Of a DNA stretch of 37,935 bases, positions 1 to 37,935 are shown piece after piece. The stretch is from an uncultured Saprospiraceae bacterium (GTDB lineage Bacteria > Bacteroidota > Bacteroidia > Chitinophagales > Saprospiraceae). The stretch's first letter is position 1. Every line of letters begins with the position of its first letter. The notes beneath the pieces were generated by a model, which was not told the origin of the DNA, made no database searches, and saw only the letters and a program-made list of their open reading frames with translations. The stretch is from assembly GCA_937973995.1 (NCBI GenBank), contig CALJIQ010000113.1, positions 1-37,935 of the forward strand, read 5' to 3'. A program made the position numbers and the translations under genes.

Positions 1-138
1 TATCGGCTGAAAACCAATATTTTACGAACCTGACTTTGAAAAAATTAGTTTACTTAGCTCGCTAAACGCACTAATTTTTTCTTCCTCAGAACCGCAAACT
101 ATTGATCTTCAACTCGAAATAAATTTTAGACATACTCT
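1..138 (+). repeat. Fold-back element family A, copy 1 (left end cut by window)
   Basis: This stretch matches 19739-19876 with about ten mismatches over 138 bases by eye. In the second copy the whole element is an imperfect palindrome with terminal inverted repeats. Here the left 18 bases are missing because the window starts. The centre forms a strong stem (AAAAATTAGT at about 46-55 against ACTAATTTTT at about 70-79). It ends 14 bases before the SusD start codon. No ORF lies inside it, so it looks like a non-autonomous MITE-like repeat. Confidence 0.85.
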
Positions 139-152
139 AAATTGAAAAGCGA

Positions 153-1721
153 ATGACTATTCACTTTTTATCATCAAAATCATTATTAATAACAAGTTGT
201 TGTCTTATAGTTGTCACTGCTTGTACCAATCTTGAACAAGAAGTATTTAGTGAACTAACTCCAGATAACTTTCTCCAAACGGAAGAGGAATTGGTTGCGG
301 CTATTGGTCCTGCTTATACTTCATTATACCCATACATGGGGACTACTTCTCTTTGGGCTGCTCAAGAAATTTCTTCTGATGAACTGGTTGTGCCTACAAG
401 GGGGGCTGATTGGGATGATGGAGGACATTGGGTGAGATTACATCAACATGCTTGGACACCTGATGATCCGACCATTAATAACACTTGGGATTTCCTTTAC
501 AATGGAGTGTTTACCTGTAATCGCCTCTTGTTTGAATTAGAGGAACTAGATCGCCCAATTACCATTCCATTTAGTCGAGAGATAAGAGTGTTGCGAGCTA
601 TCTATTATTTATGGTTGTTGGATGTATATGGGAATGTTCCGATCATAACAAGCCATATTATAGATGATTTCTTTCCTAGAACGGTACCACGTGAAAAGGT
701 ATATGAGTTTGTTGAATCTGAATTATTGAGGAATTTGCCATCAGTAACTAAAAAAGTAGATGGAACTACTTACAGTAAAGTGAACCAAATGGTAGTCCAT
801 GCGGCGTTAGCGAACTTATACCTAAATGCTCAAGTGTATAAGGATTCATCGGAATGGCCCAAAGCAATTGCAGCTTGCGATGTCATCATTGATTCTGGTA
901 ACTATCAGATGGAAAGAGATTACTTCGCAAATTTTGATGTAGATAACGCAAGTTCTTCAGAATTTATTTTTGCTATTCCTTATGATGCAACCTATGCTTC
1001 AGGATTGCAAATAGCTGTGCATACGTTGAGCCCTCTTCACCAGCAAACGTATGACCTAGCAATTTCTCCTTTGAATGGATGGTGTACTTTGAAAGAATTT
1101 TATGATTCTTATGAGGATGGAGATATTAGGAAAGGAATGCCTAGTACAGAAGAAGGACCTTTTATGGGCAGAGGTAATTTTTTGGTTGGTCCCCAATGGG
1201 ACCTATCAGGTGTCGTAAGATTAATGGATACAAACGCTGTCAATACCAGCATTGACCCTGACGGACCGCCCTTTACTTTGCGATCAGAAATTAATGAATT
1301 ATTTCCAAGTGCTTGGAACGAAGCTGGAGCTAGAATAGGGAAGTATGAAATAGAAATCGGTGGAACTTTCGATATGAATAATGATTTTCCTATCTATCGT
1401 TATACAGATATATTACTCATCAAAGCAGAAGCTCTTTGGAGAAAGAATCCGAATGATATAGAAGCCCTGGAGTTGGTGAATCAGGTTCGAGCAAGAGCTG
1501 GAGTTATTCCATTTACAGAATTAACGGCAGAGAATTTACTGGCTGAAAGAGGAAGAGAGTTTTTCGCAGAATCTAAGCGACGTACAGACCTTATCCGTTT
1601 TGGAAAATTTACAGATGCTTGGTGGGAGAAAAATCTTCAAGAGTCTTGTAAAACGCTATTTCCTATTCCGCAAAACCAACTAGATGCTAATCCTAATTTA
1701 TTCCAAAACCCATGCTATTAG
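153..1721 (+). CDS. SusD/RagB family outer-membrane nutrient-binding lipoprotein
   Basis: The product is 522 residues, the usual SusD/RagB length. It opens with a lipoprotein signal peptide whose lipobox VTAC places the lipidated Cys at residue 24. The C-terminus carries the typical SusD ending, with RTDLIRFGKF followed by LFPIPQ and NPNLFQNPCY. SusD proteins cap a SusC TonB-dependent transporter at the cell surface and hand over glycans or peptides. A SusC gene would be expected directly upstream, but the 152 bases before the ATG hold only repeat A, so any partner lies outside the window or has been separated. The substrate cannot be read from sequence. A bidirectional hairpin at 1752-1790 follows the stop. 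Confidence 0.95.
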   Translation: MTIHFLSSKSLLITSCCLIVVTACTNLEQEVFSELTPDNFLQTEEELVAAIGPAYTSLYPYMGTTSLWAAQEISSDELVVPTRGADWDDGGHWVRLHQHAWTPDDPTINNTWDFLYNGVFTCNRLLFELEELDRPITIPFSREIRVLRAIYYLWLLDVYGNVPIITSHIIDDFFPRTVPREKVYEFVESELLRNLPSVTKKVDGTTYSKVNQMVVHAALANLYLNAQVYKDSSEWPKAIAACDVIIDSGNYQMERDYFANFDVDNASSSEFIFAIPYDATYASGLQIAVHTLSPLHQQTYDLAISPLNGWCTLKEFYDSYEDGDIRKGMPSTEEGPFMGRGNFLVGPQWDLSGVVRLMDTNAVNTSIDPDGPPFTLRSEINELFPSAWNEAGARIGKYEIEIGGTFDMNNDFPIYRYTDILLIKAEALWRKNPNDIEALELVNQVRARAGVIPFTELTAENLLAERGREFFAESKRRTDLIRFGKFTDAWWEKNLQESCKTLFPIPQNQLDANPNLFQNPCY

Positions 1722-1751
1722 GAAATAATTTTATCTTCTTGTGTGAGATAT

Positions 1752-1790
1752 AAAAAAGGGCGATTAGTTATAAACCAATCGCCCTTTTTT
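1752..1790. terminator. Bidirectional rho-independent terminator
   Basis: A 14-base arm (AAAAAAGGGCGATT, 1752-1765) pairs perfectly with 1777-1790, giving a GC-rich stem with A/T tracts on both sides. It sits between the convergent SusD gene and the anti-sigma-like gene and could stop transcription from both. Confidence 0.85.
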
Positions 1791-1810
1791 GACTAAGTTT
1801 AAATCAGCGC

Positions 1811-3409
1811 TTAATGGAAAGAAGCCTTCACACCAAAGGAGATCGCCCAAGAATTAATAACATCTTGTGTAGGACCAATTCTAGTTTTGTTAGAAATATA
1901 ATGATTGTATTCTGGCTCAAAAAATATACTCCATTTAGGAGATGGATAATATTCTGCGCCAAAGCCAAAGTTAGCGGTATAGAACCTATTTTCTCTGAAA
2001 GTATCTCCACCGAATAATCCTCTATTATATTCGATCTTAGCTAGTCTAGAAGAGGCAGCTATATTATTAAATAATTTACTACTGGCTTGTGGCGTGTCCA
2101 CAATATCGTATTGCGCTCTTAGAATGGCGTTCATTGCTGCACCGGTTTTTACGTATAAATGCAATTTTCCTTTACCTAAAACAGCATAGTTAATTAGCAG
2201 ATTTACAGGAATGCGAACGGTCTGTAGCTCAATCTTTTTAAACTGCTTTAAATTAATTCCACTACCTCTTTCATAAGCATCATCTATATTAGGTGCATAA
2301 GATTTAGCTGCATAAACCAAACCCGTTTCTATCTCGAGCGAATTATATTTAAAACCTAAAGTGAAACCACTACCATATCCATTTCCTTTTTGAGTGAGCG
2401 CACTCGTGGAAAGAATTTGACTAACTGAGGTGGATCGCTGTGCACTTGTACCGCCAACATGAGCGACCATTCCAAACCTAAATCGAGCAGGTATTTTAGC
2501 TTTTTCACACTTCTTACATCCCAAAGGAACAGTAGCAGTTGCTAGACTAGCCGGTTGTAAAGAAGGAAGTACCTCTACGAAAACAGAATTGCTCAATCCT
2601 ACATAATCCAAATGACGAGTCATCTCTGGAACCGTAATCGTTAACCCTGTTTTACCGTCAATCCCAAATGCTAGTTGTTGTATGCTAAGTTGGGAGGAAA
2701 CGCCATTAACGGCAATCGAGTTAAGCGTAGGAGGGATAAATAAACGATTATCAGTAGGCATATCTTCTGCTACCACCACTTGCATGGTTGGTGTGAAAAT
2801 AGTGGTGGCAATAGCTGCTTCGTTCTCCTTTTCTTTTTGTACTGGAACTTGTGCCAGTGGTTTGTCAACGTTTTGGGTAGTAGGGGTATAGACAGGTGGT
2901 GGATTTTTTAGCTCTTGATTTTCTTCTATGGTTTTAGGGGAAATAGGGAGACTTTGTATAGGGTGGAAATCAGGAAAATATTGATAAAAGTTAAGGAGTA
3001 ATAAAATTAAGATGGTGAACTCAGCCACCTTATTCTTAAATAAACTTTCCTTAACTGCTTTTTCTCTTCTTAATCTTTCCGCTAATAATTCCCAATGGCT
3101 AGCTTGATAAGCTGGATTAATTCTGGCTACTTTGGATTTTACCTCTGTATCAAACACTTTATTGGGGATGCCGGCTTGGTCCAAGGCGGCCTGCATTCTA
3201 TTCCAGTCAGGTACTTCTATATCAGAAGAGAAGTTTTCTAATTTCCCACTAATAATAGCATCAAACGCCGCTTCTTTGGAAGAAGCAATAGCACTTCCCG
3301 CTTCCGCATCAAGGGCGGATTCCAATCGCTGCCAATGGTCCCCATTGAAGGGAACCTCTAGTTGCCGCATAGATGCTTTTATATGTTCGTCAAATTGGTT
3401 ATTTTCCAT
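1811..3409 (-). CDS. Putative membrane anti-sigma-like protein with C-terminal outer-membrane beta-barrel
   Basis: The ATG at 3409 is chosen over an upstream TTG. The 532-residue product has three parts. Residues 1-128 hold three copies of a repeat that begins FD (about residues 6, 49, 86) and ends in a W/L-rich helix such as HWQRLESALD, VPDWNRMQAALD and HWELLAERL. One hydrophobic segment (about 130-145) is followed by a long Pro/Thr-rich linker. From about residue 309 to the end, alternating aromatic strands resemble PorT-like outer-membrane barrels. A CKKC motif (298-301) sits just before the barrel. It lies 17 bases downstream of an ECF sigma gene on the same strand, so an anti-sigma role is inferred from context. 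The repeat region would be cytoplasmic and the barrel outer-membrane, an unusual span for one chain. Confidence 0.7.
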   Translation of the reverse strand: MENNQFDEHIKASMRQLEVPFNGDHWQRLESALDAEAGSAIASSKEAAFDAIISGKLENFSSDIEVPDWNRMQAALDQAGIPNKVFDTEVKSKVARINPAYQASHWELLAERLRREKAVKESLFKNKVAEFTILILLLLNFYQYFPDFHPIQSLPISPKTIEENQELKNPPPVYTPTTQNVDKPLAQVPVQKEKENEAAIATTIFTPTMQVVVAEDMPTDNRLFIPPTLNSIAVNGVSSQLSIQQLAFGIDGKTGLTITVPEMTRHLDYVGLSNSVFVEVLPSLQPASLATATVPLGCKKCEKAKIPARFRFGMVAHVGGTSAQRSTSVSQILSTSALTQKGNGYGSGFTLGFKYNSLEIETGLVYAAKSYAPNIDDAYERGSGINLKQFKKIELQTVRIPVNLLINYAVLGKGKLHLYVKTGAAMNAILRAQYDIVDTPQASSKLFNNIAASSRLAKIEYNRGLFGGDTFRENRFYTANFGFGAEYYPSPKWSIFFEPEYNHYISNKTRIGPTQDVINSWAISFGVKASFH

Positions 3410-3426
3410 CAATACGTTCAGTTTCT

Positions 3427-3987
3427 TTAGTGTTCCTTAATACCTGCAAGAATTTCTTGCAATTTTGATCTAGCTTTCACTAAATTAGATCTAGAGGTAC
3501 TTTCTGTTATGCCTAGTAATTCTGCCACCTCTTTATGTGGGTATCCTTCAATGATATTCAAATTGAATACCGTTCTATAAGAAGGACTCAGTTGTTGTAT
3601 CGCTATTAGGATTTCTTTTTCCGTACATTGGCTAACCGCATCTGCATCTACCGAAGGTACTTCAAAAGCTTCGCCAATATCTTCTGTACGTTGTCTAACC
3701 GTTTTTCTATAGCTATCAATAGCCGTATTTACCATAATTCGGCGAATCCAAGCACTCAAAGAAGTGCCCACTTGATATTGACCTATATTTTTAAACACCT
3801 TAATAAAGCCATCATGTAATATGTCTAGGGCATCCGCTTCGCAATTGGCATAACGAAGACAAACACCCATCATCTTACTGTAATGAGCTTCATACAATTC
3901 TTTTTGCGCCCAGCGTTCATTGCGGACGCAAGCATTTATAAATTCCTGTTCCCCGCCGTATTCATAAGGAATAGTAATGTCCATCAT
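3427..3987 (-). CDS. ECF-family RNA polymerase sigma factor
   Basis: The product is 186 residues. Sigma region 2 covers about 27-98, with DALDILHDGFIKVFKNI and the SLSAWIRRIMVNTAIDSYRK helix that contacts the -10 element. Region 4 covers about 130-178, with the helix-turn-helix HKEVAELLGITESTSRSNL. There is no region 1 or 3, as is normal for group 4 sigma factors. It is the first gene of a two-gene operon with the membrane protein at 1811-3409, a common Bacteroidota sigma/anti-sigma arrangement. The regulon is unknown. A 14-base palindrome (4055-4068) lies in the upstream region and may be an operator or part of a hairpin. Confidence 0.93.
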   Translation of the reverse strand: MMDITIPYEYGGEQEFINACVRNERWAQKELYEAHYSKMMGVCLRYANCEADALDILHDGFIKVFKNIGQYQVGTSLSAWIRRIMVNTAIDSYRKTVRQRTEDIGEAFEVPSVDADAVSQCTEKEILIAIQQLSPSYRTVFNLNIIEGYPHKEVAELLGITESTSRSNLVKARSKLQEILAGIKEH

Positions 3988-4564
3988 GAATAATGAATTT
4001 GATAATTCGGAATATACCAGAGAGAAATGCTTTTATTGAGATAGCTTAACCCTATACATTTAAATGTAGGTTTTTTTTTAGAGAACGCCAAGAAAATAGA
4101 TTACCAAAAGGGCTATTTGCTTATTGAGAAACGAATTGAAGGAAGGATTTGCTGCCACGTAAAGGAAATTCCAAGTACCAAATTCCAAAAAGAGATAAGG
4201 TATATTGGAATTTGGTGCTTGAAATTTGGAATTTTAAAAATAGCTTGCTTTTATAGGAATTTTTTATATAAATTTGTGGAACGTTGTCAAAACGTAGATT
4301 AGTATTTGAAATAATTCACGTATCTAGCCCTTTTCGGTTAAATTTGTGTTAACAGGTAGCCAAAAAATAGCATTGAACCTTCTTTTGTTGCAACTTGGCT
4401 TCGTATTTGAAACGATACTAGAAATTTCGTTCTTCATTTTCTTCATTTCATAAAATAATTCTTCTATAAGTTAAAACTTTTACACTTAACAAATTTTAAT
4501 TTTTCATTTGTACACAATGCCTTTTGGTAGGTATTCCTGTATAATCAGTTAAAAGACGCTAAGT
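3988..4564. other. Intergenic region between divergent sigma factor genes
   Basis: These 577 bases separate two divergently transcribed ECF sigma genes and should hold both promoters. Visible structures are the palindrome TACATTTAAATGTA (4055-4068) followed by a T-run, and a hairpin at 4169-4224. A 61-codon reading frame inside it has no family resemblance, and the hairpin lies within it, so I do not call it a gene. Confidence 0.6.
4169..4224. repeat. Inverted repeat of CCAAATTCCAA type
   Basis: The 20-base arm at 4169-4188 (TTCCAAGTACCAAATTCCAA) pairs with 4205-4224 with about two mismatches, leaving a 16-base loop. The arms themselves contain a repeated AATTCCAA/TTGGAATT word. It has the form of the dispersed palindromic repeats seen elsewhere in this window, though no second copy was found here. 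Confidence 0.7.
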
Positions 4565-5146
4565 ATGGAAGTTTTAAAGCTTAATGACCAGCAACTAATT
4601 GCCGAATACTTAAATGGCAACGAAAAAGCATTCGAAGAATTACTCTCCCGTCACAAGGACAAAATCTACACTTCTATCTATCTGTTTGTGAAAGACCACA
4701 GTCTTGCAGAAGATATTTTCCAAGAAGTTTTCATCAAAATTATTGACACCTTAAGAAAAGGTAAATACAACCACGAAGGTAAATTTCTTCAGTGGGCATT
4801 GCGTATTTCCTATAATATGTGTGTTGATTATTTCCGACGTACTCGTCGAAGACCTAAGGTATCTCCTACAGAGACCTTCGATATTTTTGATGTACTACAA
4901 AATCCTGACTTGAATGCGGAGCAAAGCATTATCAAAAGTCAGACACATCAAAAAATCCGAAACTTAGTAGATATGCTTCCTCCCGAGCAAAGAGAAGTTG
5001 TGATTTTGCGCCACTATGCGGATATGAGCTTTAAAGAAATCGCTCAATTGACAAGAGTAAGTATCAATACTGCCTTAGGTAGAATGCGATATGCCCTTAT
5101 TAATATCCGTAAAATGGTGGAAGAGAAAGAGGTAGTACTACAGTAG
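4565..5146 (+). CDS. ECF-family RNA polymerase sigma factor (RpoE-like)
   Basis: The product is 193 residues with region 2 at about 25-97 (DHSLAEDIFQEVFIKIIDTL, then FLQWALRISYNMCVDYFRR) and region 4 at about 135-185 (PPEQREVVILRHYADMSF and a helix-turn-helix around KEIAQLTRVSINTALGRMRY). It is not followed by an anti-sigma gene. The next 470 bases are non-coding and the next gene is acetyl-CoA synthetase. Lone ECF sigma factors of this type are widely conserved in Bacteroidota and often work without an adjacent anti-sigma, but that is family knowledge and not shown here. The Arg-rich FRRTRRRPK linker after region 2 is typical. Confidence 0.93.
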   Translation: MEVLKLNDQQLIAEYLNGNEKAFEELLSRHKDKIYTSIYLFVKDHSLAEDIFQEVFIKIIDTLRKGKYNHEGKFLQWALRISYNMCVDYFRRTRRRPKVSPTETFDIFDVLQNPDLNAEQSIIKSQTHQKIRNLVDMLPPEQREVVILRHYADMSFKEIAQLTRVSINTALGRMRYALINIRKMVEEKEVVLQ

Positions 5147-5348
5147 AAAAAATTCCATTACTTAGATAAAATCAATTAGTGAATGAATTAAAAATGAGTA
5201 GCAATTCAATTTATTCATTTACTCATTGATTGATGCCACCCCTAAGCTGTCGGGTCATCCTTAGTTGATAAACCGATTATCATGTGAAAGCGGTTACTTT
5301 ATTGTTTCCAATTTCACATTGATTATAATCCCCCTATATATACTTTTT

Positions 5349-5386
5349 AGTAGCGATACGTTTGCTTTATGCATCGTATCGCTACT
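5349..5386. terminator. Hairpin, possible terminator
   Basis: A perfect 12-bp stem (AGTAGCGATACG, 5349-5360, with 5375-5386) closes a 14-base loop. A short T-rich stretch follows. It could end transcripts from the sigma gene or act in the leader of the downstream gene. Confidence 0.5.
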
Positions 5387-5553
5387 TTGTTTTGGAGGCA
5401 ATCATTATCCCGTTACTTTCCGTCACGGGATAATTTTGAAAAGAAATGAGGAAGATTCCTCAAAGGAATCATTTCCTTTTCCTTTCAAACAGGCAGTTTT
5501 ATATAATTACTCTCCATCCGCTTCTTCATTTATCTTTTTTTTAAATCTTTCCT

Positions 5554-5561
5554 TACCTTTG
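5554..5561 (+). promoter_or_regulatory. Candidate -7 promoter element for acs
   Basis: TACCTTTG matches the Bacteroidota -7 consensus TAnnTTTG and lies 57 bases before the acs ATG. The -33 region is T-rich but lacks a clear TTG at the ideal distance. Similar TACCTT words stand upstream of the genes starting at 7875, 10708, 27336 and 37889. Confidence 0.45.
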
Positions 5562-5618
5562 GTTCTCCAGAAATCACGAGTGGTAGTCCGTCCATCGTCT
5601 AATTACTAAAAAAGCATC

Positions 5619-7517
5619 ATGACATTACAGATCAAATCACTTAAACAATACAAGAGTGTCTATAAGAAAAGCGTCAAAGACCCTGAAGGCTTTTGGGCAG
5701 AACAAGCGGAAACTTTTCAATGGCAGAAAAAATGGGATACGACCTTAGAGTGGGACTTTAAAGAACCGAGTGTCAAATGGTTTAAAGGAGGTAAATTAAA
5801 TATTACAGAGAATTGCTTAGATCGACATTTGAAAGATAGAGGCGATCAAGCTGCTATTATATGGGAACCTAATAATCCAGAGGAAGCAGCCATCACTTAT
5901 ACGTATAAAGAGTTACATGCTGAAGTGTGCAAATTTGCGAATGCCCTACGGGCCAATGGCATCAAAAAAGGAGATCGAATTTGTTTCTATATGCCGATGG
6001 TGCCAGAGTTAGCGATTGGGGTATTGGCTTGTGCTAGGATAGGGGCGATACACTCGGTAGTGTTTGCAGGATTTTCAGCGACTGCTTTAGCGGATAGAAT
6101 CAAAGATGCTTCTTGTAAAATGGTGATCTGTTCGGATTATAATTCCAGAGGAACCAAAAACATCCCCGTAAAAGCAGTAGTAGATGATGCCCTGAAGCAA
6201 GGTTGTAAAAGTATAGAAACCGTAATTGTGCATAAAAACACAGGTGGCAAAATCAAATGGAATAAGAAAGATAAATGGTGGCATGAAGTAATGAAGCGTA
6301 GGCGTTCTACTTGTAAACCTGCTACAATGGATGCAGAGGACATGCTCTTCATTTTATATACTTCTGGATCTACAGGAAAACCCAAAGGAGTGGTGCATAC
6401 CTGTGGAGGATATATGGTATATACTTGCTTTTCTTTTAAAAATGTTTTCCAATATAAAGAGGGTGATGTGTATTGGTGTACAGCGGATATTGGTTGGATA
6501 ACGGGTCACTCTTATATCGTATATGGTCCGCTATTGGCAGGCGCAACAACCATGATGTTTGAAGGAGTTCCAACCTATCCAGATGCAGGTCGCTTCTGGC
6601 AAATCTGTGAAAAACATAAGGTCAATCAATTCTATACCGCCCCTACTGCGATCCGTGCCTTAATGGCAAAAGGAGATGAATTTGTAGAGGGCTATGATTT
6701 AAGCGATTTAAAGGTTATTGGCTCAGTAGGAGAACCGATTAATGAGGAGGCTTGGCATTGGTATAATGAAAAAGTGGGAAAAGGGAATGCTCCCATCGTA
6801 GATACTTGGTGGCAAACCGAAACAGGGGGTATTATGATTACGCCTTTGCCAGGGATTACGGATACAAAGCCTTGCTATGCGTCTTATCCGATGCCCGGTA
6901 TTCAACCCGTTTTGGTTAATGCAGAAGGGAAGGAAGTAAAAGGCAATGATGTAGAGGGCTTATTATGTATTAAATTTCCTTGGCCTTCTATGATTCGAAC
7001 GACTTATGGCGATCATGAGCGCTGCCGACAAGTGTATTTTTCTGCCTTTGAAAATATGTATTTTACAGGTGACGGTTGTCGTAGAGATGAAGAGGGACGA
7101 TTAAGAATTATTGGACGGGTAGATGATGTCATCAATGTATCTGGACATAGAATGGGGACTGCCGAGGTAGAAAATGCCATCAACGAACATGCGGGTGTGA
7201 TTGAATCAGCAGTCGTAGGTTATCCGCATGACATAAAAGGGCAGGGTATATTCGCTTACATCATTGCCCAAGAAGGAATAAAAGACAATGCCGCTTTTGA
7301 AAAAGGGGTAAGAGCTACCGTAACCAAAGTGATTGGTCCTATTGCTAAACCTGATAAAATATTAATAGTCCCAGGATTACCCAAAACTCGATCTGGTAAA
7401 ATCATGCGCCGTCTTTTACGAAAAATTGCATCGGGTGATGCCTCTAATTTAGGAGATACCTCGACTTTATTGAACCCAGAAGTGGTCAATGCTATTCGGA
7501 AAGCGGCTGGGGTGTAA
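5619..7517 (+). CDS. acs: Acetyl-coenzyme A synthetase (AMP-forming)
   Basis: The 632-residue product activates acetate with ATP and CoA to acetyl-CoA in the cytoplasm. The adenylate-forming signature TSGSTGKPKGVVHT lies near residues 248-261. The Acs-specific WWQTETGG follows at about 397-404, and the hinge/GHRMGTAEVE segment comes after it. Near the C-terminus, RSGKIMRRLLRK places the lysine that is acetylated in this family at residue 594. Length and motifs are those of true Acs, and the Trp in WWQTE is the residue that restricts the acyl pocket to short chains. It stands as a single gene with a repeat-rich region on each side. Confidence 0.97.
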   Translation: MTLQIKSLKQYKSVYKKSVKDPEGFWAEQAETFQWQKKWDTTLEWDFKEPSVKWFKGGKLNITENCLDRHLKDRGDQAAIIWEPNNPEEAAITYTYKELHAEVCKFANALRANGIKKGDRICFYMPMVPELAIGVLACARIGAIHSVVFAGFSATALADRIKDASCKMVICSDYNSRGTKNIPVKAVVDDALKQGCKSIETVIVHKNTGGKIKWNKKDKWWHEVMKRRRSTCKPATMDAEDMLFILYTSGSTGKPKGVVHTCGGYMVYTCFSFKNVFQYKEGDVYWCTADIGWITGHSYIVYGPLLAGATTMMFEGVPTYPDAGRFWQICEKHKVNQFYTAPTAIRALMAKGDEFVEGYDLSDLKVIGSVGEPINEEAWHWYNEKVGKGNAPIVDTWWQTETGGIMITPLPGITDTKPCYASYPMPGIQPVLVNAEGKEVKGNDVEGLLCIKFPWPSMIRTTYGDHERCRQVYFSAFENMYFTGDGCRRDEEGRLRIIGRVDDVINVSGHRMGTAEVENAINEHAGVIESAVVGYPHDIKGQGIFAYIIAQEGIKDNAAFEKGVRATVTKVIGPIAKPDKILIVPGLPKTRSGKIMRRLLRKIASGDASNLGDTSTLLNPEVVNAIRKAAGV

Positions 7518-7874
7518 GGGACTTTAGAAACACAGTTAGCGCAAAGGCCCGCTAGCGCAAAGGCTCTGCCTTGTGCTGATTATTTTAAAGGCTCAGCCTT
7601 TAGGATAGTAGGCATAAGGCAGAGCCTTTATGCCAGCGAGTACAAGCAGAGCCTTCATGCCAGCGAGTGTAAGCTTTTAAAATATAATGATTAAATAGGA
7701 CGTTCGTTTTAACAAGAATATTTAGGGAAATCAGGGCTTCATTTTATTCTTTTACTCATGGAGAAGTTACCTTAACGTTCCATTAATAACAATTCTTACC
7801 TTTTTTTCGTCTGATAAGAGAACGACGATATTTTTCCCGTTCCTTAGCGTAGAATAGCGCATAAATTCCATTTA
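7518..7874. other. Non-coding region rich in short inverted and direct repeats
   Basis: No gene is seen in these 357 bases. Between about 7546 and 7675 the words AGGCTCTGCC/GGCAGAGCC, AAAGGCTCAGCCTTT and ATGCCAGCGAGT recur in direct and inverted orientation, making several small stems. The last part, with TTACCTTTTTTTC near 7797-7809, may hold the promoter of the downstream gene. Confidence 0.6.
7546..7675. repeat. Cluster of short GC-richer direct and inverted repeats
   Basis: GCAGAGCCTTTATGCCAGCG and a one-base variant (GCAGAGCCTTCATGCCAGCG) lie about 30 bases apart as direct repeats, and both can pair with the upstream GGCTCTGCCTT. The composition is richer in GC than the surroundings, which points to a dispersed repeat more than to gene remnants. 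Confidence 0.65.
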
Positions 7875-8846
7875 ATGAAAAAAATATTTCCATTTATAGT
7901 CCTCTTGTTTGTCAGCATTACCACTTTTGGACAGGAGGCAGCAGAGATGCAAAAAGCGGTTAAGGATACCATTCAAAAAACTACGTATCAACCACCCGTT
8001 AATGCGCTACTATGGGCGATTTCTGGTAAGGATTTAAAAGATACTTCTTATTTATACGGTACCATCCATTTAATTGGAAAAGAAGATTTCTTTTTGACAG
8101 AAGCAACCAAGAAAGCATTTGATGCTAGTAAAAAAGTAGTCTTTGAAATCAATTTGGAGAACATGAATGATATGATGTCTCAGTTTGGTTTATTAATGAA
8201 GGCTTTTATGGCAGATGGTAAAACCTTAAAAGACTTAATGAAGGAAGAAGACTATAAAGAGGTAAAGGAGCACTTTGCACAAAAAGGGATGACCGACTTC
8301 TTGTGGAATATGATGGAACGTATAAAGCCTATGTTTTTGACCATGTTTGCGTCCACAGATTTAACAGGCGAAAACCCTATGATGTCTGGAGATATGAAGA
8401 GTTATGAAATGGAGTTAATGGCAAAAGCTAAATTACAAAAGAAACCTATGGATGGTTTAGAGACAGCAGAATATCAAATGAGTATGTTTGATAGCATTCC
8501 TTATGATGCGCAAGCACAGATGCTTTTGCAAAGTATTCGAGTGGATAGTGTGGCGAGTAATGAAATGGAAGAAATGGTGGAGCTATACAAAAACCAAGAC
8601 ATCAATGGCATGATTAGTATGTTCGATGAAGATGAGGAAGGTATTGGTAAATACGAAGATTTCTTACTCATCAATAGAAATAAAAACTGGATCCCTGTCA
8701 TGGGTGAAATGATGATTAAACAACCTACTTTCTTTGGAGTGGGGGCTGGTCATTTAGCGGGAGAATTTGGAGTGATTAATTTGCTAAAAGAACAGGGCTA
8801 TACGTTGACTCCTATTAAAGACAAAACCGTCTTGCGCAGGTTATAA
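7875..8846 (+). CDS. TraB/GumN family protein
   Basis: The 323-residue product begins with a Sec signal peptide (about 1-19, ending TTFGQ), so it is exported. The TraB/GumN fold shows as the N-terminal LYGTIHLIG (GTIH at 62-65), the VVFEINLEN strand around residues 92-100 and the C-terminal GVGAGHLAG (GAGH at 290-293), which hold the conserved His and Glu residues likened to Tiki-type metalloproteases. Length fits the family. The middle is Met-rich and acidic. Substrate and role in bacteria are unsettled. It is followed by a perfect 36-bp-arm hairpin that should end the transcript. Confidence 0.9.
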   Translation: MKKIFPFIVLLFVSITTFGQEAAEMQKAVKDTIQKTTYQPPVNALLWAISGKDLKDTSYLYGTIHLIGKEDFFLTEATKKAFDASKKVVFEINLENMNDMMSQFGLLMKAFMADGKTLKDLMKEEDYKEVKEHFAQKGMTDFLWNMMERIKPMFLTMFASTDLTGENPMMSGDMKSYEMELMAKAKLQKKPMDGLETAEYQMSMFDSIPYDAQAQMLLQSIRVDSVASNEMEEMVELYKNQDINGMISMFDEDEEGIGKYEDFLLINRNKNWIPVMGEMMIKQPTFFGVGAGHLAGEFGVINLLKEQGYTLTPIKDKTVLRRL

Positions 8847-8874
8847 GCAGATATTCCGAATTTTATAAATAAGC

Positions 8875-8947
8875 AAAGGTTGTAAGCGGCATAAAAAAAG
8901 GCAAGTTTTTAAAAAACTTGCCTTTTTTTATGCCGCTTACAACCTTT
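8875..8947. terminator. Very long perfect hairpin, likely bidirectional terminator
   Basis: Arms 8875-8910 and 8912-8947 are exact reverse complements over 36 bases with a single-base centre. The core contains AAAAAAAGGCAAG and its complement CTTGCCTTTTTTT, which is the classic intrinsic terminator form in either direction. It lies 28 bases after the GumN/TraB stop codon. A perfect 36-bp stem is much longer than a terminator needs. Confidence 0.85.
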
Positions 8948-9104
8948 ACTGTGGGTCGTTCCTAACCAGTTTTGTAGGGGATAAAGATTTTTTTTGACGA
9001 ACGTATTCGCTTTTAAGTCGAAAGGAGGTAAATTGTCAATGAAAGATCAATAGTCTCTTTCTTTTTCTTCATGAACCATCCTGATACAAAATTTCTTAAA
9101 ATCA

Positions 9105-10565
9105 ATGTTTAGCCAATTCAATGATCGCCAAAGTCTATCTGCTATTTTATTAATAGCCTATTTTCTGTTTATTCTTCTGGTAGTTTTCAGAAGTCAAAAA
9201 GATGAAAATAGTGAAGACTATTTCTTAGCAGGAAGGCGACTGCCCTTTTGGGCATTGTCCATTACGTTTATTGCTTCTTGGTGGGGCGGTGGGTCAGCGG
9301 TGGACTTAATTGACCAAGCATTTACGAACGGTATCAGTTCTTTTTGGATTTATGGGATGCCTGTTTTGTTTTCTACTTTCCTGATGTTTTTGTTTGCAAA
9401 AGGCATTCGTAAGATTGGAACGATTAGCCAACCTCAATTAATGGAAGCTCGGTATAATGTTGCTTCAGCTCAATTGTTATCCGTACTGATATTAATTTTT
9501 ATGGTGATTGGGAGTGCCGTGCAGGTGATTGTCATTGGTCGGTTTTTTAGTACCTTTTTTTCTATTAGCTATGAATTAGCAGCAATTATTGGAACCTTGA
9601 TTGTATTGGCGTATTCTGTGGTGGGCGGTTTTAAAGGAGTGGTGTTGACCGATATTTTACAATTTGTTTTTTTATTAATTTCAGCTATTACTCTATTTCT
9701 TTTTGCCTATAATGGGGCAGGGGGCTTTAGTGGTTTGACTGCTACGATTGAGCAACAAGATCTTCCTCACTTCTTTGATTTTACCCATAATCTAAGTCAA
9801 AATATGGCGTACATTATCACTTTCGGTGCAGCATGGATGATACAAGCAAATATCTGGCAACGCATTTCCGCTACCCGAACGCCTACGGATGCGAAGAAAA
9901 TGATGATGATGAGTTTTTGTGCCTTTTTACCGCTCTACTTATTGGTCACCCTGACAGGGATGTTGAGCAAGGGATTATATGAAACCATTCCAGAAGGAGG
10001 CATTGCTGCGGCCATGATTTTCGACCATATGCCCACTTTTTTGTCCGCGCTTATTTTCGTAGGTATTTGCTCAGCGATTATGTCCACGATGGATTCCCTG
10101 ATTAATACAGGTGCCTTGGTGTTGACGGTTGATTTGTATCAACAAAAATATAAAGAGGCAACTGACCAGAAAATGGTTTCGGTTGGTCGATACGCTACCT
10201 TACTGGTTGCACTACTTAGCTTATTTATCGGCATCAATATCAACTCTATTTTAACCGTCTCTTGGATTGGTTCTGACTTCCTAGCTACAGGGGCTTTTGT
10301 ACCGTTGGTGATGGGCTTTATTTGGAAACGAGGGACTTCGGCTGGGGCGATGGCTTCGATGATTTTTGGAATTTTATTTTCTTCTTTCAATTTATTAGCT
10401 GCCTTTGAGATTGGCATTACGATGCCATGGGAAATAGCTTCTACGCAACAGGCAATGACGGGGATGTTGATTTCTTTACTGCTATATGTGGTTGTTAGCC
10501 TATTCACGACCCCTTCAACTAAGGCAACGACTTTTATCCAGAAAGCTGGGATGTTGGAAACATAG
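9105..10565 (+). CDS. Sodium:solute symporter (SSS/SLC5 family)
   Basis: The 486-residue product is almost wholly hydrophobic, with about 13 membrane segments expected for the family. Near the N-terminus EDYFLAGRRLPFWALSITF matches the SSS loop between the first two helices, followed by SWWGGGSAVDL. The GGFKGVVLTDILQF segment and the SAIMSTMDSLINTGALVLTVD segment correspond to the conserved Na+-site helices. Substrates in the family include sugars, proline, pantothenate, choline and others, and cannot be decided here. It has no co-directional partner close enough for a clear operon. Confidence 0.92.
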   Translation: MFSQFNDRQSLSAILLIAYFLFILLVVFRSQKDENSEDYFLAGRRLPFWALSITFIASWWGGGSAVDLIDQAFTNGISSFWIYGMPVLFSTFLMFLFAKGIRKIGTISQPQLMEARYNVASAQLLSVLILIFMVIGSAVQVIVIGRFFSTFFSISYELAAIIGTLIVLAYSVVGGFKGVVLTDILQFVFLLISAITLFLFAYNGAGGFSGLTATIEQQDLPHFFDFTHNLSQNMAYIITFGAAWMIQANIWQRISATRTPTDAKKMMMMSFCAFLPLYLLVTLTGMLSKGLYETIPEGGIAAAMIFDHMPTFLSALIFVGICSAIMSTMDSLINTGALVLTVDLYQQKYKEATDQKMVSVGRYATLLVALLSLFIGININSILTVSWIGSDFLATGAFVPLVMGFIWKRGTSAGAMASMIFGILFSSFNLLAAFEIGITMPWEIASTQQAMTGMLISLLLYVVVSLFTTPSTKATTFIQKAGMLET

Positions 10566-10707
10566 GGCTTGTGCAGAAATAAACGTTTCAATTTTAGGAT
10601 AGGATGTTCGTTTTCTTTCGTACCTTGAAACTACTGCTACGTTTCGAAACTTATGAAACACAGCACTACTTTATTATCTTTTTGAAAAATCAACTAATAC
10701 AAACACC

Positions 10708-11598
10708 ATGCAAAGAATAGGAATTTTTCTTTTCACAATCTTATGCCTTGCTTGCAATCCTTCCATAAAAAACCTTACTAGCAATAATGCGAATACCTCC
10801 AAATGGACAGATATTTTCAATGGAAAAAATCTAGAGGGTTGGACCATGAAAATTAACACGTACCCATTGGGAGAGAATTTTGCCAATACCTTTCGAGTAG
10901 AAGACGGCATACTGAAAATTAGGTATGATGGCTACGGTGATAATTTTAATAGTCGCTTTGGAGCGCTTTTCTATAATAAAGAGTTGACGAATTATCGCTT
11001 AAAAGTAGAGTATCGCTTTGTAGGCGAGACTGCCCCTGGCGCACCTGAGTGGGGCTATCGAGATAGTGGGGTGCAATTCCATAGTCAGTCCCCTAGTTCT
11101 ATGAAAATTGATCAACCTTTTCCTGTTAGTTTAGAATACAATCTTCATGGAGGGAATGGAACGGATGAGCGACCTGTCGGGGAGATTTGTGCCAATGGAA
11201 TGCTGGTAGAAATTGATGGAGAACCTAATACGTCTTACTGCACGCCTGCAAGGGTCAAAAGAACTTTTCATGGCGACCAATGGGTTACTTTGGAGATTGA
11301 TGTAAGGGACGGAACGATCACCCACTTTGTAAATGGAGAAGAAATATTATCCTATGCTAATCCAGTGTTTAATGCAGAACATGAACTGGGAAAAACCTTT
11401 ATTGAAAATGGAAATAAGACCGTGTCTAATGGATATATTTCGTTACAATCAAATAGTCATCCGATTGATTTCCGGAACATTCAGTTAATGGAATATCCCT
11501 CGAAATCTGCCGACCTCCTTATCAAAAATGGTCGCATCATAGGCACGGGTAATCCTTGGTACTATGGCGACCTTGCGATCCAAGATGGAAAAATCTAG
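10708..11598 (+). CDS. DUF1080 (3-keto-disaccharide hydrolase) lipoprotein with truncated amidohydrolase tail
   Basis: The 296-residue product starts with a lipoprotein signal (lipobox LCLAC, Cys16). Residues about 31-256 form a DUF1080 / 3-keto-disaccharide hydrolase lectin-like fold: WTDIFNGKNLEGW at the start, RDSGVQFHSQ in the middle and ISLQSNSHPIDFRNIQLMEY at the end. The last 30 residues (267-296) do not belong to DUF1080. They read ADLLIKNGRIIGTGNPWYYG then DLAIQDGKI, the opening strands of D-aminoacylase-type amidohydrolases, and stop at TAG. The frame continues after the stop as AIDQSLNDG, which would suit that family. So the gene is either a broken DUF1080-amidohydrolase fusion or a deletion junction. 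The DUF1080 domain itself looks intact. Confidence 0.85.
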   Translation: MQRIGIFLFTILCLACNPSIKNLTSNNANTSKWTDIFNGKNLEGWTMKINTYPLGENFANTFRVEDGILKIRYDGYGDNFNSRFGALFYNKELTNYRLKVEYRFVGETAPGAPEWGYRDSGVQFHSQSPSSMKIDQPFPVSLEYNLHGGNGTDERPVGEICANGMLVEIDGEPNTSYCTPARVKRTFHGDQWVTLEIDVRDGTITHFVNGEEILSYANPVFNAEHELGKTFIENGNKTVSNGYISLQSNSHPIDFRNIQLMEYPSKSADLLIKNGRIIGTGNPWYYGDLAIQDGKI

Positions 11599-11665
11599 GC
11601 TATTGACCAATCATTAAATGATGGAATTAACCAGCCCAAAAAATTCCAAAATCCATTTTTTTAAA
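11506..11665 (+). pseudogene. Remnant of the N-terminus of an amidohydrolase (D-aminoacylase type)
   Basis: Codons 267-296 of the DUF1080 gene, the TAG at 11596-11598 and 21 further in-frame codons to the TAA at 11663-11665 read like the first part of an N-acyl-D-amino-acid deacylase. The metal-binding HxH segment that should follow is absent. The toxin-antitoxin operon begins 38 bases later, so the rest of the enzyme appears to have been lost at this junction. Confidence 0.55.
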
Positions 11666-11666
11666 C

Positions 11667-11674
11667 TAAATTTG
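11667..11674 (+). promoter_or_regulatory. Candidate -7 element of the toxin-antitoxin operon
   Basis: TAAATTTG fits the Bacteroidota -7 consensus TAnnTTTG and lies 29 bases before the antitoxin ATG, a plausible leader length. No convincing TTG -33 box is visible, so support is partial. The XRE domain of the first gene is a good candidate for an autorepressor acting here. Confidence 0.4.
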
Positions 11675-11703
11675 GAAAAATAACTCAAGAAATTAAATTC
11701 AAA

Positions 11704-12318
11704 ATGAATTCGACAACATTTGGCGAATTAATTAAGCAAGCAAGAATAGAAAAGGGATTGGCGTTGAGAGAAGTAGCCGCAGCGATCGCATTAGATCAAT
11801 CTCAACTAAGTAAGGTAGAGAGAGATAAAATGGTGGCACCGCAACGTGTTATCTCAAAATTGGCTACCTGCTTGGATGTGGAATACAAGGAACTTCAAAT
11901 AAAATATTTGAGCGATAAACTTTACCAAGAATTAATAGACGTGGATTTTAGTATGGAGTCTTTAAAACTAGCAGGCAAAAGGTTAGCAACGGAGAAATCA
12001 ACTATCTCTTCTGATGCAGCAAAAAAGAAATTGATTAAACGAATAGCTAGCTATCTGAAAAATAAGCCGATTGAAAGAGTATGGGTATTTGGGTCTTTTG
12101 CCAGAAATGAAGAAGGGGTAGATAGTGATATTGACCTCTTGATTAGATTTTCAAAACCTAATAAGATGGATTTATTCGAGTACATCGGTATCCGACAGGA
12201 CTTGGAAGACTTAACTGGCAGACCAATAGACTTGGTGGAAGAGGGGCAGGAACTGGAGAAAATCAAACCATTCATAAATAAAGACAAACAATTAATTTAT
12301 GAAAGAAAAGCTAGCTAA
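11704..12318 (+). CDS. XRE-fused MntA-type nucleotidyltransferase antitoxin
   Basis: The 204-residue product joins two domains. Residues about 5-65 are an XRE/HTH_3 DNA-binding domain (FGELIKQARIEKGLALREVA, then LDQSQLSKVER). Residues about 105-195 are a minimal nucleotidyltransferase with the signature GSFARNEEGVDSDIDLLI: Gly130-Ser131, Asp142 and Asp144 as metal ligands, and a third acidic residue at Asp176 in RPIDLV. Its stop overlaps the start of the HepT gene by 20 bases. In known type VII systems MntA AMPylates HepT and neutralises it. The fused XRE domain suggests that this antitoxin also represses its own operon, an inference not shown by sequence alone. Confidence 0.88.
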   Translation: MNSTTFGELIKQARIEKGLALREVAAAIALDQSQLSKVERDKMVAPQRVISKLATCLDVEYKELQIKYLSDKLYQELIDVDFSMESLKLAGKRLATEKSTISSDAAKKKLIKRIASYLKNKPIERVWVFGSFARNEEGVDSDIDLLIRFSKPNKMDLFEYIGIRQDLEDLTGRPIDLVEEGQELEKIKPFINKDKQLIYERKAS

Positions 12319-12658
12319 GGAAGAAAGACTAACCCATATCTTAGAAGCCATTGATCGAATTTTTAGATTTGTAGAGGACTTAGATTTTGAAGCATTTCTA
12401 AAAAATGAAATGGCTCAATATGCAGTGATAAAAAATTTTGAAATCATAGGAGAAGCAGCTTATCAATTACCAAAAGAATACAGGGAAGAAAATGAAGAAA
12501 TTGAATGGCGAAAAATAATGGGTCTAAGACATGTTCTAGTACACGATTATTACAAGATCAACAAAGAAATCGTATGGAATACGATACACGAAAAATTATT
12601 AGAATTAAGAGCAGCTATTATTCAGCTCATTGAAAGAGAAAAAGGAAAAACTTCCTGA
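12299..12658 (+). CDS. HepT-like toxin (DUF86 / HEPN)
   Basis: The 119-residue product has the all-helical HepT/DUF86 form. The catalytic RX4HXY motif appears as RHVLVHDY with Arg77, His82 and Tyr84. Tyr84 is the residue that MntA AMPylates in studied pairs. The INFEIIGEAA-like helix (NFEIIGEAAYQLP, about 46-58) is typical. It overlaps the antitoxin gene by 20 bases, so translation is probably coupled. Family members cleave RNA. All key residues are intact, so the pair looks functional. Confidence 0.9.
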   Translation: MKEKLAKEERLTHILEAIDRIFRFVEDLDFEAFLKNEMAQYAVIKNFEIIGEAAYQLPKEYREENEEIEWRKIMGLRHVLVHDYYKINKEIVWNTIHEKLLELRAAIIQLIEREKGKTS

Positions 12659-12760
12659 GCAAAAAAACACACGAGTCTAGATCCGTGACTAACTAATCTG
12701 TAGCTTAAATTCTGTATTTTATTAATCCCTTATTACTTAGAGACTAATTTTTTAAAAAAA

Positions 12761-13096
12761 ATGAATGTACCAAACATCATAACCGCCATTTGCAGCCTCC
12801 TATTTTTTATGGTCGGAGCGGATAAATTTTTATCTTTTTTAGAACCCCCTTGTTCCTTAGAGAGTAGCATCTCCCCGATGGTTTGGATGGGATTAGGCGC
12901 TTTACAATTGGTTTCAGGTATCCTTTTATGGTTACCTAATTTTAGAAAGCCAGTGGCAGGGTTCTGGGCAGTTTTTATGGTAGTCTTCACAATCGTACAT
13001 CTCACGCAGAATACCTATGATGTGGGTGGTGCTGCGTCTATGGCATTGATGTTAGGCGTGTTAGCTTGGAATCCCAGTTTCTTAAGAGGTAAGTAG
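12761..13096 (+). CDS. Small DoxX-like integral membrane protein
   Basis: The 111-residue product has four hydrophobic segments (about 5-22, 41-58, 66-84, 88-104). The opening ITAICSLLFFMVGADKFLSF and the central LGALQLVSGILLWLP resemble the DoxX-like superfamily, whose members are small inner-membrane proteins of uncertain function. The final Lys codon and the TAG stop (13091-13096) lie inside the left end of repeat element B, so the repeat supplies the end of the gene. An original C-terminus may have been a little different. Confidence 0.75.
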   Translation: MNVPNIITAICSLLFFMVGADKFLSFLEPPCSLESSISPMVWMGLGALQLVSGILLWLPNFRKPVAGFWAVFMVVFTIVHLTQNTYDVGGAASMALMLGVLAWNPSFLRGK

Positions 13097-13230
13097 TCTG
13101 ACAAAAATAAGTTAACAACTTTGCTTGTCAGTTGATTGATTATTAATTACTGATTATTAGCTAATTAGGCGTGTTCAGTAGCGTCTGGAAAATAATTAAT
13201 AATCAATAATTAATAATGTCACACTACTTA
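13090..13230 (+). repeat. Palindromic element family B, copy 1
   Basis: This 141-base element is bounded by inverted TAAGTAGTCTGAC (left) and GTCACACTACTTA (right). It is almost identical to 34375-34508 over its whole length, differing mainly by a 7-base insertion near the right end. The interior holds TTAATTACTGATTATTAGC and matching inverted words. It has no ORF. A 3-base AGG lies on each side and could be a target duplication, but that is too short to be sure. Confidence 0.9.
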
Positions 13231-13255
13231 AGGGTAAATAAATAAGACACCAACT

Positions 13256-13603
13256 ATGGAAGAAGAATTACTGTTCGAAAGAATAAGAAATCTGCTAACT
13301 GTCAAAGAAATCTATTGGACAGAAAAGAAAATGATGGGGGGCATCACTTTTATGATAGATGAAAAAATGTGTTTTGGTAGTTTTAAAGGAGGGCTATTGT
13401 GTCGGATAGATCCAGAAGAAAAAGAGACCCTTCTAGCTAAGGAAGGTACGGAACGAGTGTTTCAAGGAGGTAGAGAAATGAAAGGCTATGTTTTAGTTTT
13501 ATCCGAAAAATATGATTCAGATCATGAATTAGAATTTTGGATTTCCAAGTGTTTGGAGTTCAATCCGAAGGCAAAAGCTAGTAAGAAAAAGAAGAAGAAA
13601 TGA
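13256..13603 (+). CDS. TfoX N-terminal domain protein
   Basis: The 115-residue product matches the TfoX/Sxy N-terminal domain. The core KKMMGGITFMIDEKMCFGSF corresponds to the conserved Met-Phe-Gly-Gly segment, followed by GGLLCRIDPE and a GREMKGYVLV strand. The TfoX C-terminal domain is absent, as in many stand-alone members. It ends in an unusual run of seven lysines (preceded by KAKAS). Sxy/TfoX controls competence in Proteobacteria, but stand-alone N-domains in Bacteroidota have no settled role. The stop overlaps the next start as ATGA, so the two are co-translated. Confidence 0.88.
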   Translation: MEEELLFERIRNLLTVKEIYWTEKKMMGGITFMIDEKMCFGSFKGGLLCRIDPEEKETLLAKEGTERVFQGGREMKGYVLVLSEKYDSDHELEFWISKCLEFNPKAKASKKKKKK

Positions 13604-14007
13604 TGATGAAGAAATTGCTACAATGGATAGAAACGAATCCTAAAAATCTATTCCTAATTGATGGAGTGGGAGCGCTGGTGACTGCATTTTTTTTGGGCGT
13701 CCTACTAGTCCGTTTTGAATGGTTTTTTGGTATTCCAGCTTCGATTTTATATTACCTTGCCATACTACCTGTTTTTTATGCAGGGTATGATTTTTTTAGT
13801 TACCAAAAGAAGATTCACCAAATAAGTCCTTACCTGAGAGGCATAGCTATTTTGAATTTATTGTATTGTTGCTTATCCCTTGGTCTTGCGTTCTATCATA
13901 AAGAGACCATAACTATGTGGGGATGGATCTATATTTTAAATGAAACTATTATTATCGTTTCTCTTGCTGTCTTTGAACTAAAAACTGCAAACAAACTGAT
14001 AGAATAA
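13600..14007 (+). CDS. Four-helix integral membrane protein of unknown function
   Basis: The 135-residue product has four clear membrane segments (about 18-38, 44-62, 78-98, 104-124) and short charged ends. I do not recognise the family by motif. Three ATG codons in a row (13600, 13603, 13606) begin the frame, and the first overlaps the TfoX-N gene stop by four bases. This tight coupling is the best hint to its role: it is expressed with the TfoX-N protein. Confidence 0.75.
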   Translation: MMMKKLLQWIETNPKNLFLIDGVGALVTAFFLGVLLVRFEWFFGIPASILYYLAILPVFYAGYDFFSYQKKIHQISPYLRGIAILNLLYCCLSLGLAFYHKETITMWGWIYILNETIIIVSLAVFELKTANKLIE

Positions 14008-14026
14008 AACGACTGCTTAAGCGTCA

Positions 14027-15193
14027 TTAAACGGACTGATAAGTCCTCCGCAATTGAATAAACGTCAACCCCAAAGCAATCACCACCGAGAACGATAAAA
14101 AACCAAAGCTCCAAATCAAATTAGTCCTATTAGAAATAAATCCTAATAGGACAGGTCCAAGAAGAAACCCAGCGAATCCAATTCCTGAAACAAGGGAAAT
14201 ACCAACTGAAGCAACCACTCCATCCGTTCTCCCCGCCAATCGAAAAATCTCTGGGATAATAACAGAAAGCCCTAGACCCAATATGCCAAAGCCTAATATA
14301 GCTAAATATAGATTAGAAGTAATGATAAAGAAATAGGCACCAAAAGCGATCAAACAACCATAGCCGATCGTATTGACCGTTCCAAATTTTTGACTAATGC
14401 CATCTCCTAAAAATCGACCAATGGTCATACAAAGAGAAAAGGCAATAAATCCAAATCCTGCTTTGCTTTCAGTTACTTTGACAATATCAAAAAAGAATAA
14501 ATTGCTCCAGTGTTCCACGGCCCCTTCATTAAACATGATAATAAAGGCGATGATAGACAAACCAAGCAACAGTCGAATACTTTTGAATTGATTCCCCTGA
14601 TCTGTTTTAGGAATTACTTTTTCCTTAATGGATTGATAGTGTTTTGCTAACCATATATTGGAGGCAATAATAAAGAAGGTGATCGTCAGCATATGCCAAC
14701 TTGGACTGGAAAAAATCGTCATTAGCGCACTACCGATACTAGCACCGATAAAGCCTCCTAAACTAAAAAAACCATGCGCAGCAGACATGAAATTTTTGTC
14801 ATTGGTTTCTTCTATGGTAGAGACCAACGCATTCATGGCTATATCGGTATATCCTGAAAATATCCCGGTCATCAACAGACTACCACAAAGCAGCCAATAG
14901 GTGGGAGCTATGATGGGAAGATTATAAGATAAAGCAAATAAAACAATGCCAATAATGGTGGAATTACCAACGCCAATTTTTCGATTGACCAAGGGGATAA
15001 AAGGAATAGAAATTAGCAATCCCAAGGCCAAGGAGAAGAGCGCTACTCCTATTTGCGCATCATTCAATTCCAATTTCGTTTTTACATAAGGGAGATACAA
15101 TACCCAAGTCCCTGTTACAATATTGAGCGAAGCAAATACCCAAGCAGGCGCAAAATAGATTCGATTGGATAAAATAAGTCTTAATGACTCCAT
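14027..15193 (-). CDS. MFS transporter
   Basis: The ATG at 15193 is preferred to an in-frame GTG at 15214. The 388-residue product has about 12 hydrophobic segments. Between the second and third lies the MFS loop region with a weak signature (PLVNRKIGVGN). The MTGIFSGYTDIAMNALVSTI and AAHGFFSLGGFIGASIGSAL segments resemble the YbjJ/FucP-like branch of sugar or drug transporters. The substrate is unknown. It is convergent with the membrane gene at 13600-14007, separated by only 19 bases. Confidence 0.88.
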   Translation of the reverse strand: MESLRLILSNRIYFAPAWVFASLNIVTGTWVLYLPYVKTKLELNDAQIGVALFSLALGLLISIPFIPLVNRKIGVGNSTIIGIVLFALSYNLPIIAPTYWLLCGSLLMTGIFSGYTDIAMNALVSTIEETNDKNFMSAAHGFFSLGGFIGASIGSALMTIFSSPSWHMLTITFFIIASNIWLAKHYQSIKEKVIPKTDQGNQFKSIRLLLGLSIIAFIIMFNEGAVEHWSNLFFFDIVKVTESKAGFGFIAFSLCMTIGRFLGDGISQKFGTVNTIGYGCLIAFGAYFFIITSNLYLAILGFGILGLGLSVIIPEIFRLAGRTDGVVASVGISLVSGIGFAGFLLGPVLLGFISNRTNLIWSFGFLSFSVVIALGLTFIQLRRTYQSV

Positions 15194-15426
15194 GTATATA
15201 TGTTTAGAAGTCACGCTTTACTGTCAGACCGCTTACGGCTGTCAGATTGATTGTTATGACAGTTATTGGAAGATAAAATCTCTGACTTCTTTTGAGAATA
15301 GTGCAGCAAAGAAACAAGAAAGACCAGACTTATCCTATAAAGAAATACGCCTTCTTGAATACGATCTATTCTATGGCTTTCTAATGGCGAACAAAAAAAT
15401 TATATTTGTCATAGTTAAAGCCTACT

Positions 15427-15454
15427 TGCCGAGCTGGCGTCAGCCAGCGAGGCA
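15427..15454. repeat. Short hairpin repeat, TGCCGAGCTGGC type
   Basis: TGCCGAGCTGGCGTCAGCCA with its continuation GCGAGGCA folds on a GCTGGC/GCCAGC core. A close relative stands at 24285-24311, where the core has changed to GCTTGC/GCAAGC, so pairing is kept by compensating changes. Confidence 0.6.
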
Positions 15455-15482
15455 GATCAATAATTAGTGATAATCCCCGAAA

Positions 15483-15965
15483 ATGCAGAAATTTAAATCC
15501 ACTTTAGAAATCATAGTTGGAAATCCATTTGTGTTTCTTCCCTTGCCAATTCTGCGGTTTGTTTTCCAACAAGCTAAAAAGAATAAAGGTCCTATTCCCG
15601 TAAGAGGAACGATCAATGGAAAGCCCTATCAGCAAACCTTAGTAAAGTATAGTGGAGATTGGCGATTATATATTAACTTGAAAATGCTTAAAAATTCGCC
15701 TAAGAGAATTGGAGAAACAATTGAAGTAGCAATTGAATTTGACCCAAGCGATCGAACCATTGCTCCCCATCCTAAATGGACCAAAGCTTTAGCGAAGAAT
15801 AAAGCTGCCAAAAAAGTATTTGAACAACTCTCTCCCTCTAGACAAAAAGAAATTGTACGGTATATTGCTAATTTAAAAACGGAGAAGAGTGTTGACAAAA
15901 ATGTAACTAGAGCCATTAATTTCTTACTTGGAAAAGAAAGTTTTGTAGGGAGGGATCAACCATAA
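15483..15965 (+). CDS. DUF1905/YdeI-like (OmpD-associated family) protein
   Basis: The 160-residue product has an N-terminal DUF1905 beta-barrel-like part (about 5-88, with PIPVRGTINGKPYQQTLV and IGETIEVAIEFDPSDRTI). After it comes a helical YdeI/bacteriocin-protection part (about 105-150), in which FEQLSPSRQKEIVRYIANLK matches the family's conserved Leu-Ser-Pro helix. Proteins of this group are small and probably cytoplasmic. Their role is poorly known, and the bacteriocin-protection label comes from genetic association only. Confidence 0.82.
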   Translation: MQKFKSTLEIIVGNPFVFLPLPILRFVFQQAKKNKGPIPVRGTINGKPYQQTLVKYSGDWRLYINLKMLKNSPKRIGETIEVAIEFDPSDRTIAPHPKWTKALAKNKAAKKVFEQLSPSRQKEIVRYIANLKTEKSVDKNVTRAINFLLGKESFVGRDQP

Positions 15966-16015
15966 GATAGAAGTGCCCACATGCTGGTAGAAAAAAGACA
16001 GCGAAATCATAATTT

Positions 16016-17008
16016 ATGAAAATATTAGTAACAGGCAGTAGTGGTCATTTAGGAGAAGCCCTTTGTCGAACTTTGAAAAAAAAACAAATTGGTTGTATTG
16101 GGATTGACATTAAAGAAGGGCCATATACCACTCAGATTGGTTCCATAACCGATCCTTCATTTGTTAACCAAGTTGTAGAAAATATAGATTATGTAGTACA
16201 CACAGCCACCCTCCATAAACCACATATAGTTACTCACTCTAAACAAGATTTTATTGATACCAATATAACTGGTACGCTCAATCTTTTAGAAGCTGCTAAG
16301 CGTAAAGGTGTGAAAGGATGTATTTTCACCAGTACTACTAGCACCTTTGGTGACCAATTACGCCCAACCAAAGGAGAACCTGCTGTTTGGGTAACGGAAG
16401 ACCTTACTCCAATACCCAAAAACATCTATGGCGTAACAAAATTGGCAGCAGAAGATTTATGTCAATTGTATGTTCGCAATCACCAATTACCTTGCCTTAT
16501 TTTGAAAACATCTCGATTCTTCTCAGAAGCGGATGACAATAAACAACTCCGAGAAACGTATGAGGATTTAAATATCAAAGCTAATGAATATCTGCATAGA
16601 AGAGTAGATATTGAGGATGTCGTTTCAGCGCATTTGCTAGCTATTGAAAAAGTAGTGGACCTTGGTTTTCAAAAATATATTATCAGTGCCACATCGCCTT
16701 TTACCAAAAAAGACTTATTAAATTTACATACAGATGCTACGAAAGTAGTTTCTAGTATTTATCCTGAATTTGAAACACTATATAAACGAAAGGGATGGAA
16801 AATGCTACCTCAAATAGGTCGAGTGTATGTCAATGCAAAGGCAAGAAATGAGTTAGGTTGGCAACCCAAATATGACTTTCAACATATTTTAAATTGTCTT
16901 GAAAAAGACCAAGATTATAGAAGTGCTTTAACCTTAGAATTAGGGATTAAAGGTTACCACACTACGAAATTTGAAGAAAGCCCTTATCCAGTAATTGAAA
17001 AAAAGTAG
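16016..17008 (+). CDS. NAD(P)-dependent epimerase/dehydratase (extended SDR)
   Basis: The 330-residue product has the extended-SDR Rossmann start ILVTGSSGHLGE (TGxxGxxG at 6-13), an acidic residue after the second strand (GIDIKE), and the catalytic pair YGVTK at Tyr138 and Lys142, with a preceding Ser/Thr cluster (TSTTSTFG). The C-terminal part (RVYVNAKARNELGWQPKYDF) is the usual substrate-domain closing. It most likely acts on a nucleotide sugar or similar substrate, which cannot be named. It stands alone on the plus strand, 50 bases after the YdeI-like gene. Confidence 0.9.
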   Translation: MKILVTGSSGHLGEALCRTLKKKQIGCIGIDIKEGPYTTQIGSITDPSFVNQVVENIDYVVHTATLHKPHIVTHSKQDFIDTNITGTLNLLEAAKRKGVKGCIFTSTTSTFGDQLRPTKGEPAVWVTEDLTPIPKNIYGVTKLAAEDLCQLYVRNHQLPCLILKTSRFFSEADDNKQLRETYEDLNIKANEYLHRRVDIEDVVSAHLLAIEKVVDLGFQKYIISATSPFTKKDLLNLHTDATKVVSSIYPEFETLYKRKGWKMLPQIGRVYVNAKARNELGWQPKYDFQHILNCLEKDQDYRSALTLELGIKGYHTTKFEESPYPVIEKK

Positions 17009-17197
17009 ACCACATCTAAGCATACAAAATGTACATTCAAAAATGAGTACTAAGAAAGATTTTCTAACCATCATTAACAATATAAGGAGTTAGTAAAATG
17101 GTCTAGATTGGTATTTCAAAAAAAAACAAACACCATCAAAAAGATGATGATGCCTGATTAAAAATTCACGATATTTTATAGGGATTTTTCTATTGGC

Positions 17198-18454
17198 TTA
17201 TTTTTTAACTATGCCTTCTTTCTTCTTAATTAGATATTTTTTTTCAGCCTCATTTTTAACAAGCGCAATAGCCTTGTCAAGACTCTCCAAAGCTTTCTGA
17301 ATTTCTTTCTTTAAAAGATGTAACTCAGCAACCGTACCGTAATACAAATAGGACCTTTGTTCCAAAGTTGCTGGTTGGATTTTTTTCAGTATAGTGGAGG
17401 CTTCCGTAGCATTATTTAAGCGAACATACACATAAGCAAGGTTCATTAAGTATAGGTCAGAAGGTTGTAATTCATAGAGTTGTTGGTAATACTGAAGAAT
17501 CTTTTTCCAATTTGTCTGTTGAAAGGTTTTTGCTTTTAAATGTTCGGCAGCAATCGCCGCTTCGTAATGGTAAGTAGATAGGGTATTTTCTTTTGTTGCT
17601 TTTACCATAGCATCATGTCCAGCAAAAATTAATGGTCGAAACCATTTTCTTCTATCTTGTTGTTGCAGGTCTATTATTTCATTAGCTTCGTTTAATTTAC
17701 TATCCAATCTGGCTGCCTGAAAGCACATTAATCCAAAGAGCGCATTGGCGGCAGCCGTGTCGGTAAACTTGTTTTTTAAAAGCATTTTATTTAATCGAAT
17801 GGCCTCCCCGCAAAGATCTTTTCGTACCAATATTTCTTTGCTGCCCGAATGAAAACCTTCGTTGAATAACAGATATAATACTTCCAACACACTTTCCATT
17901 CTACTCGGTAATTCTTTTCCTTGAGGTATTTGAAATTCGATTTGGTTGGATTTAATAGTCTTTCTTGCTCTGGTTAATCGCTTTTTTACGGTTTCTTCTT
18001 TGAGCAATAAGGCGGAAGCAATTTCTTTTCGACTAAATCCCGATATGGTCTTTAACGCAAATGCAATTTGATCTCGTAAATGGAGCGTTGGATGACAGGC
18101 CATGAAGATCATTCTTAATTGTGCATCCTCTATCTCGTGGTCCAGGAAAACCTCTCGCAATGCGATTACCGCCAAGCCGTTATTGAGATTGGGTAATCTT
18201 TTGTGTTCGGCGTTAATCTTTCTAAACAAATCGATGACTCGATTCTTAGCAGCCGTCATTAGCCATCCTTCTGGGTTGGGGGGGATTTCCTTGCGCCACA
18301 TAGCTAAGGCTTTCGCAAAAGTATCCTGTACGGCATCTTCGATGGTCTCTAGATGTTCCGAACCAAAAATACGAATCATGACCGCTACCATTTTTCCGTA
18401 TTGATGACGGAATAGATGGTCAACGATTTGTTCTTTGTTTTCTCTGTTTAGCAT
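17198..18454 (-). CDS. ECF42-type RNA polymerase sigma factor with C-terminal TPR-like extension
   Basis: The 418-residue product is over twice normal ECF size. Region 2 (about 8-75) holds EDAVQDTFAKALAMW and PEGWLMTAAKNRVIDLFRK. Region 4 (about 115-165) holds KTISGFSRKEIASALLLKEE. Residues about 170-418 are a helical extension (DUF6596, then TPR-like helices with LYELQPSDLYLMNLAYVYVR). This layout and the DGPF gene just upstream define the ECF42 group. Known ECF42 factors have no classical anti-sigma; the C-terminal extension is needed for activity. A hairpin (18485-18518) lies between the two genes. Confidence 0.93.
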   Translation of the reverse strand: MLNRENKEQIVDHLFRHQYGKMVAVMIRIFGSEHLETIEDAVQDTFAKALAMWRKEIPPNPEGWLMTAAKNRVIDLFRKINAEHKRLPNLNNGLAVIALREVFLDHEIEDAQLRMIFMACHPTLHLRDQIAFALKTISGFSRKEIASALLLKEETVKKRLTRARKTIKSNQIEFQIPQGKELPSRMESVLEVLYLLFNEGFHSGSKEILVRKDLCGEAIRLNKMLLKNKFTDTAAANALFGLMCFQAARLDSKLNEANEIIDLQQQDRRKWFRPLIFAGHDAMVKATKENTLSTYHYEAAIAAEHLKAKTFQQTNWKKILQYYQQLYELQPSDLYLMNLAYVYVRLNNATEASTILKKIQPATLEQRSYLYYGTVAELHLLKKEIQKALESLDKAIALVKNEAEKKYLIKKKEGIVKK

Positions 18455-18484
18455 AGCTGGATTGCTAGATCATCAGCGCCTAAA

Positions 18485-18518
18485 TTTACGGGGGCACCCT
18501 TTTAAGTGACCCCGTAAA
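18485..18518. promoter_or_regulatory. Intercistronic hairpin
   Basis: TTTACGGGG (18485-18493) pairs perfectly with CCCCGTAAA (18510-18518). It lies between the DGPF gene and the ECF42 sigma gene, and lacks a T-run on the minus strand. It could tune the ratio of the two products or protect mRNA ends. Confidence 0.5.
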
Positions 18519-18536
18519 GCTCAACCAACAAGATTA

Positions 18537-18890
18537 CTAAGACGGTTTATCAAACACAATTACCTCTCGTATTTCAACTCTCCCACCCAAGTCATAATCT
18601 GGATAATCTTGAGAAATTTCAATAGCGCCCTCATAGTCCTTCGCTTTGACAATATAATACCCGCCTACCAATTCCTTCAATTCTGTAGAAGTCTTGTCGG
18701 TTACTACTCGCTGTGGACCTGTTACGTGCTTTCCGTGAGAATGTAAAGCATGACCACTTTTAAGTTGACCAGCCGCTTCCATTTTTTCTTGCCAAGTCCA
18801 CCATTTGCCCATTCTCTCCTGCATTTCTTCAGGAGAAAGATCCATGGTTTCATAATTTGTACCAACGAATATTAGCATAAAGTCTTTCAT
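18537..18890 (-). CDS. YCII/DGPF-domain protein
   Basis: The 117-residue product shows the YCII/DGPF fold: the opening FMLIFVGTNYE strand, the EMQERMGKWWTWQEKMEAAG helix, GHALHSHGKHV, and the C-terminal YDLGGRVEIREV. Members with the DGPF signature are the standard genomic partners of ECF42 sigma factors, and the sigma gene follows 82 bases downstream on the same strand. The signature strand that reads DGPF in many members reads GPQRVVTD here. The molecular role is unproven in general. Confidence 0.9.
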   Translation of the reverse strand: MKDFMLIFVGTNYETMDLSPEEMQERMGKWWTWQEKMEAAGQLKSGHALHSHGKHVTGPQRVVTDKTSTELKELVGGYYIVKAKDYEGAIEISQDYPDYDLGGRVEIREVIVFDKPS

Positions 18891-18941
18891 GATTTCGATT
18901 TTTTAATTTTAGGAATTGTTTTAAAATTTGATTTTATGTTT

Positions 18942-19445
18942 TCAAACCAGCGTCCATCCCCACTTAGAAATGATGGCACCCATAATGGCTAACGACAAGA
19001 TCCAATAGCCAGAATACACCCAAAAATATTTGGCCGATTTTCTTTCAAATATGACCACATACAAAAGTACAGGCAATACGAAACAAATATATCCAGGCAA
19101 AATGCCATGAAAGATACCATGTTTGATGGTTAAATAATTAGAACCATACTCTTGCAAAAAAGAAGCCGCTGTTCCCGTTTTCAATAATTCTGTATCGCCT
19201 CCCACCAAACCAAATACACCAGACCCATGGACGATTAAATTATAGAGACCAAAGGCAATCAAGAAGTTCGGAATCATGGTGGCAATTACTTTCATAAGGG
19301 GTACTTCTTTATTGGCTAGTTCTCGGTTTATTCCAGCAATTTGAATCCACCGCTCTCCGCCAAATAAGGACTCACTAAACCAAATGTAACCAAGGACGAG
19401 GGGTACAAAAGCTACCAAAGCTAGTGTTAACAGATTTGGAATCAT
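18942..19445 (-). CDS. DUF1761 integral membrane protein
   Basis: The 167-residue product has four membrane helices (about 4-22, 52-72, 113-133, 139-160) and the DUF1761 features LGYIWFSESLFGGERW near the N-terminus and KHGIFHGI in the third helix region. It is first in a likely three-gene minus-strand operon with the DGPF and ECF42 genes (51-base gap). DUF1761 proteins have no established function; the context suggests membership in the ECF42 stress response. Confidence 0.82.
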   Translation of the reverse strand: MIPNLLTLALVAFVPLVLGYIWFSESLFGGERWIQIAGINRELANKEVPLMKVIATMIPNFLIAFGLYNLIVHGSGVFGLVGGDTELLKTGTAASFLQEYGSNYLTIKHGIFHGILPGYICFVLPVLLYVVIFERKSAKYFWVYSGYWILSLAIMGAIISKWGWTLV

Positions 19446-19590
19446 TATTTTTATTTTTAGTCCAAATAGAGTATATTCGAACCGACCTAGAAATTGAATA
19501 TCACTCCTATCACGAAACTGAACTTAGAGGTGGGGACAACTCAGGAAAAAATCTTTGATTTTATGGTTCTTTGACCATTTTTGCAATTTC

Positions 19591-19659
19591 CCCGTCGGAT
19601 GGCTATCGCCGTCGGATGGGAATATCCATCTCATCGGACGGCGGTAGCCATCCGACGAG
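19591..19659. repeat. GC-rich hairpin repeat (CGTCGGATGGC type)
   Basis: CGTCGGATGGCTATCGCCGT (from 19593) pairs with the right arm ending GTAGCCATCCGACG at 19657, with about four mismatches over 29 bases. The word CGTCGGATGG occurs twice in the left arm. The composition is sharply higher in GC than the AT-rich surroundings, which suggests a dispersed element. Confidence 0.75.
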
Positions 19660-19720
19660 TAGGTAAAAATAACTTTTGCAAAAATTTAATAAAGAACTGT
19701 TTTTATGTAAGACTAAACTA

Positions 19721-19876
19721 AGAGTATGTCTAAATTTCTATCGGCTGAAAATCAATATTTTATGAACCTGACTTTGAAAAAATGAGTTTGCTTAGCCCGC
19801 TAAACGCACTAATTTTTTCTTTGCCAGAACCACAAACTATTGATTTTCAACTCGAAATAAATTTTAGACATACTCT
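19721..19876 (+). repeat. Fold-back element family A, copy 2 (complete)
   Basis: This 156-base element has terminal inverted repeats AGAGTATGTCTAAATTT (19721-19737) and AAATTTTAGACATACTCT (19859-19876, one extra base). The palindrome continues inward (TGAAAATCAATA against TATTGATTTTCA) to a centre at TTAGCCCGCTAA, so the whole element can form one long imperfect hairpin. It ends 33 bases before the Crp-like gene start. Copy 1 at 1-138 is in the same orientation relative to its downstream gene. Confidence 0.9.
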
Positions 19877-19909
19877 AAACTCATCACTATCCAACGTGTT
19901 AATAAAACC

Positions 19910-20482
19910 ATGGAAGCGTTCAATAAATTCTTACAAAATTTTCCGCATTATCAACCTTCTGTATTTGAGGAAGTCCAGCCTTATATTTCAACCAAAGAAA
20001 TTGCTGCTGGAGATTATTTTTTAAGGGAAGGGCAAGTGTGTCAACATATTGGCTTTATTGAAAAAGGATTGTGTCGATTGTATTATTTGAATGACGGCAA
20101 AGAAGTGACCAATTGCTTTTGTAAAGAAAACACCATTACTTGTTCCTACCGAAGCCTCATTACCCAACAGCCAAGTGATGTTGCCATTCAAGCAATAGAA
20201 GATGTCACACTTTTGACCCTCTCCAACGAATCTCTTCAAGCCTTGTATAAAAAGAATCTATTTTGGCAACAAGTCGGAAGACTAGCTGGCGAAGCGGAAT
20301 ACATCAATGTGGATTGTCACAATCGCTTTTTGACGGATCTCACTGCTACAGAACGATACCTCCAAGTGTTAGAAGAGGAACCCGACTTGCTACAACGTGT
20401 CCCGCTCCAATATTTAGCCTCTTACCTGCAAATTGCTCCTGAAACCTTGAGTAGAATTCGCAAAAAAATTGCTCGAACTTGA
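19910..20482 (+). CDS. Crp/Fnr-family transcriptional regulator
   Basis: The 190-residue product has an N-terminal cyclic-nucleotide-binding-like beta-barrel (about 20-115, with AAGDYFLREGQVCQHIGFIE and GLCRLYYLNDGKEV). A short C-terminal helix-turn-helix follows (about 155-190, VPLQYLASYLQIAPETLSRI). The cAMP-contact residues of E. coli Crp are not present, so the ligand is unknown, as in most Bacteroidota members. The Cys residues do not make an Fnr iron-sulfur cluster pattern. It lies 298 bases before arsM on the same strand but a repeat element separates them, so control of arsM is only possible. Confidence 0.9.
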   Translation: MEAFNKFLQNFPHYQPSVFEEVQPYISTKEIAAGDYFLREGQVCQHIGFIEKGLCRLYYLNDGKEVTNCFCKENTITCSYRSLITQQPSDVAIQAIEDVTLLTLSNESLQALYKKNLFWQQVGRLAGEAEYINVDCHNRFLTDLTATERYLQVLEEEPDLLQRVPLQYLASYLQIAPETLSRIRKKIART

Positions 20483-20542
20483 TCTAGGTCAATTGATAAG
20501 TGGTTGATGTGGGGGATATTTGTGTTATTATTAATTTTTTAA

Positions 20543-20763
20543 ACCACATTAGGGCACATTAGTATTTTCACATTAGTTCACATAAGGCAAATTTGATTAA
20601 GCAAGTGGTAGGACATTATTAATTACTGATTATTAATTATTCTACAAACGTGATAAACACGCGTAATTAGCTAATAATCAATGATTAGTAATCAATAACA
20701 TTTGGACTTGAACTTCAATTCTATGTGCACTTATGTGAATCAACTAATGTGCCCTAATGTGGT
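20543..20763 (+). repeat. Fold-back element family C, long copy with family B-like core
   Basis: The ends are perfect 20-base inverted repeats, ACCACATTAGGGCACATTAG (20543-20562) and its complement at 20744-20763. A second inverted layer lies inside (TTCACATTAGTTCACATAAG against CTTATGTGAATCAACTAATG). The core (about 20611-20700) carries AATTACTGATTATTAATTAT and, inverted, TAGCTAATAATCAATGATTA, words that match family B in reverse. It therefore looks like a B-type sequence nested in a C element. The right end is 17 bases before the arsM start. Confidence 0.85.
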
Positions 20764-20780
20764 AAAATAAAACACAAAAA

Positions 20781-21614
20781 ATGGATACAACAACCGTAAA
20801 AAAATCAGTTATCGAGAGTTATGGAAAATTAGCAAAATCGACCAGTAGTGGGTTATTCTCCAAACTATTCGCCTGTTGCGACCCAACTGCCAATGCTAAT
20901 AAAGTAGGAGAAAAGATTGGCTATTCTAAAGAAGAATTAAATGCCGTACCAAAAGGAGCAAATTTGGGCGTGGGCTGCGGCAATCCCTCTGCCTTTGCTA
21001 AAATTAAAAAGGGAGAAACGGTGGTAGACTTAGGATCAGGCGCAGGTTTTGATGCCTTTATTGTTGCTCCAATTGTTGGAGAAAATGGAAAGGTGATAGG
21101 GGTAGACTTGTCAGATGACATGTTGAAACTAGCCAATAAAAATGCTAAACAAGGTAGCTATGGTAATGTAGAATTTGTCAAAGGAGATATAGAAGAATTG
21201 CCCTTAAATGCCAATATTGCTGACCATATTATTTCCAACTGCGTTATCAACCTGTCTTTAAATAAAGGCGCTGTTTATAGTGAAGCCTATCGGGTATTAA
21301 AACCGGGCGGAAAATTATCTATTAGTGATATTGTTTTAGAAAGGGAATTACCAGACTTTGTTAAAAATTCTTTAGCAGGGCATATTGCCTGTGTGTCGGG
21401 TGCAGAGAAATTAGAGGACTATTTACAGTATGTTAAGGATGCTGGATTTAAAGAAGTGAAGGTAGAAACCAAAACCGAATTTCCATTGGAGCTAATGTTA
21501 ACTGATCCTCAAGTGATGCAGATAGCGAAGGAAATGGATTTTGATTTAGACAGTGAACAAGCGAAGGATATAGCTGCTAGGGTAACGAGTATTTCCTTGA
21601 GTGCGATAAAATAA
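20781..21614 (+). CDS. arsM: Arsenite S-adenosylmethionine methyltransferase
   Basis: The 277-residue product carries the SAM-binding motif VVDLGSGAGFDAF (81-93) and the arsenite-binding cysteines of ArsM: Cys66 in GVGCGNP, Cys154 in ISNCVINL and Cys204 in HIACVSG. The 50-residue spacing between the last two equals that of the well-studied algal ArsM. A vicinal Cys pair (32-33, FACCDP) also fits the family. It methylates As(III) in the cytoplasm to methylated, partly volatile forms. The next gene starts five bases after its stop, so the two form an operon. No ArsR gene is adjacent. Confidence 0.95.
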   Translation: MDTTTVKKSVIESYGKLAKSTSSGLFSKLFACCDPTANANKVGEKIGYSKEELNAVPKGANLGVGCGNPSAFAKIKKGETVVDLGSGAGFDAFIVAPIVGENGKVIGVDLSDDMLKLANKNAKQGSYGNVEFVKGDIEELPLNANIADHIISNCVINLSLNKGAVYSEAYRVLKPGGKLSISDIVLERELPDFVKNSLAGHIACVSGAEKLEDYLQYVKDAGFKEVKVETKTEFPLELMLTDPQVMQIAKEMDFDLDSEQAKDIAARVTSISLSAIK

Positions 21615-21619
21615 CATCC

Positions 21620-21859
21620 ATGAAAGATTACAAGAAAACACTATCTGGAAGCGTGGCTGCCTTTTTTGTAGGCACTAGTTGTTGTTGGATGAGTTCTCTG
21701 GCCATTTGGTTGGGTGGTGCTACCTTATTGGGAACTTTCGTTACCTTTATCGAAGATATACAATTGTGGCTGATTGGCTTGGGAGGTGTGCTAGCTGTTC
21801 TTTCTTTGTATTTATATTTCAAAAGAAGAAATGAAAGTAAAACAAAAACAGAGTTTTAG
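21620..21859 (+). CDS. Small Cys-Cys membrane protein next to arsM (MerT/MerC-like)
   Basis: The 79-residue product has two membrane helices (about 10-42 with a break, and 47-66) and a basic tail. The first helix holds a vicinal pair, Cys21-Cys22, in FVGTSCCWMSSLAIWLGG, which resembles the first helix of MerT-type mercuric carriers (a Gly-x-Ser-Cys-Cys pattern). It starts five bases after arsM, so a role in arsenic or heavy-metal handling is likely. It is shorter than MerT and lacks its second cytoplasmic Cys pair. Whether it moves arsenite, methylarsenicals or something else is open. Confidence 0.75.
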   Translation: MKDYKKTLSGSVAAFFVGTSCCWMSSLAIWLGGATLLGTFVTFIEDIQLWLIGLGGVLAVLSLYLYFKRRNESKTKTEF

Positions 21860-21885
21860 AAAGTAACTATATATCTAGTGCTAAG

Positions 21886-21953
21886 TTTTAGGAGGCAAAA
21901 AATTCAAAAATTGGCTTTTCAAAGCCAATTTTTGAATTTGTTGCCTCCTAAAA
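21886..21953. terminator. Long hairpin, terminator of the arsM operon
   Basis: Arms of 33 bases (21886-21918 and 21921-21953) pair with a single mismatch around a two-base loop. It lies 26 bases after the small Cys-Cys gene. The stem carries AAAAATTGGCTTT/AAAGCCAATTTTT, and A/T tracts beyond, and could stop transcription in both directions. Like the hairpin at 8875-8947 it is far longer than needed. Confidence 0.75.
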
Positions 21954-22141
21954 ACCTTTTTGCGAGACGCCGAAGGCGGCGAGCAAATATTTAAATTCCT
22001 TACTCATACAACATGAACCCAATCCTACTAAAAATCTTCTACAATTTCATGGGAGCGGTCAGTATCGGCAATGGATTGTGTTTACAAGGTGTGGTGCAAT
22101 TGTTGACATAGCATTAGTATTGTGACTAAATATTACTACTT

Positions 22142-22906
22142 ATGAAATATTATCCAATTAAATTACTCTGCCTTCTTTGCGTTGTTCTTGGGGTATCGAA
22201 TTTCGGTTTCTCCCAAGATAGTTTACCGTTTGACTTCGAATATGAAGTACATAGGGTGTATCCGTCTCCTTCCATCACTAAAGAAAAATTAGTAGCAGCC
22301 CATACTTTGATTGATCTGAATAAACATTATAAACCTGCTTGGGTGAGATCCTATATTTCAGTTGAACTTTCAACCAGCCAGAATGGTAAGATAAAAAAAT
22401 CGGTAAGTGAAAATGATACCCTTAGTCAAGCACAAAAGGAGGACCTAAAGCTAGCGGATGTCAATACAATAATTGGCATTAAAGTCAACTATATTCCTGA
22501 AAATACCTTGAAGCAGAATGACCCAAAGGAATTCAATTTTACATTTACAGTCGATCCTGATCGAGAAGCAACCTATGCCAGTGGGAAGCAACAGTTACAA
22601 AAATATTTAAAAGACAATGCAATTGATAAAATTTCAAAAAGCCAATTTAGACAGCATCATGCTACTGCTCTAAAGTTCGCTATCAATGAAGACGGGCAAG
22701 TAGTAGATGCTCAAGTATTCGAATCTTCTAAAGATGAAGAAGTAGATACCATATTACTAGAAGCTATTTGTAATATGCCCAATTGGAAGCCTGCCGAATA
22801 TGCGAATGGCTTAAGGGTCAAACAGGAATTTGCATTAACCGTAGGCGATCATAAAAGCTGTGTAATGAACCTTTTAAATATCCGTAAAAAAATGCTAGGA
22901 GAGTGA
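22142..22906 (+). CDS. Exported protein with TonB C-terminal-like domain
   Basis: The 254-residue product has a Sec signal peptide (about 1-24, ending GFSQ). Residues about 160-235 resemble a TonB C-terminal / energy-transducer fold, with LKFAINEDGQVVDAQVFESS, the NMPNWKPAEYANG turn and VKQEFALTV. It lacks the N-terminal membrane anchor and Pro-rich spacer of true TonB, so it is probably a periplasmic TonB-C-domain protein of unknown partner. A copy of the same fold may exist in the N-terminal half (VRSYISVELSTSQNGKIKKS), suggesting a degenerate duplication. Confidence 0.7.
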   Translation: MKYYPIKLLCLLCVVLGVSNFGFSQDSLPFDFEYEVHRVYPSPSITKEKLVAAHTLIDLNKHYKPAWVRSYISVELSTSQNGKIKKSVSENDTLSQAQKEDLKLADVNTIIGIKVNYIPENTLKQNDPKEFNFTFTVDPDREATYASGKQQLQKYLKDNAIDKISKSQFRQHHATALKFAINEDGQVVDAQVFESSKDEEVDTILLEAICNMPNWKPAEYANGLRVKQEFALTVGDHKSCVMNLLNIRKKMLGE

Positions 22907-22924
22907 TAAGGATTGAAGTTAATT

Positions 22925-24061
22925 TTAATGACTATGCACTAACTCTCCTTTCCCAAGCTGATCCAAATAAATAAAGTGACTCTTGAGTGCATCCAAAAAG
23001 GTAGTATGCTGATGATAAGGCAAGTTATATTCTAATGCAGTGCTTTTAACAATTTTTGAGAGCGATTTATAGTGAACGTGGCAGATGTTGGGAAAAAGAT
23101 GATGTTCAATCTGAAAGTTCAGTCCGCCAATTAACCAAGAAAACAAAGAATTAGTATTGGCAAAATTAGCGGTAGTTCGTAGCTGATGAATCGCCCAATT
23201 ATTTTCCATTCTTCCCTGGTCATCTGGATTGAAAAATTCCGTTTCCTCTAAAATGTGTGCAGATTGAAAAATCAATGCTAGTATCAATCCACAAATAAAA
23301 TGCATCAGTAAAAAGCCTAGAATAATTTGACCAAAGGAAAAGTCTAACAAGAAAAGCGGTAAACAAATAGTTAACGCTATATACCAAATCTTATGGAAGA
23401 TCAATTGACCTAAAGCAGTTGCAAATGTTAATCCTTCTCCCGCTAATAATCCATTCTTACTAAAACTTGCGATCTGTTGAAAATCTTTCATTAAGAAGCG
23501 ATTCAAACTCATTAGGCAATAAACAAAAGGTGCGTAATAAGCTTGATATCGAAAGCGTTTACTAGGCTCTCGTTTAGGAGAAAAACGCATAAGGGGATTG
23601 TCTGTATCCTCATCGAATCCATTGATATTGGTATAGGAGTGATGCAATACATTGTGTTGAATTTTCCAAGTACTGTGAAAGCAGCCCATGAAATTTATGA
23701 CGAATCCAACCACTTTATTAATCGTTCTATTAGTAGAGTAGGACCCATGATTCGCATCATGCATCACGCATAAACCAATCCCTGCCATGCCCAATCCCAT
23801 GATGCCCCATATGAGTATCATGCCTCCAAAGGAAGTAATCATACCAGATAGTAAGAAAAAGAAGGGAATAAAATAAAGACCAAGCATAAACGTGGTCTTT
23901 AGTACCATGTTTAAATTAGCCTTTTTAGATATGTTTTTCTCTTTAAAATATTGATTTACTCTCTTATTCAATACTCTAAAGAAGTCAGGTTGATCTGCCT
24001 TGTTGAACTTAAGTCTTGTCTGGTCCATTCGTTTATTAGTCTGTTGGTAGGGGCGGGGCAT
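22925..24061 (-). CDS. Membrane fatty acid desaturase (front-end-like, QxxHH)
   Basis: The 378-residue product has the three histidine boxes of membrane desaturases: HDANH (101-105), HNVLHH (136-141) and QIEHH (317-321). The Gln in place of the first His of box three marks front-end (delta-5/delta-6-type) acyl desaturases, although no cytochrome b5 domain is fused. It inserts a double bond in membrane acyl chains with a ferredoxin-type donor. The ATG at 24061 follows a GGGAGG; a second in-frame ATG at 24028 opens MDQTRLKF, which is also plausible. A second desaturase of another subtype lies at 26217-27188. Marine Saprospiria are known for polyunsaturated acids, which would fit. Confidence 0.9.
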   Translation of the reverse strand: MPRPYQQTNKRMDQTRLKFNKADQPDFFRVLNKRVNQYFKEKNISKKANLNMVLKTTFMLGLYFIPFFFLLSGMITSFGGMILIWGIMGLGMAGIGLCVMHDANHGSYSTNRTINKVVGFVINFMGCFHSTWKIQHNVLHHSYTNINGFDEDTDNPLMRFSPKREPSKRFRYQAYYAPFVYCLMSLNRFLMKDFQQIASFSKNGLLAGEGLTFATALGQLIFHKIWYIALTICLPLFLLDFSFGQIILGFLLMHFICGLILALIFQSAHILEETEFFNPDDQGRMENNWAIHQLRTTANFANTNSLFSWLIGGLNFQIEHHLFPNICHVHYKSLSKIVKSTALEYNLPYHQHTTFLDALKSHFIYLDQLGKGELVHSH

Positions 24062-24486
24062 TGATATAAGCCTCCCTTGAATTGATAGGTGATTTTCTTA
24101 GTAAGCTTATACTATTTGAACCAGTAGTAAACTAGCAAAATTCAAATACAAAGCGAAAGATAGGCTAATTTATTGATTATCTTAGTAGTGGGGCAAAAAA
24201 ATCAAGTTAATACACCAAATTCATGTTATTGATCTTTAAAAGCCCGCAAAGTATTTCGATAGGCTTGCTGCTGAAGAACCTCACTGCCGAGCTTGCGCAG
24301 CAAGCGATGCATGAAAGTTAGGTTAGGTCAAATTTTTATCTTTTAAAAATTTAGAACTAACACAACATGCAGAACTTACTTTTTAACTACTTTTATACCA
24401 TCTTAAATTTAGTGTAGAATAAGAAGTAAGGAAGAAAAAGCACGTTATACTCCTCACTCCTCATTCTACACCCCTCACTCTTACTC
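24062..24486. other. Divergent intergenic region with small hairpins
   Basis: No gene is seen in these 425 bases between the desaturase (minus) and nhaC-like gene (plus). It contains the short hairpin repeat at 24285-24311 and an imperfect fold-back at about 24413-24471, where TGTAGAATAAGAAGTAAGG faces CTCCTCATTCTACA. The minus-strand word TATCTTTC near 24155-24162 could be part of the desaturase promoter. Confidence 0.55.
24285..24311. repeat. Short hairpin repeat, TGCCGAGCTTGC type
   Basis: TGCCGAGCTTGCGCAGCAAG with its continuation CGATGCA folds on GCTTGC/GCAAGC. It is a variant of 15427-15454, with paired substitutions that conserve the stem. Confidence 0.6.
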
Positions 24487-26007
24487 ATGTCGGAATTCGG
24501 TTTCCTTTCTATTCTACCACCCGTGCTTGCGATTTTTTTAGCCATTCGTACCAAGCAAGTTTTTGTATCCCTGCTATTTGGAATTTGGCTGGGTTGGATG
24601 ATTATTGGCTGGCAGCCATTAGACGGTAATGTCTTAGGAATTTTTTCTAATCTATTTCAAGGCACCTTGGATACCATCCAAGCTTTAGTAGATGTATTTA
24701 AAGATTCTGGCAATACTCGCACTATCTTATTTTCCGCCTTGGTCGGTGCATGGATTATTTTTATTCAACGCTCAGGAGGGGTAGAAGGCTTTATTCATCG
24801 GATTAGTCATTTCTTAGAACGGTATGAAAAAAAGAAAGCAGGGAATAATCGCATCATCGTTCAATTATTAGCATGGGTGACGGGCGTATTGATTTTTGTA
24901 GAGTCGAATATTTCCGTTTTGACGGTCGGGGCTTTATATAGACCTGTCTTTGATAAGCTGAAAATCCCAAGAGAAAAGCTCGCTTATATCGCTGACTCCA
25001 GTTCGGCACCCGCTTCTATTTTGATTCCTTTTAATGCCTGGGGCGCCTTTATTATGAGTTTGTTATTAGCGCAAGGATTTGAAAACCCATTTGGCACTTT
25101 GTTTAGGGCAGTCGCTTATAATTTTTATCCGATGCTTGCCTTATTGATCGTCTTAATTGTCATTCTTACAAAAAAAGATTTTGGACCAATGGCAAAAGCA
25201 GAGCGGCGAGCCAAAGAAGAAGGAAAGCTATTAGCAGATGATGCGCAACCGATGGTCGCAGATGAATTGACAGGGGTAGAGACAAAAGAAGGGGTAACGC
25301 CCAAAGCTAGGAATATGATTTTACCAACGGTCATTATGGTTTTATTAATGCCCGTCATGTTGTCTTATACAGGTTGGGAGGCTGCTTTGGAGAATAGATC
25401 GGATAGTGGATTTTGGGGAAAATTTTTCTATGCCATCGGACAAGGTTCTGGTTCTACGGCTGTTTTGACCTCCGTTATTTTTTCCTTACTCTTTTCCATG
25501 GCTTCTTATCGAATACAAGGGATTATGCGTTCCAAGGAAATGGTGGATTTGACCTTGAAAGGGATGGCAGGTATGATGCCTTTAGCCTTATTGATGGTCA
25601 TGGCATTTGCAATCGGGGCGGTTTGTAAAGCCTTGGGTACGGGTGTCTATGTAGCAGAAGTTTCTAAAGCATGGTTATCTCCTTCATTAGTGCCTTTTAT
25701 TGTTTTTTTAGTTAGCTGTTTCATTGCTTTTTCTACGGGTACCTCTTGGGGTACTTTTGCGATTATGATTGCCATAGCCGTACCAATGGCACAGTCGATG
25801 GATGCCAATGTGCACCTAGCGATTGCAGCGGCATTGGGTGGTGGTGTTTTTGGCGATCATTGTTCTCCTATTTCTGATACAACTATTTTGTCTTCGATGG
25901 CAGCAGCAAGCGATCATATCGATCATGTGAAAACGCAATTTCCTTATGCTTTGATTGCGGGAGGGATAACGGCAGTGTTGTATTTGATCATTGGGTTTCT
26001 GGGTTGA
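24487..26007 (+). CDS. Na+/H+ antiporter NhaC family protein
   Basis: The 506-residue product has about 11-12 membrane segments. The N-terminal SILPPVLAIFLAIRTKQVFV and the central GTGVYVAEVSK, STGTSWGTFAIMIAIAVPMA and GGGVFGDHCSPISDTTILSS segments are typical of the NhaC/YuiF-type antiporter superfamily. The GDHCSPISDTT motif holds the ion-site residues in relatives. It likely exchanges Na+ for H+, or an organic acid in some relatives, at the inner membrane. A charged loop (about residues 230-275) separates the halves. It stands alone between two desaturase genes that run the other way. Confidence 0.92.
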   Translation: MSEFGFLSILPPVLAIFLAIRTKQVFVSLLFGIWLGWMIIGWQPLDGNVLGIFSNLFQGTLDTIQALVDVFKDSGNTRTILFSALVGAWIIFIQRSGGVEGFIHRISHFLERYEKKKAGNNRIIVQLLAWVTGVLIFVESNISVLTVGALYRPVFDKLKIPREKLAYIADSSSAPASILIPFNAWGAFIMSLLLAQGFENPFGTLFRAVAYNFYPMLALLIVLIVILTKKDFGPMAKAERRAKEEGKLLADDAQPMVADELTGVETKEGVTPKARNMILPTVIMVLLMPVMLSYTGWEAALENRSDSGFWGKFFYAIGQGSGSTAVLTSVIFSLLFSMASYRIQGIMRSKEMVDLTLKGMAGMMPLALLMVMAFAIGAVCKALGTGVYVAEVSKAWLSPSLVPFIVFLVSCFIAFSTGTSWGTFAIMIAIAVPMAQSMDANVHLAIAAALGGGVFGDHCSPISDTTILSSMAAASDHIDHVKTQFPYALIAGGITAVLYLIIGFLG

Positions 26008-26216
26008 TAACAGAATAATGGCTGATACCTGTGGGAAGTTTGGGGAGTGGAGGTAGCAGACATTTTAAATAAGATGTCTGCCATTGCCTATACTATTTCT
26101 ATCCACCCAAAATGTCAGCCATCAGTGCCCATTTTTTCAGAACTGCGGTACTTAAATTTTAATTCTATGGCCTGCCTATGTGGATTTCCTGATGTGATCT
26201 ATGTGGTAAGCAATTA

Positions 26217-27188
26217 CTAAAGACTCTTCCTCCCAATCGCCATCATCACAATATCCCAATAGCCTTGTTCCAATAACCCCTTTTTATAAAAGCCTCTTTC
26301 TTTTAATAGCCGATGCATCTTAGGTAAGTTGTACGAAGGAACACTCATTAATAAATGATGCTCTACGTGGTAGTTTACGTGATGGGGAGCAAATAAAATT
26401 CTTTCCAAGAAATTCGCATAAGTAGTGCGGGTATTGCGCATTACATCTTCCGTGTCTTCCACCATGGAATGTTCCGCCATTGAGCGAATGCGGATCGAAA
26501 AATTAAAGGTGGTCAGTAGTGCGCCGACCCATAATAAATATAGCCAAGGACTCGCTAAAAAAAAACAAAGCGCAAATAGAATAACCTGCGTTACAATAGG
26601 TCCTGTTGCATTGTGATAAGCTACCTCGAAAAATTCCTTCCAAGTTCGATCTTGTTGATTTATTTTTTCAATTTTTTTACTCAAGCTATATTTTAAATAG
26701 CCCAAGTGCATACTCATCAAGCCAATTTGAGACTTGGTACCCGTTGCTCCTAATAAATCTCTTCCCAATTTTCGTAGCATACTAGCCACAGAAGTCGGAT
26801 ACCCTTTAGTCAAAGAAATATCAGGGTCTTCTGCGGTGCCTGTTGTCAAGTGGTGCTCCAAATGATAGGTCCGATATTTCAACATATCATTCATGATCGG
26901 ATAGCTGCCCAACCATTTTCCGACAAAGTCATTTAGCTTTTTATTTTTAAATAAAGCATAATGTCCCGTATCGTGCATGATAATGGAACAAGCTAATTGC
27001 TGTCCACCCAATACAAATAAGGCGATCAAAATTACCAATGGATTTGGGAATAGATAAACCACTGTGAAAGTGGCAATGATTCCACCCCAAGTTTGCAGCA
27101 CTTGCCAGACTCCTTTCCAATCGTTTTTTTGAATGAGTTCTTTTCTTTCTTGTGGGGTGAGGTATTTGGAGACTACTGATGGATTCAT
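26217..27188 (-). CDS. Membrane fatty acid desaturase
   Basis: The 323-residue product has histidine boxes HDTGH (72-76), HLEHH (109-113) and HVEHH (274-278), all with complete His sets. The third box keeps its first His, so it is not of the front-end type seen at 22925-24061. Four or more hydrophobic helices surround them. The family includes acyl-lipid desaturases and some hydroxylases or carotenoid-modifying relatives, so exact regiochemistry is open. A good -7 box lies 30 bases upstream. Confidence 0.88.
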   Translation of the reverse strand: MNPSVVSKYLTPQERKELIQKNDWKGVWQVLQTWGGIIATFTVVYLFPNPLVILIALFVLGGQQLACSIIMHDTGHYALFKNKKLNDFVGKWLGSYPIMNDMLKYRTYHLEHHLTTGTAEDPDISLTKGYPTSVASMLRKLGRDLLGATGTKSQIGLMSMHLGYLKYSLSKKIEKINQQDRTWKEFFEVAYHNATGPIVTQVILFALCFFLASPWLYLLWVGALLTTFNFSIRIRSMAEHSMVEDTEDVMRNTRTTYANFLERILFAPHHVNYHVEHHLLMSVPSYNLPKMHRLLKERGFYKKGLLEQGYWDIVMMAIGRKSL

Positions 27189-27217
27189 AGATATTTTATT
27201 ATGCTAAAGCTACCAAA

Positions 27218-27225
27218 CAAATATA
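27218..27225 (-). promoter_or_regulatory. Candidate -7 promoter element for the second desaturase
   Basis: On the minus strand this reads TATATTTG, an exact match to TAnnTTTG, 29 bases before the ATG. A TTTTG lies about 24 bases further upstream, slightly beyond the usual -33 spacing. Confidence 0.5.
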
Positions 27226-27335
27226 ATCTTTTCTTCACAATTATGGGTGCAAAATTTAGATCCATCAAAAAAGAAATAGTACCTTCGATCACTATTTAAC
27301 GACTGGTGTAAAAACCATACTTGAGACGGAATAAT

Positions 27336-27758
27336 ATGAAAAATCAATTGTATCTATTTGCAGTATTGTTATTGGTAAGTAGTTGTTCGCTTAAAATAAA
27401 TACCCAAGATAACGATAAGCAATTTTCTAGTAGTATGAAAAAAGTGATGGCCCAAAAACAACTACGCCATGTAGTCATGTTTAAATTCAAAGAATCAGCA
27501 ACAACTGCGGATATTCAAAAAGTAGAAAATGCCTTTGCGGCACTGCCTTCCAAAATTGCAGCCATCAGTGATTTTGAATGGGGCCTTAATAATAGTCCAG
27601 AAGGATTAGACAAAGGCTTTACACATGTCTTTTTTGTGTCATTCAATAGTGAAGCGGATCGGGAGATATATTTGCCGCACCCTGCGCATAAGGCATTTGT
27701 GGACGTGTTGAGTCCGCACTTAGAAGATGTGATGGTGATGGATTATTGGTCGAAGTGA
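27336..27758 (+). CDS. Dabb (stress-responsive A/B barrel) domain lipoprotein
   Basis: The ATG at 27336 is preferred to an in-frame TTG at 27321. The 140-residue product starts with a lipoprotein signal peptide ending LLLVSSC. The rest (about 43-138) is a Dabb ferredoxin-like fold: LRHVVMFKFKESATTADIQK, then FEWGLNNSPEGLDKGFTHVF, YLPHPAHKAFVDVLSP and VMDYW. All conserved family features, including the paired His in HPAHKAF, are present. Related exported Dabb proteins are common in Bacteroidota, function unknown. Confidence 0.9.
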   Translation: MKNQLYLFAVLLLVSSCSLKINTQDNDKQFSSSMKKVMAQKQLRHVVMFKFKESATTADIQKVENAFAALPSKIAAISDFEWGLNNSPEGLDKGFTHVFFVSFNSEADREIYLPHPAHKAFVDVLSPHLEDVMVMDYWSK

Positions 27759-27778
27759 GGGGAAGGAGTGGATGGCTA

Positions 27779-27965
27779 GATTGTTTGATGGTTCACATGA
27801 TGTTAAAGTTATGTGGCAGAAGGAATCGAACAACCAATAACTCATCAGCTCACTTTGGAGTGAGCAGATGAGGCGCAATCGTTCAATCTGCTCACTTTAA
27901 GCTGAGCTGATTGATAATTGGAACTGTTTCATTTCTTTTGTCATACAACTAACCATCAAACCATC
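27779..27965. repeat. Fold-back element family D
   Basis: Outer inverted repeats GATTGTTTGATGGTT (27779-27793) and AACCATCAAACCATC (27951-27965) differ by one base. An inner pair, ATCAGCTCACTTTGGAGTGA (from 27844) and its counterpart ending at 27911, spans 26 bases with about four mismatches; each arm itself is partly self-complementary (GCTCACTTT/GAGTGAGC). The element fills the gap between two convergent genes, ending four bases from the stop codon of the TPR gene. It may serve as their shared terminator. Confidence 0.8.
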
Positions 27966-27969
27966 ACCT

Positions 27970-29646
27970 TCAATTCTTTTGGACAATACCATTCCGAAGA
28001 ATCGCCTCCATAACGGGGTCTTTTAATTTCTTCAAGGTCGTTGAATCCACTTTTTTCAAATAGGGATTTTTTTGTAACTCAGGGAGGCTAATGCTGTTGT
28101 CCTGAAAATATTTAGCCTTTATTAATTCTTTAATAGCCTTTCTGTTTTTAGGATTTTTTTGCAAGATGGCGATTGCTTTTTCTTCTGCTTCTTTATTGTT
28201 CCCGATAGCATTTTGGGATACTACTTGTTCCAATAAATTTTCAACAGTTGCCTCTCTTGTCACTTGTGGACGACCAGGTCTTGGTGTTGAAGGGGTGGAA
28301 GTAGCATTTCCTCTTCGTCGTGAAATTCTATCCTTTTCGGTCGCTATTTTTTTCTCTACTCGTTCTAGATCGTCTTTAATAGGTTTTTTCATTTTAGGTG
28401 GGCATGCCTTTTCTGCTCTGCTATAGTCTTTTTTTGCTGCTCCCAAATTGCCTAACTGTTCATGAATTTCTGCTTTTTTATAAATAATTTCAGGGCTACC
28501 GTTATTTAATGTTTCTAAGGTATTGAAATCTGCCAGTGCTTCATTCAATTGTTTTTGCCTCAACTGGAGGTGCGCCCGATTGTTTAATGCTAAAGTGGCA
28601 GTAGGTTCTTCTGCTAGAATTTTTGAATAAGTAGCGATTGCTTCATTGGGTTTGTTTAATTTTTTATAACTCTCCGCTTCCATATATTGTAACTTCTTGG
28701 CTATTCCTTTTTCTACGACTACAGGAGTTTTTTCTTGGAGATCGGCAACGGCTGAATAATTTTTTTCCTTAAAAGCAACGGTTGCTTTTAGGACTCTTTT
28801 CAACACTTTTTCTATTTGTTGGGTTGCCCCTTCAAAAGAAGCAGAAGTGAGTGCCTTTTGAAGTACCGTGTCTATTTTTCCGTCCGTTTCAAAATCCGAT
28901 AACCATTCAAATTTAATAGGATCCGTAAGCGAATAATGAACGGTAATGCCCGTTGTAGCATCCAGTATATCTGCCTGTCCCCATACTAGCATATTTGGGT
29001 TGCATTGTTGCAGATATTCATTCGCTTCTTCTTCACTATAAATGGCTTTAATCGCTCCATCTGGTTGTATCGTACCAATAGTAACCGCTAAGTTTTCTTC
29101 TTTTGAAAAGGCAGCTAATTGACTAACGATATGTTTATGAGGAGCGGTCCTGCCAGCCGGTAATTCATTATGAAATGGTAAGACTAAGACCTTGAAGGAG
29201 GGAGAATTATAGGCAGGACATTCCCACTCAATTTTTTCTTCCTTATTGAAAAAGAAAAAGTAAGAAGCCGCACCAATACCTCCCAATATTCCTACTAATA
29301 AAATCGCTAAAATGGCAGCAATTTTCCAAAATCCTGTAAAAGAAATGGCATCTACGTTATGGGAATGATAGGCTTTTCCTTCCTTTAAATCTTCCAGTAT
29401 CTCTAATACCGCATTGCTGATCTGATTGGACTTAGTCGTATAATTCTGAAAGCCAATCACATCAATTCTTCTGGCTCGTTGCAACTGCGAATAATTATTA
29501 GAAAGGAGGGTTACTTCTTTGTGATAGGCTGCATAGGTAGGTTGATCTTTTAGGCTGGTCGCTAACACCTCCAATACCTGTTCCGTCTTGGCTTCGCCAA
29601 TTAGATCTATTAGGTTTTGGTAGTTGATGTTTAGCGGTGTAGGCAT
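27970..29646 (-). CDS. EAD11-like domain, single transmembrane, TPR protein
   Basis: The 558-residue product begins with a helical domain (about 9-88). Its pattern, LIDLIGEAKTEQVLEVLAT followed by EVTLLSNNYSQLQRARRIDV, matches effector-associated domain 11, an adaptor domain of bacterial conflict and signalling proteins. One membrane segment follows (about 108-132). Residues about 150-260 look like the FlgO/TolB-N-like domain found in TPR-cyclase proteins (FKVLVLPFHNE, then NPNMLVWGQADIL and GITVHYSLTDP). TPR helices occupy about 315-430 and again near 475-505, around a basic RRRGN and Pro/Thr-rich spacer. No enzyme domain is present. It probably is a scaffold whose cytoplasmic EAD recruits another EAD11 protein encoded elsewhere. 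Confidence 0.78.
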   Translation of the reverse strand: MPTPLNINYQNLIDLIGEAKTEQVLEVLATSLKDQPTYAAYHKEVTLLSNNYSQLQRARRIDVIGFQNYTTKSNQISNAVLEILEDLKEGKAYHSHNVDAISFTGFWKIAAILAILLVGILGGIGAASYFFFFNKEEKIEWECPAYNSPSFKVLVLPFHNELPAGRTAPHKHIVSQLAAFSKEENLAVTIGTIQPDGAIKAIYSEEEANEYLQQCNPNMLVWGQADILDATTGITVHYSLTDPIKFEWLSDFETDGKIDTVLQKALTSASFEGATQQIEKVLKRVLKATVAFKEKNYSAVADLQEKTPVVVEKGIAKKLQYMEAESYKKLNKPNEAIATYSKILAEEPTATLALNNRAHLQLRQKQLNEALADFNTLETLNNGSPEIIYKKAEIHEQLGNLGAAKKDYSRAEKACPPKMKKPIKDDLERVEKKIATEKDRISRRRGNATSTPSTPRPGRPQVTREATVENLLEQVVSQNAIGNNKEAEEKAIAILQKNPKNRKAIKELIKAKYFQDNSISLPELQKNPYLKKVDSTTLKKLKDPVMEAILRNGIVQKN

Positions 29647-29661
29647 TGTGTAAATATTGGT

Positions 29662-29709
29662 GTTTTGGCATTATGGCTTTGTGGCGTTTTGACACATAGG
29701 CATCATGCT
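29662..29709 (+). repeat. Octamer tandem repeat (NTTNTGGC)
   Basis: Six consecutive 8-base units can be read: GTTTTGGC, ATTATGGC, TTTGTGGC, GTTTTGAC, ACATAGGC, ATCATGCT, decaying towards the right. The same unit recurs four times on the opposite strand at 37314-37345. It lies just upstream of the EAD11-TPR start codon. Confidence 0.75.
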
Positions 29710-29827
29710 TTATAAAAAAACAACCTAATTATATATCTTATTATTGTTATATAAATAAATTCTAACGTAGAAAAGTTTCCTATTTAACTTTGTTTTAGGA
29801 GTTTTCTGTCCGATTGATGAATTATTT

Positions 29828-30178
29828 TTAAGTTATTAACTGCTTTCCCAAATAGCCTATAAGCGTACCAAATCCACCAACAATGCCGCCTATTAAGCTA
29901 GTTAACAAAACCATACTACCACTAGATAAGGCTCCAAATAGATTCCCCATTTTGGTAGATAAAAGGTGTCCGTTTTGAATATCTAAATATCCTGCATAAA
30001 TCCCCCACAATAAAGCCACTGCCACAAATCCCGTTAGATAACTCCAGAAACCATTAGTAGATTGTATCATAAAGCCTACGATGGCTGCTACTATTACAAC
30101 CGTCCACCATGGGAAATAGGATTGTAATAAAAATCCAATAAGGGTAATTAATAGAATACTTATCAAGAATTTTTTCAT
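29828..30178 (-). CDS. Small integral membrane protein, unknown
   Basis: The 116-residue product has four hydrophobic segments (about 4-20, 25-43, 46-65, 84-112), with a Gly-rich last helix (LIGGIVGGFGTLIGYLG). I do not recognise a family. It lies 181 bases upstream of the EAD11-TPR gene on the same strand, which may or may not mean co-transcription. A family C fold-back element ends 14 bases before its ATG, so its promoter must lie in or beyond that element. Confidence 0.65.
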   Translation of the reverse strand: MKKFLISILLITLIGFLLQSYFPWWTVVIVAAIVGFMIQSTNGFWSYLTGFVAVALLWGIYAGYLDIQNGHLLSTKMGNLFGALSSGSMVLLTSLIGGIVGGFGTLIGYLGKQLIT

Positions 30179-30192
30179 TTTTTGTTTTTGAA

Positions 30193-30292
30193 AACCACAT
30201 TAGTTCACATAAGTTGATTCACATTAGCACACAAAGTAGTACACGTAACTTTGTGAACTTATGTGAAAAAACTAATGTGAACTAATGTGGTT
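30193..30292. repeat. Fold-back element family C, short copy
   Basis: This 100-base element ends in inverted AACCACATTAGTTCACATAA (30193-30212) and TTAGTGAAC-type words reaching GAACTAATGTGGTT at 30292, with one mismatch over 23 bases. It shares its end sequence ACCACATTAG with 20543-20763. It fills the space between the membrane protein start (14 bases) and the penicillin acylase stop (10 bases). Confidence 0.85.
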
Positions 30293-30302
30293 AATGACCC
30301 CT

Positions 30303-32735
30303 TCATTTCAACCGCTGCGTAAATAAAATAGGTTGTCCTCGATCATCTTGATCCTTCATGAAAAACAACTCATGGTATTTTCCTTCCGTCCATTCATCCA
30401 CACTATCATCATAATAGGCGCTACCTGGATTTCCTGATTGTCCACCAGGAAAAACACCGTAGCCCTTGACTCGATCTCCCAACTCAATCACCATCCGCCA
30501 AGAAGGACCGTGGATTCGACTAATGGCATTTAGGGCATATCTGTATCCCCCATTATCTATTGTTCTAGAAAAAGATGAAATACGACCTAAGTGCTGAACA
30601 ATGGTTTCTTTTTGTTGAGACCAATTGAAGTCCTCTTGGTTTAATTTATCTTTTAACTCTTCCGCCATTTCTAGAAAGGAAGTAGTCACGATCTCTTTTG
30701 CTGTTTCTTTTTCAGTTGTTCTTTTATCATCAAAAAAGACATGATTCGGTGTTTCTTCTAGTAGGGTAATAGTACGCCAATTTTCTGGCATTAGGATGGG
30801 CATAGACTCTCTGGTAGTGTATATTTCATCCCAAGTAAGTTCATAGAATTTATCCCACCAAACGGTAAATAAGGCAGGGGCTATTTTTTCTTTATCAAAA
30901 TGATAATCCCACTCTTTCAAAGTGTTGACCAATGATTGCTGCTCGTCACTTAGGTTATCCGTATTCAAATGCGTCAATAATAAAGGCAATAGTTCTTCCG
31001 CAAAAATGCTATAGTTACTATTTTGCATTGCCATCATATCTTCGACTGTAGAAATATTCAAAGAGTCTAAAAATCGATTGGCAACCCGCCCACGGTAATC
31101 TCCAAATCCACCATTATAATAATAAGGATAACTAGGATCGGTGGAGTGTTGATTCGCCGAACTTACATAGCCTCGTTCTGGATTTTTAATTTGTGGCACT
31201 TGGGTTTTGGGAATCCATCCTTGCCAAGCATTTTCGGTTTGGTCTCCTTCTTGAACAAAACGACCTTGCTGGTCTTTTTTTACTGGTAGTTTACCATTTA
31301 CCTTAAGTGCGATGTCGCCATCTCTAGCCGCAAAAACAAAATTTTGGGCAGGGGTTTCATACTTCACCAAAGCACTCGAATAATCGTCATAATTTTTGGC
31401 TTTGTTTAATTCTAATATAGAAGCTGCCTCCTGTCCATTACCGGGATCATGAGCTACCCAATGCATCGCTAAATCATGTCTAGGTAAACTATCTGCTTCG
31501 TAAACAATGGGTCCCCAGAAAGTATATTTTACCGTATCAATTAAAGGTGTTCTACCTTTTATTTTAATCGTTTCATAGACATATTCTACCTCCTGTTTTT
31601 TATTATCTAACCAATAGGTCGTCTTCTCTTCATCCGCCCATTTAATCCGATACCAATCTAATACATCCTGCCCGACATTGGTTTGGCCCCAAGCTATATC
31701 CTCATTGAAACCAATCACTACGCCAGGAAACCCTGGTATGCACACCCCATAAGCATTCATGGATGGCGTATGTAATTGGGATTCAAACCAAATAGAGGGT
31801 AAGGTTAATTGTAAGTGAGGATCGCTCGATAAGATGGGATGACCATTCTTAGTTCGTTCCCCTGCTACTGCCCAATTATTACTGCCAAGGTGTTCCGCTG
31901 GTTTGGTGTAGGGTTCGTGTTTTAGGAAATCCATTACCTCCGATAAAGTAGGGGTTTGCTCGGTTGCTTCTAATACAGACTCCCATTCGTATTCAGTGCC
32001 TTTCGGAATAATGGGATCTTGTTTTGGATTCCACTCAGGATATAAAAAATCAAAGGTTTCTTTCCCATATAATTTCAAGGCATTGGTAGCTTCCAAATCC
32101 GTCTCTCGCCCTGCTAAGTTCTGCGCCATATATTTAATGACCAAAGCAGATTTAATAGGTTCCCAATTTTCAGGTTTATAATTTAAAATTTTAAACTCAA
32201 TCGGATAATCGGCTGGAGATAGTGTTGCTACATACGCATTTACTCCTTTTGTAAAAGCGGTTAGACTAGCATATTCTGCGGGATGTGTTTTCCAAGCTTC
32301 TACGGTTTTTTCAGCTGCCCATATCATCCCTCTTCGCCGCTGCAAACGATCATTTGCTAATAAGCCTTTGCCTAACACTTCTGCTAGTCGCCCTCCTGCA
32401 AATCGAGTCAGAAAATCCATCTGCCATAAGCGATGTTCTGCCATGATGTAGCCATGCGCAAAAGATAGATCCTCCTCATTTTGTGCGAAGATGTGTGGCA
32501 CCATTCTTTCGTCATATACTACGGTTACTTCTTCTTTTAGAGTAGGAAAATTTAGCACCTGATTTTTGGATGGGGTAGTGCTTTCTCCGTTTTGCCAGAA
32601 GCCTGAAAAGGGATTGAATAACTTTCCTAAAGGAGGAATTTCCGTTGGTAAGCTGGCTATTTTATGCGAATTATCTAAGAAATATACTAAGCCGATCGTT
32701 AGTAATAAGGACAACAAAAATTTTATCCATTTCAT
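30303..32735 (-). CDS. Penicillin acylase (Ntn-hydrolase) family protein
   Basis: The 810-residue product has an N-terminal membrane anchor or signal (about 4-20), so it acts outside the cytoplasm. The alpha-chain shows VVYDERMVPHIFAQNEEDLS and AHGYIMAEHRLWQMDF. The autoprocessing junction is EHLGSNNWAV: cleavage after Gly284 frees Ser285 as the catalytic nucleophile. The beta-chain continues with SDPHLQLTLPSIWFESQLH and GFPGVVIGFNEDIAWGQTNV. Members hydrolyse amide bonds of acyl compounds, including acyl-homoserine lactones in some cases, so quorum quenching is possible but not shown. It is a single gene, with a candidate -7 box on the minus strand (TATCTTAC, 32767-32774). Confidence 0.95.
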   Translation of the reverse strand: MKWIKFLLSLLLTIGLVYFLDNSHKIASLPTEIPPLGKLFNPFSGFWQNGESTTPSKNQVLNFPTLKEEVTVVYDERMVPHIFAQNEEDLSFAHGYIMAEHRLWQMDFLTRFAGGRLAEVLGKGLLANDRLQRRRGMIWAAEKTVEAWKTHPAEYASLTAFTKGVNAYVATLSPADYPIEFKILNYKPENWEPIKSALVIKYMAQNLAGRETDLEATNALKLYGKETFDFLYPEWNPKQDPIIPKGTEYEWESVLEATEQTPTLSEVMDFLKHEPYTKPAEHLGSNNWAVAGERTKNGHPILSSDPHLQLTLPSIWFESQLHTPSMNAYGVCIPGFPGVVIGFNEDIAWGQTNVGQDVLDWYRIKWADEEKTTYWLDNKKQEVEYVYETIKIKGRTPLIDTVKYTFWGPIVYEADSLPRHDLAMHWVAHDPGNGQEAASILELNKAKNYDDYSSALVKYETPAQNFVFAARDGDIALKVNGKLPVKKDQQGRFVQEGDQTENAWQGWIPKTQVPQIKNPERGYVSSANQHSTDPSYPYYYNGGFGDYRGRVANRFLDSLNISTVEDMMAMQNSNYSIFAEELLPLLLTHLNTDNLSDEQQSLVNTLKEWDYHFDKEKIAPALFTVWWDKFYELTWDEIYTTRESMPILMPENWRTITLLEETPNHVFFDDKRTTEKETAKEIVTTSFLEMAEELKDKLNQEDFNWSQQKETIVQHLGRISSFSRTIDNGGYRYALNAISRIHGPSWRMVIELGDRVKGYGVFPGGQSGNPGSAYYDDSVDEWTEGKYHELFFMKDQDDRGQPILFTQRLK

Positions 32736-32766
32736 AGGGAGTGGTACTTTATTTTATAAAGACTTG

Positions 32767-32774
32767 GTAAGATA
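32767..32774 (-). promoter_or_regulatory. Candidate -7 promoter element for penicillin acylase
   Basis: On the minus strand this reads TATCTTAC, a partial match to TAnnTTTG, 31 bases before the ATG, with T-rich TTGTAATTTG just upstream. The match is weaker than those at 5554 and 27218. Confidence 0.3.
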
Positions 32775-32911
32775 CAAATTACAATTAAATATGAGGTAAT
32801 TCTGAAACCCCATTAACAGACTTTTCGATATCATCCATATGAACGGCTACTCGCCCACGTGCCCAATCAAAATTAAACTCAAAATTATATATCTGAATTT
32901 TTAAATCATGC

Positions 32912-32953
32912 AACATAAATCCATGCTAATAGTATCCCGAATGGATTTATGTT
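32912..32953. terminator. Hairpin downstream of the Gfo/Idh/MocA gene
   Basis: AACATAAATCCAT (32912-32924) pairs perfectly over 13 bases with 32941-32953. It lies 24 bases past the stop codon of the minus-strand oxidoreductase gene and probably ends or protects its mRNA. It has no strong U-run. Confidence 0.6.
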
Positions 32954-32977
32954 ATATGAATGTACCATTCCTAAGAC

Positions 32978-34078
32978 TTAGGATTTTATGGATACTCGAC
33001 ATCCCTCCCTAACCGATCGATGAATCGCATCCACTACCTCAATATCCCGCAAGCCTTCTTCCCCAGTTACTAGCACTTCTTTATTGTGCAAAATAGCCAA
33101 CGCATTATCATCCATTTGCTTGGTTTGTTGATTCGGAATTACTTTATCCAAAACACCATCGCTGGTAATGCCTTTGATACCCGTGTAAGATTGAAAGGGA
33201 GATAAATTATAAAAGCCATCCGTAGCCGTCACGTTTAGATAATTGACATTCATGCCAATGCTCGTCGTACAGTTGGCAATCGCACCACTCGGAAACTCCA
33301 ATTGGAAATTGGTAATCATATCCGATTTTTCGTACTTCACAGGGTCGTCATTAAACTCTTGCGCAAAGACGGCAATGGGTTCTTCGCCTATCACGTAGCG
33401 AGCTGCATTGATGCAATAGACGCCCATGTCATAGAGCGCACCGCCTCCTTTCTCCTTCTCTAATTTCCAATGGTCGGTCCATTTTTTCCATCCATTCCTA
33501 AAACCTGCAGCGGCAGTAAGGTACTGGACTTTTCCATAAGTTTTTTCTCGACCAAAACGGATCACCTCCTGCGTATTGGGTTCATGCTGCATGCGATACC
33601 CAATCGTTAATTGCCGCTTGTTTTCTTTACAAGCTTTGATCATCGCTTCGCATTCCGCAGCCGTCATTGCCATTGGTTTTTCACACCAGACATGTTTGCC
33701 TGCTTTTGCTGCTCGGATCACATATTCTTTGTGCATAAAGGGCGGCAATACAATATAGACTACGTCGATCTCTTTATTATTGGCAATGCTATCGAAGTTG
33801 TCGTAATTATAAATATTTTGATCTGGAATATTGTGGTCTTTTTGCCATTGCGCAGCTTTCTCTGGAGAGCCCGTTACGATTCCAGCTAGGTAACAATGTT
33901 CGGTTAATTGCAAGGCTGGAAGTAATAGCTTGGTGCTATAATATCCAAGCCCTACCAATGCCACACCAATTTTGTCCTTCTTTGTTTGGGAAAAACTTTT
34001 GTTAATGGCGCAAGTGGTGAGACCAAGAGTAGCGGTTCCTACCGCTGCTTGTTTAATGAATTTTCTACGATTTAACAT
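32978..34078 (-). CDS. Tat-exported Gfo/Idh/MocA family oxidoreductase
   Basis: The 366-residue product starts with a twin-arginine signal (NRRKFIK, residues 3-9, then a hydrophobic AAVGTATLGLTTCA). The Rossmann motif VALVGLGYYS (39-48) and the hallmark WCEKPMAMT (EKP at 133-135) show the Gfo/Idh/MocA fold, and GGGALYDMGVYCINAARYV is the conserved C-terminal-domain segment near the active site. Tat export fits enzymes that fold with tightly bound NAD(P), as in glucose-fructose oxidoreductase. The substrate is probably a sugar or its derivative. A Cys in the signal (residue 23) could allow lipidation, but the lipobox is poor. Confidence 0.93.
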   Translation of the reverse strand: MLNRRKFIKQAAVGTATLGLTTCAINKSFSQTKKDKIGVALVGLGYYSTKLLLPALQLTEHCYLAGIVTGSPEKAAQWQKDHNIPDQNIYNYDNFDSIANNKEIDVVYIVLPPFMHKEYVIRAAKAGKHVWCEKPMAMTAAECEAMIKACKENKRQLTIGYRMQHEPNTQEVIRFGREKTYGKVQYLTAAAGFRNGWKKWTDHWKLEKEKGGGALYDMGVYCINAARYVIGEEPIAVFAQEFNDDPVKYEKSDMITNFQLEFPSGAIANCTTSIGMNVNYLNVTATDGFYNLSPFQSYTGIKGITSDGVLDKVIPNQQTKQMDDNALAILHNKEVLVTGEEGLRDIEVVDAIHRSVREGCRVSIKS

Positions 34079-34303
34079 TGGTTATTCGTTTTGTTAAATT
34101 ATCTGAACTAAGTCCAAGCGGTTTAGCGAGTAAGTTAAAATAATTTTCGGTAGTGCATATCCAAGTGACAAAACAAAATTAATAAAGATAACAGCTTTTG
34201 TAAAAGTAAATACTATCTGCTATGAAGATAGTGGGCGCAAAGCTAGGCAGATGTCCTTTTTGGATACAATAAAATTTTTCTCATAGGTTGTCTTATTGCA
34301 CAC

Positions 34304-34338
34304 AAAAAAGGGTGAATCTAATTAATATAGACTCACCC
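34304..34338 (-). terminator. Rho-independent terminator (minus strand)
   Basis: GGGTGAATCTA (34310-34320) pairs with TAGACTCACCC (34328-34338) with one mismatch. Read on the minus strand the hairpin is followed by a six-base T-run (34309-34304). It would end transcripts coming from the right, but lies about 370 bases past the nearest intact stop codon, as if a further gene once stood between. Confidence 0.75.
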
Positions 34339-34374
34339 TATTATCATAGATGATCTGTCAAGATTTTAATTATG

Positions 34375-34508
34375 TAAGTAGTCTGACAAAAATAAGTTAA
34401 CAACTTTGCTTTTCAGTTGATTGATTATTAATTACTGATTATTAGCTAATTAGGCGTGTTCAGTAGCGTCTGGAAAATAATCAATAATTAATAATGTCAC
34501 ACTACTTA
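34375..34508 (+). repeat. Palindromic element family B, copy 2
   Basis: This 134-base element has ends TAAGTAGTCTGAC and GTCACACTACTTA, and differs from 13090-13230 only by a 7-base deletion and one or two substitutions. Such close similarity points to recent spread. It separates the decayed frame at 34509-34706 from the terminator at 34304-34338. Confidence 0.9.
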
Positions 34509-34706
34509 TTTTACTCAGTTTTTCCCAATTGTCATTGGCTACACCTACTAGTTTGTTATGGTCTTTTTCGTCTAGCCACAATTACTTGGCATCTAATTCT
34601 AAGTTATTAAGATACAGGAAATATTTTCCATTCTTGTTTATGAATTTAGAATTATTATCTGTCTCATTTTTTTGATTTTGAAATTTTGAAAGAATGTTGT
34701 TAATTT
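34509..34706 (-). pseudogene. Possible gene remnant cut by repeat B
   Basis: On the minus strand one frame reads KNGKYFLYLNNLELDAK, a stop at 34582-34584, then LWLDEKDHNKLVGVANDNWE up to the edge of repeat B. The amino-acid mix is protein-like on both sides of the stop, and a terminator waits beyond the repeat, which suggests the end of a decayed gene. The upstream part is AT-rich and no family is recognised. Confidence 0.35.
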
Positions 34707-35069
34707 TTAAGTATTCGGAATTGCCGACTCTGGTTTGTGCATACTCACGACAAAAAGAACGGCTGCGGCATTTATCCAATAAAAGTATGCGTCTAGTCCG
34801 TTGAAGCCAAAAATGAACGGGGCAAGTGCAAAGGTTATTCCTACTAAAAAATCTACAATCAAGTGGATTCGGTAAGGAATGACGCGAAGGATGCCCGTTT
34901 GATGATCTGTTAGTATGGTTAAAATCAAGGCTGCTACGCCTGTTGCGACAGACAACTGAAAGGCTATCGGATTGGAACTACCAAGCCCTAAAATAAAAGG
35001 AAGTCCTATGAGTGCTAGTGCGACAGGGTAATCTAAAAAAGCATGAATTTGCTTGGTTATAAATTTCAT
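34707..35069 (-). CDS. SPW-repeat-like small membrane protein
   Basis: The 120-residue product has four membrane segments arranged as two pairs. The opening LDYPVALALIGLPFILGLG and the later VDFLVGITFALAPFIFGFNG look like two copies of one motif, as in SPW-repeat proteins (although the SPW triplet itself is not conserved). The function is unknown. It follows the NTF2-fold gene by 47 bases on the same strand, so the two probably share a transcript. Confidence 0.75.
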   Translation of the reverse strand: MKFITKQIHAFLDYPVALALIGLPFILGLGSSNPIAFQLSVATGVAALILTILTDHQTGILRVIPYRIHLIVDFLVGITFALAPFIFGFNGLDAYFYWINAAAVLFVVSMHKPESAIPNT

Positions 35070-35116
35070 GATATGGAATGTTATATGATTAAAAATAGAA
35101 ATGACGTGCTCAGTTA

Positions 35117-35467
35117 TTATGCTAGAAAATATTCTTCGGCAATTACCTTCCCTTCTTCATTCCATACTCTTCGGATGATTTCATGCCAATAGATTTTACT
35201 ATCGTCTTTCATGTCAAAATCAAAAGTGAATTCTGATGCAGAAACCTTGTCGTTAACCATAGTATGATGATGGGTAATTCCATTTACCTTAGCAATGGAT
35301 CCTAAGAAGTTTTCCATCTTTTCTACCATTTGTTTTTTTCCACTTGTCTTGACATTGTTATAGTCAGAAGTGTTTGCCGTCTCTGCAAAAAAAGTTTTAA
35401 CGGCATCAACGATTGCACCTTGTGCGACCATTTCATCCATTTGCTGTACTTGATTTTTGATATTCAT
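35117..35467 (-). CDS. SnoaL-like / NTF2-fold protein
   Basis: The 116-residue product has the compact alpha+beta pattern of the SnoaL/NTF2 superfamily: an N-terminal helix pair (AIVDAVKTFFAETANTSDY), a KMENFLGSI helix, and four strands including ITHHHTMVNDKVSASEFTF and WHEIIRRVWNEEGKVIAEEY. Such proteins are small enzymes or ligand binders and the sequence does not say which. It lies downstream of the AraC-type gene on the same strand but 205 bases away. Confidence 0.8.
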   Translation of the reverse strand: MNIKNQVQQMDEMVAQGAIVDAVKTFFAETANTSDYNNVKTSGKKQMVEKMENFLGSIAKVNGITHHHTMVNDKVSASEFTFDFDMKDDSKIYWHEIIRRVWNEEGKVIAEEYFLA

Positions 35468-35672
35468 TTTATATTGAATTTTTGATTAATATTACTGCAA
35501 AGATGTTGCAATGCACCAGTTGTTTGGGTACAAAAAAATCCCTTTTCGTTGTACTTTTAAATTTTTATTTTTTAATTAGGTAAGACGTTGACAAAGCCCA
35601 TGAAAAGGCTTATTCCATTGAAAATGGCACTGCAATCTAGTGCAAGAAAAGCTAGATAGAAGAGACAGGATT

Positions 35673-36725
35673 TTAATTTTTCGATAGAAGCTGACGATAT
35701 TCTAAGGGAGAATAAGAGGTGTGATGTTTGAAAAACGAAGAAAAGTGATTGGCTTCAGCAAACCCTAATTCATAGGCAATTTCTTTGACCGTGCTATCGG
35801 TTTGTAGCAGGAACTTTGCTGTATTAATTAACTCTTGTCGGATGAGTTGTCCTAAGGTAATATTGAGTTTGTCTTTTACTTTTTTGGATAAGGTCTTGAT
35901 AGATAAATTCATTTTATTCGCATAAAAATCTATCACTCGTTGTTCTTTATGATGGGTGGCTAATAGCTCATATAACTCAGGTAGGAAGGTGTCTTTGCTA
36001 GCATAATCAGTGGTTTTTCTAAAGGTTGCGGGGCTTTGTCCAGCCATTTTACTGAAGACTCGATTAAAATAGGCAGGGTCCTTAAATCCAAATTCATAAG
36101 CAATTTCCTTGATGCTTTTATCGGTGAAGGCAATTTCTTTTTTACTTTCTAAAAATCTTTTTTGCCCTAGCATAGACTTGACAGTGATACCAATCTTGCT
36201 TTTGAATAAAGCTTGTGCTTCATAGCCTCGAACCCCAATTATTTTTGAGAGTCTATCATTGGATAAATGATTTTTATACTGTTCATCGATGATATCTTTA
36301 ATATCGAAAATAACATGGTATTCTTCTTGTTTTGCATGGAAGGGGTTTTGCCAATACCATTGCTCGGAGGAGACATCTATGATGTCACTAGCCTGTTTTG
36401 AAAAGACAGAATTACTAAGATATTTTTGGCAAGTAGTACATTCATTAAAATTAATATATCCTAGTGCAATCAGATGCTTAAATAGCACCCGTACATCTTT
36501 ATTACTAAATACTTTTTCCTCTTCAAATTCTATTTTTCTAACTAGAAAATTTTCTGATGAAAATTTGATGTATTGCCCTACTCCTAGAAAGATTAACTTA
36601 TCCTTCCAATCATGGTAATTTTTAAAATCCACTTCAATGCCACCAGTTCCTTCTAGTATATGAAACATGGTGTATTTTTCAATTAAATACACCCTGTTTA
36701 ATGCCGGCTTAAATTTACTGACCAT
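35673..36725 (-). CDS. AraC-family regulator with two tandem DNA-binding domains
   Basis: The 350-residue product has an N-terminal ligand-type region (about 1-130, containing CTTCQ at 96-100) and then two AraC/HTH_18 domains. The first (about 150-237) ends in SIKEIAYEFGFKDPAYFNRV and GQSPATFRK. The second (about 262-346) ends in TVKEIAYELGFAEANHFSSF and YSPLEYRQ. Both keep the second-helix signature of AraC proteins, so both could bind DNA. AraC proteins normally carry one such domain. It is transcribed away from nothing obvious: the Rid gene lies upstream 51 bases on the same strand and may be in the same transcript. Confidence 0.9.
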   Translation of the reverse strand: MVSKFKPALNRVYLIEKYTMFHILEGTGGIEVDFKNYHDWKDKLIFLGVGQYIKFSSENFLVRKIEFEEEKVFSNKDVRVLFKHLIALGYINFNECTTCQKYLSNSVFSKQASDIIDVSSEQWYWQNPFHAKQEEYHVIFDIKDIIDEQYKNHLSNDRLSKIIGVRGYEAQALFKSKIGITVKSMLGQKRFLESKKEIAFTDKSIKEIAYEFGFKDPAYFNRVFSKMAGQSPATFRKTTDYASKDTFLPELYELLATHHKEQRVIDFYANKMNLSIKTLSKKVKDKLNITLGQLIRQELINTAKFLLQTDSTVKEIAYELGFAEANHFSSFFKHHTSYSPLEYRQLLSKN

Positions 36726-36776
36726 GTTAATTCTTATTTCCTATGAACGCGATCAATCCCTTATTCTGATTACTGA

Positions 36777-37175
36777 CTAAAGTGATTTTTCAGTTCTCTG
36801 ATTAACAGCCGTCACCTCAATTTCCAATTTTATTCGATCATCATGCAACTGTGCGCCAATAGCCGTTAAGGTAGGTCTAATATGTTCAAAGTGTTTTTTG
36901 AAAATGGGTTTGCAATCATTAAAAACACTTGGATGGGCAAAATAAAAGGTCGTTTGAACCACGTCTTCGAGACTAGCCCCCGCTTTTTCTAAAGCATTTT
37001 TAATGTTTAAAATGGTTTGCTCACATTGTTCCTGCACATTGTCTGAAATGACAGAGGTTTCGTAATTGAAGCCGGTACAGCCAGACATAAATATAAAATC
37101 TCCTACCACCACTGCTCTTGAATAACCCACTTCTTCTTCAAAGATAGAACCGGAGCTGATTAATTTTTTTTCCAT
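36777..37175 (-). CDS. Rid (YjgF/YER057c/UK114) family protein lacking the RidA Arg
   Basis: The 132-residue product fits the Rid fold: VVVGDFIFMSGCTGFNYET, then EQCEQTILNIKNALEKAGAS, VVQTTFYFAHP and the closing IKLEIEVTAV. In RidA the imine/enamine deaminase Arg105 sits in PARS; the aligned segment here is RPTLTAIG, with Leu in place of that Arg. It is therefore not expected to be a classical 2-aminoacrylate deaminase and belongs to one of the Arg-less Rid groups, whose activity is unknown. The AraC-type gene follows 51 bases downstream, so regulator and Rid protein may be linked. Confidence 0.9.
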   Translation of the reverse strand: MEKKLISSGSIFEEEVGYSRAVVVGDFIFMSGCTGFNYETSVISDNVQEQCEQTILNIKNALEKAGASLEDVVQTTFYFAHPSVFNDCKPIFKKHFEHIRPTLTAIGAQLHDDRIKLEIEVTAVNQRTEKSL

Positions 37176-37313
37176 GTTTGATGATTATCGGTTTAATTTT
37201 TTTAGTCTTTTTATTTAATGGACTAGGTGTTGTGGAAATATAGTTTTTTGGTTGAATTATCAATATCAAGAATAGAAGTAAAATTCGATAAAATCTTCGT
37301 AATAGTAGGCTCT

Positions 37314-37345
37314 ACCATAACACCATAATGCCATAACGCCAAAAC
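37314..37345 (-). repeat. Octamer tandem repeat, minus-strand copy
   Basis: On the minus strand four 8-base units follow each other: GTTTTGGC, GTTATGGC, ATTATGGT, GTTATGGT. The first 28 bases differ by about four positions from 29662-29689. Confidence 0.75.
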
Positions 37346-37552
37346 ACCTACCCTATTATCTTTTTATAATAAAACAAGATGTTTTCCATATCGTTTTTTG
37401 TCTTTTTGCTTTGGTTCGTTTTTCCAGGTAGGTGAACTTCGAAAAGGAAGGTAAGCACTTTGTAGGGATTACAGAAAATTTCTGCTAATTAAATCATGGT
37501 ACTTGGCGAATCGAAGATACAATCTTCTAGGTTGTCCGTTGTTATTATGTTG

Positions 37553-37575
37553 GGTTTCAGATATAATCTGAAACC
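37553..37575. repeat. Short perfect hairpin
   Basis: GGTTTCAGAT (37553-37562) pairs with ATCTGAAACC (37566-37575) across a three-base loop. It lies just outside element E and lacks a T-run long enough for a confident terminator call. Confidence 0.6.
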
Positions 37576-37588
37576 ATCGATGGTTTTT

Positions 37589-37795
37589 CCTGATAATAAC
37601 GAATTGCGTACCTACAATCCAAATAGGATAGGATGGGAACACGGATCAAACGGATTCGACGGATCAAAACGGATTTCAAATTAGGACTTGTTCTATTTTA
37701 CTAGTACACGACCTATTTAGCATCCGTTCTTATCCGTTAGATCTGTTCTATCCGTGTTCTCATCCTATCTAGGTACGCAAAGTGTTACAATCAGG
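37589..37795. repeat. Fold-back element family E (ACACGGAT type)
   Basis: The 207-base element is an imperfect palindrome: ends CCTGATAATAAC and GTTACAATCAGG, then TTGCGTACCTA against TAGGTACGCAA, then GAACACGGAT against ATCCGTGTTC. Multiple CGGAT words (ACACGGATCAAACGGATTCG and onward) run through the left arm and their complements through the right arm. No ORF fits inside. Confidence 0.8.
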
Positions 37796-37888
37796 ATTTT
37801 TCTTATATCCGTTGTCTGTTTTTTCTTATTATCGCTAGCTTAAATATTATAATAAAATCCGTACCTTCCCCTTTTAAAAATAATTTCA

Positions 37889-37935
37889 ATGTCAAAAATT
37901 ATAAAACTCTTGTTCGTTCTCTTTTTTGGAATTCT
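37889..37935 (+). CDS. 5' end of a gene for an exported protein (partial)
   Basis: The ATG at 37889 opens MSKIIKLLFVLFFGI and the frame is open to the window end. The basic start followed by a hydrophobic stretch is a signal-peptide or membrane-anchor beginning. The upstream word TACCTTCC (37862-37869) could be its -7 box. Nothing more can be said of the product. Confidence 0.5.
   Translation, partial: MSKIIKLLFVLFFGI

Follow-up and report, generated by a model that had tools for sequence, protein, structure and literature searches.

A family-wide MITE of Saprospiraceae with a conserved hairpin on one strand, probably mobilised in trans and probably specifying a rod-like RNA

The stretch of DNA analysed here (the window; 37,935 nucleotides, contig CALJIQ010000113.1 of an uncultured Saprospiraceae bacterium, assembly GCA_937973995.1) carries a 154-bp palindromic element that is multiplied in its own genome and recurs, with the same ends and almost the same length, in many other genera of the family. 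We read it as one copy of a trans-mobilised MITE superfamily whose minus strand probably specifies a conserved rod-like RNA, and give this reading a probability of roughly 0.65. An earlier note, made from the letters of this DNA, had singled out the palindrome as a fold-back element; it missed that the hairpin is conserved family-wide and on one strand only. Sequence comparison suggests that the folded strand, most likely as RNA, does something for the element or for its host. The element and its parts are located as follows.

19722..19875, minus strand (the strand predicted to fold as a conserved rod-like RNA): MITE, 154 bp; boundaries from the 3-bp duplications, supported by the model match and folding energies
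19719..19721, no strand: target-site duplication TAA, left copy; from sequence and flank comparison
19876..19878, no strand: target-site duplication TAA, right copy; from sequence and flank comparison
19722..19734, plus strand: left terminal inverted repeat GAGTATGTCTAAA, 13 bp, perfect; from sequence and flank comparison
19863..19875, minus strand: right terminal inverted repeat, reverse complement of the left one; from sequence and flank comparison
19765..19767, minus strand: first side of a 3x3 internal loop, AAC/AAC (read as GUU/GUU on the minus strand); unchanged in all 16 genus-alignment sequences, columns 45-47
19828..19830, minus strand: other side of the AAC/AAC internal loop; genus-alignment columns 108-110
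19792..19803, minus strand: apical stem-loop TTAG-CCCG-CTAA (UUAG-CGGG-CUAA on the minus strand); columns 76-87, stem with two-sided changes between genera
1..138, minus strand: second copy of the element, 93% identical, first 18 bp missing; right duplication TAA at 138-140

The 156-base palindrome described in the earlier note is present at 19721-19876, but its outer A and T are part of the TAA duplication and not of the element, since the flanks form a 3-bp duplication only if the mobile unit is read as GAG...CTC (19722-19875, 154 bp) with TAA on either side. The terminal inverted repeats had been put at 17 bp; they are perfect over 13 bp, and the 17 bp include one mismatch. Nor do the arms pair without a break through to the centre, as had been supposed: their interior is 75% complementary, and conserved internal loops interrupt the pairing. 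The covariance model described below matches 19721-19876 with 156.4 bits, and no ORF of at least 100 aa overlaps this interval. The second window copy lacks its first 18 bp because the contig start falls inside the element; several contigs of the assembly start or stop within it (137-139 bp), which explains why the window begins in a copy. The likeness of about 93% previously estimated by eye was recovered on alignment (93% identity between 1-141 and 19739-19879), as was the common orientation of both copies towards a plus-strand gene, assigned by Pfam to SusD_RagB (153-1721) and to a cNMP-binding, Crp-like regulator (19910-20482), respectively. A scan of 30 window proteins revealed no transposase, in keeping with the note's own observation.

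The genome-wide copy search that the note had proposed was run on the draft source genome (5.4 Mb, 562 contigs). From 146 first-look candidates, 40 places were scored (E <= 0.01), giving at least 40 copies, and 25 full copies are 88.5-99.4% identical. The 14-base end motif occurs 109 times (55 + 54), against 3 + 0 occurrences of the reversed control. A local duplication, which the note would have preferred had the genome held these two copies only, is ruled out by the 40 scored places. Comparison of flanks revealed a 3-bp duplication, TAA or TTA, in 22 of 27 full copies; identical duplications of either type border 34 of the 41 loci of the genus set and 65 of the 86 family-wide loci (99 of 127 together). 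The element is thus short, without a transposase gene, bounded by inverted ends and target duplications, and present as near-identical copies at unrelated sites. It is a MITE in all these defining properties, mobilisation in trans being the one that we infer. No clean orthologous empty site was obtained from the crp locus of G003 or from joined flanks: the former is without the element, and its upstream region is too diverged to reveal a precise empty site.

Some further observations concern insertion sites and ends. One copy (L024:1449-1604) sits within a AAATTCCAA-type palindromic repeat, and its flanks, when joined, give a 75% match to a further copy of this repeat, which amounts to a weak paralogous empty site. 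Solo end motifs, 13-18 bp of AGAGTATGTCTAAA, mostly beside a TA and with unrelated sequence behind, were seen at L060:2321, L061:1761, L063:2258, L064:3530, L066:2595, L074:607 and L075:157. They are commoner than chance predicts, and no convincing partner ends were found within 3 kb.

Diverged subfamilies, 155-156 bp long and with the ends and duplications of the window element, occur in related genomes. A covariance model built from 16 representatives and searched within Saprospiraceae (E <= 1e-5) detected the element in 58 of 298 genomes, mostly draft assemblies, and in 32 of 112 genera. All 86 loci examined from this search, one of which (L176) belongs to the source genus, are full length (154-157 bp). 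Plasmids and phages gave no DNA match to the element. Viral contigs yielded eight pattern hits and one confirmed relative, a 163-bp sequence with a TAA duplication and 47% GC (L286:5887-6049; IMG/VR contig 2744054599); it adjoins a phage-type integrase gene on a contig classed as viral. No report of such elements in Saprospiraceae was found in the literature searched.

The earlier note had called the element mobile or mobilised and had postulated a transposase acting in trans; both views gain from the copies and target duplications and from IS5-type IS with matching ends. IS5-family IS in Saprospiraceae encode DUF4096-DDE transposases and have GAG(C/T)ATGT(C/T)TAAA ends and TNA duplications. 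In G006, a genome of the same genus, a DUF4096 fragment of a broken IS directly adjoins the matching end ttaGAGTATGTTTAAAGATT, and relatives of this fragment are found in 34 of 398 family genomes. Full-length IS are flanked by TNA duplications, and their ends include GAGCATGTCTAAA, GAGTATGTCTAAAAATT and GAGTATGTTTTGA; the same kind of ends with TNA duplications was identified in L099, L108, L095, L101 and L109, and five IS end pairs with a TTA or TAA duplication delimit units of 866-886 bp with GAGC/TATGTCTAAA-type ends. The candidate mobiliser transposases belong to DUF4096 + DDE_Tnp_1 (PF13340 + PF01609; NCBIfam IS5, NF033580), and the combination of TNA duplication and GAG-type ends is one that we take to mark the IS1031 group of ISfinder. 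In G270, the rare end GAACGTGTTTAAAA bounds both a MITE copy (L180:1501-1655) and the sole full IS detected there (L260:1479-2395), on either side in each case. The REP-associated TnpA-REP considered in the note does not fit the 3-bp TNA duplications and the ends common to IS with DDE transposases.

No matching transposase was detected in the source genome with PF13586, PF13340, PF13359 or a four-sequence transposase profile; a PF01609 search returned a single transposase of 383 aa, which is unrelated and for which no matching ends were located. An IS5-type transposase match was present in only 12 of the 34 element-bearing genomes examined, many of these matches being fragments, and in most MITE-rich genomes such a transposase is absent or fragmentary. 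The mobiliser was therefore not caught in place, and mobilisation in trans by an IS5/IS1031-type transposase is a well-motivated inference from the matching IS in related genomes.

The element shares with IS5-family (IS1031-group) MITEs its short, non-coding sequence, inverted ends of about 13-16 bp, 3-bp TNA duplication and high copy number, as well as ends common to IS encoding DUF4096-DDE transposases. It differs in that its interior is not an IS remnant and in that length and fold persist in at least 32 genera; the usual description of MITEs is of derivatives restricted to a few taxa. A derivation of the hairpin from an IS interior was rejected: 28 IS/transposase loci showed no match except a weak 68-bp hit, and no full covariance-model match lay inside the IS loci. 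Depth of conservation and measured strand-specific covariation set the Saprospiraceae element apart from known MITEs.

The fold itself is a single imperfect hairpin. RNA folding, also proposed in the note, gave -47.1 kcal/mol for the plus strand of the palindrome; shuffled sequences lie at -18.9 +/- 3.4 (z = -8.2), and none of 200 equals it. In the genus alignment of 16 representatives, 23 pairs of this hairpin show two-sided changes and 89.6% of cells are paired; in a 40-sequence minus-strand alignment the figures are 34 of 51 pairs and 95.2% of cells, counts which lean towards the structure because alignment and structure were made from the same sequences. The covariation score is 0.499, compared with 0.200 +/- 0.008 for shuffles (0 of 500 as good) and at most 0.157 for slid partners. 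The internal loops are 3x3 and regularly spaced along the rod, and the AAC/AAC loop is unchanged in 16 of 16 genus sequences. Read on the minus strand, the plus-strand AAC/AAC and TTC/TTC loops are GUU/GUU and GAA/GAA; by analogy with known RNA motifs, these could form wobble and sheared pairs. In four foreign loci nothing reached the gathering score of an Rfam family, and the window gave only sub-threshold microRNA-like matches.

Which strand keeps the pairing can be read from mismatches, since an A-C cell turns into G-U when the opposite strand is read. In 40 representatives that are under 88% alike, plus-strand helices contain 107 A-C and 28 G-U cells; on the minus strand, 2035 helix cells comprise 1707 Watson-Crick pairs, 230 G-U and 16 A-C. 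The plus-strand fold with which the analysis had started was replaced by the minus-strand one after this count. A tree-based count, neutral between strands because it took in only positions with Watson-Crick pairing in the window copy, found 117 changes from Watson-Crick to G-U against 46 to A-C (p = 2.5e-8). The minus strand also folds better in 129 of 129 copies (mean -63.4 versus -45.0 kcal/mol; -67.6 versus -47.1 in the window copy), and in 38 of 39 with DNA energy parameters. Two features of a structured RNA, namely two-sided compensatory changes beyond controls and wobble tolerated on one strand, are in evidence.

A second inverted-repeat family, GGTTCTTTGAC...CGTCGGATGGC, forms a GC-rich hairpin directly upstream of the element (19561-19697) and has further copies in the source genome (C254) and in G002, G005, G007 and G008. 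Both its strands fold almost equally, with no strand asymmetry.

A palindrome may also be kept by mutation alone. Were this an ordinary IS-derived MITE, template switching between the arms (quasi-palindrome correction) would copy one arm onto the other, and such an appearance is given by the many changes that flip both sides of a pair, one-sided intermediates being few within the genus, and by end variants that are symmetric within single copies. Such copying makes two-sided changes, yet it is blind to strand, whereas G-U exceeds A-C 14-fold on one strand only; it would erase internal loops such as the invariant AAC/AAC, and it leaves the constant length over 32 genera unexplained. As it accounts for neither the strand asymmetry nor the kept loops, arm copying is not enough, and we regard it as quite improbable as the whole explanation. 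Strand asymmetry and conserved extra-helical positions are equally natural for a single-stranded DNA hairpin that is read as DNA during movement, like attC or the ends of IS200/IS605, and a DNA substrate would need no bias in gene orientation. The TAA/TTA duplications and the ends common to DDE IS point instead to double-stranded transposition; to our knowledge, IS200/IS605 and integron insertions make no such duplications. G-U pairs, moreover, make up 11% of minus-strand pair cells, a level typical of RNA families. Given that DNA parameters favour the minus strand too, the single-stranded DNA hairpin retains some probability; we consider it unlikely, and RNA the more likely form of the minus-strand fold.

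The host might, on the other hand, have adopted the RNA as a regulatory element, be it a terminator, an RNase III site or a hairpin for mRNA stability, that transposition distributed and that was retained for the usefulness of insertions near genes. The copies are indeed intergenic and close to genes, and Correia and bcr elements are reported to be active in UTRs (PMC10969869, PMC3446304). The orientation of neighbouring genes contradicts a 3'-UTR or terminator role: the folded strand is sense no more often than antisense, the gene on its 5' side being co-directional in 40 cases and opposite in 64, the 3' side even, and both neighbours being co-directional in 19 cases against both opposite in 32. 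Position is not kept at the one orthologous locus compared, where the region upstream of crp in G003 is without the element. No enrichment of TTTG/TTG at a fixed distance was found in the flanks, as a promoter on the folded strand might have left. Adoption by the host therefore appears highly improbable as the reason for the conservation. The preferred reading remains that of a mobile element specifying an RNA from its minus strand.

Among known repeats of similar kind, bcr1 is about 155 bp long with a predicted conserved fold, and Correia elements have TA as their target duplication. The bcr1-bcr3 repeats of the Bacillus cereus group are MITE-like and intergenic, and bcr1 is reported to be transcribed and often to lie in UTRs (PMC3446304); a title cited in the same paper describes bcr1 as specific to the B. 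cereus group. They resemble the Saprospiraceae element as MITE-like intergenic repeats and differ in belonging to an unrelated phylum; the present element extends through a whole family, and its covariation and strand asymmetry were measured. A review of prokaryotic MITEs that yield stable transcripts (PMC10969869) includes the Correia elements of Neisseria, mobile intergenic inverted repeats some 100-200 bp long that give folded transcripts cleaved by RNase III, and MITEs of Coxiella from which small RNAs have arisen. Correia elements are likewise mobile, intergenic and inverted-repeat, but have other ends and another duplication, with no family or transposase in common with the window element. 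REP and REPIN sequences, too, are intergenic palindromes in many copies; members of the present family, unlike these or IS200/IS605-like elements, measure 154-157 bp and have 3-bp TNA duplications. REP/REPIN depend on RAYT/TnpA-REP enzymes, which make no target duplication. REPs are 20-40 bp long (PMC3733652).

Under the preferred reading, an IS5/IS1031-type transposase would recognise the 13-bp ends, cut the element out and insert it in trans into TAA or TTA, duplicating these 3 bp. The interior is one imperfect hairpin of near-fixed length (154-157 bp), unlike an ordinary deletion derivative, and in one orientation, minus in the window, it would specify a rod-like RNA with G-U pairs and 3x3 loops, the fold being maintained by compensatory changes over at least 32 Saprospiraceae genera. 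As the fold is kept in all genera without consistent placement relative to genes, selection would most likely act on source copies, which the fold may help to multiply or to be tolerated, in a trans-acting or self-propagating role. A more ambitious and rather doubtful version would make this an ancient DNA transposable element that needs the structured RNA it specifies in order to spread. The RNA would act in trans together with an IS5-type transposase or the host; conservation would then fall on the fold rather than on the sequence, and the ends would follow whichever IS is available.

In the usual view, MITEs are decaying IS relics without lasting sequence constraint. This lineage has kept its length and strand-specific fold over about 30 genera while the letters of the stem turned over, the pattern expected of a functional RNA. 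Confirmation would tie small transposable elements to RNA function in bacteria, add a structured-RNA family absent from Rfam, and make it testable whether bacterial repeat hairpins are by-products or working parts.

The window contains several other repeats. An AT-rich family is represented at two intergenic sites (13076-13230 and 34361-34508, 93% identical) and by a partial reverse-complement copy at 20603-20696. Intergenic hairpins of ACATTAG/CTAATGT type, 76-87% alike or complementary, occur at 20528-20582, 20721-20779 and 30178-30292. Two near-perfect intergenic hairpins, at 8872-8950 and 21886-21953, have arms of 39 and 33 nt, respectively, that are 97% complementary, and are possibly terminators.
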